Source: Thermococcus thermotolerans | GTDB lineage: Archaea; Methanobacteriota_B; Thermococci; Thermococcales; Thermococcaceae | DNA length: 64,000 nt | Direction of reading: 5' to 3' | Assembly: GCF_024707485.1 (NCBI RefSeq) | Contig: NZ_CP102602.1 | Span: 1,922,001 to 1,986,000 of the forward strand | Part shown: piece after piece, positions 1-64,000 of the stretch | Position numbering within the stretch: the stretch's first letter is position 1 | Layout of the letters: each line of letters begins with the position of its first letter | Notes under the pieces: generated by a model | Databases searched by the model: none | What the model was told of the DNA's origin: nothing | Seen by the model: only the letters and a program-made list of their open reading frames with translations | Program-made: the position numbers and the translations under genes

Positions 1-435
1 ATAATCGAGGAGGTCCGCTGGGAGCTCGACCTGAGGGGCTACGGGCACGTCAAAATCTTCGTGAGCGGAGGCCTAAACGAGGAGAGCATAAGGGAGATAG
101 TCGATATAGTGGATGCCTTCGGTGTTGGAGGCTCGATAGCGAGCGCAAAGCCGGTTGACTTTTCCCTTGACATAGTGGAGATCGGGGGGAAGCCGGTAAC
201 GAAGAGGGGGAAGCTCAGCGGGAGGAAACAGATATACCGCTGTGAGAAGGGCCACTACCACCGCGTTCCAGCTGAGAAGAAGCTCGAACGTTGCCCGGTC
301 TGCGGTGCAGAGGTTGAGCCGCTCATCAAGCCGCTCATCGAGAACGGGGAGATAGTGGCAGAGCTGCCGAAGGCCAGGGAGATAAGGGAGTACGTGCTTG
401 AGCAGGCCGAGAAGTTCGGACTGGGCCTGGAGTGA
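1..435 (+). CDS. Nicotinate phosphoribosyltransferase, C-terminal part (5' end outside window)
   Basis: The frame is open from base 1, so the gene begins upstream of the window; about 144 C-terminal residues are present. The family converts nicotinate and PRPP to nicotinate mononucleotide for NAD salvage. The visible part has the glycine-rich phosphate-binding end of a beta/alpha barrel (VSGGLNEE, then FGVGGSIASA) followed by a small zinc-ribbon-like tail with CEKGHYHRVP and CPVCG, a layout typical of archaeal enzymes of this family. An internal GTG at base 61 could be mistaken for a start, but homology extends upstream of it. The next gene (ferredoxin) is convergent. Confidence 0.8.
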   Translation: MIEEVRWELDLRGYGHVKIFVSGGLNEESIREIVDIVDAFGVGGSIASAKPVDFSLDIVEIGGKPVTKRGKLSGRKQIYRCEKGHYHRVPAEKKLERCPVCGAEVEPLIKPLIENGEIVAELPKAREIREYVLEQAEKFGLGLE

Positions 436-503
436 TATCTTTTCTATATTCTTTCGAGAATAAATCATAGGGCCAACTTAAGGAATTAGAAAAAGAAGAG
501 GCT

Positions 504-713
<210 letters not shown>

Positions 714-738
714 TCACCGGATTTAGATGAACTCCGGG

Positions 739-752
739 GAATATAAACTTTT
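739..752 (-). promoter_or_regulatory. BRE/TATA promoter of the ferredoxin gene
   Basis: On the minus strand CGAAAAGTTTATATTCC combines a purine-rich BRE with a TATA box. Transcription would start about 25 bases downstream, near 720, leaving a leader of roughly 13 bases before the ATG at 707. Confidence 0.6.
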
Positions 753-837
753 CGTCGAAAAATGGACTGCTGAAGGCGAAGATCCGTAGAAAAAGGGAGA
801 AAACGGCTCTTCGATGAACAAAAATTGGCAGGGTGGG

Positions 838-1368
838 TCAGAAAAGCCCCAACCTCTTTTTGTACTCCTCGCTTATCATCTCCGGGCTCCAGGGCGGGTC
901 GAAGGTGAGTTCAATTTCGGCGTCCTTGACGCCGGGTATCTCCAGTATCTTGTCCTCTACAGCCCGGAGGATCCACATGGTGAGCGGACAGCCCGGAGTG
1001 GTCATCGTCATCTTGACGTAGACGGTGTTGTCCGGCCTTATGTCCAGCTGGTATATAAGGCCCAGGTTAACGATGTCCACGCCTATCTCGGGGTCTATGA
1101 CCTCTTTGAGCTTTTCCAGTATCACATCCTTGTTCAGCTCGACGTTTTCTTCTGTCTTCTTCTCCCTCTCGCGGTTTATCGTTATGGTGCCAACCCCCTC
1201 GATCTTCCCCAGTTCCGTGTTGAGCTTTATGAGCACATCGTCAATGTTCGGGGTGTCCTTCGCGAGGGTGACAGTCACGTTGCCCTTTTCATCAACCTCT
1301 ATGGATTTTACGAAATCCTCATCAACTATTCCCTTGATGATATTTTCAACTTCCTCTTTTGTGACCAT
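838..1368 (-). CDS. MIP18/DUF59-family Fe-S assembly-like protein
   Basis: The protein has 176 residues from the ATG at 1368, chosen because GGTGGTGA lies just upstream; in-frame GTG codons at 1374-1377 are less likely starts. The C-terminal half (about residues 80-176) is a typical MIP18/SufT-PaaD domain: DPEIGVDIVNLGLIY followed by TTPGCPL, whose Cys is the conserved reactive residue. The N-terminal 70 residues look like a diverged copy of the same fold without the Cys. The family helps assemble or transfer iron-sulfur clusters. It stands alone between ferredoxin and a PP-loop ATPase, all on the minus strand. A TATA-like GGTTTAAATG lies near 1400. The exact client is unknown. Confidence 0.75.
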   Translation of the reverse strand: MVTKEEVENIIKGIVDEDFVKSIEVDEKGNVTVTLAKDTPNIDDVLIKLNTELGKIEGVGTITINREREKKTEENVELNKDVILEKLKEVIDPEIGVDIVNLGLIYQLDIRPDNTVYVKMTMTTPGCPLTMWILRAVEDKILEIPGVKDAEIELTFDPPWSPEMISEEYKKRLGLF

Positions 1369-1430
1369 ATTCACCACCTGGGTGAAGTTCAGAGAGACAC
1401 ATTTAAACCTTTTGGGTCAGAAATGGGTAA

Positions 1431-2171
1431 CTATTGGGATAGGATGTCGAATATCAGCCTCTCCGCCATCTCGGGGGTAAGTGCCCTGGCCCGGAGCTCC
1501 CTCAGGACCCTCTGGATGCCGAGCCTCTTGAGCACGGGAGAGTTCTTCGCGGCCGACTTCCAGAGCGTGCATCCGAAGCCGAGGGCGTATTTCCGTCCAA
1601 GGGTCGCTATCGCCTCGCCCTTGTCGAGGGCCAGAAAGGCCGGAAGGTTCAGAACCACTACGTCTCCTTTGCTGTATATGGATATCAGGCCCGAGCTCAG
1701 CAGGTCTCCGCTCGCCACTATCTTTATCCCGTTCTCCCTGGCGTACTCCTCGATGGCGTCCATGACCATCGCGTGACAGCGGCCGCAGACAGGTGCCCTC
1801 TTCCTTATCTGCTCCTTCATCTCGTCCATGTATCCCGGAACCTCAACGAAGACTGCACCTTGCGTCATGGCGTTGAGGAGAACCGGCTCCCTCATCTGCG
1901 GGAGCTTTGCCATAACCGGGACAACGTCGAAGCCGGCCCAGCGGAGTATTTTGAGGGACGCCGTGCTGTCCGAACCGGCGGAAAAAGCGAGGGCTATCTT
2001 GACGTCGATAGGCGAGCGGTCAAACTCCTTCCCGTGGAGGCGGTACTCTGCCAGGGCTTTCAGGCGGGAATAGGCCTCTTCGCCGATTTCTCCTCTAACC
2101 CCCTCAAGGGCGTCCAGGTTGTATTCAAGCCGGTACCTTTTGACAAAGTCATCTCCAACTGGGTTTATCAT
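1431..2171 (-). CDS. PP-loop superfamily ATPase (adenine nucleotide alpha-hydrolase fold)
   Basis: Translation from the ATG at 2171 gives 246 residues; longer readings add a low-complexity N terminus that overlaps the divergent bpsA promoter. The SAGSDS motif at residues 64-69 is the pyrophosphate-binding loop of the ATP-PPi synthase/PP-loop superfamily. PVCGRCH (CxxC) and a later FGCTLW suggest a Zn or Fe-S site or a thiolation-type cysteine. Relatives activate RNA or small-molecule carbonyls by adenylation. The substrate of this subgroup is not known to me. The gene is divergent from bpsA, with about 110 bases between starts. Confidence 0.65.
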   Translation of the reverse strand: MINPVGDDFVKRYRLEYNLDALEGVRGEIGEEAYSRLKALAEYRLHGKEFDRSPIDVKIALAFSAGSDSTASLKILRWAGFDVVPVMAKLPQMREPVLLNAMTQGAVFVEVPGYMDEMKEQIRKRAPVCGRCHAMVMDAIEEYARENGIKIVASGDLLSSGLISIYSKGDVVVLNLPAFLALDKGEAIATLGRKYALGFGCTLWKSAAKNSPVLKRLGIQRVLRELRARALTPEMAERLIFDILSQ

Positions 2172-2280
2172 CGGAGACCCAATCGGGGAACGGTTTATTA
2201 AACTTGCCGCTGGGAAAACCTTAAAAGAGGCCCACCTTAACCCCGTCCGCGAACAAAAAATGCTTCTGGAGGTGCTTGCG

Positions 2281-3336
2281 ATGAGGGAGATAGTGGAGAG
2301 GGTCAGGGAGAAGACGAGCATCCCCGTTTACGAGAGAACCGTCGAGAACGTTCTGAGTGCTATCCAGGCAAGTGGCGATGTCTGGAGGATAGTTGACCTC
2401 AGCGAGGAGCCGCTTCCGCTCGTCGTTGCCGTCATTAGGACGCTCCACGAGATGGGTTACATTGCCTTCGACGGCCCGAGCGTCGTTCTCACTCAGAGCG
2501 GCAGGAAGCTGGTGGAGAAGTATGGAATAGGCGCCAGAAAGGACTACACCTGCTCCCACTGCGAGGGCAAGACGGTCGAGCTTTCAGCTTTCAGCGACCT
2601 CCTTGAGCAGTTCAAGGAGATAGTCAAAGACCGCCCACAGCCAAAGCACGACTTCGACCAGGCCTACGTTACCCCCGAGACCACCGTCGCCAGGATAGCC
2701 CTGATGCACACCCGCGGAGACCTTGAGAACAAGGAAGTCTTCGTCCTCGGTGACGACGACCTCACGAGCATAGCCCTCATGCTCAGCGGCCTTCCCAAGA
2801 GGATAGCCGTCCTCGACATAGACGAGCGCCTCGTCAAGTTCATCGAGAAGACCGCCGACGAGCTCGGCTACTCGGACATCGAGATGTTCACCTTCGATTT
2901 GAGGGAGCCCCTCCCCGACTACGCGCTCCACAAGTTCGACACCTTCATCACGGACCCGCCCGAGACGGTTGACGCCATAAGGGCGTTCGTCGGAAGGGGA
3001 ATAGCGACCTTGAAGGGTCCAGGTTGCGCCGGCTACTTCGGCATAACTAGGAGAGAAAGCTCGCTCGACAAGTGGAAGGAGATCCAGAAGGTCCTCATCA
3101 ACGAGTTCGGAGTCGTCATCACAGACATCATCAGGAACTTCAACGAGTACGTGAACTGGGGCTACGAGGAAGAAACCAGAGCCTGGAAGCTCCTCCCGGT
3201 CAAGGTCAAGCCGACCTACAACTGGTACAAGAGCTACATGTTCAGGATACAGACCCTTGAAGGCTCGAAGGGCTTCGAGGAAAGAATAGAGCTTGGAGAC
3301 GAACTCTACAATGACGAAGAGGCTTCAACGACATGA
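2281..3336 (+). CDS. bpsA: N4-bis(aminopropyl)spermidine synthase (branched-chain polyamine synthase)
   Basis: BpsA transfers aminopropyl groups from decarboxylated S-adenosylmethionine to the secondary amine of spermidine, giving branched polyamines needed for growth at very high temperature. The protein has 351 residues from the ATG at 2281, preceded by GGAGGTG; a longer frame from 2119 has no support. An N-terminal winged-helix-like part (1-85) is followed by a CSHC pair (91-94), then the Rossmann-like transferase domain with GDDD at 157-160 (Asp159 is the catalytic aspartate in the T. kodakarensis enzyme) and DPPET. The order bpsA, toroid protein, subtilisin matches TK1691-TK1690-TK1689 of T. 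kodakarensis as I recall it. Confidence 0.92.
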   Translation: MREIVERVREKTSIPVYERTVENVLSAIQASGDVWRIVDLSEEPLPLVVAVIRTLHEMGYIAFDGPSVVLTQSGRKLVEKYGIGARKDYTCSHCEGKTVELSAFSDLLEQFKEIVKDRPQPKHDFDQAYVTPETTVARIALMHTRGDLENKEVFVLGDDDLTSIALMLSGLPKRIAVLDIDERLVKFIEKTADELGYSDIEMFTFDLREPLPDYALHKFDTFITDPPETVDAIRAFVGRGIATLKGPGCAGYFGITRRESSLDKWKEIQKVLINEFGVVITDIIRNFNEYVNWGYEEETRAWKLLPVKVKPTYNWYKSYMFRIQTLEGSKGFEERIELGDELYNDEEASTT

Positions 3337-3353
3337 AAAATTAAAAGACTATC

Positions 3354-5123
3354 TTATCTCTTCCTCCCCTTTTCTCCGCGTTCTTTTCTTCTTGCGATGA
3401 GCACTGCCATGACTATCAGGGCGGCACCAGCGCCGATGTACAGGTACGCGGTTCTCTCGTTCCCTTCTACCTCTTCCCCTGTCCTGAATCCTTTCACGGC
3501 GTGGGCCTCTATCACCAGTGGGTTTTGCGACGGGTATACCACCACGTAGCCGTCCAAGCCGGTAATAGTTGCCTTCTCTGTTGCGTTGCCGATGTAAGAA
3601 CCGTCCTTCACGAGCAGGAAGGTGGCGTTGGTCAGCCTAACGGTTCCGTCTTCCGTCCCAGGCGCGGGTATATCCGCGTAGAGTATCTCCCTGAGGAACG
3701 AAACGCCCCGGGTGTATGTGACGGTGTTCGTGAGTCCTGCCCCCTGGAGTGCCCAGAGAACCTTTGCCGTCGATGTCAGTCCGGCCACTGAACCCTGGGT
3801 GTACGGGAAGGCGCCGTTGGGATACTGCCTCTCCGCGAACAGGTTCAGGGTTTCGTTGAGCTCCTTCTCCATGCAGAACTCGCTGAAAACTATGACCGCG
3901 TAGGCAAAGTAGTAGGTGGGGACGTTGTAGTAAACGGGGTTCCCTGTTTTTGGGTCCTTCGTTTTGAGCATCCATGTGAGGTTGCTGGAGAGATAGCCGA
4001 GGGAGGCATCGTAGTCGTGGCTGACGTTCAGCCCCTTGAGCACCCATACCACGTACTCGGTGTTGTAGAAGTCCTTCCAGACACCGTTTTTGGCAGTGTT
4101 TAGAAGGTACTCCACCTCGTTCGAGTAGTTTTGGCCGAGGATGGCTTTTATCCGGGCAATTTCGGCAATTTGCCACGGGAACAGTCCCGAATAGCTGGAG
4201 GGTAATTCGGGGGTCATGTTGCAGAGCAGATAGTAGTCGGCCAGGATTACTTTCTCCCAGTCGTCACCGGGGGTTATCTTCCCGAGATACGGACACGCGA
4301 TGTTCCTGAGGTCTTCAAAGCCCCCCACCTTGGAAGCGCTCAGCAGGTCGAGGACTCGGTAGTGGAGAACGCCCCAGAACCCGAAGTGTTCCTTTTCGAG
4401 CAGTTCTTGCCTGTATTTCTCATCTCCCGTCGCATAGAGTGCCATAGCTATGGCCACTGTGGACTCAAAATCGTCGCGGAGCTCAACCTTTTCTCCGAGG
4501 TATGCCAGGGCAAATGCGCGGTAGGCTTTCAGGTCGCCTTTGACATTCATCCTTTCGAGCTCCTCTTTCCTCCCGAGGGCCAGATACCCGAATATCCGCT
4601 CTGTATCAGTCTTCGGTTCGGCCCCCATCAGCCAGCCTTCGGCCCGGTTTATGGCCTCTTCCACCTGCTTTTCGAACCCGGTGAGGTTTTCGTTGATGTA
4701 TCCGTTCAGAAATTCCCTGAGGGCGATTAAAGCGAGCGCCGTCCCGGTGTAGTCCTCCCACGATCCGTCGGGGTTCTGCTTGTATATCAGCCAGTAGGCG
4801 GCGCTGTTCAGGACATCGCGGTAACGCCCGCGGGCGATGTTTTCACCGCGCATAAGGGCGAGCATGGCCATCGCAGTGTACTTTGCCATGTGCTCCTCTC
4901 CGTAGGTTATCCCCCATGAATCGAAGGGCGTCCTCATGGTGAGGAGCCATTCGCATCCTTCGAGAACCCTACCATAGTCCCCGGTTTGGTAAAGGGCAAG
5001 AACCGCAAATGCGGTTTCGGGAACGGTTGGTTTGTAAACGTAAGGCTCGATTTTAGCGCTCCCCATCGGGAGGGATAATCCGATGATCATCAGGATGATG
5101 GCTGCCCCAAGAATCCGCCTCAT
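3354..5123 (-). CDS. Exported membrane-anchored prenyltransferase/squalene-cyclase-like repeat protein
   Basis: The protein has 589 residues from the ATG at 5123, which follows GAGGTGGTTGAA. It opens with a signal peptide (RRILGAAIILMIIGLSLP) and ends with one transmembrane helix and a basic tail (AALIVMAVLIARRKERG), so the bulk is outside the cell, tethered by its C terminus. The middle is built of alpha/alpha-toroid repeats of the terpene cyclase/prenyltransferase superfamily: QNPDGSWEDYTGTALALIAL near residue 135, later YPNGAFPYTQGSVAGL. In secreted proteins this fold often binds peptides or glycans rather than cyclising terpenes; no DxDD or zinc ligands were noticed. Its neighbour is the secreted subtilisin, transcribed in the same direction 42 bases upstream. 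Function unknown. Confidence 0.6.
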   Translation of the reverse strand: MRRILGAAIILMIIGLSLPMGSAKIEPYVYKPTVPETAFAVLALYQTGDYGRVLEGCEWLLTMRTPFDSWGITYGEEHMAKYTAMAMLALMRGENIARGRYRDVLNSAAYWLIYKQNPDGSWEDYTGTALALIALREFLNGYINENLTGFEKQVEEAINRAEGWLMGAEPKTDTERIFGYLALGRKEELERMNVKGDLKAYRAFALAYLGEKVELRDDFESTVAIAMALYATGDEKYRQELLEKEHFGFWGVLHYRVLDLLSASKVGGFEDLRNIACPYLGKITPGDDWEKVILADYYLLCNMTPELPSSYSGLFPWQIAEIARIKAILGQNYSNEVEYLLNTAKNGVWKDFYNTEYVVWVLKGLNVSHDYDASLGYLSSNLTWMLKTKDPKTGNPVYYNVPTYYFAYAVIVFSEFCMEKELNETLNLFAERQYPNGAFPYTQGSVAGLTSTAKVLWALQGAGLTNTVTYTRGVSFLREILYADIPAPGTEDGTVRLTNATFLLVKDGSYIGNATEKATITGLDGYVVVYPSQNPLVIEAHAVKGFRTGEEVEGNERTAYLYIGAGAALIVMAVLIARRKERGEKGRKR

Positions 5124-5165
5124 TTCAACCACCTCAAAGAGAAAAGAAAAGGATGTTAAAAACCT

Positions 5166-7139
5166 TCAGCCGTAGTAGACAACGACGTCGAGCTGGTAGC
5201 TGGCCCAGCCAGAGGTGCTGTAGGCGTAAACGAGGAACTTCCAGGTTCCCGGTGCCGGGTTGAGGTACTCGACGTGCTCATAGCTGTTGTAGCTCTCGGA
5301 GCGGTCAACGAGGTTCCCGTTGGGGTCGTAGAGGTAGAGGTCGAGGTCGTGGAGGCTGGTGTCGAAGGTCAGGTCACCGGTTATCTTGGTGGCGCCGCTG
5401 TTGACGGTCATGGTGAAGCTGTCGCTGGTGTCCCAGAAGTCGTGGACGGAACCGGTGAAGGTCTGGCTGTCGGTGGTCGGCGTTGGGGTCGGGCTCGGGG
5501 CTGGGGTGGTTCCGGTGGACTGGCTGAGCGTGCCGTCGCTGACGACGTCAACCTGGTAGTTTGCCGCACCGCTGTAGCTGACGACCTTAACCGTCCAGGT
5601 CCCCGCGGCCGGGTTGTAGTAGCCGACCTTTTCGAAGCCGTAGTACTGGGTGTAGGAGTAGTCGACCTGGTTTCCGTTCGGGTCGTAGAGGTAGAGGTCT
5701 ATGTCGCTGGCGCTGTTGTCCCAGTAGAGGGTTGCGGTGACAAAGGTGGCACCGCTGATGTCGAAGGAGTGGGTGGCGCTTCCCTTGTCTGCAACTGAAC
5801 CGGTGAAGACGAGCTTGGCGTAGTTGTCGTAGTTTATGGCCTTGTAGACGTTGACCCTACCGGCACCGTAGGCGATGTCCGCTATCTCGGTCGGGGCGAC
5901 TATGTCGGCCGTCTCGATGAGGGCGGTCTTTATCTTGTCCGGAGTCCAGGTCGGGTGGGCCTGGAGTATGAGTGCGGCAACACCGGCAACGTGCGGGGTC
6001 GCCATGCTGGTTCCTGAGGCCTTGGTGTAGTAGTTGTCTATCGGGGTGCCCATGCTGGTTCCGCTGGCCCTCGGGGCGATGATGTCAACACCCGGGGCAA
6101 CGACTTCCGGCTTGAGCCTTCCGTCGGCGGTCGGTCCCCTGCTGGAGAAGCTGGCTATGGTGTCGGTGCTGTCCACCGCTCCGACCGTTATGACCTTGTC
6201 AGCGGCGGCCGGAGAGCCGACGGTGTAGGTGTTGGGCCCGCTGTTGCCCGCGGCGACGCAAACGACGAGGCCGGCGGCCCAGGCGTTGTTCACCGCCTGG
6301 CTGAGGGAGTCTGTTCCATCGGAGCTCTGGCTTGAGCCGAGGGAGAGGTTGATGACCTTTATTCCGTACTTGTCCTTGTTCTGGACGACCCAGTCAACAC
6401 CCGCGATTATGTCTGAGATGCTTCCTGAGCCGTCAGCGGCGAGAACCTTAACGCCTACGAGCTTAGCCCCGGGAGCGACGCCGATGTACTGCGAGTTGAC
6501 CGCGCCGGTGCCGGCAACTATGCCGGCAACGTGGGTTCCGTGTCCGTTGTCATCGTAGGGGGTGGTCTTGCCGTTGACGACATCGTACCATCCAATGACC
6601 TTACCCTGGAGGTCCGGGTGGCTGGCGTCTATACCCGTGTCGATAATCGCAACAACGATACCGCTACCATCGTAGCCGAGGGAGTTCCAGACGGTGTCAG
6701 CCCCTATCTGGGCAACGGAAGTAGCATCGGAAACCTGAACCTTGTAGTCCTCCTGGATGAACTTTATTCCGGAGACCTTGGTGTTGCCGAAGAAGCCGGT
6801 GTCGATCATGCCGGCGATGAGGAGCAGATCCCTGACCTTCATCTTGACCGCAACTGCGGGGATTATCTTGTAGGAGTACTTAACCTGTGCTCCCATGGTT
6901 TTCAGTATCCTCATGGCCCTGTCCCTGTCCTGGGGACTGCCGAACATTATAACCGTGCTGATCTCCTGGTTCCAGTTCATCCCCTGAACCTTTTTGAACA
7001 GTCCGGGGGTCATGAGCCCGTAGTTCTTCTGCTGGATGCCCGTGTTCCTAACGACGGGCTTCGTTGGTGCAGCAGCTGCCATTCCTGCCACAAGGCCTAT
7101 CAGGAAAAGGGCCAGCACAACAGCCTTCCATCCCTTCAT
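5166..7139 (-). CDS. Subtilisin-like serine protease, Tk-SP type
   Basis: This secreted hyperthermophilic subtilase has 657 residues. In order: signal peptide (about 1-24), an I9-like propeptide (to about 135), the S8 catalytic domain with Asp167 (IIDTGID), His200 (NGHGTHVAG), oxyanion Asn299 (AAGNSG) and Ser378 ([11 protein letters not shown]), then two pre-peptidase-type beta domains separated by a Thr/Pro linker ([10 protein letters not shown]). Both beta domains repeat [10 protein letters not shown], a calcium-binding jelly-roll signature. The layout and size match Tk-SP of T. kodakarensis (TK1689), which matures without calcium and is stabilised by its beta-jelly roll. It has its own promoter near 7223 and a leader of about 60 bases. 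It is followed by the toroid-repeat surface protein. Confidence 0.9.
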
Positions 7140-7222
7140 TTTTAGACACCTCGATTCATGGACTGGTTTATTTCAGCATCGGGGCACTATGCCCGTCATC
7201 GAAGCACCATCTTGTGCATTGG

Positions 7223-7238
7223 CAATATAAACCTTTCG
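7223..7238 (-). promoter_or_regulatory. Promoter of the subtilisin gene; rest of the 7140-7434 gap is non-coding
   Basis: The minus strand reads CGAAAGGTTTATATT, a near-perfect BRE plus TATA box, placing the start of transcription near 7200. The remaining 200 bases up to the aor stop at 7435 are AT-rich and hold no convincing gene. Confidence 0.6.
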
Positions 7239-7434
7239 ATTTTAAAACGTATTATTGCATATGCTACCGGGTAGGGGATTTTTTTGGAGTCATTCGTAAA
7301 TAGTGAACACAACAAATCGTAAGTTGCAGACCGAAAAAACTGCAACAAAAGAGCATATCCTACAGCATTACGACACTGGATGCACGCGGAGTTTCAGAAC
7401 GAAATGGGACAATAAAGGAAAACGGGGGAGGTCT

Positions 7435-9252
7435 TCAGAAGTCCTCCATTCCGAGCTCCTTGAGCTTCTCCTCCGGAATCCTTCCGTCCTCGGTCCAGCC
7501 GCGGAAGCGGTAGTAGCGCGGGAGCATCTCGGCAAGCCTGACGACGTGTCCCTTGTTGGGCCCCTGCCTGACCGGCTCTTCCAGGAGTCTCTTGGGCAGG
7601 GTGTCCTCCTTGAGCGGGTCGAGTCCGGCGCGGAGGCTGAAGAGCCTCTCGGCGTTCCAGATGCGCTCGCCTATCTTGAGGTACTCCTCGGTCGAGAGGT
7701 CCCATCCGAGGGCCGCGTTCAGCATGTCGCGGTAGTCGTCTGCGCCGAGACCGAAGGTCGTGAAGACACAGAGTCCTGCTGCGTCAATGAGTGCCGTGAG
7801 GTCCTGGAAGAGTATGACCATCTTGACCTTTTCATCGCCTATGTCGTGCGGATCCATCTTGTACGGGTAGCCGAGTATCTCTGGGCTTATCATGTACTGC
7901 TTGATGTGACAGCCGCCACGGTTGTTGGTGGCGTAACCGAGGCCGTGACCTTCAGCTCCACGCGGGTCGTAGGCTGGGAGCTCCTGCTTCTTGACGCCCA
8001 TAAAGTATTCGACGCCGTTGTACCTCTCGGCCAGGCGGTAGCCACCTTCGGCGAGAACGTCTCCAAAGCCCTTCCTGTAGGCCATCTTCTCGATGTAGTA
8101 GTGGAGAACCTCAGTGTTGCCCCATCTGAACGGGGGAGCATCTTCGCCGAGGTCTTCCTGCTTCAGCAGGCCCTTCTCGTAGAGCTCCATGGCAGTAGCC
8201 AAAGTTCCACCGAGGCTTATGGTGTCGAATCCGTACTCGTCCGCGAGGTGGTTGGCCTCTATGATGCTGGCCAGATCGTTTATGCCGAGGTGGGCACCGA
8301 GAGCCCACGTGCTCTCGTACTCCGGTCCTTCGGTGACTCCAAGGGTCGGGAGCTTGTTTACCCTTCCACAGCCAATCGGACAGGCGTAGCACGGCTTGTT
8401 CCTTATCAGGTACTTGGACGCCATCGCCTCACCGCTCTGCTCCTCCGCGTACTCAAACTGGCTGTCCTGGAAGTTCCTGGTTGGATACAGACCGTTCTGG
8501 TTGATTATGTTGACGAGAACGGCCGTACCGAACTTGGGGAGTCCGCCTCCCGCGACGGGGTCGTTCTTGAGCTTTTCAATCTTCTCCTTAACAACGGAGG
8601 TGAACTTTGCCCTGTCGGCGACTTCAACGCGCTTGTGGCCTCTAACAACTATGGCTTTGAGCTTCTTGCTCCCCATGACCGCTCCAACGCCGCCCCTTCC
8701 AGCGGCGCGGTGCTCGTCGTTCATGACCGCAGCTATCCTTGAAAGGTTCTCTCCCGCCGGGCCGATGGAGGCTATGTGAACCTTGCTGTCCCCGACCTCT
8801 TCCTTGAGGGTCTTCTCGGTCTCGCTAACGACCTTGCCCCATATGTGGCTCGCGTCCCTTATCTCGACCTGGTCGTCGTTGATGTAGAGATAAACCGGGT
8901 GGTCCGCTTTGCCCTCAACCACTATGGCGTCCCAGCCTGCGAACTTCAGCTCTGCACCGAAGAAACCGCCCGAGTTGGCCATCGCTATATAGCCCGTCAG
9001 CGGGCTCTTGGTGATCACCATGTATCTGCCGCCGGTAGGGGCGGTTGTTCCGGTCAGTGGGCCGGTGGCGAATATCAGCTTGTTCTCCGGGCTGAAGGGG
9101 TCAACGGTTGCGTCCATCTCCTTCAGGAGATAATAGATACCGAATCCCCTGGTTCCCAGCCACTTCTTGGCGAAGTCCTCATCGAACTTCTCTTCGCTTA
9201 TCTTGCCTGTGCTAAGGTTAACTCTTAAAATCCTCCCCCAATACGCGAACAT
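7435..9252 (-). CDS. aor: Tungsten-containing aldehyde:ferredoxin oxidoreductase
   Basis: AOR oxidises aldehydes from amino-acid fermentation to acids and reduces ferredoxin. Starting at the ATG at 9252 gives 605 residues, exactly the length of P. furiosus AOR; the frame stays open to 9321 but the added N terminus is not part of the family. Visible features are the pterin-binding N-terminal domain (TGPLTGTTAPTGGRY, AGRGGVGAVMGSK), the [4Fe-4S] ligands CYACPIGC with a distal Cys in GLCVFTTFG, and GPEYES and HGLGYATNNRGG around the tungstopterin. GGAGGC lies eight bases before the start. The upstream gene encodes its radical-SAM partner. Similarity to the crystallised enzyme is high throughout. 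Confidence 0.95.
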   Translation of the reverse strand: MFAYWGRILRVNLSTGKISEEKFDEDFAKKWLGTRGFGIYYLLKEMDATVDPFSPENKLIFATGPLTGTTAPTGGRYMVITKSPLTGYIAMANSGGFFGAELKFAGWDAIVVEGKADHPVYLYINDDQVEIRDASHIWGKVVSETEKTLKEEVGDSKVHIASIGPAGENLSRIAAVMNDEHRAAGRGGVGAVMGSKKLKAIVVRGHKRVEVADRAKFTSVVKEKIEKLKNDPVAGGGLPKFGTAVLVNIINQNGLYPTRNFQDSQFEYAEEQSGEAMASKYLIRNKPCYACPIGCGRVNKLPTLGVTEGPEYESTWALGAHLGINDLASIIEANHLADEYGFDTISLGGTLATAMELYEKGLLKQEDLGEDAPPFRWGNTEVLHYYIEKMAYRKGFGDVLAEGGYRLAERYNGVEYFMGVKKQELPAYDPRGAEGHGLGYATNNRGGCHIKQYMISPEILGYPYKMDPHDIGDEKVKMVILFQDLTALIDAAGLCVFTTFGLGADDYRDMLNAALGWDLSTEEYLKIGERIWNAERLFSLRAGLDPLKEDTLPKRLLEEPVRQGPNKGHVVRLAEMLPRYYRFRGWTEDGRIPEEKLKELGMEDF

Positions 9253-9404
9253 GTTTCGATGCCTCCAGTAGTTCTCGGAATCATTTTTGTACATTGATGC
9301 TAATAAATTTGACGAAAGCAAAAAAACGAAACATTGATGTTATGATAAGCACATTAGTTTAACAAACGTAGATGCGGTCATTTTCGAACTTAAAAGTTCG
9401 CGGT

Positions 9405-9431
9405 CGATGTAAAAAACATTACAAAAAATAT
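9405..9431 (-). terminator. Oligo-T terminator after the radical-SAM maturase gene
   Basis: Read on the minus strand, the region just after the stop at 9442 carries two T6 runs (ATTTTTTGTAATGTTTTTTAC), the form of intrinsic terminator used by archaeal RNA polymerase. A short inverted repeat (CGAACTT-AA-AAGTTCG) follows at 9385-9400 and could be part of the terminator or an operator for aor. Confidence 0.45.
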
Positions 9432-9441
9432 GAATTTAAAT

Positions 9442-10569
9442 TCACCAAAATCCTTTCATGCCCTTCTCCGGTATCGGGCAGAGCACTATGCGCCTCGCCC
9501 AGAGGCAGTCCGCACAGCTTGGCCTGTTGCCCCAGCAGTCGGATTCGGTGTCCTGTACGAAGGAACATGATTCGTTCAGCGGACAGTCAGTGCAGCTTGG
9601 ATACAGTGCGTTCTGGACCGTAAACCGGAACCAGCTGTAGTCCCTGCTGATCCATATCTCCGCCAGGCTTTTTTCTCGAACGTTGCCGAAGGAGTAAGCG
9701 TAAACCTTCTTTTCCCTGCCGAAGACTATCTCGGGGTACGTGTGGAGGAAGCGGTAGCAGGGTGCAACTTCCCCGTCCCATCTGATCACCGCAACTTTCT
9801 TCTCTATGAACTCGCAGTGCCTCTCCGTTCTCAGGGAGAACTCCGCTATCCTGTGGAGGTATCCGTGGTATATCGACTGGAGTTTGTTCACGATCGGAGT
9901 CATATCCACGGAACCGTCGTAGACTATCATTTCGGCGTGCTCTTTGGTTATTGGCAGGAGATTTGAGATGAGAAGCGTGTCAGCGCCGAGTGAACCAACG
10001 TAGTGTGCGACATCAACCAGCTCGTTGTAGTTTTCCTTCGTGACAACGACTTCCACGCCTATGTGGGGCACGTCCCTGCCGAGCTCCTTCTTTACTTCTT
10101 GTATTTTCCTGATCCTCGACCCTGTGTAGTCCGGCTTTATGTGGCCGATATCGACCGGCTGGGTTGGAACCGAATCGACCGAGAAGTACATGAGATCGAC
10201 GCCAAGCTCCACAAGCTCTCTTATCCTCTCATCCGTCAAAAGGAATCCGTTGGTGCTTATTCCGAGGGCAAAACCGCGCCTCTTGACTTCCCTCACCATG
10301 TCCATGAACCTCGGGTGAACCGTCGGCTCCCCGATTCCCCCGAAGTATATCATCTCCAGGTTCGGAAGCTCCTCCGCATCGTCGAGGATCTTCAGGAAGA
10401 GCTCCCAGTCCATATCGCCCTCAGGGTCTTCCCAGTACTGCTTGAAGCACATCTCACAGCGGAGATTGCATCGGTTGGTTATTTCAATGTAGAGATATCT
10501 CAGATCAGGCTTTTTGGGAATCAGAACGAAAGCGCCGTTAAGCTCGAACTTGTGAGCGTCTTTCTCCAA
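9442..10569 (-). CDS. cmo: Radical SAM/SPASM tungsten-oxidoreductase cofactor maturase (Cmo type)
   Basis: The protein has 375 residues starting at a TTG preceded by GGTGGTTTACG. Cys34, Cys38 and Cys41 (CNLRCEMC) bind the SAM-cleaving [4Fe-4S] cluster; FGGIGEP follows. The C-terminal third has SPASM-type cysteines: CEF, APCYRF, CTDCPLNESC and CADCLW, for auxiliary clusters. Genes of this family sit beside tungsten AOR-type enzymes in Thermococcales (cmo next to aor in P. furiosus) and are thought to modify the enzyme or its cofactor; the chemistry is unproven. Here it is directly upstream of aor on the same strand with 189 bases between and T-rich terminators, so the two are probably separately transcribed. 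Confidence 0.85.
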   Translation of the reverse strand: MEKDAHKFELNGAFVLIPKKPDLRYLYIEITNRCNLRCEMCFKQYWEDPEGDMDWELFLKILDDAEELPNLEMIYFGGIGEPTVHPRFMDMVREVKRRGFALGISTNGFLLTDERIRELVELGVDLMYFSVDSVPTQPVDIGHIKPDYTGSRIRKIQEVKKELGRDVPHIGVEVVVTKENYNELVDVAHYVGSLGADTLLISNLLPITKEHAEMIVYDGSVDMTPIVNKLQSIYHGYLHRIAEFSLRTERHCEFIEKKVAVIRWDGEVAPCYRFLHTYPEIVFGREKKVYAYSFGNVREKSLAEIWISRDYSWFRFTVQNALYPSCTDCPLNESCSFVQDTESDCWGNRPSCADCLWARRIVLCPIPEKGMKGFW

Positions 10570-10675
10570 CGTAAACCACCTAAAGACGAAGTAAAACGAC
10601 AGCCTTTATAACGTTTAGTGGACAGATATGGGCAGCTGGAGTAGGACATCCGGTAGGAGTTCAAGAAGCGGGTTG

Positions 10676-10753
10676 TGGTGCGGTGGCCGGGATTTGAACC
10701 CGGGTCACCGGCTTGGAAGGCCGGTGTCCTAGACCAGGCTAGACTACCACCGC
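10676..10753 (-). tRNA. tRNA-Gly (anticodon TCC)
   Basis: A full cloverleaf is readable on the minus strand: acceptor GCGGTGG/CCACCGC, anticodon loop CTTCCAA giving TCC for GGA codons, T-loop GGTTCAAATCC, discriminator A and an encoded CCA at 10676-10678. It lies ten bases downstream of tRNA-Phe and is probably cotranscribed with it. Confidence 0.93.
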
Positions 10754-10763
10754 ACGCGAGAAG

Positions 10764-10840
10764 TGGTGGGGCGAGGGGGATTTGAACCCCCGACACCCGG
10801 ATCTTCAGTCCGGCGCTCTCCCAGGCTGAGCTACCGCCCC
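10764..10840 (-). tRNA. tRNA-Phe (anticodon GAA)
   Basis: The cloverleaf has acceptor GGGGCGG pairing with TCGCCCC (one G-U), D-arm AGCTCAGCCTGGGAGAGC, anticodon loop CTGAAGA giving GAA, T-loop GGTTCAAATCC and an encoded CCA at 10764-10766. A TATA box lies about 30 bases upstream. Confidence 0.92.
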
Positions 10841-10867
10841 ACACCCAATGGATAGGGTAGAGGGCGA

Positions 10868-10878
10868 ATTTATAAATC
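10868..10878 (-). promoter_or_regulatory. TATA box for the tRNA-Phe/tRNA-Gly unit
   Basis: GATTTATAAATTC on the minus strand sits so that transcription would begin near 10848, just before tRNA-Phe; it can serve both tRNAs. Confidence 0.55.
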
Positions 10879-10931
10879 TTGCGGTGGGCCGAAAGCAGAC
10901 CCACCCGGGAAAGGGAATCTGTGAGGGGGTG

Positions 10932-11651
10932 CTATATCTTTGGTTCGACCGCGTAGACCGTCCTGTCCTCGCCGAGAGCCTCCATAAGCCCACGGTGCCT
11001 CCTGACGCAGCTCTCGCACTCACCGCAGTGTATTGGCTTGCCATCCTCCGTAAAGCCCTTCGGCATGTAGCAGGAGTTGGAGTACTCGTATTTGGCGCCA
11101 AGCTCCTTCAAGAGCTTCGCTATGCCCCTCTTGTCGAGGTCTATGAGTGGAGCGACCACTTTGACCTCTGCCATCGTTCCGTATTTCAGCATCCCGTTCA
11201 TCCTCTCCACAAACTCGGGTGTATTATCCGGGAACGTTGCTCCTTCCTCCGCGTTGAAGCCGACTATTATGTCCCCGCCTCCGAGGGCATCGAGGAGCGA
11301 AGCCGCGACCGCTATTAGGGCCACGTTTCTGGCGGGAACCCATACACTTTTCGCCGTTTCCTGTGCAACGTTCATGTCCTCAAGCTCTTCTCCGGTAACC
11401 CTTGGCGTCTCGCCTCCAACGAGGGTCGTCCCGCGGAGCTTTGAGAACTCCTCAAGGAAGTCGAGCCTTAGGATCTTCAGCGGAACGTCCAGCTCCTTCG
11501 AGAAGAACTCTGCAACTTTGTTCGTGACCTTCTCCTCGTTGCTTCCGTAGTTTACGGTGAGCATTATCACATCGTCGTAGTTCTTCTTCGCCCAGTAGAG
11601 GCAGGCTGTACTGTCAAGTCCGCCGGAGAACAACACCACCGCGCGCTTCAT
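10932..11651 (-). CDS. queC: 7-cyano-7-deazaguanine (preQ0) synthase
   Basis: QueC converts 7-carboxy-7-deazaguanine to preQ0 with ATP and ammonia, the base later inserted into archaeal tRNA as archaeosine. The protein has 239 residues. SGGLDS at 9-14 is the PP-loop, and the C-terminal zinc site is formed by Cys of SNSCYMP and the CGECESC cluster. Its ATG overlaps the stop of the upstream PIN toxin gene (ATGA at 11648-11651), so it is translationally coupled to a toxin-antitoxin pair, an unusual arrangement for a housekeeping tRNA-modification gene. Confidence 0.92.
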
Positions 11652-12058
11652 TCCAACACCTCCGGGAGTAGCTTAATCCCAAGTTTCTCGGCACGGTTTC
11701 TAAGCTTTTTGTCATAGCTTGCGAGAGTTCCGATTTCCTTAGCTATCGCGAGGATCACGGAGTCGTTGTAGTGCTTGAGACCGAGGTTTCCGAAGAGCCC
11801 AAAGGCCGAAAGTAAGTATTTCCTGTCGTCTGAAAGGGCAACCCTCTCGTTCAGGAGGATTTTTGAGAGCGTTCTTTCGGCCTCTTTTGGAGAAACTCCC
11901 GCAACGGCAAGGTTCCACACGAACTCGTACACTGCAATCGTCGGCAAAACGATTCTGTCAAGGGAATTTATAATGCTTCTCGCCTCTTTGTATCTCTCCG
12001 AGCTTCTGTTAACCGAATAGAGGAGCACGTTCGTGTCCACTACTGCTACTCCTCCCAT
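11648..12058 (-). CDS. PIN-domain toxin (VapC family)
   Basis: This small PIN nuclease of about 136 residues has the expected acidic residues: Asp in VVDTNVLL near the N terminus, Glu in AVYEFVWN, Asp in HYNDSVILA and Asp in ASYDKKL. VapC toxins cleave RNA and are neutralised by the cognate antitoxin. Translation from the ATG at 12058 overlaps the antitoxin by 13 bases; a GTG six codons later (VDTN) with GGAGGAG upstream is an equally good start. Its stop overlaps the queC start. Confidence 0.82.
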
Positions 12059-12282
12059 TTCAATGCCTCCATGAGGGCTTTTCTGGCATTGTTCTCTATC
12101 TCTTCCGGCGTGAAATCCCTGCCCAAATCAATGCTCGGCCAGTCCATCTCGGCCTTTCTTATTACCACCTCGTTCCCCCTCAGCTCGACGGTGAGGTATT
12201 CGCCCTCCCTTATCCCGAGGGCTTTCCTAACCTCTGCCGGGATCGTTATCTGGTAGTTGCGGGTGACCTTTGTTATTGGCAT
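12046..12282 (-). CDS. AbrB/SpoVT-type antitoxin (VapB)
   Basis: The 78-residue protein begins with the swapped-hairpin DNA-binding domain: KVTRNYQITIPAEVRKALGI, then GEYLTVELRGNEVVIRK. The C-terminal helix-rich tail ([19 protein letters not shown]) is the usual toxin-binding segment. GGTGAACTACT precedes the ATG. The promoter region holds repeated ATAGTA-type inverted repeats (12298-12319), the likely autoregulatory site. Confidence 0.85.
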   Translation of the reverse strand: MPITKVTRNYQITIPAEVRKALGIREGEYLTVELRGNEVVIRKAEMDWPSIDLGRDFTPEEIENNARKALMEALKWEE

Positions 12283-12326
12283 AGTAGTTCACCATAGTAT
12301 AGTAGGCTTTTCTACTATAAATGCCT
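12281..12326 (-). promoter_or_regulatory. vapB promoter with overlapping inverted repeats
   Basis: A perfect 8-base inverted repeat TATAGTAG-6 bases-CTACTATA occupies 12298-12319 and reaches the TATA box (CATTTATAGTAG on the minus strand). Two further copies of ATAGTA lie between it and the ATG at 12282. The layout suits binding of a dimeric AbrB-type antitoxin that represses its own operon, including queC. Confidence 0.55.
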
Positions 12327-13228
12327 TACTCCAGCGCCAAGCCAACTATATCCTTCACGCTCGAAAGGCCCTCGCTTTCGAGGTATGCCCTGATGCCCTC
12401 GTTTATCTCCTGGAACACTCCCCACCCGCGGAGAGAGACTGCCGTTCCAATTTGCATGGCGGAAGCCCCGGCAAGGAGAAACTCGACCGCGTCCTGCCAT
12501 GTGGTTATGCCGCCTATTCCGATAACGGGGATTTCAAGCGTTCTCGCGAGGTCGTAGACCGCCCTCAATGCAACGGGTTTAACACCCGGGCCCGAGTAGC
12601 CGCCGACCCTGTTGCTCAGTATCGGCCTCCTCGCGTAGACGTCTATGGCGATGGCTTTCAGCGTGTTTATTGCCGAGACGGCGTCAGCTCCCGCCTTTTC
12701 AGCGGCCAGGCCAAGCTTCGTGATATCGTCTGTGTTGGGCGTCAGCTTCGCGATTACCGGCCTGTCGGTAGCGTCCTTAACGGCCTTCACTACCTCGTAG
12801 ACCATCTCCGGCCTCTGGCCTATCTCCATACCGTAGCCCTTCGCATGGGGACAGCTGAGGTTCAGCTCGAAAGCATCCGCCACATCGCTCAGTTTTTCGG
12901 TGAGAAAGGCGAACTCCTCCGGCGTTCCTCCGAAAATCGAGACTATCAGGGGGAAGTCAAAGGTGTATCCTTCCACCATCTCCAGGAACCCCTTCCAGCC
13001 TGGGTTGGGAAGGCCCATCGCGTTTATCAGCCCGTAAGGAAGCTCTACGATGGTCGGATTGTCGTATCCATCTCTCGGTTCGATTCCGATGGACTTGGTA
13101 ACGACCCCGCCGGCGCCCTCCTCGTGCGCCCTAATCCACTGTTCTGGAACCTTGTCGTTTACTCCAGATGCAAGAATGAGCGGGTTCTCAAACCTTATCC
13201 CGAAGAGCTTAACCTCAAGACTCACCAT
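12326..13228 (-). CDS. pyrD: Dihydroorotate dehydrogenase, class 1B catalytic subunit
   Basis: PyrD oxidises dihydroorotate to orotate in pyrimidine synthesis. The 300-residue flavoprotein is a TIM barrel: N-terminal NPLILASGVN, the active-site loop ELNLSCPHAKG with the catalytic Cys that marks class 1, NTLKAIAID, and the FMN phosphate-binding SNRVGGYSGPG and IGIGGITTWQDA. AGGTGTC precedes the ATG. No pyrK partner is present in the window. It lies 60 bases downstream of the SRP RNA gene, same strand. Confidence 0.93.
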   Translation of the reverse strand: MVSLEVKLFGIRFENPLILASGVNDKVPEQWIRAHEEGAGGVVTKSIGIEPRDGYDNPTIVELPYGLINAMGLPNPGWKGFLEMVEGYTFDFPLIVSIFGGTPEEFAFLTEKLSDVADAFELNLSCPHAKGYGMEIGQRPEMVYEVVKAVKDATDRPVIAKLTPNTDDITKLGLAAEKAGADAVSAINTLKAIAIDVYARRPILSNRVGGYSGPGVKPVALRAVYDLARTLEIPVIGIGGITTWQDAVEFLLAGASAMQIGTAVSLRGWGVFQEINEGIRAYLESEGLSSVKDIVGLALE

Positions 13229-13288
13229 TTTGACACCTCAAAGGCAAAAGAAGCCGTCTACTATTAAGGTTTTTGCCGAAATTCTAGC

Positions 13289-13606
13289 GGCGGCGGGCGC
13301 GCCCGGGGGTGGGAACCCTCCACCGTTCCCTTCCACCGGGGCTCGCTCACCCCCGCTACCCCACGAGCGCCGAACGTCCCGCCTACCGCTGCTCCCTTCC
13401 GGGCCTGGCGGGGTTCGGCGGGCAAAGGGAGTTAGTCCGGCCCTCCAGCCGGACCCCGCCCACCGCCGGCCCCGTGGGACGAGGGATCACCGTTGTGCCC
13501 CGGCTTCCGGGGACGGCTTTGGGAACCGCCCCCCGGGCTTCGGCCCCGGCATATCGACGGTTTCCGGTTGCAGGGGACGCCGAACCCCCCGGCCTAGCCC
13601 GCCGCC
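13289..13606 (-). ncRNA. ffs: Signal recognition particle 7S RNA
   Basis: This GC-rich stretch of about 318 bases has no coding logic, its ends pair (GGCGGCGGGC with GCCCGCCGCC), and the interior contains the helix-8 signature GCCAGGCCCGGAAGGGAGCAGC core (CAGGCCCGGAAGGGAGCAGC) with its GGAA tetraloop on the minus strand. The size matches archaeal SRP RNA. A strong TATA box is 26 bases upstream of the inferred 5' end. Ends are estimated from the terminal stem. Confidence 0.93.
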
Positions 13607-13626
13607 AGCTAACTTATCCTTGGGCA

Positions 13627-13639
13627 GATATATAAAGCT
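13627..13639 (-). promoter_or_regulatory. TATA box of the SRP RNA gene
   Basis: AGCTTTATATATC on the minus strand is centred 26 bases from the first paired base of the SRP RNA, fixing the 5' end near 13606. Confidence 0.65.
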
Positions 13640-13738
13640 TTGGTAGGTTGCAATGCCTCCAATAACCAAAGGTTGCCCACCATTGGATTGAAAAATTTTC
13701 ATAAATTCATGAACGAATAGGTGCATGGGTGATACATC

Positions 13739-15184
13739 GTGCGCTTAACTGAGCATCCTGTTCTGCGTTTTGAGCGCGGCAGGGAGGTTACTATATATTT
13801 CAAAGGCCAGCCAATCAGGGCGTACGAGGGGGAGACCATTGCAACGGCCTTACACGCCGCTGGAATCAGGGTTCTCAACTATTCAGCCAACGAAAAGCGC
13901 CCCAGGGGTCTCTTCTGTGCGATAGGCAAGTGCTCCTCCTGTCTGATGGTCGTGAACGGAATCCCCAATGTCAGAACTTGCATAACCCTCGTCGAGGACG
14001 GAATGAGGATCGAGCCCCAGCACGGGAAGGCCAAACTGCCGAGGGAGGCTAAGCCCCCGGAGTTCAAGGAGGCAAAGGTAGTAAGGGCGGACATCGTGAT
14101 AATCGGCGGCGGGCCGGCAGGCCTGATGGCGGCGATTCACACGGCCGATGCCGGGGCAAGCGTCGTTCTTTTAGATGAGAACCCGATGCTCGGCGGCCAG
14201 CTAGTCAAGCAGACCCACAAGTTCTTCGGCAAGCGGGAACAGTTCGCGGGAGTCAGGGGCGTGGAGATAGCCAGGATTCTGGAGGATGAAGTCAGAAAAA
14301 GGGAGAACGTCGAGGTCTTCCTCGGAACTTCGGCGGTGGGAATATTCCAGGAGGGCGACGAGAAGCTCGTCCTGGCCGTCAGGAACAACCGCGAGCTGAT
14401 AGAGTTCCGGGGTAGGGCTGTAATAGTCGCCACCGGCGCGATGGAGAAGATGATTCCCTTCGAGAACAACGATTTACCGGGGATCTACGGCGCTGGGGCA
14501 ATCCAGACGCTCATGAACACCTACGGCGTCAAGCCAGGCGACAAGGTTCTAATCGTTGGGGCCGGGAACGTGGGGCTTATTCTTGCCTACCAGCTCATCC
14601 AGGCCGGCGTCGAGGTGAAGGCGATAGTCGAGGCCATGCCAAAGGTCGGCGGCTACTTCGTCCATGCCGCCAAGGTCAGAAGGCTCGGGGTTCCGATACT
14701 CACGAGGCACACCATCCTGCGCGCCGAGGGGAATGAGAAGGTCGAGAGGGCAGTCGTTGCCCGGCTGGACGAGAACTGGGGGGTTATACCGGGAACGGAG
14801 AAGGTCTTCGAGGTCGATGTGATAGCCCTTGCCGTCGGCCTGAGGCCCAGCATCGAGCTCCTCCACCAGGCCGGCTGTCAGATAAGGTACGTCCGCGAGC
14901 TCAGCGGGCACGTGGCAGTTCGCGACGAGTGGATGGAGACCACCGTCAGAGGGATATTTGTGGCAGGGGACTCCGCCGGAATAGAGGAAGCCACAACTGC
15001 AATGCTCGAAGGAAAGATAGCTGGCATCGCCGCCGCCCTGAGGCTCGGCATAGCAGACGAAAGCTGGCTCAGGGAGATGGAGAAGGCCCAGAAAGACCTT
15101 TTGGAGTTCCGCTCCGGGCCCTTCGGCAGGCACGTGCTTGAGGGGATTAAGAAGGCCCTCGTTGGGGGTGTGTCCAGTGAGTGA
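13739..15184 (+). CDS. pdhA: L-proline dehydrogenase (dye-linked, PDH2-type) alpha subunit
   Basis: First gene of a four-gene cluster matching the pdhA-F-X-B order known for the Thermococcus profundus proline dehydrogenase complex. The 481-residue protein starts at a GTG with GGGTGAT upstream. Residues 1-110 form a 2Fe-2S ferredoxin-like domain with FCAIGKCSSC and a later Cys (NVRTC). A FAD site (DIVIIGGGPAGLMAA) and an NAD-type dinucleotide site (KVLIVGAGNVGLILAY) follow, ending with FVAGDSAGIEEATTA. In the studied complex the alpha subunit acts as an NADH dehydrogenase and the beta subunit oxidises proline. A TATA-like stretch lies near 13700, divergent from the SRP RNA promoter. Confidence 0.88.
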   Translation: MRLTEHPVLRFERGREVTIYFKGQPIRAYEGETIATALHAAGIRVLNYSANEKRPRGLFCAIGKCSSCLMVVNGIPNVRTCITLVEDGMRIEPQHGKAKLPREAKPPEFKEAKVVRADIVIIGGGPAGLMAAIHTADAGASVVLLDENPMLGGQLVKQTHKFFGKREQFAGVRGVEIARILEDEVRKRENVEVFLGTSAVGIFQEGDEKLVLAVRNNRELIEFRGRAVIVATGAMEKMIPFENNDLPGIYGAGAIQTLMNTYGVKPGDKVLIVGAGNVGLILAYQLIQAGVEVKAIVEAMPKVGGYFVHAAKVRRLGVPILTRHTILRAEGNEKVERAVVARLDENWGVIPGTEKVFEVDVIALAVGLRPSIELLHQAGCQIRYVRELSGHVAVRDEWMETTVRGIFVAGDSAGIEEATTAMLEGKIAGIAAALRLGIADESWLREMEKAQKDLLEFRSGPFGRHVLEGIKKALVGGVSSE

Positions 15185-15680
15185 AATTCCCGCCTATCTC
15201 AGAAACGGTTACATCACCCCGGAGGAGCTTGAAAAGTTCATTCCCCTGCCGAGCGAGGAGAGACTGAGGAAGAGGCCGGTGGCGATTCCGGAGTGCCCGC
15301 AGGAGATACCCTGCGCCCCGTGCAGGGAGATATGCCCCACCGGGGCGATAAGCATGCCCACCCCGAACGATCTGCCGATAGTCGACTACGACAGGTGCAT
15401 CGGATGCTCCCTCTGCGTTCAGATCTGCCCCGGCCTGGCCTTCTTCATGGTGCACTACGTGGGCGACAAGGCAAGGATAACCATGCCCCACGAGCTCCTT
15501 CCGGTTCCCGAGAAGGGCGAGGAGGTCGTTCTCCTCAACAGGGTCGGCGAGCCGGTCGGAAGAGGAAAGGTGCTCACGGTCGTGCCGAGGGAGAAGAGCA
15601 AAGGCGATACCCCGATAATCATCGTCGAGGTGCCGATAGAGCTGGCCTGGGACGTCAGGGCTGTGAGAGTCGAGAGGTGA
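15177..15680 (+). CDS. pdhF: Proline dehydrogenase complex ferredoxin-like subunit
   Basis: The protein has 167 residues from a GTG at 15177 (VSEIPAYLR), overlapping the end of pdhA by eight bases; GGGGGTGTG is the ribosome site. It contains CAPCREICPTGA and CIGCSLCVQICPG, two cluster-binding motifs that could carry one or two [4Fe-4S] centres, and a C-terminal beta-rich domain (from about residue 110) resembling electron-transfer adaptor folds. It probably links the FAD sites of the alpha and beta subunits. Confidence 0.82.
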   Translation: MSEIPAYLRNGYITPEELEKFIPLPSEERLRKRPVAIPECPQEIPCAPCREICPTGAISMPTPNDLPIVDYDRCIGCSLCVQICPGLAFFMVHYVGDKARITMPHELLPVPEKGEEVVLLNRVGEPVGRGKVLTVVPREKSKGDTPIIIVEVPIELAWDVRAVRVER

Positions 15681-15685
15681 TTGGG

Positions 15686-15958
15686 ATGGGGGGAAAGAAA
15701 ATCGTCTGCCGCTGTAACGACGTCACCGTTGAGGAAGTCGAGGCGCTCATCGATTCCGGCGTCACCGACATCGAGGAGCTCAAGAGGCTTCTCCGCATAG
15801 GAATGGGCCCCTGCCAGGGAAGGACGTGCATCCCAATAGTCCTCGGCATACTGGCCAGAAAGACCGGAAGGAGGCAGGAGGAGATACCGCTTCCGAAGGC
15901 GAGGGTTCCGATTCGACCCGTTCGCGTAGAGGTCATAGTGGGTGGTGCCGATGAGTAA
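15686..15958 (+). CDS. pdhX: BFD-like [2Fe-2S] subunit of the proline dehydrogenase complex
   Basis: A 90-residue protein from the ATG at 15686 (GAGGTGATTGGG upstream). It is a bacterioferritin-associated-ferredoxin-like domain: CRC near residue 10 and CQGRTC near 50 give the four Cys ligands, separated by a helical stretch (EEVEALIDSGVTDIEELK). The same domain is fused to the C terminus of the other alpha subunit in this window (37731-39230), which supports its role in that complex. It overlaps pdhB by eight bases. Confidence 0.82.
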   Translation: MGGKKIVCRCNDVTVEEVEALIDSGVTDIEELKRLLRIGMGPCQGRTCIPIVLGILARKTGRRQEEIPLPKARVPIRPVRVEVIVGGADE

Positions 15959-17117
15959 AATCGCCGTAATCGGCGGTGGGATAATAGGCGTTGCCACCGC
16001 CTACGAGCTGGCCAAGCTCGGGGAAGAGGTAATCCTCTTCGAGAAGAATTACTTCGGCTCCGGCTCGACCTTCCGCTGTGCCACCGGAATCCGCGCCCAG
16101 TTCACTGACGAGGCAAACATCAGGCTGATGAGGTACTCCGTTGAGAGGTGGGAAGGGCTTGAGGAGGAGCTCGGCTTCGATATAAACTTCAAGCAGACCG
16201 GATATCTGTTCCTCGCGACGAGCGAGGATGAAGTTGAGGCGTTTAAGGCCAACATAAGGCTCCAGAACAGATTCGGTGTTCCAACGAGGCTCATCGATAT
16301 GGAGGAAGCGAAGGAGATAGTGCCCATCCTCAACACCGAGCCTTTCCCAGCTGGAGCATGGAACCCGAAGGACGGCAAGGCGAACCCCTTCAAGACGCTC
16401 TTCGCCTACCTCTTCCGTGCTAAGGAGCTCGGCGTTGACGCGAGGGAGCACACCGAGGTTATAGGCTTCGAGCGCGAGGGTGATGCCATAACCGCCCTGA
16501 AGTTCAGGAGCAACGGAAAGGTCGAGAGCGTTAAGGTTGACGCCGTTCTGAACGCGGCCAACGCATGGGCGCCCATCATTAACGAGATGGCCGGCCTCAG
16601 CAGAGACCTCATACCCATCACTGCCTACAAACACCAGCTCGTCAAAACCGAGCCGCTCGAACCCGGCCAGGCCGAGCCGCTGGTCTGTCCCCCGAGCTGG
16701 AACGACGCCTACATAATCCAGGACGGGGAGGACGGCGGAATAATCTGCGGTGCCGGGATAGAGCACAAGGCCAAGAGCCTCGATGACTATGAGCCGACCT
16801 ATGATTTCCTTCGCGGCGTTCTCAGCTATGCCGTCAGAATCGCCCCGCCGCTCCGCTACGCTCACGTCGTCAGGCAATGGGCGGGCTTCTACGCAAAGAC
16901 GCCGGACAGCAATCCCGCCATTGGAAAGCTCCTCGAAAACTTCTACATAGCGGCAGGCTTCAGCGGGCACGGCTTCATGATGGCCCCAGCGGTGGCTCAA
17001 GCGATGGCCGAGCTGATTTCAAAGGGCCGGTCGAAGGTTCCGCTCGATTGGGAGTGGTACGACCCGTACCGCTTCGAGCGCGGCGAGCTGAGGAGCTCGG
17101 CATTCCAGATTGGATGA
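15951..17117 (+). CDS. pdhB: L-proline dehydrogenase beta (catalytic FAD) subunit, PDH2 type
   Basis: This 388-residue D-amino-acid-oxidase-fold protein (start ATG at 15951, GGTGGTG upstream) has the N-terminal FAD-binding IAVIGGGIIGVATAYELA, GSTFRCATGIRAQF after it, and the family C-terminal GFSGHGFMMAPAVAQ. It is the subunit that oxidises L-proline to pyrroline-5-carboxylate and passes electrons through the other subunits. It is clearly paralogous to the protein at 36581-37741; KTPDSNPAIGK and WYDPYRFERGEL are shared by both. Confidence 0.88.
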   Translation: MSKIAVIGGGIIGVATAYELAKLGEEVILFEKNYFGSGSTFRCATGIRAQFTDEANIRLMRYSVERWEGLEEELGFDINFKQTGYLFLATSEDEVEAFKANIRLQNRFGVPTRLIDMEEAKEIVPILNTEPFPAGAWNPKDGKANPFKTLFAYLFRAKELGVDAREHTEVIGFEREGDAITALKFRSNGKVESVKVDAVLNAANAWAPIINEMAGLSRDLIPITAYKHQLVKTEPLEPGQAEPLVCPPSWNDAYIIQDGEDGGIICGAGIEHKAKSLDDYEPTYDFLRGVLSYAVRIAPPLRYAHVVRQWAGFYAKTPDSNPAIGKLLENFYIAAGFSGHGFMMAPAVAQAMAELISKGRSKVPLDWEWYDPYRFERGELRSSAFQIG

Positions 17118-17122
17118 GCTTT

Positions 17123-17569
17123 TTATTCTTCCACTTTGAGGAGCTCAATTATTGGGATTCCCTGGAAGTCTTTATCAAGAGTTGCAAGCTTTGTTATTCC
17201 ATTTTCGATCATGGAGCCGATTATCTTTGCGTCGTGGAGTAAAAGGCCGTACTTTTCGGCAATGCTGAGTGCAAGGAATATGTCGGGATCTTTGACAACC
17301 TCCATCCGATAGCTGGCGATGAATGACAGCACTTTCTCCGTTGATTTCTGGAGGATGGTTTTCCCCTGCTCCGTCTTCAGGAATCGTTTGAGATCGTGGA
17401 TATTCTTAACTCCAAGCTTTGAAGCGTTTCTCCGCAGAGTTACGTAAACGCATTCATCAATGACGGTCTCAGAAACAGCGGGGTATTCCGAGAGCGAGAT
17501 GAGTCTCAAGGCCTCTTCCGTTAGCTCGGTCTCAAAAATCAGGTTCAGCAATACGCTACTGTCCACCAA
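17123..17569 (-). CDS. PIN-domain toxin
   Basis: A PIN nuclease of about 148 residues; the frame is open to 17596 but the fold begins at the TTG/GTG pair near 17569-17566 (LVDSSVLLNL), with GGAG about ten bases upstream and the antitoxin stop just inside it. Acidic residues typical of the family appear in VDSSVLLN, DECVYV, HDAKIIGS and TLDKDF. Its stop is five bases from the pdhB stop, so the two genes converge tightly. Confidence 0.75.
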   Translation of the reverse strand: MVDSSVLLNLIFETELTEEALRLISLSEYPAVSETVIDECVYVTLRRNASKLGVKNIHDLKRFLKTEQGKTILQKSTEKVLSFIASYRMEVVKDPDIFLALSIAEKYGLLLHDAKIIGSMIENGITKLATLDKDFQGIPIIELLKVEE

Positions 17570-17750
17570 GGTCGCGGTACTCCTCAAGGTACTCACGGAG
17601 TTCCCTCCACGAGGCCTTTTCCCTCTCCACGCTTTTTCTCCCCATCGCCAGAGATTTTAGGGCCTGTGCCCGGGTGAAGATTTCGACCAGCTCGCCGATT
17701 GTTTTCCTGTCGGTTCCCTCCGGGACTCGCACCCGTATTGTGATCTCCAT
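17556..17750 (-). CDS. Small antitoxin-like protein paired with the PIN toxin
   Basis: This charged 64-residue protein opens with a beta strand (EITIRVRVPEG) and continues as a long helix rich in Arg, Glu and Lys (SWRELREYLEEYRDL). CCGGTGTGAAAA precedes the ATG, and the end overlaps the PIN gene start. Length, charge and coupling fit an archaeal PIN antitoxin; its DNA-binding class is not clear. Confidence 0.65.
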   Translation of the reverse strand: MEITIRVRVPEGTDRKTIGELVEIFTRAQALKSLAMGRKSVEREKASWRELREYLEEYRDLGGQ

Positions 17751-17812
17751 TTTTCACACCGGCATAGGTTCGCTCTCAATGTTGATAATGTTTTCGGAGT
17801 TTGACAGTTTAA

Positions 17813-18541
<729 letters not shown>

Positions 18542-18592
18542 GTCCTCGCAACCCTTATATATTTTGTCCGACTATTGTCCCACGGTGATTGA

Positions 18593-18859
18593 ATGTCCAC
18601 CACCGAGAAGATTTCAGTCCGTTTTCCTCAGGGCCTAATGCGGGAAATCGACGAGCTCGTGAAGAGCGGTGAGTTCTCAAGCAGAAGCGAGCTCATCAAG
18701 GAGGCTGTAAGGTTCTTTCTCCTTCACTACGAGTCCCCCGAAGAGCTCTGGGAGACCTACAAGCTCCTCGCGAGGGAGCGGAAAGTTCCGCCGGAAGAGG
18801 AAATCGAAAAGCTCCTTGAGGAAGTGGACGAGGAATGGAAGCGTTCAAGGTCGTCCTAG
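18593..18859 (+). CDS. Ribbon-helix-helix antitoxin
   Basis: An 88-residue protein with an N-terminal ribbon-helix-helix DNA-binding domain (EKISVRFPQGLMREIDELV, then SRSELIKEAVRFFL) and an acidic C-terminal tail that would bind the toxin. GGTGATTGA precedes the ATG and CTTATATATTT at 18553-18563 is its TATA box. It overlaps the next gene by 25 bases. Confidence 0.85.
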   Translation: MSTTEKISVRFPQGLMREIDELVKSGEFSSRSELIKEAVRFFLLHYESPEELWETYKLLARERKVPPEEEIEKLLEEVDEEWKRSRSS

Positions 18860-19302
18860 ACACCAACGTTGTCATAACGGCCGCGATAAATCCCTTCGGG
18901 AGCTCTGGGAAGGTTATGGACTTGATTATCGGGAAGAGGGTTCTATCCTACACCTCGGAGGCGATACTTGAGGAGCTACGCTTCAAGCTGACGAGCGAGA
19001 AGGTTCTCAAATACCTTGAGAGCAGGGTTTATGCCCTTTGGGTTTACAGGATATTTCGGGCCTCGTCAATCCTCGTCGAGCCGGCCGAGCATTTTGAGGT
19101 TTCGTCTGATCCAGATGACGATAAGTTTTTTGACGCCGTGTATTCGGCCAGGGCTGATTTTCTGATAAGCCTCGACAAGAGGCACGTGCTGAAGCTGAGA
19201 GACGAGAGTAGAAAATTCGTTCTGAACAGGCACGAGTTTCTAATTCTAACGCCGGCCGAGTTCCTTGAGTTTGTCGAAAGGGATAAAAGCTTCAAGGAGT
19301 AG
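18835..19302 (+). CDS. PIN-domain toxin (COG1569-like)
   Basis: The 155-residue PIN nuclease starts inside the antitoxin gene. Characteristic residues: VLDTNVVITA at the N terminus, Glu in AILEELRF, and SDPDDDKFFDAV plus LISLDKRH for the distal acidic residues. The DPDDDKF signature is typical of the putative-toxin PIN subfamily paired with ribbon-helix-helix antitoxins. The pair is complete and looks functional. Confidence 0.82.
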   Translation: MEAFKVVLDTNVVITAAINPFGSSGKVMDLIIGKRVLSYTSEAILEELRFKLTSEKVLKYLESRVYALWVYRIFRASSILVEPAEHFEVSSDPDDDKFFDAVYSARADFLISLDKRHVLKLRDESRKFVLNRHEFLILTPAEFLEFVERDKSFKE

Positions 19303-19320
19303 TTCGATTAGTGGGCGTCC

Positions 19321-20802
19321 ATGTGCAGGATGGAACGCTTTGGGAACTGCGATCCCGAGACTAAGAATCAAGAGTACTGCATTTTCCACAAGCCGAACAA
19401 GAGTGAGGAGGAGGCGAGAGAATTTTGGGAAAAGTTTTTTGGTACGTTTAAACCAAAAATTGAGGAAAGAGAGGTAGATGGCAGGAAACAGAAAGTTCTT
19501 GTTTTTGAAAAGCCGATAGATGCAAAAGGGTTTGTTTTTCCTGATGTCCCCCAGAAGCCGATTAAGGTTCCCATAGGAGATTCTAAGAAAAACTTCTGTA
19601 CTAGAGATGACTGCTTTGACTTTAGAGGAGCTGTTTTTAAAGAAGATGTGAGATTTGACGATGCTGTGTTTGGGCATATATCGTTTTATAGTGCCACCTT
19701 TGAGAAAGAGGCACACTTTGAAAATATCACCATGAGTTTTGAGGGTAGGAAACCGGTTTTTAGAAAGACGCACTTCAAAGGCAGGGCCTATTTTAACAAT
19801 GCAACCCTGAAAAACGTGTGGTTTCAATTGGCCGTGTTTTCAGGAAGAGCGGAGTTCAATGGGGCAACATTGATTAATGTGTCGTTTGATTCAGCCAAAT
19901 TTAAAAAACTGGCTAAGTTTGAAATGACAACTTTTGATGGTCTTACGAGGTTCTTTAATGCAGTTTTTGGCAGTAGTGAACTCTTTAAGAAAGCTCTAAA
20001 CGAGGACATAAGGATAACAGTTGCTGATTTTACTGGCGCTCTCTTCAAAAAAACATCAATATTTGTGGGCTCACGATTTTGGGGAGACGTTATCTTTGAT
20101 CAAGTTATTTTCGAGAGAACGGCTCTTTTTGCTCAGAAAAACGATATAGCTACCTGGCCCATGTTTTATGGTCTGGTGAGTTTTGCTAACTGCGATTTTA
20201 GGCAAGGAATTAGTCTCGTAACCCCTTCCGGCAAAAAAGATGTTATTAAAGATATCGAGGATCAGATAAAAGCACTGTTTTGTCGTGACTCTCTTACATA
20301 TTACTACTCTCTTAGAGAGGCTGCAAGAGTTCAACGGTTGAGCTTTGAAAAAGAAGGAAAGCGCGATGAAGCAGATCAAATGTTTGTTGTAGAGATGCGT
20401 GCTCGGAGAAAGATTAGACTTCAACAAGCTAAAGCTCGAGGATTGAGGGCTACCTTATGGGCATTATTAATTAATTTTGGTGAGTGGGTCCTTGGAGATT
20501 TTCCTTCTAATTATGGCACTGCCTGGAGACGTCTCCTTGCCCTTGTGATGGGAATAATAGTTGGAAATGCAGTCCCATACACTATTTGGAGCCATCAGAT
20601 TTATGGATTCCCAGAAACTTCAAATGCCCTTGTCCGCTTTGCCAACGCCCTCTATTACTCCCTCGTCACCTTCACGACCCTCGGTTATGGCGACATGCAC
20701 CCAACAGGCTGGCTCAAAGCGCTCAGCGCTCTCGAAGCCCTAACTGGAGCCGTCTTCATGGCGCTCATCGTCGCCGTCATAGCCCGTAAGTGGATGCGCT
20801 GA
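19321..20802 (+). CDS. Pentapeptide-repeat potassium channel-like protein with Cys/His head
   Basis: The 493-residue protein has three parts. Residues 1-25 hold a possible zinc motif (Cys2, Cys10, Cys20, His23 in YCIFH). Residues about 90-300 are pentapeptide-like repeats with F/A at fixed spacing (FRGAVF, FDDAVF, FYSATF, FNNATL, FNGATL), expected to fold as a right-handed quadrilateral beta helix. After a helical linker (about 305-380) the C terminus is a two-helix pore: a first membrane helix (LLALVMGIIVGNAV), the K+ filter TTLGYGD and a second helix (GAVFMALIVAVIA). The first 1.3 kb are strikingly AT-rich against the neighbourhood while the pore-coding 3' end is not, suggesting transfer or a fusion. 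A repeat-gated ion channel is likely; ligand unknown. Confidence 0.72.
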   Translation: MCRMERFGNCDPETKNQEYCIFHKPNKSEEEAREFWEKFFGTFKPKIEEREVDGRKQKVLVFEKPIDAKGFVFPDVPQKPIKVPIGDSKKNFCTRDDCFDFRGAVFKEDVRFDDAVFGHISFYSATFEKEAHFENITMSFEGRKPVFRKTHFKGRAYFNNATLKNVWFQLAVFSGRAEFNGATLINVSFDSAKFKKLAKFEMTTFDGLTRFFNAVFGSSELFKKALNEDIRITVADFTGALFKKTSIFVGSRFWGDVIFDQVIFERTALFAQKNDIATWPMFYGLVSFANCDFRQGISLVTPSGKKDVIKDIEDQIKALFCRDSLTYYYSLREAARVQRLSFEKEGKRDEADQMFVVEMRARRKIRLQQAKARGLRATLWALLINFGEWVLGDFPSNYGTAWRRLLALVMGIIVGNAVPYTIWSHQIYGFPETSNALVRFANALYYSLVTFTTLGYGDMHPTGWLKALSALEALTGAVFMALIVAVIARKWMR

Positions 20803-20862
20803 CAACCTTCGGTTAAAGCCAACTTTTTATACCTCTTCCCCCTTCTCTCTCCGGTGGTGTTC

Positions 20863-22182
20863 ATGAAAGTCGTCGTCATCGGTTCTGGCACAGCGGGAAG
20901 CAACTTCGCGCTCTTCATGCGCAAGCTCGACAGAAAGGCCGAAATAGTTGTCATCGGAAAGGAGGAGACCATGCAGTACTCCCCCTGCGCCCTGCCGCAC
21001 GTGATAAGCGGCACGATAGAGAAGCCGGAGGATGTAATAGTCTTCCCGAACGAGTTCTATGAGAAGCAGAAGATAAAGCTCATGCTCGGCACCGAGGTTA
21101 AGGCAATAGACCGCGGGAGGAAGGTCGTCATAACCGACAAGGGTGAAGTCCCCTACGACAAGCTTGTCTTAGCTGTGGGCTCGAAGGCCTTCGTCCCGCC
21201 GATAAAGGGCGTCGAGAACAAGGGGGTTTTCACGCTCAAGAGCCTCGACGACGTGCGCAGAATCAAGGCCTACATCGCCGAGAGGAAGCCGAAGAAGGCC
21301 GTTGTGATAGGCGCCGGCTTAATCGGCCTTGAGGGAGCTGAAGCCTTCGCGAAGCTCGGCATGGAGGTTTTAGTGGTAGAGCTCATGGACAGGCTCATGC
21401 CGACGATGCTCGACAGAGACACCGCCAAGCTCGTCCAGAAGGAGATGGAAGCCAACGGCGTTTCCTTCCGCTTCGGCGTTGGTGTGAGCGAGATAGTCGG
21501 CAGTCCGGTCAGGGCTGTTAGAATAGGCGACGAGGAAGTTCCGGCAGACCTAGTTCTCGTCGCCACCGGCGTCAGGGCAAACGTCGACCTCGCAAAGGCG
21601 GCAGGCCTTGAGGTGCACTGGGGCATAGTAGTTAACGAGCATCTCCAGACGAGCGACCCTGACATCTACGCGATAGGTGACTGCGCCGAGGTAGTCGATG
21701 GCGTGACCGGCGAGAGAACCCTCAGCCAGCTTGGAACGAGCGCCGTCAGAATGGCCAAGGTCGCGGCGGAACACATAGCCGGAAAGGACGTCGCCTTCAG
21801 GCCGGTCTTCAACACTGCCATAACCGAGCTCTTTGGCCTCGAAATAGGCACCTTCGGAATAACGGAGGAGAGGGCAAAGAAAGGGGGCATCGAGATAGCC
21901 GTCGGAAAGTTCAAGGGCTCAACGAAGCCGGAATACTACCCCGGCGGGAAGCCCATAACGGTCAAGGTCATCTTCAGGAAGTCCGATAGAAAGCTCATCG
22001 GCGCCCAGATAGTCGGCGGGGAAAGGGTGTGGGGCAGGATAATGACGCTCTCGGCTTTGGCCCAGAAAGGGGCGACCGTTGAGGACGTCGTTTACCTTGA
22101 GACAGCCTATGCCCCGCCGGTGAGCCCGACCATCGACCCGATAAGCATCGCCGCCGAGATGGCCCTTAGAAAGCTCCGCTGA
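20863..22182 (+). CDS. FAD/NAD-dependent disulfide oxidoreductase (NADH oxidase/CoA-disulfide reductase family)
   Basis: The protein has 439 residues from the ATG at 20863 (GGTGGTGTTC upstream). It has an FAD site (VVVIGSGTAGSNFA), the single redox-active Cys in YSPCALPH, an NAD site (AVVIGAGLIGLEGAEAF), IYAIGDCAEV for the flavin ribityl chain, and a C-terminal dimerisation domain. One-Cys members reduce CoA disulfide, persulfides or oxygen; in Pyrococcus relatives NADH oxidase, CoA-disulfide reductase and NAD(P)H-elemental-sulfur reductase activities have been described, so the natural substrate is uncertain. Monocistronic. Confidence 0.85.
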   Translation: MKVVVIGSGTAGSNFALFMRKLDRKAEIVVIGKEETMQYSPCALPHVISGTIEKPEDVIVFPNEFYEKQKIKLMLGTEVKAIDRGRKVVITDKGEVPYDKLVLAVGSKAFVPPIKGVENKGVFTLKSLDDVRRIKAYIAERKPKKAVVIGAGLIGLEGAEAFAKLGMEVLVVELMDRLMPTMLDRDTAKLVQKEMEANGVSFRFGVGVSEIVGSPVRAVRIGDEEVPADLVLVATGVRANVDLAKAAGLEVHWGIVVNEHLQTSDPDIYAIGDCAEVVDGVTGERTLSQLGTSAVRMAKVAAEHIAGKDVAFRPVFNTAITELFGLEIGTFGITEERAKKGGIEIAVGKFKGSTKPEYYPGGKPITVKVIFRKSDRKLIGAQIVGGERVWGRIMTLSALAQKGATVEDVVYLETAYAPPVSPTIDPISIAAEMALRKLR

Positions 22183-22250
22183 TGGCTTCTCCCTCCACTT
22201 TTCAGCAAACTTTAAGTTTACCCCCGTGAACTTGGGGGTTAGGTGATGGT

Positions 22251-23996
22251 ATGAAGGGCGATGATCGGAATAGAATACTGCTTGGTCTCGGAACCGGCGT
22301 CCTGCTGGCTTCATCCCTCCGAATCTTTGTGGCAGGGGCATACTCAAGCCTCGAAAAGACTTTCTTCTACGGGATGAACTTTCCCTCCGGGCTTGGAATC
22401 CTCCTGCTCCTTCTCGCTGCGTTCCTCGTCGGAAGGATGAGCAGAAAGGCCGGCGCAGCCCTAATAGCGGCCTACGCAATAGCCGTTCTGATAACCGATG
22501 CAACCGAATACACGCACCTCGTGGCGGCCTTCGCCCTGCCGGTCGCTCTGGCCCTCGTCAAGGAGCTTGACATCAAATACCTAACCATGGGACTCGTCGC
22601 TGACCTGAGCCTCCGCGTCTTGGCGGTCGGAGCCGAGCCGGCTGACTTCCCCTACACGAGGGTTATCCTGGCGCTCTTCCTGTTCCTGGGAGCCTACGCC
22701 CTCTGGAAGGAACCCGGAACCCTCAAGAAGCCGGGCTTTGGCCTCTACGCCTTCGCCGCTCTGCTTGAGCTTGGACTCATCTACCCCAACGCGGTGATGC
22801 GCTATTCTGGAATGGCGGTCTACTATCTGCCCCAGTTCATAGGCTTCGCCTTCGTCATTGCTTTGGCCCTTCTCTTGGGGCCGTATCTCGCGAGAAAGCC
22901 GGGAATGGCCATGGTGCTCCTCATAATCGGCTCGGCAACGCTCTTCCTCAAGCCGCTATCGCTGTTCGGCCTTCCGATGGCTCTGGCCTCAACCATTGCC
23001 CTCGTCGAGAGCGCGAAGGGGAGCAGAGGGGGAGTCATCGGGGCCTTCTATCTGTTCCTCGTCGCTACGCTCGCTATCGGCGCCTACGTCGGCAGGGACA
23101 TCGGTCTGCCCTTCATGGAGGACAGGCTTGAGGCCCTTATTTTAGCTGCCTCGATGATCTATGTTCTCTCCGCCTACGGGAAAAAGGTGGAAGTCAAACT
23201 TCCAAGCACAAGGGAGGTCGCCGGCCCCTTTGCTGGCTTGGCCCTTGCCTCTGTCATCGTTCTGGCGCTCTTCAATGCGGGGCCGACCTATGCAGAGGCC
23301 AAAAAAGACGTCCTGATCTGGACCTACAACGTCCACCAGGGTTTCGGCCCCTACGACGGAACCTTCAACGGCTACGAACTGGTTAATCTCTTGTCAGAGC
23401 AGAGGCCTGACATCTGGCTTGGCCAGGAAGTTGTGGGAGGAATGATAGCAAACGCCTACCAGGACGTGCCCCTCTTCGTCTCGGCCCACCTCGGCTACGC
23501 CTACGAGTACAAGCCGGCCGTTGAGGGAACATACGGTATAGCGGTCTTCTCACACTGGCACATGAATACCGTTGGCGAGCTCAACCTTGAGAGCGTCGGC
23601 CAGGTGAGGCCGGCCCAGAAGGTCTCCGTGGATGAGCTTGGGCTCACCATAGTGAACGTCCACATGGGGCTGAGCGAGGAAGAGCGCGCGATGCAGGCGG
23701 AAGAACTGCTAAAGTTCGCCGAGGCTTCACCAGTGGCTCAAATAATAGCGGGCGACACCAACGCCGAGCCTTACGAGAGGGCAATAGAGATACTCACACG
23801 CGACTACCGCGACGCCTTCCCCGAGAGACCGCCCTACACTTTCCTCTGGGAGCGCAACGGGGTGGTCGATAAGGAGAACATCGACTATATCCTGCTCAAA
23901 AAGGACTGGCCGGCGAGGGTCAGGGACTATGGCTGCCTCTGCGATGTTCTAGTGTCAGACCACAGGCCGGTGTGGGCGCTCATCGAACTGCGGTGA
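22251..23996 (+). CDS. Multi-pass membrane protein fused to an endonuclease/exonuclease/phosphatase (EEP) domain
   Basis: The 581-residue protein is preceded by GGTGAT. About the first 360 residues form ten or so hydrophobic helices (for example [30 protein letters not shown]). The C-terminal 220 residues are a metal-dependent EEP domain with all signature pieces: [28 protein letters not shown] and SDHRPVWAL. Such enzymes cut phosphodiester or phosphate ester bonds in nucleic acids, inositides or lipids. By membrane topology the catalytic part would lie outside or under the membrane as a hydrolase of lipid or extracellular substrates; the side was not determined. No relevant neighbour. Confidence 0.75.
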
Positions 23997-24027
23997 GGTT
24001 TTTTATTTTCTTCCCCAACTTTTCTCC

Positions 24028-24561
24028 ATGCCGTCGCGGGTTAAGGTCAGCAGGCTGATGGCGTACATACTGCGCCACTCGCCGGAGGAGTTTGGGCTCA
24101 GGCCGGATATGGAGGGCTTCGTCCCGCTTGACGAGTTAATCGGGGCGCTCCGGACGGTCTATCCCGGCGTTACGGAGGAGCTCGTAAGGGAGATTGTTGA
24201 GAATGATCCGAAGGGGCGCTACGGGATTAGAGGAGATAGAATCCGCGCCCGCTACGGCCACAGCTTTGAAGTAAGGCTCAATCATGAGGAGGACAGGGAG
24301 TCAAGAATCCTCTACCACGGCACGCCGAGGAGGAACCTTGAGCTGATTCTGAGGGAGGGGCTTAAGCCCATGAGGAGACAGTTCGTCCATCTGAGCACGA
24401 GCAGGAGCGAGGCCATCGAAACCGGCAGGAGGCACGGGAGGGACGTTGTTATTTTAATTATAGATGCTGAGTGTCTGAGAAAAAGGGGCCTGGTGGTCTA
24501 CAAAGCCGGAAGGAATGTGCGTATTGTGAAAAAAGTTCCACCGGAGTGCATAGTTTTGTGA
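24028..24561 (+). CDS. kptA: RNA 2'-phosphotransferase, Tpt1/KptA family
   Basis: A 177-residue protein with the two-domain KptA layout: N-terminal winged helix ([17 protein letters not shown], then DEL near 40) and a C-terminal NAD-binding ADP-ribosyltransferase-like domain ([33 protein letters not shown]). Tpt1 removes the 2'-phosphate left by tRNA ligation in eukaryotes, using NAD+. Archaea join tRNA halves with RtcB and leave no such phosphate, so the role here is unclear. A T-rich TATA-like stretch ends about 20 bases upstream, suggesting a leaderless mRNA. Confidence 0.88.
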
Positions 24562-24618
24562 ATGCTTTTGAACAGAATTCCATAAAAAGACGTTGGAATT
24601 TTTTATATCGGCTGGAAA

Positions 24619-24631
24619 ATCTTTATATATG
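24619..24631 (+). promoter_or_regulatory. TATA box for the KaiC-like ATPase pair
   Basis: CTTTATATATG about 30 bases before the GGTGGT ribosome site; transcription would start near 24650 and cover both 24660 and 25381 genes. Confidence 0.55.
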
Positions 24632-24659
24632 ACAACATAGAAAACCCCTCCGGTGGTTA

Positions 24660-25376
24660 ATGGTGGATGTTGAGAGGGTATCCACGGGGATACCCGGACT
24701 TGACAAGATGTTGAACGGCGGGTTAATCTCTGGAAGGGCGTATCTCGTTAGGGGAGAACCCGGGCTCGGAAAGACGACCCTTTCCATTCAGTTCCTTATG
24801 GAAGGGGTGAGAAACGGAGAAAACGTGCTCTACATAACCTTTGAGGAGCCCCTTGTCCTTATTGAGAGGGACATGCGGGCGTTTGGCTTTCGCCTGGACG
24901 ATCCCCTTTTCCATGGGATTGACGCGACCCCGGTGGGCAAAAAGACGCATATATTCGAGGACGTATACTATGAAAAATTTGCCCAGGGTTTTGAAAGGCT
25001 GTCCGCTGCGGTGGAGGAAAAAATACGCGAGAACAACATCCGCAGGGTCGCTGTGGATCCCATAACAATGCTGAGACTGACCGCAAAGAATGAGCTTGAG
25101 TATCGGAAGGCATTCCTGGAGTTCCTGAAGGTATTTATGCACCACGATGTGACGGTCATAATAACCTCAAGCATTTTGGGCGGGACTCCCGATGTGGAGG
25201 ACTACCTTACCAGCGGCGTGATCGAACTTAGAAGGTATGGTGTCAAGGGGCGGGCTGTGAGGGGAATACAGATCCTCAAGTTCAGGGGCAGTGCATTTGA
25301 TGAAGACATAAGGCCATACGGCTTTACCAGCAGGGGGATAGAGGTGTATTCTTCTGAGAGCCTTTACGCAAGGTGA
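24660..25376 (+). CDS. RecA-superfamily ATPase, KaiC-like single domain
   Basis: The 238-residue protein has a single KaiC/RadA-like ATPase domain: N-terminal STGIPGLDKMLNGGL, Walker A GEPGLGKTT at about 32-40, EE at the catalytic position (YITFEEP) and a Walker B strand RRVAVDPIT. Archaeal single-domain KaiC proteins act as signalling ATPases, often with partner proteins that lack the nucleotide site. The next gene, four bases downstream, is exactly such a partner. GGTGGTTA precedes the ATG. Confidence 0.85.
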   Translation: MVDVERVSTGIPGLDKMLNGGLISGRAYLVRGEPGLGKTTLSIQFLMEGVRNGENVLYITFEEPLVLIERDMRAFGFRLDDPLFHGIDATPVGKKTHIFEDVYYEKFAQGFERLSAAVEEKIRENNIRRVAVDPITMLRLTAKNELEYRKAFLEFLKVFMHHDVTVIITSSILGGTPDVEDYLTSGVIELRRYGVKGRAVRGIQILKFRGSAFDEDIRPYGFTSRGIEVYSSESLYAR

Positions 25377-25380
25377 TTTC

Positions 25381-25989
25381 ATGCTCCTGGGTATCCCTAA
25401 ACTCGACAGGGTTATGGGTGAGGTCAGGGAAGGGGATGTTTTCCTTATAGAGACCGTGGGAAGCCTCGGGGTCGAGTTGCTTTCAGAGGTCATTTTGAAT
25501 AACAGGGAAAAGCGGAACGTCTCCATAATTCTCCCAAAGGGGGCCTCAGAAAAAAGAGTCCTTCCTGCAGAGGGTACCGAGGTGATGGTTCTGGGAGAGG
25601 ACGTCCACGCAGAGCGCCTTTATGAAATACTTCATCACATCAGAGAGCTTCCGGAAGGCTCGGTTTTGGTCGCCATCCGCCTCGATGTCCTCTTCCTTCT
25701 TCGTCCCAGAGAGGCGGTTTACATGTTCATGGAGGACCTCGTCAGCACCGTCCAGAAGAAAAAGATTATCCTGATAATGACTGTGGACAAGCGCAATGTG
25801 GACGAAAGGGATATGGCCGTGTTTGAGAACCTCGCCACGCACATCATCGATATCACTGAAATAGTAAAGGGCTTCAAAGTGATCCTTGTAATGCGTGTAA
25901 AGAAATCTCCAAAAGGAAGCACAGGCTTCTGTGAATTTGAAATAGAAGGGGGGAGGGTATCCATAAACGGCCCGCCGAATGCACTCTGA
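25381..25989 (+). CDS. Degenerate KaiC/RAD55-like protein lacking a P-loop
   Basis: This 202-residue protein aligns in outline with the preceding ATPase: an N-terminal GIPKLDRVMG segment, then IETVGSLGVELL where the P-loop should be, with no GKT/S, then alternating strands and helices (VLVAIRLDVLFLL, KIIILIMTVDKR) of a RecA-like core and a C-terminal FEIEGGRVSI strand pair. It should fold like KaiC but not bind ATP in the standard way. AAGGTGATTTC is the ribosome site. The two genes form an operon and the products probably form a mixed ring or a sensor-regulator pair. Confidence 0.7.
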   Translation: MLLGIPKLDRVMGEVREGDVFLIETVGSLGVELLSEVILNNREKRNVSIILPKGASEKRVLPAEGTEVMVLGEDVHAERLYEILHHIRELPEGSVLVAIRLDVLFLLRPREAVYMFMEDLVSTVQKKKIILIMTVDKRNVDERDMAVFENLATHIIDITEIVKGFKVILVMRVKKSPKGSTGFCEFEIEGGRVSINGPPNAL

Positions 25990-26091
25990 ATCCAGTAATC
26001 TGTTTTGTAGGGGCGTTGGGAATATATTGTTGGTATTTCCCACGGGGAAACCCTATTATATATTCTCTCCAAAAAGTTCACGGGTGGAAGC

Positions 26092-27360
26092 ATGTGCGAT
26101 ATTCTCGTGGCTACTCCCGAGGCCACCAAGGAAGGAATAACTCTCTTCGCCAAGAACAGCGACCGCGAGCCGAACGAGGCCCAGATACTTGAGTTCATAC
26201 CGCGAACTAAACCCGAGGAGGAGAAGGTCAGGTTAACCTACGTGGACTTTCCGCAGGTGAAGGAGACCTACGCGGTAATCCTCTCCCGTCCCTGGTGGAT
26301 GTGGGGCGCTGAGATGGGCGTAAACGAGTTCGAGCTGGCGATAGGCAACACGGCAGTCTTCACGAAGGTCAAGGTACCGGAGAAGGGAATAACCGGAATG
26401 GACATGATACGTTTGGCACTTGAGAGGACAAAGAGCGCGAAAGATGCTTTGGAGTTCATAACTGGCATCGTTGAGCGAGGTTTGCAAGGTGGAAACGGGA
26501 GCAAGAGCCACAAGCTCTACTACTTCAGCTCTTTCATAATAGCCGACCCAAAAGAGGCCTGGGTTCTTGAGACCGTTGGAAAGGAATGGGCGGCAAAGAA
26601 AATCGAGGGGGTCTATTCCATCTCCAACGCCCTCACGATTGGGAATGACTGGGACATGGCATCGGAAAGAATAGAGGCCCTCGCGAGAAATGGCTCCTTC
26701 AGCTTCGCGAAACACTTCTCGGACAGGTTTTACACCCACTTCGCCCATGGGAAGAAGAGGAGGGCCTTCACACTGGCAAAACTAAAGGAGAGGGAGGGCG
26801 AGATAACGCTCGAATACATGATGTCCCTTCTTCGCTCCCACTCCTTTGAGCCCTACCGCCCGGAGAAGGGCTCGATGAGAGACATATGCATGCACTACGG
26901 CGGCCTAACGAGGCCATCCCAGACTGCCTCTTCCCAGGTTTCCGAGCTTGGAAAGGGCCTCCACTGGTTCACGGGCACATCAAACCCCTGCCTGAGCATC
27001 TTCAAGCCGGTGAGCTTAGAGGGCGGCCTTCCGGACCTCGGAAAGGAACCCACCGACCGCTACGATCCCGAGGCATACTGGTGGCGCTTCGAAGCCTTCC
27101 ACAGGAGGTTCCTGACGAACTACCGGAGCTACATCGAGGACTTCTCCCGCGAGAGGGATAGACTGCAGGCCGAGATAATAGAGAGGGCGCGGGAGGTCGA
27201 GAAAACTCCCGGGGATATGAAAGCTTTAACGGAGTGGGCCTTCAGGGAAGAGGCAAGGCTCCTCGAAAGGTGGGAGAAGATCGTGAGGCCCGGAAGGCTT
27301 CCATTCCTCTTCGGCAGGGCTTGGAAAAAGGTCAACGAGGGGGCGGGGCTGGAACTGTAG
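26092..27360 (+). CDS. Secernin/C69-family Ntn-hydrolase (dipeptidase-like)
   Basis: The 422-residue protein starts MCDILVA, putting a Cys at position 2; processing of the initiator Met would expose it as the N-terminal nucleophile used by C69 peptidases and secernins. NSDREPNEAQ and the later YYFSSFIIADPKEAWVLET are family signatures. The C-terminal half is helical. Secernin-type proteins may be amidases or dipeptidases; no substrate is known for archaeal members. A TATA box (TATTATATATT) lies about 35 bases upstream. Confidence 0.82.
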   Translation: MCDILVATPEATKEGITLFAKNSDREPNEAQILEFIPRTKPEEEKVRLTYVDFPQVKETYAVILSRPWWMWGAEMGVNEFELAIGNTAVFTKVKVPEKGITGMDMIRLALERTKSAKDALEFITGIVERGLQGGNGSKSHKLYYFSSFIIADPKEAWVLETVGKEWAAKKIEGVYSISNALTIGNDWDMASERIEALARNGSFSFAKHFSDRFYTHFAHGKKRRAFTLAKLKEREGEITLEYMMSLLRSHSFEPYRPEKGSMRDICMHYGGLTRPSQTASSQVSELGKGLHWFTGTSNPCLSIFKPVSLEGGLPDLGKEPTDRYDPEAYWWRFEAFHRRFLTNYRSYIEDFSRERDRLQAEIIERAREVEKTPGDMKALTEWAFREEARLLERWEKIVRPGRLPFLFGRAWKKVNEGAGLEL

Positions 27361-27362
27361 TC

Positions 27363-29570
27363 TCACCCCACGATATCTCCTATAACCTCGGCGATGCGGT
27401 AAATCCTCACGATGACCTTTACCCCTGCAACCCTGAGCTTCTTTATCGTCCCAACGCCCGAGTACCTAATGTGTCCGCGCTTGAGGGCATAGAACGCACT
27501 TCCCGCCGGATCGTCCGAGTCAAGGATAGCGTTGACTGTGCTCTCGTCGGTCCACACCCTCAGGGTTGGGTCTTCGAGTTTACCCTCCGAAAACTCGGTT
27601 ATCCTGCCATCGGATGTGACGATGCCGATGTTAAGAACGCTGCCGTTATCCAGGGCAATCTCCAGCGCAATCCTCTCGTTGCCGGCCAGCATTCCGATGA
27701 ATCCGGGCATTTCTTCCAGGTTTTCGTTGTAAACGTCCACATAGTCCCTTAGGCGGTCAAAGAGTGTCGGCTCGTAGCGTGGAACGTCCTCGTCTCCGGG
27801 GTACTCAAACTCATTCACGCCCCCCGTGCTTATCATGAGCCCGGTTATTGAGTACTTGATGAACATCTCCGGATCTCCGGACCACCCGACCTCAACGAGG
27901 TTTTCCTCCCCGAGAATCCCCTCATCCACGTAGTAAACGAGTTCGAAGGCATCCAGATCAGGCTCCCCATCGTATGCAATGATGGGCTCAACAAAGGCAA
28001 GCTCAAGTCTTTTACCGTTCACGTAGAGCACCACGTTGCCAAACATCTTTTCCCCGTATTCCATGACCTCCGGCGTCGCCTCAACGAGTATGCTCACGTA
28101 AGGCTGGTTGTCCGGGGACATCCTGAGGACTTCCAGGAACTCCTCATCAAGGTCCCATGAAATCTGCTCCGGACTTTTTGCAGTCTTTTTCGGCGGAACG
28201 GGAATTTTCACCGGGTCAACGATGTCCTTGAGCATGGAGAGCTCTATCCTCTCCCTGTTCCCGTGATCCGACACCCAGAACACGAGCTGCTCGTTTTTGT
28301 TCATCTTTTTGCTGACGTTCACAATCGCCTCATAGAGGGCCTTCTTTGTTCCCAGTCCGTCCACGTAGTTCGGAACGCTGGAGCCCCAGGGGGTTGTTTT
28401 CCCATCACCCGCGAGCACTATGATGTCTCCGTCGGTGAAGCCCTGCTTCTTGAGGGCGTCGTACATCCTCTGGAGGTTGTTCCAGTGCCTTCTTCTGTTT
28501 GCGTCTCCGGCAAAGAGTATGGCATGTTTGCTCGCCACGTCCGAGCCGTCAGCCTTCTTCCCTATCTTTATGCTGTCGCCATTCCCGATCGAGGTGTACT
28601 GGGGGGTCTCCTTGAAGCCCAAACCATAGGGGCCTCGTGAATCCTGCTGCTCTGCCCTTTTGGCAATCTCTTTCATCGTTGGGGCATCCTTACCCGTTCT
28701 CGCTAATTCTTCCCCAACTTCCTTGGGGTAGTAACCTTCCGGCTTTTTGAATCCCCTTTTCCCCATTTCGGGCCAGCTGGCCGGTGTGTATCCATCAGCA
28801 AGCCCCCATGCTGGCTCATCGTGCTTGGAGGCGCTCAAGAATGCCGCATCTCCAGTCCCCTTCAGCTTTTCTTTGAGGTCGTCAATCATTCCTCCGCCAA
28901 AGCACTGGTTGAAGATGAAGACCATGTTCGCGTAGCCCGTCCTGTTGGCTATCCACATATTTATCATGTTTGCAAGCTGCCAGTCGTAGATGTAGCCGCC
29001 GGAGCTTGATACCAGACTGCTTGCGTAGCTGGAGGGCTGGTCGTAGAAGTAGGAGCATTTTTCGGAATACAGAACCGCGGGGGTCACCTTGACCTCTATG
29101 AGTGCCTTCCCCTTGTCCAGCTTTATCTCATATACTCCGGGCTTTGTTACCGTTATGGAACCCGAACCGAGCTGTGTGTTTGAAAAAATGGTGTTGTGCT
29201 CCTCCATGCTGACCTCAACAGTTATCGGCTTTAGCGGAGAGCATTCCTTGTGGCTGTAGAGCAGCCGCTTTTTTATGTAGCCATTCTGGCCCTTCAGCGT
29301 GTCCCAGTCGTAGTAGAACATGTCGATTTTTCCGTCTTTGGTGCTGTGCCCGCTGTGCGTGACCTTATACGTGCCGATTATGTCCGCGTATCCGTTCGCC
29401 CCGTCGTCCATATCCTCGCTCAGTGACATGCCTATAAAATACACGTTTACCTGAACCGCTGGCTGACCGGGCGGGTCAAAATCGGCCTCCACGAACGGGG
29501 CCACAATCACCAGGGTGGCAAGAACAACCACCACTAACGAACCTTTTTTCACGTTTGCCACTTCCAGCAT
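27363..29570 (-). CDS. Large exported protein with caspase/legumain-like Cys and His motifs in permuted order and a possible SCP2-like tail
   Basis: Translation from the ATG at 29570 (GTGGAGAA upstream) gives 735 residues; a GTG six codons later is the alternative start, both ahead of a signal peptide (KKGSLVVVVLATLVIV). Two segments look like halves of a clan CD (caspase/legumain) domain. One, near residue 215-260, has FIFNQCFGGG followed by LSASKHDEPAWG, like the strand that carries the catalytic Cys. The other, near 350-440, has ILFAGDANRR, LKKQGFTDGDIIVL and WVSDHGN, like the N-terminal half that carries the catalytic His. In known enzymes His precedes Cys, so the order here is swapped. 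The last 110 residues resemble an SCP2-type lipid-binding domain. Function unknown; probably a secreted peptidase or a derivative. Confidence 0.5.
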   Translation of the reverse strand: MLEVANVKKGSLVVVVLATLVIVAPFVEADFDPPGQPAVQVNVYFIGMSLSEDMDDGANGYADIIGTYKVTHSGHSTKDGKIDMFYYDWDTLKGQNGYIKKRLLYSHKECSPLKPITVEVSMEEHNTIFSNTQLGSGSITVTKPGVYEIKLDKGKALIEVKVTPAVLYSEKCSYFYDQPSSYASSLVSSSGGYIYDWQLANMINMWIANRTGYANMVFIFNQCFGGGMIDDLKEKLKGTGDAAFLSASKHDEPAWGLADGYTPASWPEMGKRGFKKPEGYYPKEVGEELARTGKDAPTMKEIAKRAEQQDSRGPYGLGFKETPQYTSIGNGDSIKIGKKADGSDVASKHAILFAGDANRRRHWNNLQRMYDALKKQGFTDGDIIVLAGDGKTTPWGSSVPNYVDGLGTKKALYEAIVNVSKKMNKNEQLVFWVSDHGNRERIELSMLKDIVDPVKIPVPPKKTAKSPEQISWDLDEEFLEVLRMSPDNQPYVSILVEATPEVMEYGEKMFGNVVLYVNGKRLELAFVEPIIAYDGEPDLDAFELVYYVDEGILGEENLVEVGWSGDPEMFIKYSITGLMISTGGVNEFEYPGDEDVPRYEPTLFDRLRDYVDVYNENLEEMPGFIGMLAGNERIALEIALDNGSVLNIGIVTSDGRITEFSEGKLEDPTLRVWTDESTVNAILDSDDPAGSAFYALKRGHIRYSGVGTIKKLRVAGVKVIVRIYRIAEVIGDIVG

Positions 29571-29688
29571 TTCTCCACAGAAAAACGAAACCTTGCAACT
29601 GCCTTTGCCGTACGTCATATTAACTTTGCTCAATATATGCGTCGGAAACTTATTAATATGCCTGGACAGATCTGGGTAGGGGAGTAAG

Positions 29689-30942
29689 ATGCTCAGGTTT
29701 CCGGACGGATTTCTCTTCGGGACGGCAACATCGTCCTACCAGATTGAGGGCAACAACGTCTGGAGCGACTGGTGGTACTGGGCCGAAAGGGGAAAGCTTC
29801 CCCCGGCAGGAAGGGCCTGCAACTCCTGGGAGCTGTATGAGAAGGACATCGAGCTGATGGCGGAGCTGGGCTATAAAGCCTATCGCTTTTCTATCGAATG
29901 GGGTCGCATTTTCCCAGAGGAGGGAAGGCCAAACGAGGAGGCGTTAATGCGCTACCAGGGGATAATCGACCTGCTCAGAGAGAACGGGATTATCCCAATG
30001 CTCACACTCCACCACTTCACCCTGCCCACGTGGTTCGCCATCAAGGGTGGCTTCGAAAGGGAAGACAATCTTGAGCACTGGAGGGGCTACGTTGAGCTGA
30101 TAGCGGACAACATCGAGGGCGTTGAGCTGGTGGCGACCTTCAACGAGCCCATGGTCTACGTCGTTGCCTCATACGTCGAGGGAATGTGGCCACCCTTTAG
30201 GAAGAACCCGCTGAAGGCCGAGAAGGTCGTGGCAAATCTCATCAAAGCCCACGCCATCGCCTACGAGATTCTTCACGGTAAGTTTAGGGTCGGGATAGTG
30301 AAGAACAGGCCCCACTTCATTCCGGCGAGCGATTCTGAGAGGGACAGGAAAGCGACAGAAGAGATAGACTACACCTTCAACCGTTCCATGCTGGACGGAA
30401 TCGTGACTGGAAAATTCAGGGGATTCATGAGGACCTTCGACGTTCCAGCGAGCGGCCTCGACTGGCTCGGGATGAACTACTACAACATCATGAAGGTCAG
30501 AGCCTTAAGAAACCCTCTCAAACGCTTCGCCGTCGAGGACGCCGACATGAGCAGGAAAACCGACATGGGCTGGAGCGTCTATCCGAGGGGCATCTATGAG
30601 GGACTGAAGGCCTTTTCATCCTATGGCCTTCCGCTCTACGTCACCGAGAACGGCATAGCGACGCTCGACGACGAGTGGCGCATCGAGTTCATAATCCAGC
30701 ACCTCCAGTACGTCCACAAAGCTTTGAGAGAGGGCATCGACGTTAGGGGCTACTTTTACTGGTCGCTGATAGACAACTACGAGTGGGCTGAAGGCTTCAG
30801 GCCGCGTTTTGGACTCATAGAGGTGGACTACAAGACCTTCGAGAGAAAACCGAGGAGGAGCGCCTACGTCTACGGTGAAATCGCAAGGAGTGGAGAAGTA
30901 AGTGACGAACTGCTCGAAAGGTACGGACTTGTGGAGGTTTAG
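29689..30942 (+). CDS. GH1 family beta-glycosidase
   Basis: The 417-residue GH1 enzyme has the N-terminal FLFGTATSSYQIEG signature, the acid/base Glu153 in FNEP and the nucleophile Glu320 in VTENG. It is shorter than the P. furiosus beta-glucosidase (about 470) and close to the membrane-associated beta-glycosidase of P. horikoshii. It hydrolyses beta-linked glucose, galactose or mannose, and would act in the cytoplasm, since no signal peptide is seen. The stop overlaps by four bases the stop of the convergent GH4 gene, suggesting it belongs functionally to the galactoside operon next door. TATA-like CTTATTAATATG near 29650. Confidence 0.9.
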   Translation: MLRFPDGFLFGTATSSYQIEGNNVWSDWWYWAERGKLPPAGRACNSWELYEKDIELMAELGYKAYRFSIEWGRIFPEEGRPNEEALMRYQGIIDLLRENGIIPMLTLHHFTLPTWFAIKGGFEREDNLEHWRGYVELIADNIEGVELVATFNEPMVYVVASYVEGMWPPFRKNPLKAEKVVANLIKAHAIAYEILHGKFRVGIVKNRPHFIPASDSERDRKATEEIDYTFNRSMLDGIVTGKFRGFMRTFDVPASGLDWLGMNYYNIMKVRALRNPLKRFAVEDADMSRKTDMGWSVYPRGIYEGLKAFSSYGLPLYVTENGIATLDDEWRIEFIIQHLQYVHKALREGIDVRGYFYWSLIDNYEWAEGFRPRFGLIEVDYKTFERKPRRSAYVYGEIARSGEVSDELLERYGLVEV

Positions 30943-32246
30943 GCCCTCAGCCAGCCTTCTATCACCTCAACGTCGTCCTCCCCGAACTGGGGCATCATGT
31001 CAAGATGCGCCCTCATCAGCTCGGCCATGGCCTTCAGTCCCACCTCGGCGTCGTGAACAACTGGGTCGAGAAGCACCGCTTTTATCACCTTCTCCACGTT
31101 TCCTTCCGCCGCTGCCTCCGCCGATAGTCTCTGGATTTCCGCCTGAACCCTGAGGGGAACCAGAGCCTCCCTCGGGAGCTCGACGCGGAGCGGTTTTATG
31201 CCCCTTGGCGAGACCTCCGCCGGAACCTCTACTATCGTGCCTTCCGGCAGGTCGATGTAGCCCCTGTTGGGAACGTTTATAGCCTCCTGAAGCTTTCCCC
31301 TGCCTTCAAGCCCCTCAACGACGTTCATGGCAACGTCGGGGAACTTGATGAAGCGGTTGAAGGCGAACTTCGGGACGAGACCACGGAGGAAGAGCCTCAG
31401 CAGTCTCCTTACCTCATCCCCCTCCTTCTTGGTTCTCTCTATCCACTTCAGCCCCTTCCTCTCCTCCGGAATCAGGTGCCAGGCGAAGTTTAGGTACTCC
31501 CCTATGTGGTTGTCGTCAGGCGAGGGGAAGAGGCCGTACGTCCGGTAAAGAAGCTGACTCAGGGGTTCGAAGTCCGGCCTTCTCCTTAGTGCCTCGTCGA
31601 GCCTTGGGTAGGCATCCTCATCCTTCACGCGGAGCTCCTTTATCCAGGTGAAGTGGTTCAGGCCAGCCGCGATGAGGCTTATCTCCCTCTCGTCGGCCTT
31701 CATCAGGGGGGCCAGCATCTCCTTCCTCTCAAGGTAACCGGTGCAGAGGCCGTAGACGTTTTTTAATCCCGTGTAGTTCAGAACCGCGTAGGTCACCCTC
31801 GGCTCGGGGTTGGAGTAGATGAAGACCCGTGCGTCTCTGTTAACGTCCTCTATCCTTTTCGCTATCTCCAGAACCAGCGGGACGACGCGGAGCGTGTGGG
31901 CCAGACCCCCCAAGCCCCCGTTCTCCCCGAGAACCTGCATTACCCCGTACTTATGGGGGATCTCGAAGTCCAGCCTCCAGCGTTCGTACCGCTCCTTCTC
32001 GACCGAGATGACCGCGTAATCGATGCTGTACTTCTTGAGCCCCTCGACGCTCTCAAGGGGTGTGACGGTGAAGTCAGCTTTGAAGGTCTTCTTTATCTTC
32101 TCTGCCAGGGCCGTTATGAACTTCCTCCGCTCGTCGTCTATCTCTACGAGGTAAACGTCCGCGTTTCTCAGAACCTCGCTCGTGGCTATCGTGTAGAGGC
32201 CGAGGGGGGTGAATATGCTCCCAGCTCCGATGAAGGCTATCCTCAT
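30939..32246 (-). CDS. GH4 family NAD+-dependent glycosidase
   Basis: GH4 enzymes cleave alpha- or beta-glycosides by oxidising the sugar with NAD+ and a Mn2+ ion. The 435-residue protein has the N-terminal Rossmann IAFIGAGS, GENGGLGG near 107-114, SNPEPR near 145-150, Cys168 (GLCTG) and His198 (GLNHF), the last two at the usual metal-ligand positions. The specificity (alpha-galactosidase, alpha-glucosidase, alpha-glucuronidase or 6-phospho-glycosidase) cannot be read from sequence alone; the operon suggests galactosides. Last gene of the galK operon, directly after the deacetylase. Confidence 0.85.
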   Translation of the reverse strand: MRIAFIGAGSIFTPLGLYTIATSEVLRNADVYLVEIDDERRKFITALAEKIKKTFKADFTVTPLESVEGLKKYSIDYAVISVEKERYERWRLDFEIPHKYGVMQVLGENGGLGGLAHTLRVVPLVLEIAKRIEDVNRDARVFIYSNPEPRVTYAVLNYTGLKNVYGLCTGYLERKEMLAPLMKADEREISLIAAGLNHFTWIKELRVKDEDAYPRLDEALRRRPDFEPLSQLLYRTYGLFPSPDDNHIGEYLNFAWHLIPEERKGLKWIERTKKEGDEVRRLLRLFLRGLVPKFAFNRFIKFPDVAMNVVEGLEGRGKLQEAINVPNRGYIDLPEGTIVEVPAEVSPRGIKPLRVELPREALVPLRVQAEIQRLSAEAAAEGNVEKVIKAVLLDPVVHDAEVGLKAMAELMRAHLDMMPQFGEDDVEVIEGWLRA

Positions 32247-33044
32247 TCACAGCACCCCCGCGAGCGGGTTGGCGTGGAAGAGAACCGTTGGGAGAACTCT
32301 CAGCCCCTCGCCGTATTTGAAGCCCGCCATCTCGCCGTAGAACCTGGCAACGCTCTTCACGAAGACCTCCCACGAGTTCCACTCGCTTTTGAACTGGCTC
32401 TCGTGGGCCTTCAGAGCCTTCAGCTTGAGCTTGAGGAAAGCGTCGACGTCCTCAACGTGGTTCGGGTTGTCCGTGTAGTAGAAGCCGAGGAGCCTCACCT
32501 CCCACGGCTCCCCCTCCCCGACGCTCGGAAGGGCGGAGAAGAAGGCCGCCTCCCCGGTTAAGAGCCCCGCGTTCCTGTGGTCGGGGTGCACGTCGTAGGC
32601 CAGCCAGGGGTCGGGGGCGAGGACGAGGTCTGGCCTTTCCGAGCGGATTATTTTGAGGATTTCGTTCCTCACCTCCCCGCTGTAGGGCAGTCTAGTATCC
32701 GGATAGTCGAGCCAGAGAAGTTTCTTGACGCCTATTATCTCGGCCGCCCTCTCCTGTTCCTTTCTCCTGATTTCCCTCAGCTCCCCTGGCGGAATCTCCC
32801 TGCTCCCGGCCGAGCCGTCCGTTAGTGTGAGGTATGTTATCCCCCTTCCCTCCCGTGAGAGCTTCGCCAGGGTTCCACCAACGGCGAGCTCGCAGTCGTC
32901 TGGATGCGGCTGGACGCAGAGGATTCTCGTAACGCTATCAAAGGGCCTCTCCACGTCGAAGCCTAAGGTTTCCTTCAAGAGCGCCCTGAACTCGCCGGGG
33001 GAAACCCCTCTGAGCTTGGCCCGGGCAAGGAGAAGGGGCTTCAT
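32247..33044 (-). CDS. PIG-L/LmbE deacetylase, relative of diacetylchitobiose deacetylase
   Basis: Start is the ATG at 33044 (GGGAGGTG upstream), giving 265 residues and a four-base ATGA overlap with the transporter gene. The zinc site is explicit: PHPDD at 46-50 and H153-P-D-H156. The sequence resembles Thermococcus Dac (APDPWL, HPDHR, FYGE..G..YGEG are shared in memory), but it is not in a chitinase cluster. It probably removes an N-acetyl group from an amino sugar or small glycan taken up by the neighbouring MFS protein. Confidence 0.85.
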   Translation of the reverse strand: MKPLLLARAKLRGVSPGEFRALLKETLGFDVERPFDSVTRILCVQPHPDDCELAVGGTLAKLSREGRGITYLTLTDGSAGSREIPPGELREIRRKEQERAAEIIGVKKLLWLDYPDTRLPYSGEVRNEILKIIRSERPDLVLAPDPWLAYDVHPDHRNAGLLTGEAAFFSALPSVGEGEPWEVRLLGFYYTDNPNHVEDVDAFLKLKLKALKAHESQFKSEWNSWEVFVKSVARFYGEMAGFKYGEGLRVLPTVLFHANPLAGVL

Positions 33045-34375
33045 CCGGGCACACCTCCCAAGAGCTCCTCGGCACGTCTCCTGAGTATCTCCCTGACCTC
33101 CTCCCTGTCCTTTGGATACTGATGCCTTATCCAGAACCACACGAGGGCGCAGAGCGTCCAGAAGAGCGAGCCTATTACGAGCGTGTACTCGTAGGCCTGG
33201 GCGTTGGTGTAGCCGGCACTCCTGAGCGCCTCGATTAGGAAGCCGCCGAAGAGAGGCCCGAGGGCCTTTCCGACGTTGTCTATGATGTTAAACACTCCAA
33301 AGACCGTCCCCCTGTCCTCGGGCAGGTTCACCTGGGAGATTATTGCCGTAACGTTCGGCCCCGCGAAGCTGACGAGCTGGAGGAAGAGTATCGAGTAGAC
33401 CGTCAGTGCGAGCCAGCCCCCGAAGGAGAGCTCCGATGGGAGCGGGTAAACTATGACCCCGATCGCCGCTATCATTCCGAGAAAGACCGCTATCCCCGTT
33501 ACCAGTGCCCTGCCGCCGGGGCTTCTCCTCTCGAAGTAGTCCCCCACGTAACCTCCGACGAGGGTTCCTATCACGGTCGCTATTCCGAGGATCAGCAGAA
33601 CGAAGGTGGCTGTCTCCTTCGCCATTCCCCTCGTCACTATGAGGAACGAGACCAGCCAGTACATGAGGACGCCCCAGGGGACGGTCCCGGCCAGGCCCTG
33701 GAGGAAGATGAGGAGGTTCGTCTTCGTCCTGAAGGACTTTCTAACGGCCTCCCAGCTCAGCCGGTAGGTGTACTCCACACCGCGCTCGATGAGCTTTCTG
33801 ACTTCCTCCTCTCCGGCCCCCCTCTTGGGCTCCTCCGCTATCACGTAGAATAGGGGAGCCAGTATGAAGTTTGGAACCGATGCGAGGATGAAGGGGAGCC
33901 TCCAGCTCCCTATCAGGCCGGCCATTATCATTCCGAAGAGGGTTCCGAAGCCGAAGGCGGTCTGTATGAAGGCGTAGCCCTTTCCGCGCTCCTCGCTCGG
34001 GAACATATCTGCTATGAGGGAGTATCCTATCGGGATTATCGAGCCAACTCCAATCCCCGTGAAGAGCCGCATGAGGAGAAGCTCGTAGTAGCTGTTGACG
34101 AAGGCAGTCAGGAAGCAGGGTATCTCACCGAGGAGAACGCCCACGACGAGGAGCTTCTTCCTCCCCTTGATGTCGGAGAGAAAACCCCAGACTATCGTTA
34201 TCAGGGCGCTCGTTGCGACGAATATCGTCGAGACAAGCCCCATCTGGGTCTCGCTTATCCCGAACTCGGCCATTATCTGTTGGTAGTTCGGTGGCAGGAG
34301 GTTCTGGTCGGCCATCAGGAAGGCCGCCATCAGGACGAGAAGGAGTATGGAGAGCCTGTTTCTCAGGTTTCCCAT
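33041..34375 (-). CDS. MFS transporter, probably for a sugar
   Basis: This 444-residue protein has twelve predicted membrane helices. The family loop motif is present as GFLSDIKGRKK after helix 2, with the repeat copy GGYVGDYFERR after helix 8. The middle loop holds a cytoplasmic segment of about 45 residues. Position between alpha-galactosidase and deacetylase genes with overlaps on both sides (13 and 4 bases) points to uptake of the saccharide these enzymes process. Thermococcales usually import sugars by ABC systems, so an MFS route is noteworthy. Confidence 0.85.
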   Translation of the reverse strand: MGNLRNRLSILLLVLMAAFLMADQNLLPPNYQQIMAEFGISETQMGLVSTIFVATSALITIVWGFLSDIKGRKKLLVVGVLLGEIPCFLTAFVNSYYELLLMRLFTGIGVGSIIPIGYSLIADMFPSEERGKGYAFIQTAFGFGTLFGMIMAGLIGSWRLPFILASVPNFILAPLFYVIAEEPKRGAGEEEVRKLIERGVEYTYRLSWEAVRKSFRTKTNLLIFLQGLAGTVPWGVLMYWLVSFLIVTRGMAKETATFVLLILGIATVIGTLVGGYVGDYFERRSPGGRALVTGIAVFLGMIAAIGVIVYPLPSELSFGGWLALTVYSILFLQLVSFAGPNVTAIISQVNLPEDRGTVFGVFNIIDNVGKALGPLFGGFLIEALRSAGYTNAQAYEYTLVIGSLFWTLCALVWFWIRHQYPKDREEVREILRRRAEELLGGVPG

Positions 34376-35457
34376 TCACCACCCCTCCAGGCTTCGTAGA
34401 TGGCCCTAAACGCGTCGAGCCTCCTCTCCGGGAGCGGTTCCCATCCCCTCGCATCGCTGTTCTCTGCTAGAAATGCTTTCTCTCCCCTCAAATTCCGCGA
34501 AAGAAAGTTCAGCCTGGCGTTGCCGTCGTCGAGGCTCCATATGGCGAGGTTTTTGTCCGGAGTCCAGCTCGAAGTCCTCAGGTAGAGCCTCCTTCCGGAG
34601 TGGGGGAGCTCGCTTGGGAGCCTTACCTCCCTCCCCAGGGCGTCGAAGACCTCAAGGAAAGAATCGACGGTTATCAGGTAGTCAGCCAAGGAACGGTAGC
34701 CTAGGAACTCTATGTCGGTGCCGTAGAGGATGATGTCGTCGAGGTTTTCCAGCCACTTCGCGGCCTTTCCCGGATTCATCAATGGGAACCTTCCGGCACC
34801 GAGCATGACAACGGTGTTAACGTTCACCCACACCGGTATCGCCTCGATCTCCTTAACCGCTTCGAGGGTCACCTTGCCCGGAAAGACGAGTTCCAGCGAC
34901 TTTTTCAGCTCCCTCAGGCCGAGGAGGTAGTTGACGTACCTGTTGCCCTCCCCCCTCTGGGCCTTGATGAGGTGGGGGTAGAGGGGCTTCACCGGCTTCA
35001 CCGCCCTGTTGAGGTGGCTGGAGAGGATTAAAGCCTCGCCGTCAACGAAGACTTCGCTATAGCCGTTGTCCCGCAGTACTGCCGGCAGGACCGGGTCGTA
35101 GGCCAGTTCCGGCGGGAAGAAGAGCCTCGGGGAGACTTCGAGGAGGGTCTCCTTTACCTCCCTGTCCCTCTTCACCTGGGCCTCAACCCGGTCGAGGCTC
35201 AGTAGGGGCAGTATCGCGTGGCTGTAGGCGGTTCCGGTTACCTCTATCAGCCCCGATTCGATACCGTCGCGTAGGAGCCCCAGCACTTCCCTTGGAAGGA
35301 GTCCGAGAGTAAAACCCGTGACGTTGAGGGCGAAGGGAATCTCCCTTTTAAGGAGCGCCGAGAGAACAGGCAAGTAGGCCTTCTCGATGACCCTTCCTAT
35401 CTCCACCTTTGGTATCTCCGCGTACTGGAGGTTGCCGTGGAGGAGGAGAGATATCAA
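34363..35457 (-). CDS. galA: GH57 alpha-galactosidase
   Basis: The 364-residue protein has the same length as the P. furiosus GH57 alpha-galactosidase. Glu117 in FFPPELAY and Asp248 in YGTDIEFLG lie at the positions proposed as catalytic pair in that enzyme. It starts at a TTG one base after the galK stop, with AGGAGGGT as ribosome site inside the galK end, so the two are translationally coupled. It should release galactose from alpha-galactosides in the cytoplasm, supplying galK. Confidence 0.88.
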   Translation of the reverse strand: MISLLLHGNLQYAEIPKVEIGRVIEKAYLPVLSALLKREIPFALNVTGFTLGLLPREVLGLLRDGIESGLIEVTGTAYSHAILPLLSLDRVEAQVKRDREVKETLLEVSPRLFFPPELAYDPVLPAVLRDNGYSEVFVDGEALILSSHLNRAVKPVKPLYPHLIKAQRGEGNRYVNYLLGLRELKKSLELVFPGKVTLEAVKEIEAIPVWVNVNTVVMLGAGRFPLMNPGKAAKWLENLDDIILYGTDIEFLGYRSLADYLITVDSFLEVFDALGREVRLPSELPHSGRRLYLRTSSWTPDKNLAIWSLDDGNARLNFLSRNLRGEKAFLAENSDARGWEPLPERRLDAFRAIYEAWRGGEWET

Positions 35458-35458
35458 C

Positions 35459-36560
<1,102 letters not shown>

Positions 36561-36580
36561 TAGCGAGAAAAGAGAAAGCC

Positions 36581-37741
36581 TCAGCCCATCTGGAGGGCCT
36601 GTCCGCGGAGTTCTCCCCTTTCAAAGCGGTACGGGTCGTACCATTCAACGGGTAGGCTGGTTCTTCCCCTGGTTATGAGGTCTGCCACCATCTCTGCCAC
36701 AGCCGGCGCCATCATGAAGCCGTGTCCGGAAAAGCCTGCCGCTATGTAGTAGTCGCTCAGCTCCTCGATCTTTCCTATCGCCGGGTTGCTGTCGGGCGTT
36801 TTGGCGTAGTAGCCCGCCCACGTCCTCAGTATGAGGAGCTCCCTCAGGGCGGGAACTATCTTGGTGAAGTAGTAGCTCACCTCGCGCAGGAACTCGTAGG
36901 TCGGGCTGAGGTCGTAGGTTGGCCCGAGCTCGTAACCAACGCCTCCAACGATGCCGCCGTGGGCCGTCTGGGTGAGGTATGCGTGCCCGTACTTGAAGGA
37001 GATGACCATCGGCTTGATGGCCCCTTTCCTGATGGGCTGGGTTATCACCGCCTGGTGCTTGTAGGGCTCTATCGGAATGTGGGTCTTTATCCCGGCCATC
37101 GCGTTGATGAGCTTGGCCCAGGCGTTGGTGGCGTTTACAACGATGCCCGTCTTTATGACTCCCCTGCTCGTCTTCAGGCCTTTAATTTCACCGTTTTCAA
37201 CTATGAAGTCCTTGACCTCGGTGTACTCGACGAGCTTGGCGCCAAAGCGCTCGGCGTTGAGGGCAAAGGCGGCCGTGGCATAGAACGGGTCTGCCTTTCC
37301 GTCGGTGGGGTTCCAGGAAGCGGCGATAACCTCGCTGATATCGATGAGCGGTACTATCTCCTTTGCCTCCTCCGGCGTTATGAGCCTCGTGGGAACGCCA
37401 AAGCGGTTCTGTATCGCTATGTTCTCCTTGAACTCGGCAACCTCCTCGTCGTCGTAGAGCAGGAAGAGGTAGCCGGTCTGCTCGAAGGAGAAGCCGTACT
37501 CCTCGCTATAGCGCTTCCACAGCTCAACGGAGCGCTTCATGACCTGGACGTTGGCTTCATCGTTGAACTGCTGCCTTATTCCCGTCCCACAGCGGAAGGT
37601 CGAGCCGGAACCGATGAAGCGCTTCTCTATTACCGTGACCTCCTCACCGCGCTTGGCAAGCTCGTGGGCGAGGGTTACGCCGACGATTCCCCCGCCGATG
37701 ATGACTATCTCACTCCTCCCGGGGAGCTCTTTACTCGGCAT
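36581..37741 (-). CDS. L-proline dehydrogenase beta subunit, PDH1 type
   Basis: A 386-residue FAD protein of the D-amino-acid-oxidase fold with IVIIGGGIVGVTLAHELA, GSTFRCGTGIRQQF and GFSGHGFMMAPAVAE. It oxidises proline to pyrroline-5-carboxylate in the alpha4beta4 PDH1 enzyme known from Pyrococcus horikoshii. It overlaps the alpha gene by 11 bases. Together with the symporter upstream this forms a proline uptake and oxidation unit. Confidence 0.87.
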   Translation of the reverse strand: MPSKELPGRSEIVIIGGGIVGVTLAHELAKRGEEVTVIEKRFIGSGSTFRCGTGIRQQFNDEANVQVMKRSVELWKRYSEEYGFSFEQTGYLFLLYDDEEVAEFKENIAIQNRFGVPTRLITPEEAKEIVPLIDISEVIAASWNPTDGKADPFYATAAFALNAERFGAKLVEYTEVKDFIVENGEIKGLKTSRGVIKTGIVVNATNAWAKLINAMAGIKTHIPIEPYKHQAVITQPIRKGAIKPMVISFKYGHAYLTQTAHGGIVGGVGYELGPTYDLSPTYEFLREVSYYFTKIVPALRELLILRTWAGYYAKTPDSNPAIGKIEELSDYYIAAGFSGHGFMMAPAVAEMVADLITRGRTSLPVEWYDPYRFERGELRGQALQMG

Positions 37742-39230
37742 ATTCCTTCACCCCCTCGGCGGTGACCTTCATCCTGACGTTCTTCAGCGGCGGCCTGGCC
37801 ACAGGAAGGTCGATGCGGCTCATATCTGAGCCCGTTCTCTGCGAGACCACCACTGCCCCGTTGAAGAGACAGAAGCGCCCCTGGCAGAAGCCCATAGCGA
37901 GGTGTGTTAAGCGCTTGATTATCTGCAGGTCTGTTATCCCGCTCCTGACCACGTCATCAACCTTCTTCAGGGAAACGTCGCAGCCACATATCTGGACATC
38001 CTCAAGGTTGAAGCTCTCGAAGGGTATCCTGTGGACCACCATAGGAATCGGTTCGTACTCCTTCAGCTTTTCTTCGTAAAGGCACGGGTTTGAATCAAAG
38101 CCGAACTCCCTGAGAATGTACGCTCCAACAAGCCTTCCCTCAAGGTAGTTCGCGTAGTGCGGCTTTATGGAAACCGCACTTCCGGCGACGTATATGCCGT
38201 CGCGTATCCTGTGCTGGGAGTCGAGGACGGGTATGTAGTAGCCGCGCTTGAACTTCAGCTTCCCGCCGGCCTGGGTTATCGGGTTGATGTCCGGCCTTCT
38301 CCCGTCGGAGACGATGACAGCGTCAACCTCGTAAACGTGCCCGTTCATGTCGATGAGCCTCTCGACTCTCTCGCCCCCTTCGACGCGCTTTGGATTGGGC
38401 ACTATCACGTACTCAATTCCCCAGCGCTCCAGTTCCGGGACTATGTCCTCGGGCCTGCTGCCGACCACTGCTACTTTCCTTCCCGGGGCGACACCCCAGA
38501 CGTTCATGACCTCAAGGGCGAAATCACGTCTGAAAACACCCGGGAACTCGTTGTTCTCGAAGAGGAGGATGTTGTCAACAGCACCAGTTGCTAAGACCAC
38601 GCGCTTGGCCATCAGCTCGATGAGCTGGTTCTTCCCGGTAACTATCGGCACCAGGAAATACTCGCCCTTGTCGAAGACGCCGAGGGCTATCGTACCTTTG
38701 AACACCCTGACGTTTTCATTGAACTTTCCGGTGAGCTCTTTAACGGCCTTCTTCGGGTCACCGAACCCCTCCCGGGGCAGGCCCTTGAGCCACAGGTCCC
38801 CTCCGAGCCAGCCCTTTTCCTCGATTATTGCCGCGGTTAGGTGCTCCTGAACCTCAAGTACGGCACCTATCCCTGAAGGCCCTCCGCCAATGACTGCAAC
38901 GTCCACGACCAGCCTCTCCACGGGCCTGCCCTCGTCGATCTCCACAGTTTCCTGGAACTCTCCATAGTTCTGGCGCTCTATCCTCATGCCGTCCTTGACC
39001 TTGGTCTTCCTCCCGTTGACGTTCTTGACCCCGTTGAGAACAACCGGAACCGGGCCGAAGGTGAACGCCCCCCTCTTCCTGCCCTCCGTGCTGGTGGTAA
39101 GCCAGTATATCCCGTTGGCCAGGAGGGCAACGGTGAGCTTTTCCCCTTCGTAGGCCTCCAGGGGCTGACCTTCAAAGTAGATCGTAACCCTTCTAGAAGG
39201 GTCTTTCTCGGTCAGGTCGAGCGGTCTCAT
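37731..39230 (-). CDS. L-proline dehydrogenase alpha subunit, PDH1 type, with fused BFD-like domain
   Basis: The 499-residue protein has the same plan as the alpha subunit at 13739 plus a C-terminal fusion. The N-terminal ferredoxin-like domain (1-100) has lost every cluster Cys (GAFTFGPVPVVLNGVKNVN aligns with the Cys-bearing loop of the paralogue). A FAD site (VAVIGGGPSGIGAV) follows, then a nucleotide site (KVAVVGSRPEDI, with the usual GxGxxG altered) and a BFD-type [2Fe-2S] domain near 405-460 (CGCD and CQGRFC). In P. horikoshii PDH1 the alpha subunit binds ATP and FMN sits at the interface. GAGGTGGGAGC precedes the ATG; a TATA box is near 39285. Confidence 0.87.
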   Translation of the reverse strand: MRPLDLTEKDPSRRVTIYFEGQPLEAYEGEKLTVALLANGIYWLTTSTEGRKRGAFTFGPVPVVLNGVKNVNGRKTKVKDGMRIERQNYGEFQETVEIDEGRPVERLVVDVAVIGGGPSGIGAVLEVQEHLTAAIIEEKGWLGGDLWLKGLPREGFGDPKKAVKELTGKFNENVRVFKGTIALGVFDKGEYFLVPIVTGKNQLIELMAKRVVLATGAVDNILLFENNEFPGVFRRDFALEVMNVWGVAPGRKVAVVGSRPEDIVPELERWGIEYVIVPNPKRVEGGERVERLIDMNGHVYEVDAVIVSDGRRPDINPITQAGGKLKFKRGYYIPVLDSQHRIRDGIYVAGSAVSIKPHYANYLEGRLVGAYILREFGFDSNPCLYEEKLKEYEPIPMVVHRIPFESFNLEDVQICGCDVSLKKVDDVVRSGITDLQIIKRLTHLAMGFCQGRFCLFNGAVVVSQRTGSDMSRIDLPVARPPLKNVRMKVTAEGVKEYAE

Positions 39231-39378
39231 GCTCCCACCTCAAAAAACTTTGACGTACGTTCATATGTGAACGGAGATGCTTATAAACGTTAGGTTGGCC
39301 AAAAATGGTTTAAAACCATAGGTTAGTCTTTTAAGACTCGGAATAACGTAAGAAATGGCAGAGAAAAGGGAGAGGGGG
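39231..39378 (-). promoter_or_regulatory. Intergenic promoter region of the PDH1 genes with two hairpins
   Basis: The minus strand carries a TATA box (CGTTTATAAGC, about 39281-39291). Closer to the symporter stop are two short inverted repeats, GGTTT-A-AAACC at 39307-39317 and AGTCTT-TT-AAGACT at 39325-39338, which could be a terminator for putP or operator sites for the PDH1 promoter. Confidence 0.45.
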
Positions 39379-40998
39379 TCAGGCGAGCCCCTTGGCGAGG
39401 ACGAACTCGGCGACGTTCTCAACCTGACTCTTGGCCCTGGTCTCGGTGATGGTCTTCTTGCCGGTTCCCTCGATGGGAACCTTTCTGAATATCTCCTCGT
39501 GGAGCTTGACGACGTCCTCCGGCGGCTTGGTGAGGAGGCTGACGATTATTATGACTACCAGCGTCACGAAGAAGTTGATGAAGAACACCGGTATGCCGTT
39601 GAACCAGCCACCAATTGTTCCAAAGAAGCCCGGAGCGTCCGGGTTGAATGCCCAGCCGTACACCTTGGCCTCAAGCAGAACCTCGCTGATGAGGCCGTAG
39701 GCCATTCCGACTATTGCCCCCTCCTTGGTGGCCCTCTTCCACCAAAGGCTCAGGGTGAGTATTGGACCGAAGCCGACCGCGAGGCCGCCCCAGGCGGTAG
39801 CTACCATCTGGTAGATGACCTTCGGGCCGCTTATGGCGAACCAGAGGCCGACGAGGGCAACACCGGCAACGACGAGCCTCGATATGTTGACCATCTGCTT
39901 CTTCCCGAGCTCCTTGCCGAGAACCTTGTGGTAGAAGTCCCTCGCTATGGCCGAGGAAGCGACGAGGAGCTGTGAATCTGCCGTACTCATGACCGCCGAG
40001 ATTATGCCCGCTATGACGAAGCCCGCAAGCCAGCTCGGCATGAGCTCAACCGCCATGGCGGGGATGACCTTCTCCGGGTCGCTGACCTGCAGTATTCCGG
40101 CCTGATACATGGCGAATCCAAGGAATCCTGCAAAGAACGCTCCCCAGAGGACGAGTATCGTCCATGTGCCGCTGATGAATATGCCCGGCCTCCTAAGCTT
40201 CCTCGGGTCTTCAACGCTCATGTAACGGGTGACTATGTGGGGCTGGCCGAGGTAGCCGACTATCCATGAGGCGTAGCCGATGGCGAAGATTATCGCCGCC
40301 CAGCCGGTTGCTCCGCCGAAGGGGTGGAGCTTCGTTGGGTCAGCTGAGGCTATTATCTCCGTGGCCCTCTCAAAGCCGCCCACCTTTGACAGCGCAAGGA
40401 AGGGGACTATAATCAGCGTCAGCAGCATGAACATTGCCTGAACGACGTCGGTCCACACCACCGCGAAGAATCCACCGGTAATGACGTAGGCCGTCAGTAT
40501 GATGACGGTAATGAGTATTCCCATGTTGTCGCTTATGCCGAAGCCCTCCGCGAAGGTCTTGCCTCCCGCAGTGAACTGGGCGGCCACATAAGCCGTCATG
40601 AAGATAATGATTATCAGGGCGCTCAGTATTCTTATCAGCTTGGTGTCGTCCTTGAGCCTTGCCTCCAGGTAGTCCGGGACGGTTATGGCTCTGAATTTAC
40701 CTGCGTAGATTCTCAGCCTCGGGCCAATGAGGACGTAATCGGCGAGGGTACCGAAGAGACAGCCGATGGCCGCCCAGAAGGCACCGAGGCCGCTCTTAAA
40801 AGCCGCCCCTGGATAGCCGAGCATCAGCCAGCCACTGAAATCGCTGGCCTTGTCTGAGAGGGTGGCCGCTAAAACGTGAACCCTTCTACCTCCGACGAAG
40901 TACTGGTCCTCGGTCTTGGTGTACCTGTTGGCCCACCAGCCGATGTAGGCCAGCAGAGCCAGGTAGACAAGGAAACCGAGGAGTATTCCGGCGTTCAT
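39379..40998 (-). CDS. putP: Sodium/proline symporter (SSF family)
   Basis: The 539-residue protein has about thirteen membrane helices and the SSF N-terminal pattern (TEDQYFVGGR, then DFSGWLMLGYPG), as well as VVWTDVVQA in helix 5, as in PutP. It imports proline (or a related solute) with Na+. It lies directly upstream of the PDH1 alpha and beta genes, so proline is the likely substrate. Its ATG overlaps the stop of a 59-residue membrane protein gene (ATGA). Confidence 0.87.
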   Translation of the reverse strand: MNAGILLGFLVYLALLAYIGWWANRYTKTEDQYFVGGRRVHVLAATLSDKASDFSGWLMLGYPGAAFKSGLGAFWAAIGCLFGTLADYVLIGPRLRIYAGKFRAITVPDYLEARLKDDTKLIRILSALIIIIFMTAYVAAQFTAGGKTFAEGFGISDNMGILITVIILTAYVITGGFFAVVWTDVVQAMFMLLTLIIVPFLALSKVGGFERATEIIASADPTKLHPFGGATGWAAIIFAIGYASWIVGYLGQPHIVTRYMSVEDPRKLRRPGIFISGTWTILVLWGAFFAGFLGFAMYQAGILQVSDPEKVIPAMAVELMPSWLAGFVIAGIISAVMSTADSQLLVASSAIARDFYHKVLGKELGKKQMVNISRLVVAGVALVGLWFAISGPKVIYQMVATAWGGLAVGFGPILTLSLWWKRATKEGAIVGMAYGLISEVLLEAKVYGWAFNPDAPGFFGTIGGWFNGIPVFFINFFVTLVVIIIVSLLTKPPEDVVKLHEEIFRKVPIEGTGKKTITETRAKSQVENVAEFVLAKGLA

Positions 40999-41174
40999 AG
41001 CTTACCCTCCTCCCTAAGCGTTGTCATGAGGTCTTCATCGTAGGCCAGGATTTCGTCGTCTACGTAGTACTCCTTGCCGGTTATTCTGTCCCAGTAGCCG
41101 TAGAGCAACATTGTCAAAATTCCCAAAAGAGTGGGCACCAGCAGAGTTGCCCAGGCCGAACCACTCAAGCCCAT
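40995..41174 (-). CDS. 59-residue single-helix membrane protein, probable symporter accessory subunit
   Basis: Reading the minus strand from the ATG at 41174 gives a 59-residue protein starting MGLSGSAWATLLVPTLLG, with one membrane helix (ATLLVPTLLGILTMLLYGYW) followed by an acidic cytoplasmic tail (EYYVDDEILAYDED). GAGGTGAAGTAAG is a good ribosome site, and the stop overlaps the putP start by four bases, which argues strongly that it is real and coupled to the symporter. Small one-helix accessory proteins are known beside other SSF symporters. Too short for usual ORF cutoffs. Confidence 0.8.
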   Translation of the reverse strand: MGLSGSAWATLLVPTLLGILTMLLYGYWDRITGKEYYVDDEILAYDEDLMTTLREEGKL

Positions 41175-41235
41175 CTTACTTCACCTCGATACATCGGTGT
41201 GAATTAAGGGACATCAGTCCACAGTATAGGTGCAT

Positions 41236-41249
41236 AAAAATATAAACAT
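41236..41249 (-). promoter_or_regulatory. TATA box of the small protein-putP operon
   Basis: ATGTTTATATTTTT on the minus strand would start transcription near 41217, about 40 bases before the small gene. Confidence 0.5.
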
Positions 41250-41352
41250 ATTGGTTTAACAGTTCCCGCTCAGGAACGGGATGTTGGAATATTGTGACAA
41301 ACAAATGATAACAGTTAATAACATATTTGATGAACAATGACAGGGGTGGATT

Positions 41353-41838
41353 ATGAGGGTCATGGTCATGAGGCCGATATTCAAACCGGAGGGCATTTCA
41401 AATCCAGACTTTGTGCTGTATCCCTACCACATATTCCATTTGAGGCTGTTCTACAAGCGACTGGGAAGAAGCGACCGGGTGTTTGATTACTTCGCCTACG
41501 TTGACCTTTACCGCCTCGGGGCGGAGAGGGGCGACGGCTTCATAGACCTCTACGAATGGGACGTGGAAGAGAGGAGCGTCATGGAGCCGCTGGTGGACTA
41601 TGAGGAGGCAAAGATGAAGGCCTTCGAGAGCGCGATAACCTGGGGCAACTCAAGGGTTGTCTCATGGTGGCTCCCCAGGATAGAGATAATCAGGGAGGCT
41701 CAGGCCTACAAGGTCTTCTGGATTTTCGAGAAGAACGGGGAAAAGTTCCTCATGGACAGCCTTGACGGGAAGGAGTTCAGCCTAGAGAAGCTCGTTGGGA
41801 AGGAGGGGAGGAAGTGCAAGGGGGCATGGTGCAGGTAG
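41353..41838 (+). CDS. Uncharacterised 161-residue protein with C-terminal Cys pair
   Basis: The ATG follows GGGGTGGATT. The protein is globular with no membrane segment; aromatic-rich N-terminal half (LYPYHIFHLRLFYKRLG, DYFAYVDLYRLG) and a C terminus ending KCKGAWC. No family was recognised. Codon use resembles the neighbouring core genes, so it is likely a genuine gene. It stands alone, divergent from the putP operon. Confidence 0.6.
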   Translation: MRVMVMRPIFKPEGISNPDFVLYPYHIFHLRLFYKRLGRSDRVFDYFAYVDLYRLGAERGDGFIDLYEWDVEERSVMEPLVDYEEAKMKAFESAITWGNSRVVSWWLPRIEIIREAQAYKVFWIFEKNGEKFLMDSLDGKEFSLEKLVGKEGRKCKGAWCR

Positions 41839-41937
41839 GCGAAAGACGGGGGAGCTCTGTCCTCATCTTCTCAAGAAGAGCGTTGAGGTTGACGTTGGCC
41901 TGCAACGGACACCACCCGGCTTAGTACGGCGTGGGAG

Positions 41938-41955
41938 TATTTAGGGGTTTCGCTT
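41938..41955. repeat. 18-base direct repeat, left copy
   Basis: TATTTAGGGGTTTCGCTT occurs here and again at 42684-42701, flanking the UPF0175-PIN pair on both sides. The similarity extends a few bases further (GTGGGAG versus GTGAGA). Confidence 0.7.
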
Positions 41956-41961
41956 AAGGGG

Positions 41962-42414
41962 CTAATTCTCTCCAGCCGCTCTGAGTATGACCTCGATAAC
42001 GCTATCCGCTATCCTGAAGCCTTTCTCCACAAGTTCACGGAGGAGCGGTTTTACTTCTTCAACAACGCCCCTTTTCTTTGCGAGAAGCAAAATGCCTGCG
42101 GTTCCAATCACGTTAATTCCAAGCTCCTTCGCAATCTTTCTCGCCTTTAGGTCGTCAAGTATCAGAAAATCAGCGCCGAGTTCAAGGGCAAGTGCCATCG
42201 CCTCGGACTCGTCATCCCCGAGGAGTTTTGAGAGGGCGGTAACAAGGGGCCTGTCTCCAGGATGCTTAACCACAACCCACTCCGGAAGAGTTTCCCCAAA
42301 CTCCCTGACAACTGCGGGTGGCACGAAGACCTCTCCAAAAAGTTCGCGGAGGATTTCGAGCTTCCCGATGTTTGACAGCCCTATGAGAGGACTTGTGTTC
42401 GAGACCACGATCAT
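41962..42414 (-). CDS. PIN-domain toxin-like protein (DUF3368/COG2405 type)
   Basis: A 150-residue PIN protein: VVSNTSPLIGLSNIGKLEIL at the N terminus, with Asn in place of the first Asp that most VapC toxins have, as is common in this subfamily; ESEAMALALELGADFLILDD has the other acidic residues. It overlaps the antitoxin gene by four bases. The two probably form a toxin-antitoxin pair inserted between the direct repeats. Confidence 0.8.
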   Translation of the reverse strand: MIVVSNTSPLIGLSNIGKLEILRELFGEVFVPPAVVREFGETLPEWVVVKHPGDRPLVTALSKLLGDDESEAMALALELGADFLILDDLKARKIAKELGINVIGTAGILLLAKKRGVVEEVKPLLRELVEKGFRIADSVIEVILRAAGEN

Positions 42415-42653
42415 TCCATACCCTCAATGAACTTTATGTCCTTCCTTGCCTCCTCCAGCGTGTAGTTTATCGGGACGTCCCGTTTCCTCAGCTCGTAGAG
42501 GAATTCCCTCACGCTAAGGCCGGCGAACTCGGCGGCCTTTCTGAGGCTCAGCTTCCCCTCTCGGTAGAGCTCTATGGCGGCGAGGAGAACCAGTTCCCTC
42601 TCCGGCTTCGGGCCGAGGAAGTCACGGAACGCCTCCGGTGTTACGCTCTCCAT
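42411..42653 (-). CDS. UPF0175-family antitoxin-like protein
   Basis: The 80-residue helical protein has ELVLLAAIELYREGKLSLRKAAEFAGLS, the conserved UPF0175 pattern with a helix-turn-helix, then VREFLYELRKRDVPINY. This family pairs with DUF3368 PIN proteins. The protein starts from GTG or ATG near 42653 with GAGGTTATG upstream. Confidence 0.8.
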   Translation of the reverse strand: MESVTPEAFRDFLGPKPERELVLLAAIELYREGKLSLRKAAEFAGLSVREFLYELRKRDVPINYTLEEARKDIKFIEGME

Positions 42654-42683
42654 AACCTCACCTGAGTTATGTTAGCGGTGAGA

Positions 42684-42701
42684 TATTTAGGGGTTTCGCT
42701 T
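42684..42701. repeat. 18-base direct repeat, right copy
   Basis: Identical to 41938-41955; same orientation. The two bracket 728 bases that contain only the toxin-antitoxin pair. Confidence 0.7.
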
Positions 42702-42922
42702 TCCTGTTGTCCCTGATTCTGGGCATGTTGCCCCTCCCGGAAATGTTTACTTTCAGAATTTGGGCCTTATTTGAGGCAAGGACTATCGGATGAACAACCC
42801 TGTTCAGACCCCCAATGTTACATGGGGCCTCTGTCGTTCGGGCTTCTCTTTTGAGCTTTTTTGTTGGTATTCTTAGCGTTATTTGTAGGCTTTTCTCTGG
42901 GAACTGGGGAGAAAAGAAACCC

Positions 42923-44089
42923 TCATCTCGCGTGAATCTCCACTATGTCTCCGTCCTCCAGAACGTGGTCAGCCCCAACGCGCTGGCCCGGGAACTTGAC
43001 GCTCCTGCCCCAGACGCGCGCATATCGGAAGTTCTTGGCGAAGTCCTTGTGTATCCTTTCCGCTAAATCCATGACGGTCGAGCCCTTCTTCAGCGGCACC
43101 GGCGGGTAGGCCGGTTCCTCGCCAGGGCTCTTGGTGAAGACGCGAATAATCCCCGCCAGCTCGTACAGCTCGTCCTTGAGTTTGTCCAGCTGAATCTTCC
43201 TCTTCGCCGAGACGGGGATTATCTTGAACCTGTCGCCGTAGGCTTCAACGAGCTTCTCGTAGTTCTCCCTGCTCCCGGGGGCGTCGCCCTTGTTGGCTAT
43301 GATTATCGCCCTCCTCCAGACGAGGCTTTCGTCGAGGGCATCCGCGAACTCTTCCAATGTTACCGGCTCCTTGACGGTTATCTCGGCCGAGTGAATCCTC
43401 TCCTCGCGGAGCATCTTCATGACCTCGCTTATGTCGCCCTTGATGTTCTCCTGGCCGTTGATGACGATTCCGCCCATTGCCGTCCTCTTGATCTCCACCC
43501 TCGGGCGGCGCTTGTTGAGCTTTATCCCGGCCCTTTCAAACTCCTTGAGGAGGGTTTCCATCTGCTTGACCGGATCCTGGGAGAGATCTATGACTATAGC
43601 TATCGCGTCGGCGTTCCTTATGACGCTCAGGAGCTGCGGCCCCATGCCCTTTCCGAGGGCTGCGCCCTCGACGAGGCCGGGAACCTCGACGAGCTGAATC
43701 TGGACGTCCTTGTGGTGCATCATCCCGGGAATCGGTTCAACGGTCGTGAACGCGTAGTCCGCAACGTCTATGTCCACGTTTGTTAAAGCCTTCATGAGCG
43801 AGCTTTTGCCGACGTTGGGCAAGCCGGTGAGGACTATCTGTGCCGCGCCTTCCTTCCTTACTGCCATCGAGGGCCCGCCACCGCCTTTGCGCATCTGCCT
43901 CTGCTTCTCAAGCTCCTTCCTCAGCTCGGCGAGCTTCCTCTTTATCTGGAGCCTGAGCTTCTCCGTCCCCTTGTGCTTTGGCACCGTGGCGTACATCTTT
44001 TCGAGGGCGCGTATCTTCTCAGGAATAGTCTTGGCGTTCCTGTACTCCTCCTCCGCTGCAAGGTACTCCGCTGTCACGTTCGTTGGCAT
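42923..44089 (-). CDS. DRG-type GTPase with TGS domain
   Basis: OBG/DRG GTPase of 388 residues; the ATG at 44089 has TAGGAGGGT upstream, and the longer frame to 44293 overlaps the divergent promoter. Residues 1-85 are a helical N-terminal domain with a coiled coil (KHKGTEKLRLQIKRKLAEL). G1 is GLPNVGKSS, the DxxG motif is replaced by VPGLVEG as in this family, G4 is NKGD and the last 80 residues are a TGS domain (HKDFAKNFRYARVWG). Archaeal and eukaryotic DRGs act on ribosomes; the partner Dfrp homologue is not in the window. Confidence 0.92.
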   Translation of the reverse strand: MPTNVTAEYLAAEEEYRNAKTIPEKIRALEKMYATVPKHKGTEKLRLQIKRKLAELRKELEKQRQMRKGGGGPSMAVRKEGAAQIVLTGLPNVGKSSLMKALTNVDIDVADYAFTTVEPIPGMMHHKDVQIQLVEVPGLVEGAALGKGMGPQLLSVIRNADAIAIVIDLSQDPVKQMETLLKEFERAGIKLNKRRPRVEIKRTAMGGIVINGQENIKGDISEVMKMLREERIHSAEITVKEPVTLEEFADALDESLVWRRAIIIANKGDAPGSRENYEKLVEAYGDRFKIIPVSAKRKIQLDKLKDELYELAGIIRVFTKSPGEEPAYPPVPLKKGSTVMDLAERIHKDFAKNFRYARVWGRSVKFPGQRVGADHVLEDGDIVEIHAR

Positions 44090-44207
44090 TGCTGACCCTC
44101 CTAGAAGTTCTGAATTAAGAAGCGGAGGCCTTTTTATAAAAGTATGGTTTCCCAAAATCGGCAGGTTTATAAAACCTTTCGAAAATTTTTTACCTGCGGT
44201 GATGCTC

Positions 44208-44660
44208 ATGCGAACCGGCTTGGACGATATAGACAGGAAGATCCTCTCTATACTCCAGAGAAACAGCAGAACGCCCCTCAGGGAGATATCCAAAGAGGTT
44301 AATCTCGCAGAATCGACCGTCTACGAGAGGATTAAGAAGCTGAAAGAGAAGGGCATAATAAAAAAGTTCACCGTAATACTTGACCCCAACGCCCTCGGCT
44401 TCGGCATTCTGTCGTTCATACTGATAAAAGCGAAAGCGGGGAAGTACTCCCACGTGGCAAGTGAGCTCAAAAAGTATCCGGAGATCGTCGAGATTTTTGA
44501 GACCACCGGGGACTACGACATGCTCGTCAAAATAAGAACCCGGGGTAGCGAGGAGCTCAACGAGTTCCTTGACACGATAGGTGAAATAGAGGGTGTTGAA
44601 GCCACCCACACCATGGTCGTCCTCAAGGTTCATAAGGAGACTACCGAACTTCCCCTCTGA
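44208..44660 (+). CDS. Lrp/AsnC-family transcription regulator
   Basis: The protein has 150 residues from the ATG at 44208 (GCGGTGATGCTC upstream; two codons earlier is another ATG). N-terminal winged helix (LDDIDRKILSILQRNSRTP, then AESTVYERIKKLKEKGII) and a C-terminal RAM ligand-binding domain with GDYDMLVKIR. It probably regulates amino-acid metabolism genes. A TATA box (GTTTATAAAACC) lies near 44164. It is divergent from the DRG gene. Confidence 0.9.
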   Translation: MRTGLDDIDRKILSILQRNSRTPLREISKEVNLAESTVYERIKKLKEKGIIKKFTVILDPNALGFGILSFILIKAKAGKYSHVASELKKYPEIVEIFETTGDYDMLVKIRTRGSEELNEFLDTIGEIEGVEATHTMVVLKVHKETTELPL

Positions 44661-44732
44661 CCATTTATGTCCAAAAAGCCTTATAAGCGTCCATTTCTAT
44701 TTCTCTCTGAACGTTAGCATGGAGGTGTGCTT

Positions 44733-45233
44733 ATGAAGGTGCTGTTTCTGAGCGCGGACGGTTTTGAAGACCTGGAGCTCATATATCCCCTCCACAGAAT
44801 AAAGGAGGAGGGCCACGAGGTCTACGTGGCGAGTTTTGAGAGGGGCAAGATAACGGGCAAGCACGGCTATTCCGTCAGCGTCGACCTGGCCTTCGAGGAG
44901 GTTGACCCGGACGAGTTTGATGCCATTGTTCTGCCCGGCGGGAGGGCGCCGGAGATCGTCAGGCTCAACGAGAAAGCCGTCGAGATAACCAGAAAAATGT
45001 TTGAGGCAGGAAAGCCCGTCGCCAGCATCTGCCACGGGCCGCAGATACTCATCTCCGCCGGAGTGCTGAAGGGCAGGAAGGGGACGAGCACGATAACCAT
45101 CAGGGACGACGTGGTAAATGCGGGCGCTGAATGGGTAAACGAGGAGGTAGTGGTTGACGGCAACTGGGTCAGCTCAAGGCACCCCGGCGACCTCTACGCC
45201 TGGATGAGGGAGTTCGTGAAGCTTCTGAAATGA
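44733..45233 (+). CDS. pfpI: PfpI/DJ-1 family intracellular protease
   Basis: This 166-residue protein has the length of P. furiosus PfpI. The nucleophile elbow is ASICHGPQIL (Cys-His), with Glu near 12 (FEDLEL) and VDGNWVSSRHPGDLYAWMREF at the C terminus. Homologues form hexameric rings and have been described as proteases or as glyoxalase-type deglycases. GGAGGTGTGCTT precedes the ATG at 44733; the frame opens two codons earlier. Confidence 0.92.
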   Translation: MKVLFLSADGFEDLELIYPLHRIKEEGHEVYVASFERGKITGKHGYSVSVDLAFEEVDPDEFDAIVLPGGRAPEIVRLNEKAVEITRKMFEAGKPVASICHGPQILISAGVLKGRKGTSTITIRDDVVNAGAEWVNEEVVVDGNWVSSRHPGDLYAWMREFVKLLK

Positions 45234-45336
45234 TTTCTTCTTTACGGCCATTCTCTCCGGCTATCATTTCTCTTCATAATTCTTGCTTGGCGTAACATTT
45301 ATACGGTGCATGATGAAATTTTCATCGGTGGTACTC

Positions 45337-46068
45337 ATGAGGAGGGGAGCTGGCCTTTTGGGGATATTGGCCGGTACCGTTCTGACCCTTCTTGTCATCG
45401 GTACAGTCGTGACGGCTTTGGCGTTTCGGGGCTACATTCACATCGGATGGGGACCATTCAGGGAGGACGCCGGCCCGGTTAAGGAAATCGGTCGCTTCCA
45501 CGCTGACTCCATAGTGGTTAGAAACCTGATAGGAAGCGTTGAGCTGGTTCCGTCTGAAGTTGAGGGAGTGGTTGTTAAGAGCAACCTGCCGGTAAACGTT
45601 AGCCTTGAAAACGACGTTCTGACCGTTTACTGCCTCGTTGAAGAGAAGAGAAGCGGATTTGGAATCAGTACCCACAACCTCTGCGGGGACTACAGGAACG
45701 GAAAGGTCGTCATAGAGGTGGGGACGGGACTGAGAGATGTGTGGATTCGGGATACCGTTGGAGACGTTTTCATAGGGACAAACGTCACGAAGGCCCTAAT
45801 CGAGGACACCGTCGGGGACCTCAAGGGGGCCGCCCCGGCAGAGTACCGGATTGATGACGTGGTTGGCGACGTTGTGATTCATGCCGGGGGAGACGTTACC
45901 ATAAACAACGTCGTGGGCGACGTTAGAATACACGTGCCCCCTGATTACACCGTCAGCGTTTCCCTCGACGACGTTCTTGGAAGGGTCGAGAAGGCTCACT
46001 CCAGCGGGGGAAGACAAATCACCATCGAGATTTCCGACGTTGTTGGCGACGTCTCCATAGGGCAATGA
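45337..46068 (+). CDS. Membrane-anchored DUF4097-like beta-helix protein
   Basis: A 243-residue protein from the ATG at 45337 (GGTGGTACTC upstream). One N-terminal helix (LGILAGTVLTLLVIGTVV) is followed by an extracytoplasmic domain of repeated strand pairs with recurring DxVGDV turns (DTVGDVFIG, DTVGDLKG, DVVGDVVIH, NVVGDVRIH, DVVGDVSIG): a short beta-solenoid typical of DUF4097/putative adhesin proteins. It begins a cluster with a PspC protein and a small membrane protein. Confidence 0.7.
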   Translation: MRRGAGLLGILAGTVLTLLVIGTVVTALAFRGYIHIGWGPFREDAGPVKEIGRFHADSIVVRNLIGSVELVPSEVEGVVVKSNLPVNVSLENDVLTVYCLVEEKRSGFGISTHNLCGDYRNGKVVIEVGTGLRDVWIRDTVGDVFIGTNVTKALIEDTVGDLKGAAPAEYRIDDVVGDVVIHAGGDVTINNVVGDVRIHVPPDYTVSVSLDDVLGRVEKAHSSGGRQITIEISDVVGDVSIGQ

Positions 46069-46107
46069 TTTTTAAGCCGGCTTCCTTTTTCTTGTGTGGT
46101 GAATAAG

Positions 46108-46539
46108 ATGACAAAGAAACTGACGAGATCAAAGGAGGATAGAATCCTCCTCGGCGTCCTCGGTGGGATAGCCGAGCATCTCAACGTTGACCCCACCCTC
46201 GTAAGGCTGATATTCGTGGTTCTCCTGGTGTTCAACCCTGTGGCTATGACGTTGCTCTACTTCCTTGCGGCTCTCGTGATACCAGAGGAGGAGAAAGAGG
46301 AGGAAAAATCCCTCTCCGAGAGAATCGACGAACTGATAGGGGAGACGGAAGAACGGCTGGAGGATGTGATATCGGGCGACGAAAACTCCAGGGCAATAGC
46401 CCTCCTGCTGATACTGCTGGGCGCAATACTGCTGGCGGGACCGTTCATGCCGTTCCTCCTGCCTGCAATTGATTTCAGGACGTTGCTCGCGGTTGTGTTC
46501 CTGGTAATCGGCATAATCCTCCTCTTGAGGGGTGAGTGA
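46108..46539 (+). CDS. PspC-domain membrane protein
   Basis: The 143-residue protein from the ATG at 46108 opens with the PspC signature (RILLGVLGGIAEHLNVDPTLVRLIF), a helix (LVFNPVAMTLLYFLAALVI), an acidic linker and two further membrane helices. In bacteria PspC responds to envelope stress; archaeal members are uncharacterised. Overlap-close to the next gene (one base between stop and start) indicates an operon. Confidence 0.82.
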   Translation: MTKKLTRSKEDRILLGVLGGIAEHLNVDPTLVRLIFVVLLVFNPVAMTLLYFLAALVIPEEEKEEEKSLSERIDELIGETEERLEDVISGDENSRAIALLLILLGAILLAGPFMPFLLPAIDFRTLLAVVFLVIGIILLLRGE

Positions 46540-46540
46540 G

Positions 46541-46768
46541 ATGAAAACCCTCGGCTGGATACTCGTTTTCCTCGGCGTTCTTTTACTCCTCAGGGAGTTT
46601 CAGCCGGCCTTCCTTGACTGGCTCAGGCCTTACGCGCCCTACATAAAGGACGCATTCTGGGGCGTGACGCTCATAGCCTTTGGGCTCTACCTGATGCTCA
46701 GAAAAGCGGCGAAGAAGGTTGTTTTAATTCTCTACCTCCTGTACCTGCTGCTCTACCTGGTGGTGTGA
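46541..46768 (+). CDS. Small membrane protein of the PspC cluster (LiaF-like N-terminal type)
   Basis: A 75-residue protein with two to three helices (LGWILVFLGVLLLLREF, FWGVTLIAFGLYLMLR, LILYLLYLLLYLVV). LiaI/LiaF-like transmembrane domains have this length and pairing with PspC and DUF4097 proteins in bacteria. GAGGGGTGAGTGAG is the ribosome site. The stop abuts the start of the CitG-like gene. Confidence 0.6.
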   Translation: MKTLGWILVFLGVLLLLREFQPAFLDWLRPYAPYIKDAFWGVTLIAFGLYLMLRKAAKKVVLILYLLYLLLYLVV

Positions 46769-47695
46769 ATGGAGAGGTGGAGAATAATTCGAGCCTTCAC
46801 CTTAGGTCCTCTCCTTGAGGCGACGGTTCCGAAGCCCGGCAACGTGAACCGCTACCGGGACTTCGGGGATCTGACCATCTACAACTTCCTGTTCGCTGAT
46901 ACGGCAGTCATCGGGGTCTACTACGAGGCCGTGAAGACGGCCGAACTCCTGCGAAAAGGCATCCTATCCTTCAGTGAGGCCGGCATCGGGGATCTGATAA
47001 AACGCGCGGTTCAGGCCTCGCGTGAGGCTCAGGACGCCAACCCGAATTTTGGAGTCATAGCCCTTTCAGTGCCCCTCATAATGGGGCTGACAATGGGCCG
47101 CAACATGCTCGATGCTCGGGAGAAGGCGAGGCTCCTGATAGAAGAATCGACGGTCAGGGACAGCATGGAGTTCTACAGGGCGATAAGGATAGCAAATCCC
47201 AAAGGAATCCCCAGCGGGGTCAAGTATGACGTTTACAGTGACGAGTCCTTCAGGGAGCTCTTCCGGGACGGTATAAACCTTGCCCGGCTGGCGGAGATGA
47301 GCTGTGAAAGGGAGCTCATCTTCTGTGAGTGGCTCAACGGCTACGACCTGAGCTATTCCACATTTGGCAGGCTCTACGATCTGATAAAGGAGATGCCGCT
47401 TGAGGACGCGGTTGTGGGGGCATTCCTTGAGCTCCTGACTGAGAAGGAGGACACGCTCATAGTGAGGAAGGCTGGAAGGAGGGAGGCCGACCTCGTGAGG
47501 AGAAAAGCCAGGGAGGTTCTCAACGGAAAGCTCTCCCTGCAGGAGTTCGACGCCTTCATGCGAGAGGAGGGCGATTTAAGGAACCCCGGCAGTCTCGCCG
47601 ATATAATGGCCGTCTCGCTGAGCCTGCTCGCCCTGCGGGGACTCAGAATGGAAATCAGAAACGGAAAGGTATGGGGAGTTATAGGACGACCTTAA
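46769..47695 (+). CDS. Triphosphoribosyl-dephospho-CoA synthase-like (CitG family) protein
   Basis: The 308-residue all-helical protein has the CitG-type substrate site LLEATVPKPGNVNRY and the metal-binding acidic helix pairs (DANPNFGVIAL). CitG makes the prosthetic group of citrate and malonate decarboxylase lyases. No such lyase exists in the window and Thermococcales are not known for one, so the archaeal reaction may differ. The start follows the previous stop directly (GGTGGTGTGA). Confidence 0.75.
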   Translation: MERWRIIRAFTLGPLLEATVPKPGNVNRYRDFGDLTIYNFLFADTAVIGVYYEAVKTAELLRKGILSFSEAGIGDLIKRAVQASREAQDANPNFGVIALSVPLIMGLTMGRNMLDAREKARLLIEESTVRDSMEFYRAIRIANPKGIPSGVKYDVYSDESFRELFRDGINLARLAEMSCERELIFCEWLNGYDLSYSTFGRLYDLIKEMPLEDAVVGAFLELLTEKEDTLIVRKAGRREADLVRRKAREVLNGKLSLQEFDAFMREEGDLRNPGSLADIMAVSLSLLALRGLRMEIRNGKVWGVIGRP

Positions 47696-47960
47696 ACCTC
47701 TTCGCGCCGCCGGGGCCGAGCCCGAGGGCTTTGCTGTCTGCGACAACTGCATCGCCTTCCAGCTCTTCGACCACACGTATCTTGAACCCGGAGAGCTCAA
47801 AAACCTCCTCTTCATCCCCAAACTCCTCGTTGAGCTGCTCCCTTATGAACTCGTAGGCCTTCTTTCCGAGCAGGACCACGTCCGGCTCGTAGCCGTCGAG
47901 CTTCAGCTCGTTGGCCTTCTCCTCAACAGAGCTGAGAACCCTTATCAGGTCGCCGCGCAT
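47679..47960 (-). CDS. Family-4 encapsulin-like (A-domain, DUF1884) protein
   Basis: The 93-residue protein from the ATG at 47960 (GATGGTGTCGAAA upstream) matches my memory of P. furiosus PF0899 (structure solved as DUF1884): MRGDLIRVL, PDVVLLGKKAYEFI and DSKALGLGPGGAKR. This family was grouped as family-4 (truncated HK97 A-domain) encapsulins. Such proteins in Thermococcales lie beside enzyme genes carrying anchor tags; here the nearest neighbour, a CitG-like protein, is convergent and overlaps by 17 bases, and the other side is a repeat element. Whether it forms a shell is unknown. Confidence 0.72.
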   Translation of the reverse strand: MRGDLIRVLSSVEEKANELKLDGYEPDVVLLGKKAYEFIREQLNEEFGDEEEVFELSGFKIRVVEELEGDAVVADSKALGLGPGGAKRFKVVL

Positions 47961-48023
47961 TTTCGACACCATCAAAAAATAGGCAGGGGAGTTTAAAAGG
48001 ATGATTATGGTCCCAAATAGACG

Positions 48024-48060
<37 letters not shown>

Positions 48061-48070
48061 GAGAGAAATG

Positions 48071-48712
48071 TCAGAGCCCAAACGCCCCCTTGATCCCGTT
48101 AATTATCATCTGCACGGCCATGGAGGTCAGTATCAGACCCATCATCCTCGTCAGCACTTTGATGCCCACCCTTCCGAGCCTTTTCTGTATCCTGTTCGAG
48201 GAGCAGAGGATCAGCCAGACAGTGAGGCCTATCGCGACGATGCTCGCTATGACGGTCGCCTTCTCGGAAACCTCGCGGCTCTTGGCCATGTAGAGCATGA
48301 CCGTCGTTATCGCTCCCGGGCCTGAGATAAGGGGTATCGCGAGGGGTATTATGGCGACCTCCTCCAGGGTGACGACGTCCTCGCTGAACTCTTCGGTTTC
48401 CTCCTTGCTTATCTTCACGGTGGAGAGCCTTCCGGAGAGCATGTCCATTGCCATCTTGAAAAGCAGAATGCCACCGGCTATCGCGAAGGCGTCAACACTC
48501 GAACCGAAGAACCTGAATATCCACTCCCCAATGAGGGCGAAGACCACGAGGGTCACCACTACCGTCAGTGCGGTCTTTGTCGCTATTTCGCGCCTCTCTT
48601 TCCAGCTCAGGTCGTGGGTAACACTCAGAAACACGGGAACTGCTCCGACCGGGTTCGTTATTGCAAACAGTCCGCCGTAGAGTATCACGAAGTACTTGAG
48701 ATACTCTATCAC
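48071..48712 (-). CDS. snatA: MarC/SnatA-family membrane protein (neutral amino-acid transporter type)
   Basis: The 213-residue protein starts at a GTG with GGGTGGTCGC upstream; the longer frame to 48772 adds no homologous sequence. It has six membrane helices and the family pattern FAITNPVGAVPVFLS near the N terminus and PLISGPGAITTVM in the middle. SnatA of Thermococcus sp. KS-1 was described as a transporter for neutral amino acids such as glycine. Confidence 0.87.
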   Translation of the reverse strand: MIEYLKYFVILYGGLFAITNPVGAVPVFLSVTHDLSWKERREIATKTALTVVVTLVVFALIGEWIFRFFGSSVDAFAIAGGILLFKMAMDMLSGRLSTVKISKEETEEFSEDVVTLEEVAIIPLAIPLISGPGAITTVMLYMAKSREVSEKATVIASIVAIGLTVWLILCSSNRIQKRLGRVGIKVLTRMMGLILTSMAVQMIINGIKGAFGL

Positions 48713-48752
48713 GCGACCACCCGCACCGGCAGGAAAAGATGGGGTTAAAAAG

Positions 48753-49184
48753 TTAATCCCTCCTGCTTTCATCGGGGATTATCTCGAAGGAGTACGTGAG
48801 CTCGGCACCGCTGAGCTTCACGTGCGCACTGGCAGAGCAGTACTTGTCCTGGCTCAGCTCTATGGCGCGCTTCGCCTTCTCCTTGCTCACGTCGCCGTAG
48901 ATTTTGTAGTGGATGTGAACCCTTTGATATATGCGGGGGTGCTCCTCGCGCCTCTCGCCGCTTATCTCGACCTCCAGGCCTCTAATCGGCTCGCGCATCT
49001 TCTGGAGTATCATGACGACATCATAGGCCGTGCACCCGGCAACGCTGAGAAGAAGGAGCTTCATCGGGCTTATTCCTCCCTCCCCGAGAACCACCGCGCA
49101 ACTCTCACCTTCTATCCTTCCAATGAACTGGGTTCCTTCCGTCCACCTCAGCTTTCCCTTTATTTCGTCCCCCACTTGCTCCAC
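48753..49184 (-). CDS. OsmC-family peroxiredoxin-like protein
   Basis: The family's two Cys are present, in AGCTAYDV (peroxidatic) and KYCSASAH (resolving), with GGISPMKLLLLSVAGC as the helix before the first. OsmC/Ohr proteins reduce organic hydroperoxides. The start is uncertain: a GTG at 49184 (143 residues) fits a leaderless transcript from the shared promoter at 49206-49213; a TTG at 49202 adds six residues; GGGTGGAG could serve a GTG at 49175. Confidence 0.82.
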   Translation of the reverse strand: MEQVGDEIKGKLRWTEGTQFIGRIEGESCAVVLGEGGISPMKLLLLSVAGCTAYDVVMILQKMREPIRGLEVEISGERREEHPRIYQRVHIHYKIYGDVSKEKAKRAIELSQDKYCSASAHVKLSGAELTYSFEIIPDESRRD

Positions 49185-49205
49185 CCATTCGATAAGACGC
49201 AATTC

Positions 49206-49213
49206 CTTTTAAG
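49206..49213. promoter_or_regulatory. Symmetric TATA element shared by two divergent leaderless genes
   Basis: CTTTTAAG sits midway between the starts of the OsmC gene (GTG at 49184, minus) and the radical SAM gene (ATG at 49234, plus), each about 25 bases from its centre, the usual TATA-to-start distance. Neither gene has a convincing ribosome site at that start. Confidence 0.45.
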
Positions 49214-49233
49214 GGGTTTTCGTAGGGTAAAAC

Positions 49234-50076
49234 ATGTACATCCGGCCATTTGACCCCTGGAAGGCGAAGCTCTGCACATGCCCCTTTAAGTACACGCTGA
49301 ACGTCTACACCGGCTGCGACCACGCGTGCGTTTACTGCTACATAACGAGCTACATCCCCAACGCCTTTCGGGTGAGGGTCAAGGAAGGTCTCCTGCCGAT
49401 GCTGGAGCGGGAGCTGAGGCGCCTCGACAGGCGCTACATAATAGCGCTTTCCTATTCCTCGGACCCCTATCCAACGGTGGAGCGGGAGCTGGGCATAACG
49501 CGGAAGGTTCTCAAACTCTTCAAACGCTACGGTGTCCGATGCCTGCTCCTCACGAAGTCGGAGGTATTTGAGCGCGACCTGGATATCCTGGGCGAGCTTA
49601 AGTGCGCCGTCGGAATAACGGTGACCACGGTGGATAGACGGAAGGCAAAGCTGCTGGAGCCAAATGCCCCATCACCGAAGGCAAGGATCAGAGCCCTGGA
49701 GAAGGCTAAAGAAGCAGGCATCCCAGTTTATGCCCGCATAGACCCGATAATCCCGTTCTACACGTGGGAGGACTTCGATGAGACGCTCGACGCGCTGGAT
49801 TTTGTCGACCACATAACCGTTTCAACCCTCAAGCTCCGGCCGGATTCGAAGAGGCGCATGTCCGCCAAGTTCCCGGAGCTGATGGAGAGGCTGTGGCCGC
49901 TATACGAAAGGGGTGAGAGGATAGGCGGCTATTACTACCTGCCCCGCGAGCTGAGGCTTGAGATTCTGCGTGAGGCTGAGAGGAAGATTCTGGAAAGGGG
50001 GATCACGTTTGGTTCGTGTCGGGAAGGCTACCGTTCGTTTCCGAGCTGTGATGGCTCCCATCTTGTCCCTTTGTGA
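49234..50076 (+). CDS. Radical SAM protein, SPL-like family
   Basis: The 280-residue protein has the radical-SAM cluster ligands Cys28, Cys32 and Cys35 (CDHACVYC), an additional CTC at 14-16, YSSDPYPTVE after the third strand and a C-terminal GYRSFPSCDGSH tail. It resembles spore-photoproduct-lyase-type (SplB/DUF1848-like) proteins; its substrate is not known. No ribosome site is seen and a TATA box 24 bases upstream suggests leaderless translation. Its 3' end overlaps the convergent amidotransferase gene by 74 bases. Confidence 0.82.
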   Translation: MYIRPFDPWKAKLCTCPFKYTLNVYTGCDHACVYCYITSYIPNAFRVRVKEGLLPMLERELRRLDRRYIIALSYSSDPYPTVERELGITRKVLKLFKRYGVRCLLLTKSEVFERDLDILGELKCAVGITVTTVDRRKAKLLEPNAPSPKARIRALEKAKEAGIPVYARIDPIIPFYTWEDFDETLDALDFVDHITVSTLKLRPDSKRRMSAKFPELMERLWPLYERGERIGGYYYLPRELRLEILREAERKILERGITFGSCREGYRSFPSCDGSHLVPL

Positions 50077-50848
50077 GCTCCTCCCTGAGCTCGGCCTCTA
50101 TCTCGATCTTTTCCAGTTCAAGCTTTTTGAGGCGGTACTCGGCGGCGGCGCGCACGAACGCTTCAAAGACCCTCACCATCTCCGGTAGGTATTCCGGCTG
50201 CCACTGGAGACCGATTATGAACCCTTCAGCTCCCTCAATGGCTTCGATAAGCCCGTCCACTGCGTAAGCGACGGGTTTTATCCCTTCCCCGACCCTCTTC
50301 ACTGCCTGGTGGTGGAAGCTGTTGACCCGCAGATACACCTCGTTCGTACCTTCAATGTCAAGCCCGTCCTTGAGTATTTCGTAGAGCCTTGAGTTGGTCT
50401 TTATCCTGACGCCGTGAACCCTCTGGCCCGGCCCTATCAGGTTTACGTCCCAGTCGTGCTTTATGGCCTTGGGAATGTCGGTTAAGTCCTGATAGAGAGT
50501 TCCCCCGAGGGCAACGTTTATCACGTGCATTCCGCGGGAGATTCCCAGTATGGGAACTCCCCTCTCGACGGCCTTCTTGACAAGGCATATCTCGAACTCG
50601 TCCCTCTCAACATCGACGTATTTTATGGCACTTGAGGGGTCTTCACCGTAGAAGTAGGGGTGAACGTCCGGCCCCTCTATGAGGAGTATTCCATCCACGT
50701 GCTCAAGAATCTCATCGGGCGAGCAGTCGATGTTAAAAACCGCCGGAACGCCCCCGGCTTCGGCTATCCTTTCAATATGTCTCCGATCCAGAAAAAGCCT
50801 GTTCTTGGAGAGATCGGTCTGCCCGATTATACCTATCAATGGCTTCAT
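50003..50848 (-). CDS. Class I glutamine amidotransferase-like protein (C26/PuuD type) lacking catalytic residues
   Basis: The protein has 281 residues from the ATG at 50848 (GGTGGTACTC upstream). It has the gamma-glutamyl hydrolase (C26) framework: IGIIGQTD, LLIEGPDVHP, FHHQAVKRVG and QPEYLPEMV. At the nucleophile elbow the normal Cys is Ser104 (GISRGMH) and the catalytic His of the WHPE motif is Gln217 (QWQPEY). Both changes would abolish amidotransferase chemistry, so it is probably a binding or regulatory protein. The charged C-terminal tail of about 50 residues overlaps the convergent SPL gene. Confidence 0.82.
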   Translation of the reverse strand: MKPLIGIIGQTDLSKNRLFLDRRHIERIAEAGGVPAVFNIDCSPDEILEHVDGILLIEGPDVHPYFYGEDPSSAIKYVDVERDEFEICLVKKAVERGVPILGISRGMHVINVALGGTLYQDLTDIPKAIKHDWDVNLIGPGQRVHGVRIKTNSRLYEILKDGLDIEGTNEVYLRVNSFHHQAVKRVGEGIKPVAYAVDGLIEAIEGAEGFIIGLQWQPEYLPEMVRVFEAFVRAAAEYRLKKLELEKIEIEAELREELTKGQDGSHHSSETNGSLPDTNQT

Positions 50849-50915
50849 GAGTACCACCACTTGGGTGTGTGTTCGTACCAGAATAAAAAGCTTTGCGAGA
50901 AGAAAAGAAGGGGTA

Positions 50916-52157
50916 TCAGCCCTTAAGGGCATTCATCTCTTCCTTTATGACCTCTGCCAGCCTCTTGACTCCCTCGCGTATCGTTTCCTCCGGCACATAG
51001 GTAAAGTTGAGGCGCATTGTGTTCTTGACGTCGCGGTAGGCGAAGAACGCCTCACCCGGAACGTAGGCGACACCCTTCCTTATGGCCTTCTCAGCCATGA
51101 GCTTGGTGTCTATACCCTCCGGCAGGGTGACCCAGATGAACATTCCTCCGTCGGGCTTCGTCCATTTAACGCCCTCCGGCATGTACTCCTCTAGGGCCTC
51201 AAGCATCGCGTCTCTCCTCGGCTTGTAGAACTCTATGACCCTTGGAATGTGCTCGTCCAGGTGGCCGTCGGCGACGTACTTCCAGGCGATAACCTGCCCG
51301 AAGGGGTTCGCACAGAGGTCAACGGCCTGCTTGGCTATCTCTATCTTCCTGATGAAGTGCGGGTGTGCCGCTATCCACCCCAGCCTGAACCCCGGGGCGA
51401 ATATCTTTGAGAAAGTCCCGAGGTACAGGACCCTCCCCTCGTCATCGAAGTGCTTGATCGGCGGTATGGGCTCGCCGGAGTAGCGGAGCTCGCTGTAAGG
51501 GCTGTCCTCGACGATGAGGAAGTCGTACTCCCTGGCGAGCTCTATAAGCTTCTTTCTCCTTTCAAGGCTCATCGTGACTCCCGCTGGATTCTGGAAGGTG
51601 GAGACGGTGTAGACGAACTTGACTTTCTTCCCCTGCCTCCTCAGCTCCTCCAGCTTCTCCTCAAGGAGGTCTACCCTCATTCCTTCGTCGTCCATGGGTA
51701 TGCTTATGAACTTGGGGTCGTAGTACTTGAAGGCGTTTAAAGCGGCTAGGTACGTCGGTCCTTCAACGACAACGATGTCCCCTAGGTTTATGAAGACCCT
51801 GCCGATGAGGTCGAGGGCCTGCTGGCTTCCCGCGACCATCATTATCTCGACCTTGCTGGTCGGGATGCCGTAGCGCTTCTCCATCCAGTCCGCCAGCGCG
51901 AGGCGAAGCGGGGTGAATCCTTTGGTGGTCCCGTACTGGAGAGCCTTATCCGCATGGTGGGTTATAACCTCCGCGGTTATCTCCTTGATGATCTCGACGG
52001 GAAACGTCTCGGGAGCGGGAAGACCTCCGGCGAGACTTATAACGTCGCCTGCCTCGACGAGCTTGAGGAGCTCCCTAATCTCAGAGGCTTTCATGCCCTG
52101 GGCCTTGTCCGAGAAGTACGCCTCAAAATCCAGTGAGCCAGAACTCAGCTTGCGCAT
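50916..52157 (-). CDS. PLP-dependent aminotransferase (2-aminoadipate/kynurenine/aromatic type)
   Basis: Class I/II aminotransferase of 413 residues from the ATG at 52157 (GTGGAGGAAAAGC upstream); a GTG at 52172 is an alternative. SLAGGLPAPETFP, LQYGTTKGFTPLR, the PLP aspartate/tyrosine segment EDSPYSELRY, and the Schiff-base Lys in GTFSKIFAPGFRLGW are all present. The sequence is of the LysN/aromatic aminotransferase subgroup; exact amino-donor specificity cannot be read from sequence. Confidence 0.87.
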   Translation of the reverse strand: MRKLSSGSLDFEAYFSDKAQGMKASEIRELLKLVEAGDVISLAGGLPAPETFPVEIIKEITAEVITHHADKALQYGTTKGFTPLRLALADWMEKRYGIPTSKVEIMMVAGSQQALDLIGRVFINLGDIVVVEGPTYLAALNAFKYYDPKFISIPMDDEGMRVDLLEEKLEELRRQGKKVKFVYTVSTFQNPAGVTMSLERRKKLIELAREYDFLIVEDSPYSELRYSGEPIPPIKHFDDEGRVLYLGTFSKIFAPGFRLGWIAAHPHFIRKIEIAKQAVDLCANPFGQVIAWKYVADGHLDEHIPRVIEFYKPRRDAMLEALEEYMPEGVKWTKPDGGMFIWVTLPEGIDTKLMAEKAIRKGVAYVPGEAFFAYRDVKNTMRLNFTYVPEETIREGVKRLAEVIKEEMNALKG

Positions 52158-52406
52158 AAGCTTTTCCTCCACTTCCGTTCCCCCCATTTAATGCACACTT
52201 TTGAACACGTCCCCATGTATATACATGTTAAAGGTAGCGGCGATTGGTTATAAATCTTTCTGCAATGGTCGTTAGTGCCGTTTACGTTTGTAAAGCATGA
52301 TTGGAGCGCATTTTTATGAACATCAACGAACAGCAGGGGGCACTGGTGAACACGAAAAGTTCTATAAACCCTCACACCATAAATGGGGGTTACCAGAGGG
52401 AGGTGA

Positions 52407-53381
<975 letters not shown>

Positions 53382-53436
53382 GGGCTTTCCCTGTTTCTGT
53401 ATTTTCATGCCATGAAAATATGAAAAGTGAAAGGCT

Positions 53437-54306
53437 TTAGCTTTCGACGCTTCCCGCGGTGAACGCCTCGGTGTATGCCTTTACGACTTCCTCGTCACCC
53501 ATTATCATGAGGACTCTGACGAGATCCATACCCTTCACTTGGGCAAATTCCACGTAGAGGTATTGGTCGTCTCTGCGGTAGAGTTTAACGCTGAGCGGCT
53601 TAAAACAGTCGTTCTCCTTTGGTATCCTCCAGAGGGGAACTTCCCTAAAGCCCTTTGCTTTTATATCCCTGTCTAATTGTCTCATTACCACGTCAATTGG
53701 ACAGGTACACCCTCCTGCAATCCGGGATTTTCGGATTCCTCGTATTCCACCGGATTTCAAGAAATCCGTCCAGTTGCCGTTTGGTATGTTTTCCCGTATT
53801 TCCCAAGTACTATTTGCTGTTGGGATAACGTAGTGGGCGAAGTAAACGTCCCCTGCGGGTAGCAACACATTTGTCCTCTTTACATCTTTGCAGGGCGCCC
53901 CTGAAGGCATGGGATATGGATAATACGTGCCTATCGCTGTTCCATTATTTTGAAAGAATGTTGAACTGCCCGCAATGATGCACTTTGGGCGAATGCCCAT
54001 TTCCCCAATCCAGTCATCCCCATACAATATACCTGTGCTTTTTTCGGAACCTAGTGACACATTGGGCACATAGTCTGGAAGATCCGCAAACTTCAAGACT
54101 GTTCCATTTTTTAACTGTCCAATGGACCAGCCCACCCACGCGTTTATTGGAGTAAATGGTGGTTCTGTTTTCAAACTGCAGTTCAATTGGAGATTATCTT
54201 CATCCAGAAAATTTATGTTAGTCCCCTTTGGAACAGTTTTCAAAAAGAGTATTCCTGTAAAAATTAAAAGCATCATAAAAAAGAAGACTAATGGTTTTAT
54301 TTTCAC
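53437..54306 (-). CDS. Exported uncharacterised protein, AT-rich
   Basis: The 289-residue protein has one N-terminal hydrophobic helix (IKPLVFFFMMLLIFTGILF) and an external domain with several Cys (LNCSLK, RPKCIIAG, GAPCKDV, GGCTCPID) that could form disulfides or bind metal. No family was recognised. Codon use and GC content are lower than in the neighbours. It lies 11 bases downstream of the C39-like gene and is probably cotranscribed. Confidence 0.5.
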   Translation of the reverse strand: MKIKPLVFFFMMLLIFTGILFLKTVPKGTNINFLDEDNLQLNCSLKTEPPFTPINAWVGWSIGQLKNGTVLKFADLPDYVPNVSLGSEKSTGILYGDDWIGEMGIRPKCIIAGSSTFFQNNGTAIGTYYPYPMPSGAPCKDVKRTNVLLPAGDVYFAHYVIPTANSTWEIRENIPNGNWTDFLKSGGIRGIRKSRIAGGCTCPIDVVMRQLDRDIKAKGFREVPLWRIPKENDCFKPLSVKLYRRDDQYLYVEFAQVKGMDLVRVLMIMGDEEVVKAYTEAFTAGSVES

Positions 54307-54317
54307 TGTCCTTCACC

Positions 54318-55542
54318 TCAACTGACCTTTACAGGATTTACTAGAGTCAACGTCCGACTACTGCTTATACTATCTAATAGGATCCAAGCTGTGTATGGAT
54401 CTGAATATGTAGTGTGAATGTACAGATACTTTGTTCCATCGCTATATGAACTATATCCTGCAACGGTAGTTGTATGAAACGCTCCAGACCATCCGAAGTT
54501 TTCTCCACTAGCTTTACTAGCTGTTAAAATCAGGGGTCTGTTGGTCCCTATTTCCAGCATAACGTAGGTAAACAACAATGAATTACTTGGATTGTCAACT
54601 GTGCTAGTGGTGTATGTATAGTGTGGGGCATAATATAGAACACCTTCAGAATGGAGATACATTGCTCGGTTATAGAAATTCTCTATGCCTCGGCCGATAT
54701 TTGAGGTTGAAGTCCATCCACCATCATCTGTCAGCATGGTTTCATGTAGTATGTCTATTACAGCTTCCTTGTACCAGCTGTCACGATATTGAATTTCGTA
54801 GTAGCCAATTATCATTGAGGCTGCTATTGGAGCACATCCATCCCAGTCATCCCACGGATCTGCATTTGGGCCTATGTAATCATATGAGTTCGCAAGTGTT
54901 GATATTTGGCCGATGCTGTTGGCTCCTGGCGGTAGCGAATCACTGGCTCCTCCGGGGTCACTTTCTGTCCATCTGGGTACGTCCCATAATACTTTCTGGT
55001 CTATTAAAGTAGCAGCTTGGGTCGTGTACTGTGTAGCAGTATCCCAAGAACCTGCATATGCTCCAGTCTGCAAGATATATTTTTCTGGTTTTCTGTATTC
55101 CCTACCTTTCATGTCCACAACTTTGGCTCCGGCTAAGATGCCGTAGTTCAATCCGCTGAAGTATGCAAAGCGGTAGGTTTTCACTCCTTTCCTCGCGGCG
55201 AGTTCTTTCATCATGTCGCTCGGAGTCTTCTTGCCAAATCCCGCCTCTAGGATTGCCGGTGGCAGGTTCCTGTTGGCTGATACTATGATGTAGCCTATGG
55301 TTTTTCCATTCTTGACCATTCTGAATTCGTAGGCCGCCAACCTGCCGTCGGGGAAGTAGAGGGGGGTTGGGTTGGTTGGGACTGCCCCGTTGAATTCCGG
55401 GAACTTGTGAAGTTCCCTGACTGCCAGTGCTTTGACTGTCGCTAGAGGTACTGCTTCTGGCTTGTCAACTGGTGCTGCCGTCACGACCCCCCCCCAACAA
55501 GAAAAGTCCGATGAGTAACACTGCTGGGGTCTTCCAGTTCAT
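54318..55542 (-). CDS. C39-like cysteine peptidase, exported, with frameshift at a G9 run
   Basis: The main frame (GTG at 55484 to stop) encodes about 388 residues: an N-terminal propeptide-like region and a C39_2/papain-fold domain with DGCAPIAASMIIGYYE (catalytic Cys) and AFHTTTVAGY (His). Just upstream, an ATG at 55542 with GGAGGTG opens a signal peptide (LLIGLFLL) in another frame that reads into nine G at 55486-55494 (plus strand C9), then a TGA at 55483-55481. One extra G (ten) or two fewer (seven) would restore signal peptide and body as one protein. Either a sequencing error at the homopolymer or a phase-variable or decayed gene. Confidence 0.65.
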
Positions 55543-55821
55543 AACCTGCACCTCCAAGGAAAATTGCATTACAAGATATGCCACTGATCTATTTAACTTT
55601 TTCTATCGCTAAAAGTGAAACTTTGGGTAAAACTAAGTTATATCCTAACGAATCCTTGGCCATTGCACCAATGTGATGCCAATCAGTGGTTCTTAAACTC
55701 AGACCACTCTGGTTTATTTACCGCTGGCATAATAAGAGTTAATACCGAACGGATACACGCAAGGGTTTAAAACGCCTAACCCTTTTATACTCCGGAGACA
55801 AAAACTGAGAGGGTGATGATG
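55543..55821 (+). promoter_or_regulatory. Promoter region of nop5 and intergenic gap
   Basis: CCTTTTATACTCC at about 55780-55793 is a BRE/TATA element about 30 bases upstream of the nop5 start. The rest of the gap shows no gene; it separates the AT-rich accessory pair from the core RNP genes. Confidence 0.4.
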
Positions 55822-57093
55822 ATGAAAGCTTACATAGCGGAGAACGTCAGGGGCATTTACGCCTTTGACGAGAGCGGTAATCTCATTGATCAGAGGGTCT
55901 TCTCCGGAAGGCCGGAAGCGAGCCTTGACAGGCTTTTAAAGGGCGAGCCAAGCGACGAGCTGATTTCTTTCCTCGATGAGCTTAGGGAGAGGGGCTACGA
56001 CGAGTTCGTGGTGGAGGACTCAGAGCTGGGGAGAAAGCTCAAGGAGCTTGGCTACAACGCCACAGCGGAGTTCCCCAACATAGCAGGAGAGAAGCTCCGC
56101 TCCAGTCCGGAAGAGTTTTTGGGGGAGAAGTGGTTCGACGAGTACTTCAGCGTCGGCGTTGCACTGACCAGGCTCCGCATACAGGAGCAGAGCGGCGCGC
56201 GCGATAAGATGATAATCCAGGCCATCGAGTCACTCGACGACATCGACAAGGTTATCAACCTGCTCGTTTCCCGCCTGAGGGAGTGGTACAGCCTGCACTT
56301 CCCGGAGCTTGACGAGATACTGCCCAAGCACCAGCAGTACGTTGCCTTCGTCAAAGCAGTCGGCCCGAGGGAGAACGTGAGCGAGGAGAAGCTCAGGGGC
56401 CTTGGCCTTCCCGAGGGCAAGGTTGAAAAGATTCTGAAGGCCGCTGAAAAGTCCATGGGTGCTCCGCTCGGAAAGTTCGACGCGGACATTATCATGAAGC
56501 TCGCGAGCGAGATAAGCGACCTCTACAAGCTCAGGGAGCAGATAGAGGACTACCTTGAGATGGCAATGGACGAGGTTGCCCCGAACCTGAAAGCTCTTGT
56601 CGGTGCCAAGCTCGGCGCCAGGCTGCTCAGCCTCGCCGGTGGGCTCAAAGAGCTCGCCATGATGCCTGCATCGACAATACAGGTCCTCGGTGCCGAGAAG
56701 GCTCTCTTCAGGCACCTGAGGAGTGGTGCTAAACCTCCAAAGCACGGCGTCATCTTCCAGTATCCGGCAATAAACCGCTCACCGTGGTGGCAGAGGGGTA
56801 AGATAGCGAGAGCCTTGGCCGGAAAGCTCGCCATAGCGGCGCGTGTTGACTACTTCTCCGGCGAGTACATAGCTGAGGAGCTGAAGCAGGAGATAGAGCA
56901 GCGCATCCAGGAGATAAAGCAGAAGTATCCGAACCCGCCCAAGAGGAAGGCCAAGCCCGAGAAGAAGAAAAAGAAGAAGTTCAAGGGGAAAGAAAAGCGG
57001 GGCAAGGGCTTCGGCGGAAAGAAGAAGGAGAAGGCAGGAAAGGGTAAAAAGGGCGAGAAGGGCGGAAAGAAAAAGAAGAAGGGCAAGAGGTGA
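55822..57093 (+). CDS. nop5: C/D-box RNP protein Nop5 (Nop56/58 family)
   Basis: The 423-residue protein from the ATG at 55822 has the Nop domain: helical coiled coil (residues 130-270) and MASTIQVLGAEKALFRHLRSGAKPPKHG-type core (IQVLGAEKALFRHL), followed by a highly basic tail of Lys/Gly repeats (KKKKKFKGKEKRGKG). It bridges L7Ae, box C/D guide RNA and fibrillarin to methylate rRNA and tRNA. It starts six bases before the fibrillarin gene, forming an operon. The in-frame codons from 55813 give a run of several Met codons, so the exact start is uncertain by three codons. Confidence 0.93.
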   Translation: MKAYIAENVRGIYAFDESGNLIDQRVFSGRPEASLDRLLKGEPSDELISFLDELRERGYDEFVVEDSELGRKLKELGYNATAEFPNIAGEKLRSSPEEFLGEKWFDEYFSVGVALTRLRIQEQSGARDKMIIQAIESLDDIDKVINLLVSRLREWYSLHFPELDEILPKHQQYVAFVKAVGPRENVSEEKLRGLGLPEGKVEKILKAAEKSMGAPLGKFDADIIMKLASEISDLYKLREQIEDYLEMAMDEVAPNLKALVGAKLGARLLSLAGGLKELAMMPASTIQVLGAEKALFRHLRSGAKPPKHGVIFQYPAINRSPWWQRGKIARALAGKLAIAARVDYFSGEYIAEELKQEIEQRIQEIKQKYPNPPKRKAKPEKKKKKKFKGKEKRGKGFGGKKKEKAGKGKKGEKGGKKKKKGKR

Positions 57094-57098
57094 GGTAG

Positions 57099-57779
57099 AT
57101 GAGGATTAAGAAGGGCAAGTTCCCGGGCGTTTACGTCTTCGTTGATGAGGACGGTAGCGAGAAGATAGCCACTAAGAACCTCGTTCCGGGCCAGAAGGTC
57201 TACGGCGAGAGGCTGATCAAGTTTGAGGGTGAGGAATACAGGGTCTGGAACCCGAGGCGCTCAAAGCTCGCCGCGGCAATACTCAAAGGTCTCAAGAACT
57301 TCCCGATAAAGCCCGGCTCAAAGGTTCTCTACCTCGGAGTCGCGAGCGGAACGACCGCTTCCCACGTCAGCGACATCGTCGGCTGGGAGGGGAAGGTCTT
57401 CGGCGTCGAGTTCTCCCCGAGGGTTCTGAGGGAGCTCGTCCCGCTTGTTGACGAGCGCAGGAACATCGTGCCGATACTCGGCGATGCAACAAAGCCTGAA
57501 GGCTACCGCGCGCTTGTCCCTAAGGTTGACGTTATCTTCGAGGATGTGGCCCAACCGACTCAGGCGAAGATACTCATAGACAACGCCAAGGTTTACCTCA
57601 AGAGCGGCGGCTACGGCATGATAAGCGTCAAGAGCAGGAGCATCGACGTCACCAAGGAGCCGGAGCAGGTCTTCAAGGAGGTCGAGAAGGAGCTCGCAAG
57701 CTACTTTGAGGTCGTCGAACGCCTTAGCTTGGAGCCCTACGAGAAGGACCACGCGCTGTTCGTGGTTAAAAAGAAGTGA
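57099..57779 (+). CDS. flpA: Fibrillarin, RNA 2'-O-methyltransferase
   Basis: The 226-residue protein is the length of P. furiosus fibrillarin. SAM-binding signatures are [20 protein letters not shown] and VEFSPR, with the catalytic Lys-Asp-Lys-His frame visible in [10 protein letters not shown] and ISVKSRSID. It methylates the 2'-OH of target nucleotides guided by C/D RNAs, in a complex with Nop5 and L7Ae. GAGGTAG precedes the ATG, six bases after the nop5 stop. Confidence 0.94.
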
Positions 57780-57797
57780 AAAAAGAACCTTTGTTTT

Positions 57798-58469
57798 TCA
57801 TTCCCTTTTTGTCGGCAGGTGCGGCACCATCCAACTTATAAAGCTGTCCACACTGCGCGTCTGGATATAGAGTGTCCCCGTTCCGTAGAACTCGGCAACT
57901 AGTCCCTCACCGCTGAAGAGAGTGCTCTTGAGCCCTCCGACCCGCTTTATGCTAAAGTCCAGCCCCTCGCTGAAGGCCACCATGTGCCCGGTGTCTATCA
58001 CGAAGCGCTCGTTGTGGAGCTCCTTCTTGTATATTGCCCCAAAGCTGGAGAGGAACACGAGCCCCCTTCCAGTCATCTTGAGGAGGAACAGACCCTCCCG
58101 TCCAAAGAAGGTCTTCGCACCGCCCCACTTGGTGTCGATACTTATCCCCTCCGAGCTGGCCAGGAAAGCACCGCTCTGGGCGTAGAGTGTCCCGTCCAGT
58201 TCAAAGACCTCGATGTCACCGGGATACGCGGGCGCCAGCCCAACGGTTCCGGGACCATCTTCAGCCCTAAAGGTGTTTATGAAGAAGCTCTCTCCACCGA
58301 GTACCGAACGCTTTAAGGCCCCAAAAACGCCCCCCTTTGCCCTGGTTTCGAGCTTTATCGTGGGGCTCATGTGGACCATGGCCCCGGACTCCGCCTGTAT
58401 GGCCTCACCCCTCTCAAGCTCCACCTCAAGCAGGGAGAAGCTCGGCCTGTGCCTTATCTCGTACTTCAT
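57798..58469 (-). CDS. AIM24/TIGR00266-family protein
   Basis: The 223-residue beta-rich protein is made of stacked strands with a central VFLSSFGAIYKKELHNERFVIDTGHMVAF segment split by glycine turns (GGESFFINTFRAEDGPGTVGLAP). These are signatures of the AIM24/TIGR00266 family, beta-prism proteins of unknown function in archaea, bacteria and mitochondria. Convergent with flpA and divergent from the HMG-CoA synthase gene. Confidence 0.82.
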   Translation of the reverse strand: MKYEIRHRPSFSLLEVELERGEAIQAESGAMVHMSPTIKLETRAKGGVFGALKRSVLGGESFFINTFRAEDGPGTVGLAPAYPGDIEVFELDGTLYAQSGAFLASSEGISIDTKWGGAKTFFGREGLFLLKMTGRGLVFLSSFGAIYKKELHNERFVIDTGHMVAFSEGLDFSIKRVGGLKSTLFSGEGLVAEFYGTGTLYIQTRSVDSFISWMVPHLPTKRE

Positions 58470-58621
58470 TCCGATTCACCCAGGTAAAGTGTTGCCGTCA
58501 CCCTTTATATACGTCGGTATAGCCAATCGTCGAAAAAACCTTTTACTTTCACCGAAAGACTTTTATAACGCGCCCCTCAACCTTAGCCGAAGTCACGTTC
58601 AGCTTTTGTGGGGGATGCACC

Positions 58622-59674
58622 ATGAAAAAGCTCCTGAAGCCAAGGCGCGAAGTCGGCATCGTCGGCTACGGTGCCTATGTTCCAATGTATAGAATCAAGG
58701 CCGAAGAGATAGGAAGGGTCTGGGGGGTTTCGAGTTTCCCAATACAGGAGAAGGCAGTCCCCGGCCTTGACGAGGACGCGCTCACGATAGGAATTGAGGC
58801 CGCGAGAAACGCCCTTAAGAGGGCAGGGATAGACCCGAAGCTTATCCGCGCCGTCTGGTTTGGAAGCGAGAGCAAGCCCTACGCCGTTAAGCCGACTGGC
58901 ACGGTCATTGCCGAGGCGATAGGCGCGACCCCGGACGTCAGCACGGCGGACTTTGAGTTCGCCTGTAAGGCCGGGACCGAGGCGCTTCAGACTGCAATAG
59001 GCTTCGTCGGCTCAGAGATGGCTGACTATGCCATGGCCATTGGAGCCGACACCGCTCAGGGAAGGCCCGGCGACCACCTTGAGTTCACAGCCGGAGCAGG
59101 TGGAGCGGCCTTCATAGTCGGGCCGAAGAGCTCCGATACCGTGGCATACTTCGAAGGTAGCTACTCCTACGTCACAGACACGCCCGACTTCTGGAGGCGC
59201 CAGCACGAGCACTACCCGAGGCACGGCAACAGGTTCACCGGTGAACCAGCATACTTCCACCACATAGTCAACGCGGCCAAAACCCTCATGGAAGAGCTCG
59301 ACCTCACAGTGGACGACTTCGACTACGCCGTCTTCCACCAGCCGAACGTCAAGTTCCCGCTCACCGTTGCCAAGATCCTCGGCATTCCGAAGGAGAAGGT
59401 TCTCCCCGGCCTGCTCACCGGAATCATCGGAAACACCTACAGCGGCGCCACCATGGTTGGTGTCTCTGCCGTTCTCGACATAGCCAAGCCCGGAGACAGG
59501 ATCCTGTGGGTCAGCTTCGGCTCGGGTGCCGGAAGCGACGCCTTCAGCATTGTCGTCCAGGACGCCATCGAGGAGAAACGCGAGCTGGCTCCGAAGACCA
59601 TGGACTACGTGAACAGGAAGAAGTACATCGACTACGCCCTCTACGCGAAGGCGAGGAGAAAGTTCATCATGTGA
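58622..59674 (+). CDS. Hydroxymethylglutaryl-CoA synthase
   Basis: Condenses acetyl-CoA and acetoacetyl-CoA in the mevalonate pathway to archaeal lipids. The 350-residue archaeal type has the catalytic Cys115 in [10 protein letters not shown], Glu83 in [13 protein letters not shown] (His) and [11 protein letters not shown]. It starts at the ATG following GTGGGGGATGCACC and has a TATA box at about 58560 (CTTTTATAACG). First gene of a three-gene operon with thiolase and a DUF35 protein, which form a channeling complex in archaea. Confidence 0.94.
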
Positions 59675-59684
59675 GGTGGTTGAG

Positions 59685-60845
59685 ATGAGGAAGGCTGTCA
59701 TAATCGGTGCCGGTATGACCCCCGTTGGTGAGCACTGGAAGCTCGGGCTGAGGGATCTCGCGGTCGAGGCGCTCCTCAACGCTATGGATGATGCTGGAAT
59801 AGACAAGGTCGATTCACTCTATGTTGGAAACATGATTTCTGGCCCATTCGTTGAGCAGGAGAACCTCGGGGCCCTCATAGCGGACTGGGCCGGACTCGGG
59901 AACATCCCCGCCGTTAAAATCGAAGCAGCATGTGCCAGCGGCGGTGCCGCCGTCCAGGAGGGCGTTAAGGCTGTCCTCAGCGGACTGGAAGACGTGGTTG
60001 CGGTGGTTGGCGTCGAGAAGATGACCGACGCCTGGCCGAGCGACGCCACCAGATACCTCGCCTATGCGGCTGACGCCGAGTGGGAGCTCTTCCACGGGGC
60101 GAGTTTTGTTGCCTTAAACGCGCTCGTGATGCGCTACTACATGAAGACCTACGGCTATACCGAAGAGGATCTGGCGCTCTTCGCAGTTAACGCGCACTCC
60201 AACGGTGCCAAGAACCCCTACGCCATGTTCAAGCGCCCGATTAAGGTCGAGACCGTTCTCAAGAGCCCCTACGTTGCCGATCCGCTCAAGCTCTTCGACG
60301 CCTCGCCGGTCTGCGACGGATCCGCCGCGGTCATAATCACAACCCCCGAGAAGGCCAAAGAACTAGGCGTTTCTAAGGAGAAGTGGGTCGAAGTAGCCGG
60401 AATGGGGCGCGCCATAGACACCATAAGCCTCGCCAGCAGGGAGGATTTACTCACCCTCAAGGCGGCAAAGGTCGCCGCTGAGAGAGCATACAGGATGGCT
60501 GGCGTTACCGCCAAGGACATCGACTTCTTCGAGGTTCATGACGCCTTTACCGTCATGGCGGCACTCAGCCTCGAAGCCCTCGGTGTTGCCAAGAAGGGAG
60601 AGGGAGCAAAGCTTGCTAGGGAAGGACAGATAGCCATTGATGCCGACTATCCGATACAGACCATGGGAGGTCTCAAGGCTCGCGGTCATCCGGTTGGAGC
60701 GACCGGCGTTTACCAGACGGTTGAGGCGGTGCTCCAGCTCCGCGGCGAGGCGCCGAGCCAGGTGCCCGATGCGGAAATCGGCCTGACCCAAAACATAGGT
60801 GGAACCGGTTCGAACATAACGGTCAATGTCTTTAGGAGGGTCTGA
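59685..60845 (+). CDS. Acetyl-CoA C-acetyltransferase (thiolase)
   Basis: The 386-residue enzyme starts at the ATG at 59685 (GAGGTGGTTGAG upstream). It has the nucleophile Cys in AACASGGAAVQ, the His-containing HDAF and GHPVGATG motifs with the second His/Cys pair, and GGLKARGHP. It forms acetoacetyl-CoA for HMG-CoA synthase; in archaea the pair is bridged by the DUF35 protein, encoded next. Confidence 0.93.
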   Translation: MRKAVIIGAGMTPVGEHWKLGLRDLAVEALLNAMDDAGIDKVDSLYVGNMISGPFVEQENLGALIADWAGLGNIPAVKIEAACASGGAAVQEGVKAVLSGLEDVVAVVGVEKMTDAWPSDATRYLAYAADAEWELFHGASFVALNALVMRYYMKTYGYTEEDLALFAVNAHSNGAKNPYAMFKRPIKVETVLKSPYVADPLKLFDASPVCDGSAAVIITTPEKAKELGVSKEKWVEVAGMGRAIDTISLASREDLLTLKAAKVAAERAYRMAGVTAKDIDFFEVHDAFTVMAALSLEALGVAKKGEGAKLAREGQIAIDADYPIQTMGGLKARGHPVGATGVYQTVEAVLQLRGEAPSQVPDAEIGLTQNIGGTGSNITVNVFRRV

Positions 60846-60846
60846 A

Positions 60847-61251
60847 ATGGCGCGCCCGATGCAGGTTTCCCGCTATTGGAGGCACTTCCGTGAGAAGTAC
60901 AGGCTCATAGGCGGAAAGTGCGAGAACGATCACGTCCACTTTCCGAAGAGGTCGATTTGTCCTGTCTGCGGCTCAAGAAACGTCGAGGAAATCGAGCTGA
61001 GCGGAAAGGGCAAGGTCATCAGCTGGACGATAGTAAGAAACCCGCCGAGCGGCTTCGAGTACTACAAGCCCTTCCCGCTGGCACTGATAGAGCTTGAGGA
61101 GGGGCCGGTAGTACTCGCCCAGCTGACCGACGTTGACCCCGAGGAGATAGACTTCGGAATGGAGGTCGAGGTCGTCACCAAGAAGATAAGGGAGTTCGAG
61201 GAGGACGGAATAATCCTCTACGGCTACAAGTTCAGGCCGCCTGTGAAGTGA
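60847..61251 (+). CDS. DUF35 OB-fold, zinc-ribbon acyl-CoA scaffold protein
   Basis: The 134-residue protein from the ATG at 60847 (TAGGAGGGTCTGAA upstream) has a rubredoxin-like zinc ribbon (KCENDHVHF, then CPVCGSRN) and an OB fold (GKGKVISWTIVRN). In archaea it sits between thiolase and HMG-CoA synthase and carries the shared CoA channel that pulls the unfavourable thiolase reaction. The thiolase stop is at 60845, so the two genes abut (one base between). Confidence 0.9.
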   Translation: MARPMQVSRYWRHFREKYRLIGGKCENDHVHFPKRSICPVCGSRNVEEIELSGKGKVISWTIVRNPPSGFEYYKPFPLALIELEEGPVVLAQLTDVDPEEIDFGMEVEVVTKKIREFEEDGIILYGYKFRPPVK

Positions 61252-61270
61252 AGGCTTTTTCTGTCTCCCT

Positions 61271-61564
61271 TTATACCTTCTCAACCCTCAGTCTGTCCCC
61301 GTTCTCGAACTCCATCTCCAGCCTTCCGCGCTCGGCGGTGACCTTCACCCCATCGACGACGGCCTCTATCTTCCCGTTCTTGGGATCGACGCCGAGCATC
61401 TCTGCCATCTCGTCGATGCTCTTCAGGGAGCCGTTCATGGTGGTCTCAATCCGCTCCTCCTCGCTCTCTATAACGACCCTCAACCTGCCTTTGCCTTCGC
61501 GTATGAAACTTTCTTCCTTCAATTTCCTCACCTTCTCGGGCTCGGGCGGTTTTATGCAGGACAT
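61271..61564 (-). CDS. Uncharacterised 97-residue archaeal protein
   Basis: From the ATG at 61564 (TAGGTGGTTTG upstream) the protein reads MSCIKPPEPEKVRKLKEE and then an alternating strand-helix-strand pattern (GRLRVVIESEEE, SIDEMAEMLGVDP, KIEAVVDGVKV). No known function is recognised. It lies eight bases after the GNAT gene stop and is probably cotranscribed. Confidence 0.6.
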   Translation of the reverse strand: MSCIKPPEPEKVRKLKEESFIREGKGRLRVVIESEEERIETTMNGSLKSIDEMAEMLGVDPKNGKIEAVVDGVKVTAERGRLEMEFENGDRLRVEKV

Positions 61565-61572
61565 CAAACCAC

Positions 61573-62079
61573 CTACTTCCCTTTTTCTCGGGGTGCATCA
61601 TCCTTCCGAAGGTCTTTGACCATACGCACCCATATCCCGCTCTGGCCGACGCGTTTGAACCCGTAATCCTCGTAGAACCTGATGGCCTTCTCGTTCTTCT
61701 CCCCGACCCATAGCTCTATTCTGTCGTTGTGCTCCGCCAGGTACTCCAGGCACTTTTCCATGAGCCTGTGGCCTATTCCGTGCCCTTGGAACCGTTTGTC
61801 AACCACGAACTCGTGAATTGCCCCAACTGTTCTTCCCTCGTATTTGCTGTACCAGTCGTTGTCGCAGACTATAAAGCCCGCTATTTCGTCACCAACCTTT
61901 GCGACGAAAAAGCCGGCCTTTGCCTTGTCCCAGCACCACCTGAGGTAGCGCTTCGCGTAGCTCTCCCCTTCACCGCCGTACTCGCGCATGCCCTCGTATC
62001 CTCTCATGTATATCTCAATGAGCCTCTCCAGCGTTTCCTGATCGAGCCTTTGGAGCCTCTCTATCCTCACCCCGCTCAT
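61573..62079 (-). CDS. GNAT-family N-acetyltransferase
   Basis: The protein has 168 residues from the ATG at 62079; longer frames extend into the upstream gene's region. The acetyl-CoA loop VDKRFQGHGIGHRLM (R/Q-x-x-G-x-G/A) and FYEDYGFKRVG at the C terminus are typical. Substrate unknown; RimI-like protein acetylation is possible. The TATA box GGCTTTTTAAACC near 62100 suggests a leaderless message. Confidence 0.85.
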   Translation of the reverse strand: MSGVRIERLQRLDQETLERLIEIYMRGYEGMREYGGEGESYAKRYLRWCWDKAKAGFFVAKVGDEIAGFIVCDNDWYSKYEGRTVGAIHEFVVDKRFQGHGIGHRLMEKCLEYLAEHNDRIELWVGEKNEKAIRFYEDYGFKRVGQSGIWVRMVKDLRKDDAPREKGK

Positions 62080-62149
62080 CAATATAAGCTCATCGAGGGG
62101 TTTAAAAAGCCTGACTTCGAGCCTTAAGTGGAGCAAGAAGGTGGTTGAG

Positions 62150-62692
62150 ATGGGGAAAGCCAAGCCCAGATACTGCGAGATATGTGGGGCTCCAATAAGG
62201 GGACAGGGCCACAAGATAAGGCTTGAGGGGGCGGAGGTTCTCGTTTGCAACCGCTGTTATGAGAAATACGGCGGAAAGAAGCCCGGAACATTCAGCATAA
62301 TGCCCACCGGAAGGCAGCCCGTCAGGAGAACCTACTCCAGGCCGGCCCCAAGGCCGAGGCCGTCCAAACCGAGAACCGAGAGGCCGCTCTACACGGAGGA
62401 GATCGTGGAGGACTACGCAGAGAGGGTTTACAGGGCGATACAGCGCTCGGGGAAGAGCTACGAGGAGCTGTCCCACGAGATAGGCCTTTCGATGAACGAT
62501 TTGAGGGCAATAGCCCACGGCTACCGTGAGCCGACGATAAAAGAAGCCCGGAAACTGGAGAAGTACTTCAAGATAACCCTCATTGAGACCGAAGGTGGGG
62601 AGCTCCTTGAGAAAAAGACCATCCCGAGGGACTACGAGCCGACGCTCGGGGATATAGCCAACATCAGGATACGAAAGCGGAAGAAGAAGTGA
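62150..62692 (+). CDS. Multiprotein bridging factor 1-type HTH protein with zinc ribbon
   Basis: The 180-residue protein from the ATG at 62150 (AAGGTGGTTGAG upstream) has an N-terminal zinc ribbon (CEICGAPI, then CNRCYEKYGG), a Pro/Arg linker and a C-terminal Cro-like HTH (SYEELSHEIGLSMNDLRAIAHGYREPT). This is the archaeal MBF1 (TIGR00270) family, linking TBP or ribosomes to regulators. Confidence 0.9.
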   Translation: MGKAKPRYCEICGAPIRGQGHKIRLEGAEVLVCNRCYEKYGGKKPGTFSIMPTGRQPVRRTYSRPAPRPRPSKPRTERPLYTEEIVEDYAERVYRAIQRSGKSYEELSHEIGLSMNDLRAIAHGYREPTIKEARKLEKYFKITLIETEGGELLEKKTIPRDYEPTLGDIANIRIRKRKKK

Positions 62693-62693
62693 G

Positions 62694-63107
62694 TTAAAAC
62701 TCCTCCAGCTCCTCCTCTTCCTCTCTCTTCTTCCTGAGCTCCTCCGCCTTGGTTCTCTTTGGGGGGTGGAAACCCTTGAGCTTCTCAAAGGTGCTCCAGA
62801 GGCGTATCAGCTCCTCCCAGACCTCCGTGTCGGGCGGGATTACGAGAACATGTGCCGGCGGATGGATGTCCATGAGCCTGCCGATGGCCTTCGCCGGCGG
62901 AAGGTCTATCTGGGCAATCACGTGTGCCCGGAAGCGCCTCCTCGGCTTCTCACCGCTTATCTTCTCAAAGGCCCAGTCAGAGAGGGCGGGAGGAATGATC
63001 CTCGGGTCGCCGCGTATCTGCATACCGCCGTAGCGGACGAGGTCGGCCAATGCTATGCTGGCCTTCTGAAAGTTGTCGGTCCTTACTAACACAATCGTGT
63101 TTCTCAT
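62694..63107 (-). CDS. DUF356-like conserved archaeal protein
   Basis: From the ATG at 63107 (CACGGTGATAGC upstream) a 137-residue protein: TIVLVRTDNFQKASIALADL, GGMQIRGDPRIIPPALSDW and HPPAHVLVIPPD match the archaeal DUF356 pattern as I recall it; the C terminus is a highly charged tail. Function unknown. It is divergent from tbp; its TATA (GCTTAAAAGG near 63140) lies close to the start. Convergent with MBF1, stops one base apart. Confidence 0.7.
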   Translation of the reverse strand: MRNTIVLVRTDNFQKASIALADLVRYGGMQIRGDPRIIPPALSDWAFEKISGEKPRRRFRAHVIAQIDLPPAKAIGRLMDIHPPAHVLVIPPDTEVWEELIRLWSTFEKLKGFHPPKRTKAEELRKKREEEEELEEF

Positions 63108-63204
63108 GCTATCACCGTGCTCTCCTTGTGCCGGCACCTTTTAAGCCTTCTCACCGAGGTTTCATCGACTCAAAGACCTAAAGCTTTAAAAACTCAACAT
63201 GCCT

Positions 63205-63228
63205 CATTTATAAAGGGTTTTTAAACCC
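63205..63228 (+). promoter_or_regulatory. tbp promoter with adjoining hairpin
   Basis: CATTTATAAAG is the TATA box; it is immediately followed by GGGTTT-TT-AAACCC (63215-63228), a perfect 6-base inverted repeat overlapping the region from the TATA box to the start of transcription near 63235. Confidence 0.5.
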
Positions 63229-63248
63229 ACCATCCGGAGGTGTAAGCC

Positions 63249-63821
63249 TTGGTAGACATGAGCAATGTAAAGCTCAGAATCGAGAACATCGTCGCTTCTG
63301 TGGATCTCTTTACGCAGCTGAACCTTGAAAAGGTCATAGAGATATGTCCCAACTCCAAGTATAACCCCGAGGAGTTCCCGGGGATAATATGCCGCTTCGA
63401 GGAACCAAAGGTGGCGCTCCTTATATTCAGCTCCGGCAAGCTCGTCGTTACCGGCGCCAAGAGCGTCGAGGACATAGAGCGCGCCGTCAACAAGCTCATC
63501 CAGATGCTCAAGAAGATAGGCGCCAAGTTCCAGCGTGCGCCCCAGATAGACATCCAGAACATGGTCTTCAGCGGCGACATAGGCATGGAGTTCAACCTCG
63601 ATGCGGTAGCATTGAGCCTTCCCAACTGTGAGTACGAGCCGGAGCAGTTCCCCGGCGTTATCTACCGCGTCAAGGAGCCGAGGGCGGTTATACTGCTCTT
63701 CTCGTCCGGAAAGATAGTCTGCTCTGGAGCCAAGAGCGAGCACGATGCCTGGGAGGCCGTCAGAAAGCTCCTCCGTGAGCTGGAGAAGTACGGCCTTATC
63801 GAGGAAGAGGAGGAGTGGTGA
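63249..63821 (+). CDS. tbp: TATA-box-binding protein
   Basis: The 190-residue TBP has the two saddle repeats ([18 protein letters not shown], then [21 protein letters not shown]) with [13 protein letters not shown] and [13 protein letters not shown], and an acidic C-terminal tail (EEEEEW). It recruits TFB and RNA polymerase to TATA boxes. The start is TTG at 63249 with GGAGGTG upstream, giving the MVDMS N terminus known from T. celer TBP. Confidence 0.95.
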
Positions 63822-63828
63822 AACCCTC

Positions 63829-64000
63829 TTGTCCTTCAGAGTCTTTTACTCCCCCATTTTCAGGGGGCACAGGCCGGAGGGCTATCATCCTGAGAATCCG
63901 ACCAGACTGGACTACGCGATAAGGGGCCTTTCCGAAAAGGGGCTGTGGAATGACGAACTGATTCTGGAACCTGAACCTGTATCGCCCGCCGATGTCCTTC
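63829..64000 (+). CDS. Histone-deacetylase-superfamily protein, N-terminal part (3' end outside window)
   Basis: The frame opens at TTG 63829 (GGAGTGGTGAAAC upstream) and runs off the window. FYSPIFRGHRPEGYHPENPTR matches the N-terminal YH...HPE.P.R signature of acetoin-utilization/HDAC-type deacetylases, zinc amidohydrolases acting on acetylated lysine or polyamines. About 57 residues are visible. It follows tbp closely, possibly cotranscribed. Confidence 0.75.
   Translation, partial: MSFRVFYSPIFRGHRPEGYHPENPTRLDYAIRGLSEKGLWNDELILEPEPVSPADVL

Follow-up and report, generated by a model that had tools for sequence, protein, structure and literature searches.

The gene on the minus strand at positions 27363–29570 of the window (the 64,000-nucleotide stretch analyzed here) very probably encodes an exported, probably cell-surface, legumain-related cysteine peptidase (clan CD, C13-like) whose catalytic domain is circularly permuted. 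The genome around the window is a single contig of 2.07 Mb, and relatives of the window in the named genome collection are Thermococcus and Thermococcaceae. Read from the ATG at 29570, the product has 735 aa; translation could equally well begin at a GTG at 29552, which would give 729 aa with the signal peptide directly behind it. The signal peptide, predicted by sequence reading at residues 7–29 (29484–29552, minus strand; VKKGSLVVVVLATLVIVAPFVEA), agrees with the view of the earlier note that the protein is exported, and a hydrophobic N-terminus of similar composition is found in all relatives.

Reversed order of the two catalytic halves

Searched as a whole, the protein matched the Peptidase_C13 profile (PF01650) with an E value of 2.7e-6 (27.5 bits; Pfam gathering cut-off 22.8). 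The earlier note had located a putative catalytic Cys segment upstream of a putative His segment and had proposed searching the two separately. Translation of the minus-strand frame places C223 in FIFNQCFGGG before H436 in WVSDHGN, as described there, and each half alone matched the legumain family: the His half (residues 341–460) aligned with profile positions 2–44 (E 0.0044) and the Cys half (residues 160–340) with positions 128–190 (E 8.9e-4), which is the reverse of the Peptidase_C13 order. The halves also matched plant legumains and peptide asparaginyl ligases in the PDB in reverse order; in a phmmer comparison with a plant asparaginyl ligase, residues 340–389 of the query aligned with positions 48–99 of the chain and residues 190–263 with positions 184–253. 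All 15 members of family alignment A1 matched PF01650 at E ≤ 1, and a single colinear domain with His followed by Cys, as in PF01650, was obtained only once the halves were swapped. Searches with colinear profiles would miss or under-score a permuted family, and several members scored under the Pfam cut-off in genome scans.

To define the rearrangement, we compared the protein with 20 archaeal C13-like domains of canonical order, gathered from genome searches and aligned over 259 columns. Half-domain HMMs placed His upstream of Cys in these canonical proteins. In native order, hhalign gave two matches, the His half to template columns 14–123 (score 88) and the Cys half to columns 132–234 (score 53). 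With the halves swapped at residue 341, these became a single colinear match to columns 14–234 (201 columns, score 122.6, E 7e-18). We then moved the cut point every 10 columns and rescored each order. Against the native score of 88, cuts at residues 266–348 gave about 120–123, full coverage of 201 columns was reached only with cuts at residues 316–348, and cutting within the His half, at residue 418, brought the score down to 61. When the two closest canonical proteins were left out, the score rose from 71 in native order to 95 after the swap.

These comparisons show a canonical domain cut open in the loop that follows the catalytic His, at a point between the DHG strand and the helix preceding the Cys strand, with a short linker at about residues 338–346 now connecting the former ends. 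On the minus strand, the Cys half (residues 185–337; 28560–29018), matching the C-terminal half of Peptidase_C13, contains the predicted catalytic Cys223 (28902–28904), the counterpart of the C13 catalytic Cys in the alignment. It is followed by the permutation junction (residues 338–346; 28533–28559), located by the cut-point scan and the alignment, where the canonical C-terminal end passes into the canonical N-terminal end. The His half (residues 347–440; 28251–28532), matching the N-terminal half of Peptidase_C13, contains R361-H362 (28485–28490), which line up with the Arg-His pair (YRHQAD) of the S1 pocket in legumain-type enzymes, and D435-H436 (28263–28268), the predicted catalytic His in its DHG motif, which pairs with the C13 catalytic His. 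The element alignment pairs RHWNN with RHQAD or RYWND, SDHGN with TDHGS, and FNQCFGGGMIDDL with MAQCFSGGFIADL.

The earlier note had offered two options, a circularly permuted domain or a combination of two partial ones. The core elements b1-aA-b2-aB-b3-His and aC-b4-Cys-aD-b5-C-terminal segment are each present exactly once, which argues for one permuted domain rather than two partial ones, and the merging of two local matches into one after the swap at about residue 341 favors the first option. Each half can be aligned alone and the stretch between them (residues 310–345) varies in length across the family, features that would also suit a fusion of two incomplete clan CD fragments, one Cys-bearing and one His-bearing, each degenerate and without a common domain or active site. 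We consider such a fusion very improbable, as the halves jointly cover canonical columns 14–234 of 259 without duplication and almost without a gap (only from 123 to 132, at the new ends), the catalytic residues are invariant across 42–78% identity, and the two halves form a single body in the AF2 model.

Some matches were set aside. The PF01650 match of the divergent relative L037 at residues 126–278 appears to be an over-extension, as its start lies inside a C2-like domain. Among the PDB sequence matches, ribosomal uL15 was regarded as a chance hit of marginal E value, and BURRH/Pizza repeat proteins as a chance or repeat artefact in which no single stretch passes the threshold alone.

Predicted fold, accessory domains and active site

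The AF2 model of the full protein had a pLDDT of 66, with the core poorer than the accessory domains and residues 308–322 partly of low confidence. For the catalytic region alone (residues 166–470), the pTM was 0.77 and the pLDDT 68, and strands at about residues 215–220, 241–246, 347–353, 383–386 and 427–433, with helices between them, followed the rotated order as expected. A permuted domain could also build its active site between two chains, as a domain-swapped dimer in which each Cys half works with the His half of the partner chain. Such an arrangement is compatible with all sequence tests, and the low-confidence residues 308–322 lie between the halves; we nevertheless regard it as quite unlikely given that a conserved GKK/N-xDGSxVxSxH motif bridges the old ends and that the AF2 monomer forms one domain, neither of which is decisive. 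A Foldseek search of the catalytic model against the PDB returned no clan CD match; this counts against the reading, although we do not take it as a refutation, since a permuted domain is expected to score poorly in an alignment that follows sequence order and the model itself is modest (pLDDT 68). The full-length model gave nothing useful in a Foldseek comparison with viral structures.

By predicted fold, the N-terminal domain appears to be C2-like and the tail SCP2-like. The N-terminal beta-sandwich (residues 38–165; 29076–29459, minus strand), a domain absent from the earlier note, was delimited by AF2, Foldseek and alignment A4. It was modeled with a pLDDT mostly of 75–90 and matched many C2 domains in Foldseek (E down to about 5e-6); Pfam and PDB sequence searches gave no match to it. 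Invariant Asp residues cluster in it at D55/D56/D63 and D88/D90. C2-like domains are found at the N-termini of the exported L037–L039 proteins as well, where the loop TDVDNPPVDPDDYLG resembles C2 calcium loop 3. Two further invariant Cys residues may be disulfide-bonded to each other: C110, which lies in the C2-like domain, and C172, shortly upstream of the Cys half. Downstream of the catalytic domain, a second beta-rich region (residues 490–583; 27822–28103, minus strand) was defined by AF2 secondary structure and had no Pfam match.

The C-terminal domain (residues 603–735; 27366–27764, minus strand) has homologous tails in Archaeoglobi. The earlier note had described this tail as SCP2-like; fold comparison bore this out, with Foldseek matching it to 3cnu/3bn8 (AF1534; E 9.1e-5, 25–26% identity), and sequence searches did not, yielding neither a Pfam SCP2 match nor a PDB sequence match. 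Several other Archaeoglobi proteins carry the tail; in a search of 31 genomes from the class to which the window belongs, it was found only on the peptidase. In Archaeoglobi it is a recurrent C-terminal module of otherwise unrelated proteins (L040, L041 and L043–L046).

In an alignment of residues 166–470 from 18 family members, C223, D435, H436, G437 and N438 were invariant, so that the catalytic Cys and the His of the HG motif that characterize PF01650 are conserved in 18/18. In legumain, the catalytic His and Cys sit on loops after b3 and b4, and the S1 pocket is formed by Arg44, His45, Ser216 and Asp231 (PMC4357240). The Arg-His position is kept in 15 of the 18 sequences and is Y-D in the divergent L037–L039; the position aligned with Ser216 is uncertain, and Asp231 has no clear counterpart in the family. 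R361-H362, at the sites of legumain Arg44-His45 in Thermococcales and the closest Archaeoglobi, gives weak grounds for predicting a preference for Asn/Asp or another polar residue at P1, weak because the most divergent members have lost these two residues and Asp231 lacks a clear counterpart.

The protein probably acts as a legumain-like cysteine endopeptidase at the cell surface. Its nearest PDB sequence matches include peptide asparaginyl ligases, and a permuted legumain relative could act mainly as a transpeptidase or ligase, or as a non-catalytic binding protein. Sequence cannot separate ligase from protease here, and the invariant Cys and DHG speak against a non-catalytic role; overall, we judge departures of this kind from a protease unlikely. 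The two halves would fold into one caspase-type sheet in which C223 and D435-H436 meet as a His-Cys dyad. The C2-like domain and the C-terminal beta and SCP2-like domains would be attached at the new ends, and, as these fall in the loop after His, both accessory blocks would lie beside the active-site loop. There they could keep the enzyme at the membrane or cell surface and may also act as a gate, in which calcium possibly takes part. More tentatively, and with considerable doubt on our part, this natural clan CD family permuted between its catalytic residues may use the putative calcium-binding C2-like and lipid-binding SCP2-like domains at the active-site loop as a switch that activates the enzyme once it is at the membrane surface.

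Relation to known clan CD enzymes

The family resembles legumain/asparaginyl endopeptidase and the peptide asparaginyl ligases (MEROPS C13, PF01650) in the homology of both halves, in export, in the HG-type His motif, in the hydrophobic strand before the catalytic Cys and, for 15 of the 18 sequences, in the RH aligned with the S1 position. It differs from them in the reverse order of the halves, with the new ends after His, and in having C2-like and SCP2-like domains instead of the C-terminal prodomain of legumain. Archaeal C13-like peptidases of canonical order (in this analysis L055, L071, L056–L067, L026, L028, L036, L069, L070, L075 and L076) provide the best profile match to the permuted family; L055 (G234), among the closest unpermuted relatives found, has RYWND and QCFSGG where the permuted protein has RHWNN and QCFGGG. 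In contrast to the permuted family, His precedes Cys in all of them and their accessory regions are different.

Rearranged order is known from natural clan CD enzymes in the type III metacaspases (C14B), in which p10 is N-terminal to p20 (PMC5756287). There, p20 stays whole with both His and Cys, whereas the break here falls between the two; in our protein the Cys segment precedes the His segment and the match is to C13. Engineered circularly permuted caspases such as cpCasp2 are active single-chain enzymes of the same fold (PMC7760212), but these are artificial and cut between the large and small subunits, after Cys, while the present cut is natural and lies before it. The earlier note knew of no described enzyme with this layout, and our search of the open-access literature likewise found none, nor any clan CD enzyme with a natural cut that separates His from Cys, nor any characterized archaeal C13 peptidase; a review of clan CD (PMC4357240) has no occurrence of "permut". 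Within the literature searched, described natural clan CD peptidases have His before Cys, and a conserved family of reverse order differs from them. Such a natural family would demonstrate that a caspase/legumain fold can be opened within the region of its active site, and would provide a naturally permuted scaffold from hyperthermophiles alongside the engineered permuted caspases.

Distribution, origin and genomic neighborhood

The family comprises 18 sequences from Thermococcales and Archaeoglobi, 17 of them from other genomes, and the layout is kept in all. Using tblastn and profile searches, we found orthologues in about twelve more Thermococcales genomes (64–78% identity), in two Archaeoglobales (53%) and, at 42%, in three more Archaeoglobi. 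That gene pieces were joined in the wrong order through a sequencing or assembly artefact has practically no probability and is refuted by the same order at 18 loci in independent genomes, some of them single-contig. Among 393 sampled genomes of the Archaeoglobi phylum, no further one had the permuted catalytic region; the sole weak extra match, in L055, has canonical order. PF01650 matches in other Thermococci (L026–L028 and L036) also proved canonical when their order was read, and tblastn in plasmids and phages gave no permuted peptidase. At the loci L019/L022 and L021/L023, stops interrupt the gene in G092 and only small remnants of it are left in G101; other genomes have intact copies.

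In a tree computed on the de-permuted alignment, the permuted family was monophyletic with a support of 100, L037–L039 being the most divergent members and L005/L006 lying beside Thermococcales. We infer an origin of the family in Archaeoglobi followed by transfer to Thermococcales. The permuted form would go back to archaeal C13-like peptidases with the ordinary order; the simplest route is a tandem duplication and subsequent loss of the outer halves.

In nine Thermococcales loci, the peptidase gene has a divergently oriented GH1 gene as its neighbor. GH1 is present in 13 of the 16 genomes with the peptidase or a remnant and in 39 of 115 overall, counts in which relatedness is uncontrolled, and in genus g4 it is located elsewhere, not beside the peptidase gene. 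A link of the peptidase to beta-glycoside use is for these two reasons a weak hint only. In the window itself, the sugar-use genes at 29689–36520 include GH1 (a PF00232 match); reading of the sequence adds genes for a GH4-like enzyme, a PIG-L/LmbE-like deacetylase and an MFS transporter, as well as a galactokinase-like gene. At the divergent L037–L039 loci, the gene next to the peptidase, overlapping or nearly touching it (L037:2–1024, L038:3765–4793 and L039:3759–4799), encodes a lipoprotein-like product with Transglut_core (PF01841) and an EF-hand-like motif, and the two possibly form a two-enzyme exported unit.

Follow-up and report, generated by a model that had tools for sequence, protein, structure and literature searches.

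A family 4A A-domain gene in an OsmC-type locus of Thermococcus thermotolerans is preceded by a promoter-like element of its own

Introduction

Which enzyme, if any, does a 93-residue encapsulin-like protein of Thermococcus thermotolerans serve? The question arises from a locus within a 64,000-nucleotide stretch of contig NZ_CP102602.1 (hereafter the window), for which the original prediction described a solitary family-4 encapsulin-like gene lacking the tagged cargo-enzyme gene that such genes are reported to adjoin. A convergent CitG-like gene was given as its only close neighbour, and the protein was proposed to work alone, to serve a distant enzyme or to have the CitG-like product as a new type of partner. 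In the OsmC-type family 4A described by Andreas and Giessen in 2021 (PMC8346489), OsmC is the reported enzyme and the arrangement with OsmC and MarC upstream is already published. According to the same source, Pyrococcus and Thermococcus species generally carry one 4A and one 4B system each, and its section 10 mentions no targeting tag in connection with family 4, so a tagged cargo is not what is reported there.

Results

The predicted ORF is genuine, and its resemblance to PF0899/DUF1884 was borne out by profile searches. The protein matched the NCBIfam model NF041190 (encap_f4a) at 158.6 bits (cut-off 90) and Pfam PF08967, the former DUF1884, at E 1.2e-30 (106 bits, cut-off 31.4); the f4b and f4c NCBIfam models gave 41.5 and 27.0 bits, both below their own cut-offs. 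Among solved structures, the nearest was that of PF0899 from Pyrococcus furiosus (PDB 2PK8; E 3.8e-28). It is close to certain that the protein is a known family 4A member in a known OsmC-type locus.

The gene did not prove solitary. The OsmC-type layout, with OsmC and often MarC upstream on the same strand, was found in the window (Table 1), where MarC lies 110 bases from the A-domain gene and OsmC, overlapping MarC by 20 bases, about 0.8 kb upstream of it. With these two genes on the same strand, neither the absence of an adjoining cargo-enzyme gene nor the status of CitG as sole close neighbour could be upheld; the original prediction had not mentioned these minus-strand genes. MarC reached 216.2 bits with TIGR00427 (cut-off 99.2). 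OsmC scored 92.8 bits with PRK10738, below the cut-off of 138, and its nearest solved relatives were Aq_1549 (2e8c) and an E. coli "hypothetical protein (crp region)" (1ml8), which we take to be YhfA-like; its two cysteines presumably fit the OsmC pattern. Relatives commonly have 43-51 bases between MarC and the A-domain gene; the window gap exceeds this because it holds a GC-rich hairpin, which may be similar to an IS200/IS605-type element end. The same gap contains the promoter-like site. From their genome positions, TK0189 of T. kodakarensis and tg1059 of T. gammatolerans are inferred to be orthologues of the window OsmC; the former was reported to rise 3.8-fold in salt stress (PMC4473059) and the latter to be induced by cadmium (PMC3407056).

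Table 1. Features of the locus, in window positions.
Feature	Position	Strand	Remarks
CitG-like protein	46769..47695	plus	convergent with the A-domain gene; PF01874 E 3.5e-49
Family 4A A-domain encapsulin-like protein	47679..47960	minus	93 aa; ATG at 47960
GGTG ribosome-binding-like site	47967-47970	minus	before the A-domain ATG
BRE/TATA-like element ATCATCCTTTTAAA	47992..48005	minus	-45 to -32 from ATG; 5.8 bits
GC-rich hairpin ccgccctaaagggcgagg	48024-48057		in the MarC/A-domain gap
MarC-family (NAAT) membrane protein	48071..48772	minus	233 aa at longest start; PF01914 E 1.1e-62
OsmC-family protein	48753..~49184	minus	~143 aa; longest ORF start 49202; PF02566 E 1.9e-16
Radical-SAM protein	49234..50076	plus	divergent from OsmC; PF04055 E 8.2e-20

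Within the family Thermococcaceae, 92 of 94 genomes had a PF08967 match, including all 74 of good quality. A search of the phylum found it in 92/115 genomes, all within the same family, and in 0/21 genomes outside it. A contig scan returned at least 21 loci, all of them Thermococcus, Thermococcaceae or Thermococci records among the matches listed; no viral relative was confirmed in IMG/VR contigs scanned with the single protein and with an alignment. For neighbourhood analysis we combined the window with the 85 listed hits whose profile match began at position 1 (the 4A pattern), giving 86 loci from 86 genomes and leaving out genomes in which the 4A hit was missing or unlisted. In 59 of these loci the A-domain gene had OsmC upstream on its own strand (38 with MarC, 21 without), and OsmC adjoined it directly in 17/17 loci of genera g4, g5 and g6, with gaps of 33-71 bases. 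The other loci had MarC only (11), hydrogenase alpha (8) or none of these (8); 4 of these 27 (L113, L114, L115 and L118) have less than 2.6 kb of upstream contig, too little for a full judgement, while L133 has some 5 kb. All 8 hydrogenase-linked loci belong to genus g3, which we infer from its PF0899-like sequence to be Pyrococcus-like.

Additional ORFs were seen near some of these loci. A family of about 289 residues without a Pfam match (cluster C8; 30 members in 19 loci, e.g. L040 8166-9056) has an apparent N-terminal membrane segment and often lies between MarC and the A-domain gene. At L063 (genome G002), ORFs with repeated peptides (ISILLKSYWN, FNTSKVLLE) occupy that position, which suggests a CRISPR array.

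In nearly all of the 75-base segments before the 86 4A starts, a stretch rich in A preceded a T/A box, and a GGTG-like ribosome site came after it. We scored the segments with a 14-base BRE/TATA model whose training set comprised 99 upstream regions of genes with divergent starts (57 clusters) and excluded A-domain genes. Taken alone, the window site is weak, since 168/2000 dinucleotide shuffles of its own sequence reached 5.8 bits. Across the family, the best site fell at -49 to -40 in 86/86 4A genes, with a median of 8.1 bits compared to 3.25 for dinucleotide shuffles, although the 86 sequences are related and do not count as independent observations. Scores of at least 6 bits were obtained for 69/86 4A genes, 15.7% of dinucleotide shuffles and 2/46 operon-internal control genes (HydG, HydD, HydA and LiaI). 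The position of the site was tied to the start codon whether OsmC, MarC, hydrogenase or another gene stood upstream. Furthermore, its spacing agrees with published Thermococcus promoter geometry, in which BRE and TATA lie about 33 and 23 bases before the transcription start and 5'-UTRs have a median of 12-16 nt (PMC4247193, PMC5316973).

Other genes were scored with the same model. About 11/12 DeoC genes, which come first, exceeded 7 bits, compared with about 2/16 family 4B genes. MarC often has a promoter-like site of its own (median 6.5 bits), and the positive control HydB, the first hydrogenase gene, performed poorly (about 2/7 over 7 bits), for which a wrongly called start may be responsible. 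An internal promoter is compatible with read-through from OsmC and MarC.

The constant distance in 86/86 genes, together with the presence of OsmC elsewhere in many genomes that retain the A-domain gene, lends unexpected support to the earlier proposal that the protein acts by itself or for an enzyme encoded at a distance. The reading that we favour, with roughly even confidence, is that of an oligomeric accessory scaffold expressed from its own promoter, with OsmC as likeliest client and with the neighbouring gene not strictly defining the client. The A-domain protein would be made from its predicted promoter and would form a small oligomer, either a pentamer or a dimer, which might assist soluble enzymes as an accessory scaffold or in a chaperone-like role. 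OsmC would be its likeliest but non-exclusive client in the window, and a closed shell with a single cargo need not exist.

The proximity of OsmC in 59/86 loci could instead mark a dedicated partner. In such a two-component system, A-domain facets or a shell would bind or enclose OsmC, protecting OsmC or its peroxide chemistry, and MarC would be accessory. Besides same-strand linkage and the direct adjacency in g4-g6, this possibility draws on the operon typing of PMC8346489 and on the complex of GAPDH with an A-domain protein in P. furiosus that it cites. We nevertheless consider it less likely, as OsmC is missing from the neighbourhood in 27/86 loci, including the 4 on stretches too short to tell, the A-domain gene has its own promoter-like site, and the two genes come apart in the following ways.

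An OsmC match was found in 85/94 genomes, and most of the 27 genomes without OsmC beside the A-domain gene encode it elsewhere; the A-domain gene is separate from OsmC in at least a quarter of genomes. OsmC was divergent from the radical-SAM gene, with starts at most 300 bases apart, in 59/59 linked loci and in 19/19 checked loci from genomes where OsmC is not beside the A-domain gene (78/78 in all). Among these unlinked genomes, MarC remained with OsmC in G020 and G072 and with the A-domain gene in some others. What lies beside the A-domain gene does not mirror the set of enzymes that a genome encodes, since the window genome carries, away from this locus, an SHI-like hydrogenase alpha orthologue with 85% identity; hydrogenase alpha matches at E 1e-60 or better, weaker paralogues included, occurred in 82/94 genomes. 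The neighbour thus varies, while the enzymes are for the most part encoded whichever arrangement a genome has.

Comparison of 78 OsmC sequences, 4 of them partial, revealed no conserved targeting tag or tail, linked or unlinked, and the C-terminus comes right after the last conserved stretch. A mirror-tree test within g1 did not single out OsmC either: A-domain distances corrected for radical-SAM gave a partial r of just 0.20 with OsmC and 0.64 with CitG.

We also compared distances to g4-g6. A-domain proteins of hydrogenase-linked g3 were more distant than those of OsmC-linked g1 (41.8%, n=8, vs 30.5%, n=42), with little excess for radical-SAM (20.3 vs 21.8; n=4 and 42) or OsmC (36.9 vs 34.4; n=4 and 38). 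Lost linkage to OsmC alone does not explain the g3 excess, because g1 genomes with MarC only showed none (30.8, n=8), whereas g1 genomes lacking both neighbours showed some (35.6, n=7). The g3 excess is compatible with a changed partner but is so confounded with phylogeny that it cannot count as evidence.

A further alternative is a small dimeric adaptor that merely keeps the capsid A-domain fold and makes no encapsulin-like assembly. According to PMC8346489, 2PK8 crystallised as a dimer; moreover, no shell is reported in the literature that we found, and at about 90 residues the protein lacks most of the capsid fold. The authors of PMC8346489 suggest, however, that the tag disturbed pentamers, and our AlphaFold2 model, predicted from the window protein together with 20 relatives (mean pLDDT 88.7), spans the A-domain found in capsids and encapsulins. 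A Foldseek search of the PDB placed 2PK8 at the top (E 3.6e-11), with all later matches at E > 0.001 and HK97 capsids next. Structural re-alignment to 2PK8 gave Z 18.3, rmsd 0.9 and 53% identity, and the other 49 rows shown were all HK97-fold capsids or encapsulins by title (Z 7.5-9.6 over 80-92 residues, a Z under 8 being weak on its own). Since this list is uniform, the relation of the model to capsid A-domains does not depend on names. By its predicted structure, the 93-residue protein falls in the class of HK97 A-domain folds of about 100 residues, and we regard the adaptor as quite improbable.

Three short, uncharacterised phage proteins in BFVD (A0A127AW84, A0A6J7VQR9 and A0A068EMQ5; 82-128 residues) also resembled the model, with TM scores of 0.55-0.67 relative to query length and E 0.002 at best; they are perhaps stand-alone A-domains in phages.

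The 17-base overlap with the convergent CitG-like gene is real (47679-47695). Among 77 convergent loci, which comprise every locus outside g3, the overlap measured 17 bases in 50, 14 in 2, 11 in 20 and 8 in 4; the sole non-overlapping pair is 1,834 bases apart. In that pair (L092, genome G037), a 393-residue ORF that we take to be TnpB-like lies between the two genes. That CitG is the real partner, held through the convergent overlapping pair, is highly improbable even though it is the most constant neighbour (77/86 loci, overlapping in 76) and co-diverges most strongly with the A-domain protein, for it occurs in 9/9 g3 genomes but beside the A-domain gene in 0/9, its convergent orientation precludes co-transcription, and overlapping neighbours are expected to co-diverge by shared inheritance, so that co-divergence is no proof of partnership. 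The overlap alone may also freeze the pair.

Discussion

Both the family 4A protein and its OsmC-type locus have been described before; only the own-promoter point is new, and it is computational. A false lead, the solitary shell protein with a CitG partner, is removed and the gene is placed in a described system. On sequence grounds, two results appear to weaken the published operon picture, namely the start-anchored site in 86/86 genes and the retention of the radical-SAM neighbour by unlinked OsmC in 19/19 genomes. We tentatively propose, a little short of even confidence, that 4A proteins, instead of being subunits tied to one enzyme operon, are autonomous, separately transcribed scaffold or chaperone-like proteins able to change or share clients, and that the Pyrococcus gene moved with its promoter from an OsmC locus to a hydrogenase locus. 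If the promoter holds in RNA data, it becomes doubtful whether a 4A gene's neighbouring enzyme can be taken for its cargo, as is the field's working rule, and studies of complexes with OsmC or hydrogenase should also seek other clients.

Literature searches on family 4, PF0899/DUF1884/2PK8 and OsmC/MarC in Thermococcus found, among the papers listed, no study of 4A proteins beyond PMC8346489, and the words "encapsulin" and "OsmC" are absent from the main text of a T. kodakarensis interactome paper (PMC12016516).

The window protein shares the A-domain fold with HK97-fold capsids and family 1 encapsulins and differs in having the A-domain alone. Family 4B, of DeoC or GAPDH type, is represented in the window genome by a paralogue (G000:C1:1676520-1676747) behind DeoC and overlapping its end. 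Most 4B genes overlap DeoC by 4-17 bases, and they differ from 4A in a shorter loop between helices, a C-terminal extension, this overlap and the lack of a promoter-like site of their own. PF0899/2PK8, the hydrogenase-type 4A protein of P. furiosus, belongs to the same family as the window protein, but its neighbour is sulfhydrogenase I instead of OsmC and no CitG lies beside it. Finally, the window locus agrees with the OsmC-type family 4A of PMC8346489 in family, length and the one-strand order OsmC, MarC, A-domain, without any difference in gene order. To that picture, our analysis adds a start-anchored promoter-like site in every context and the separability of the A-domain gene from OsmC.
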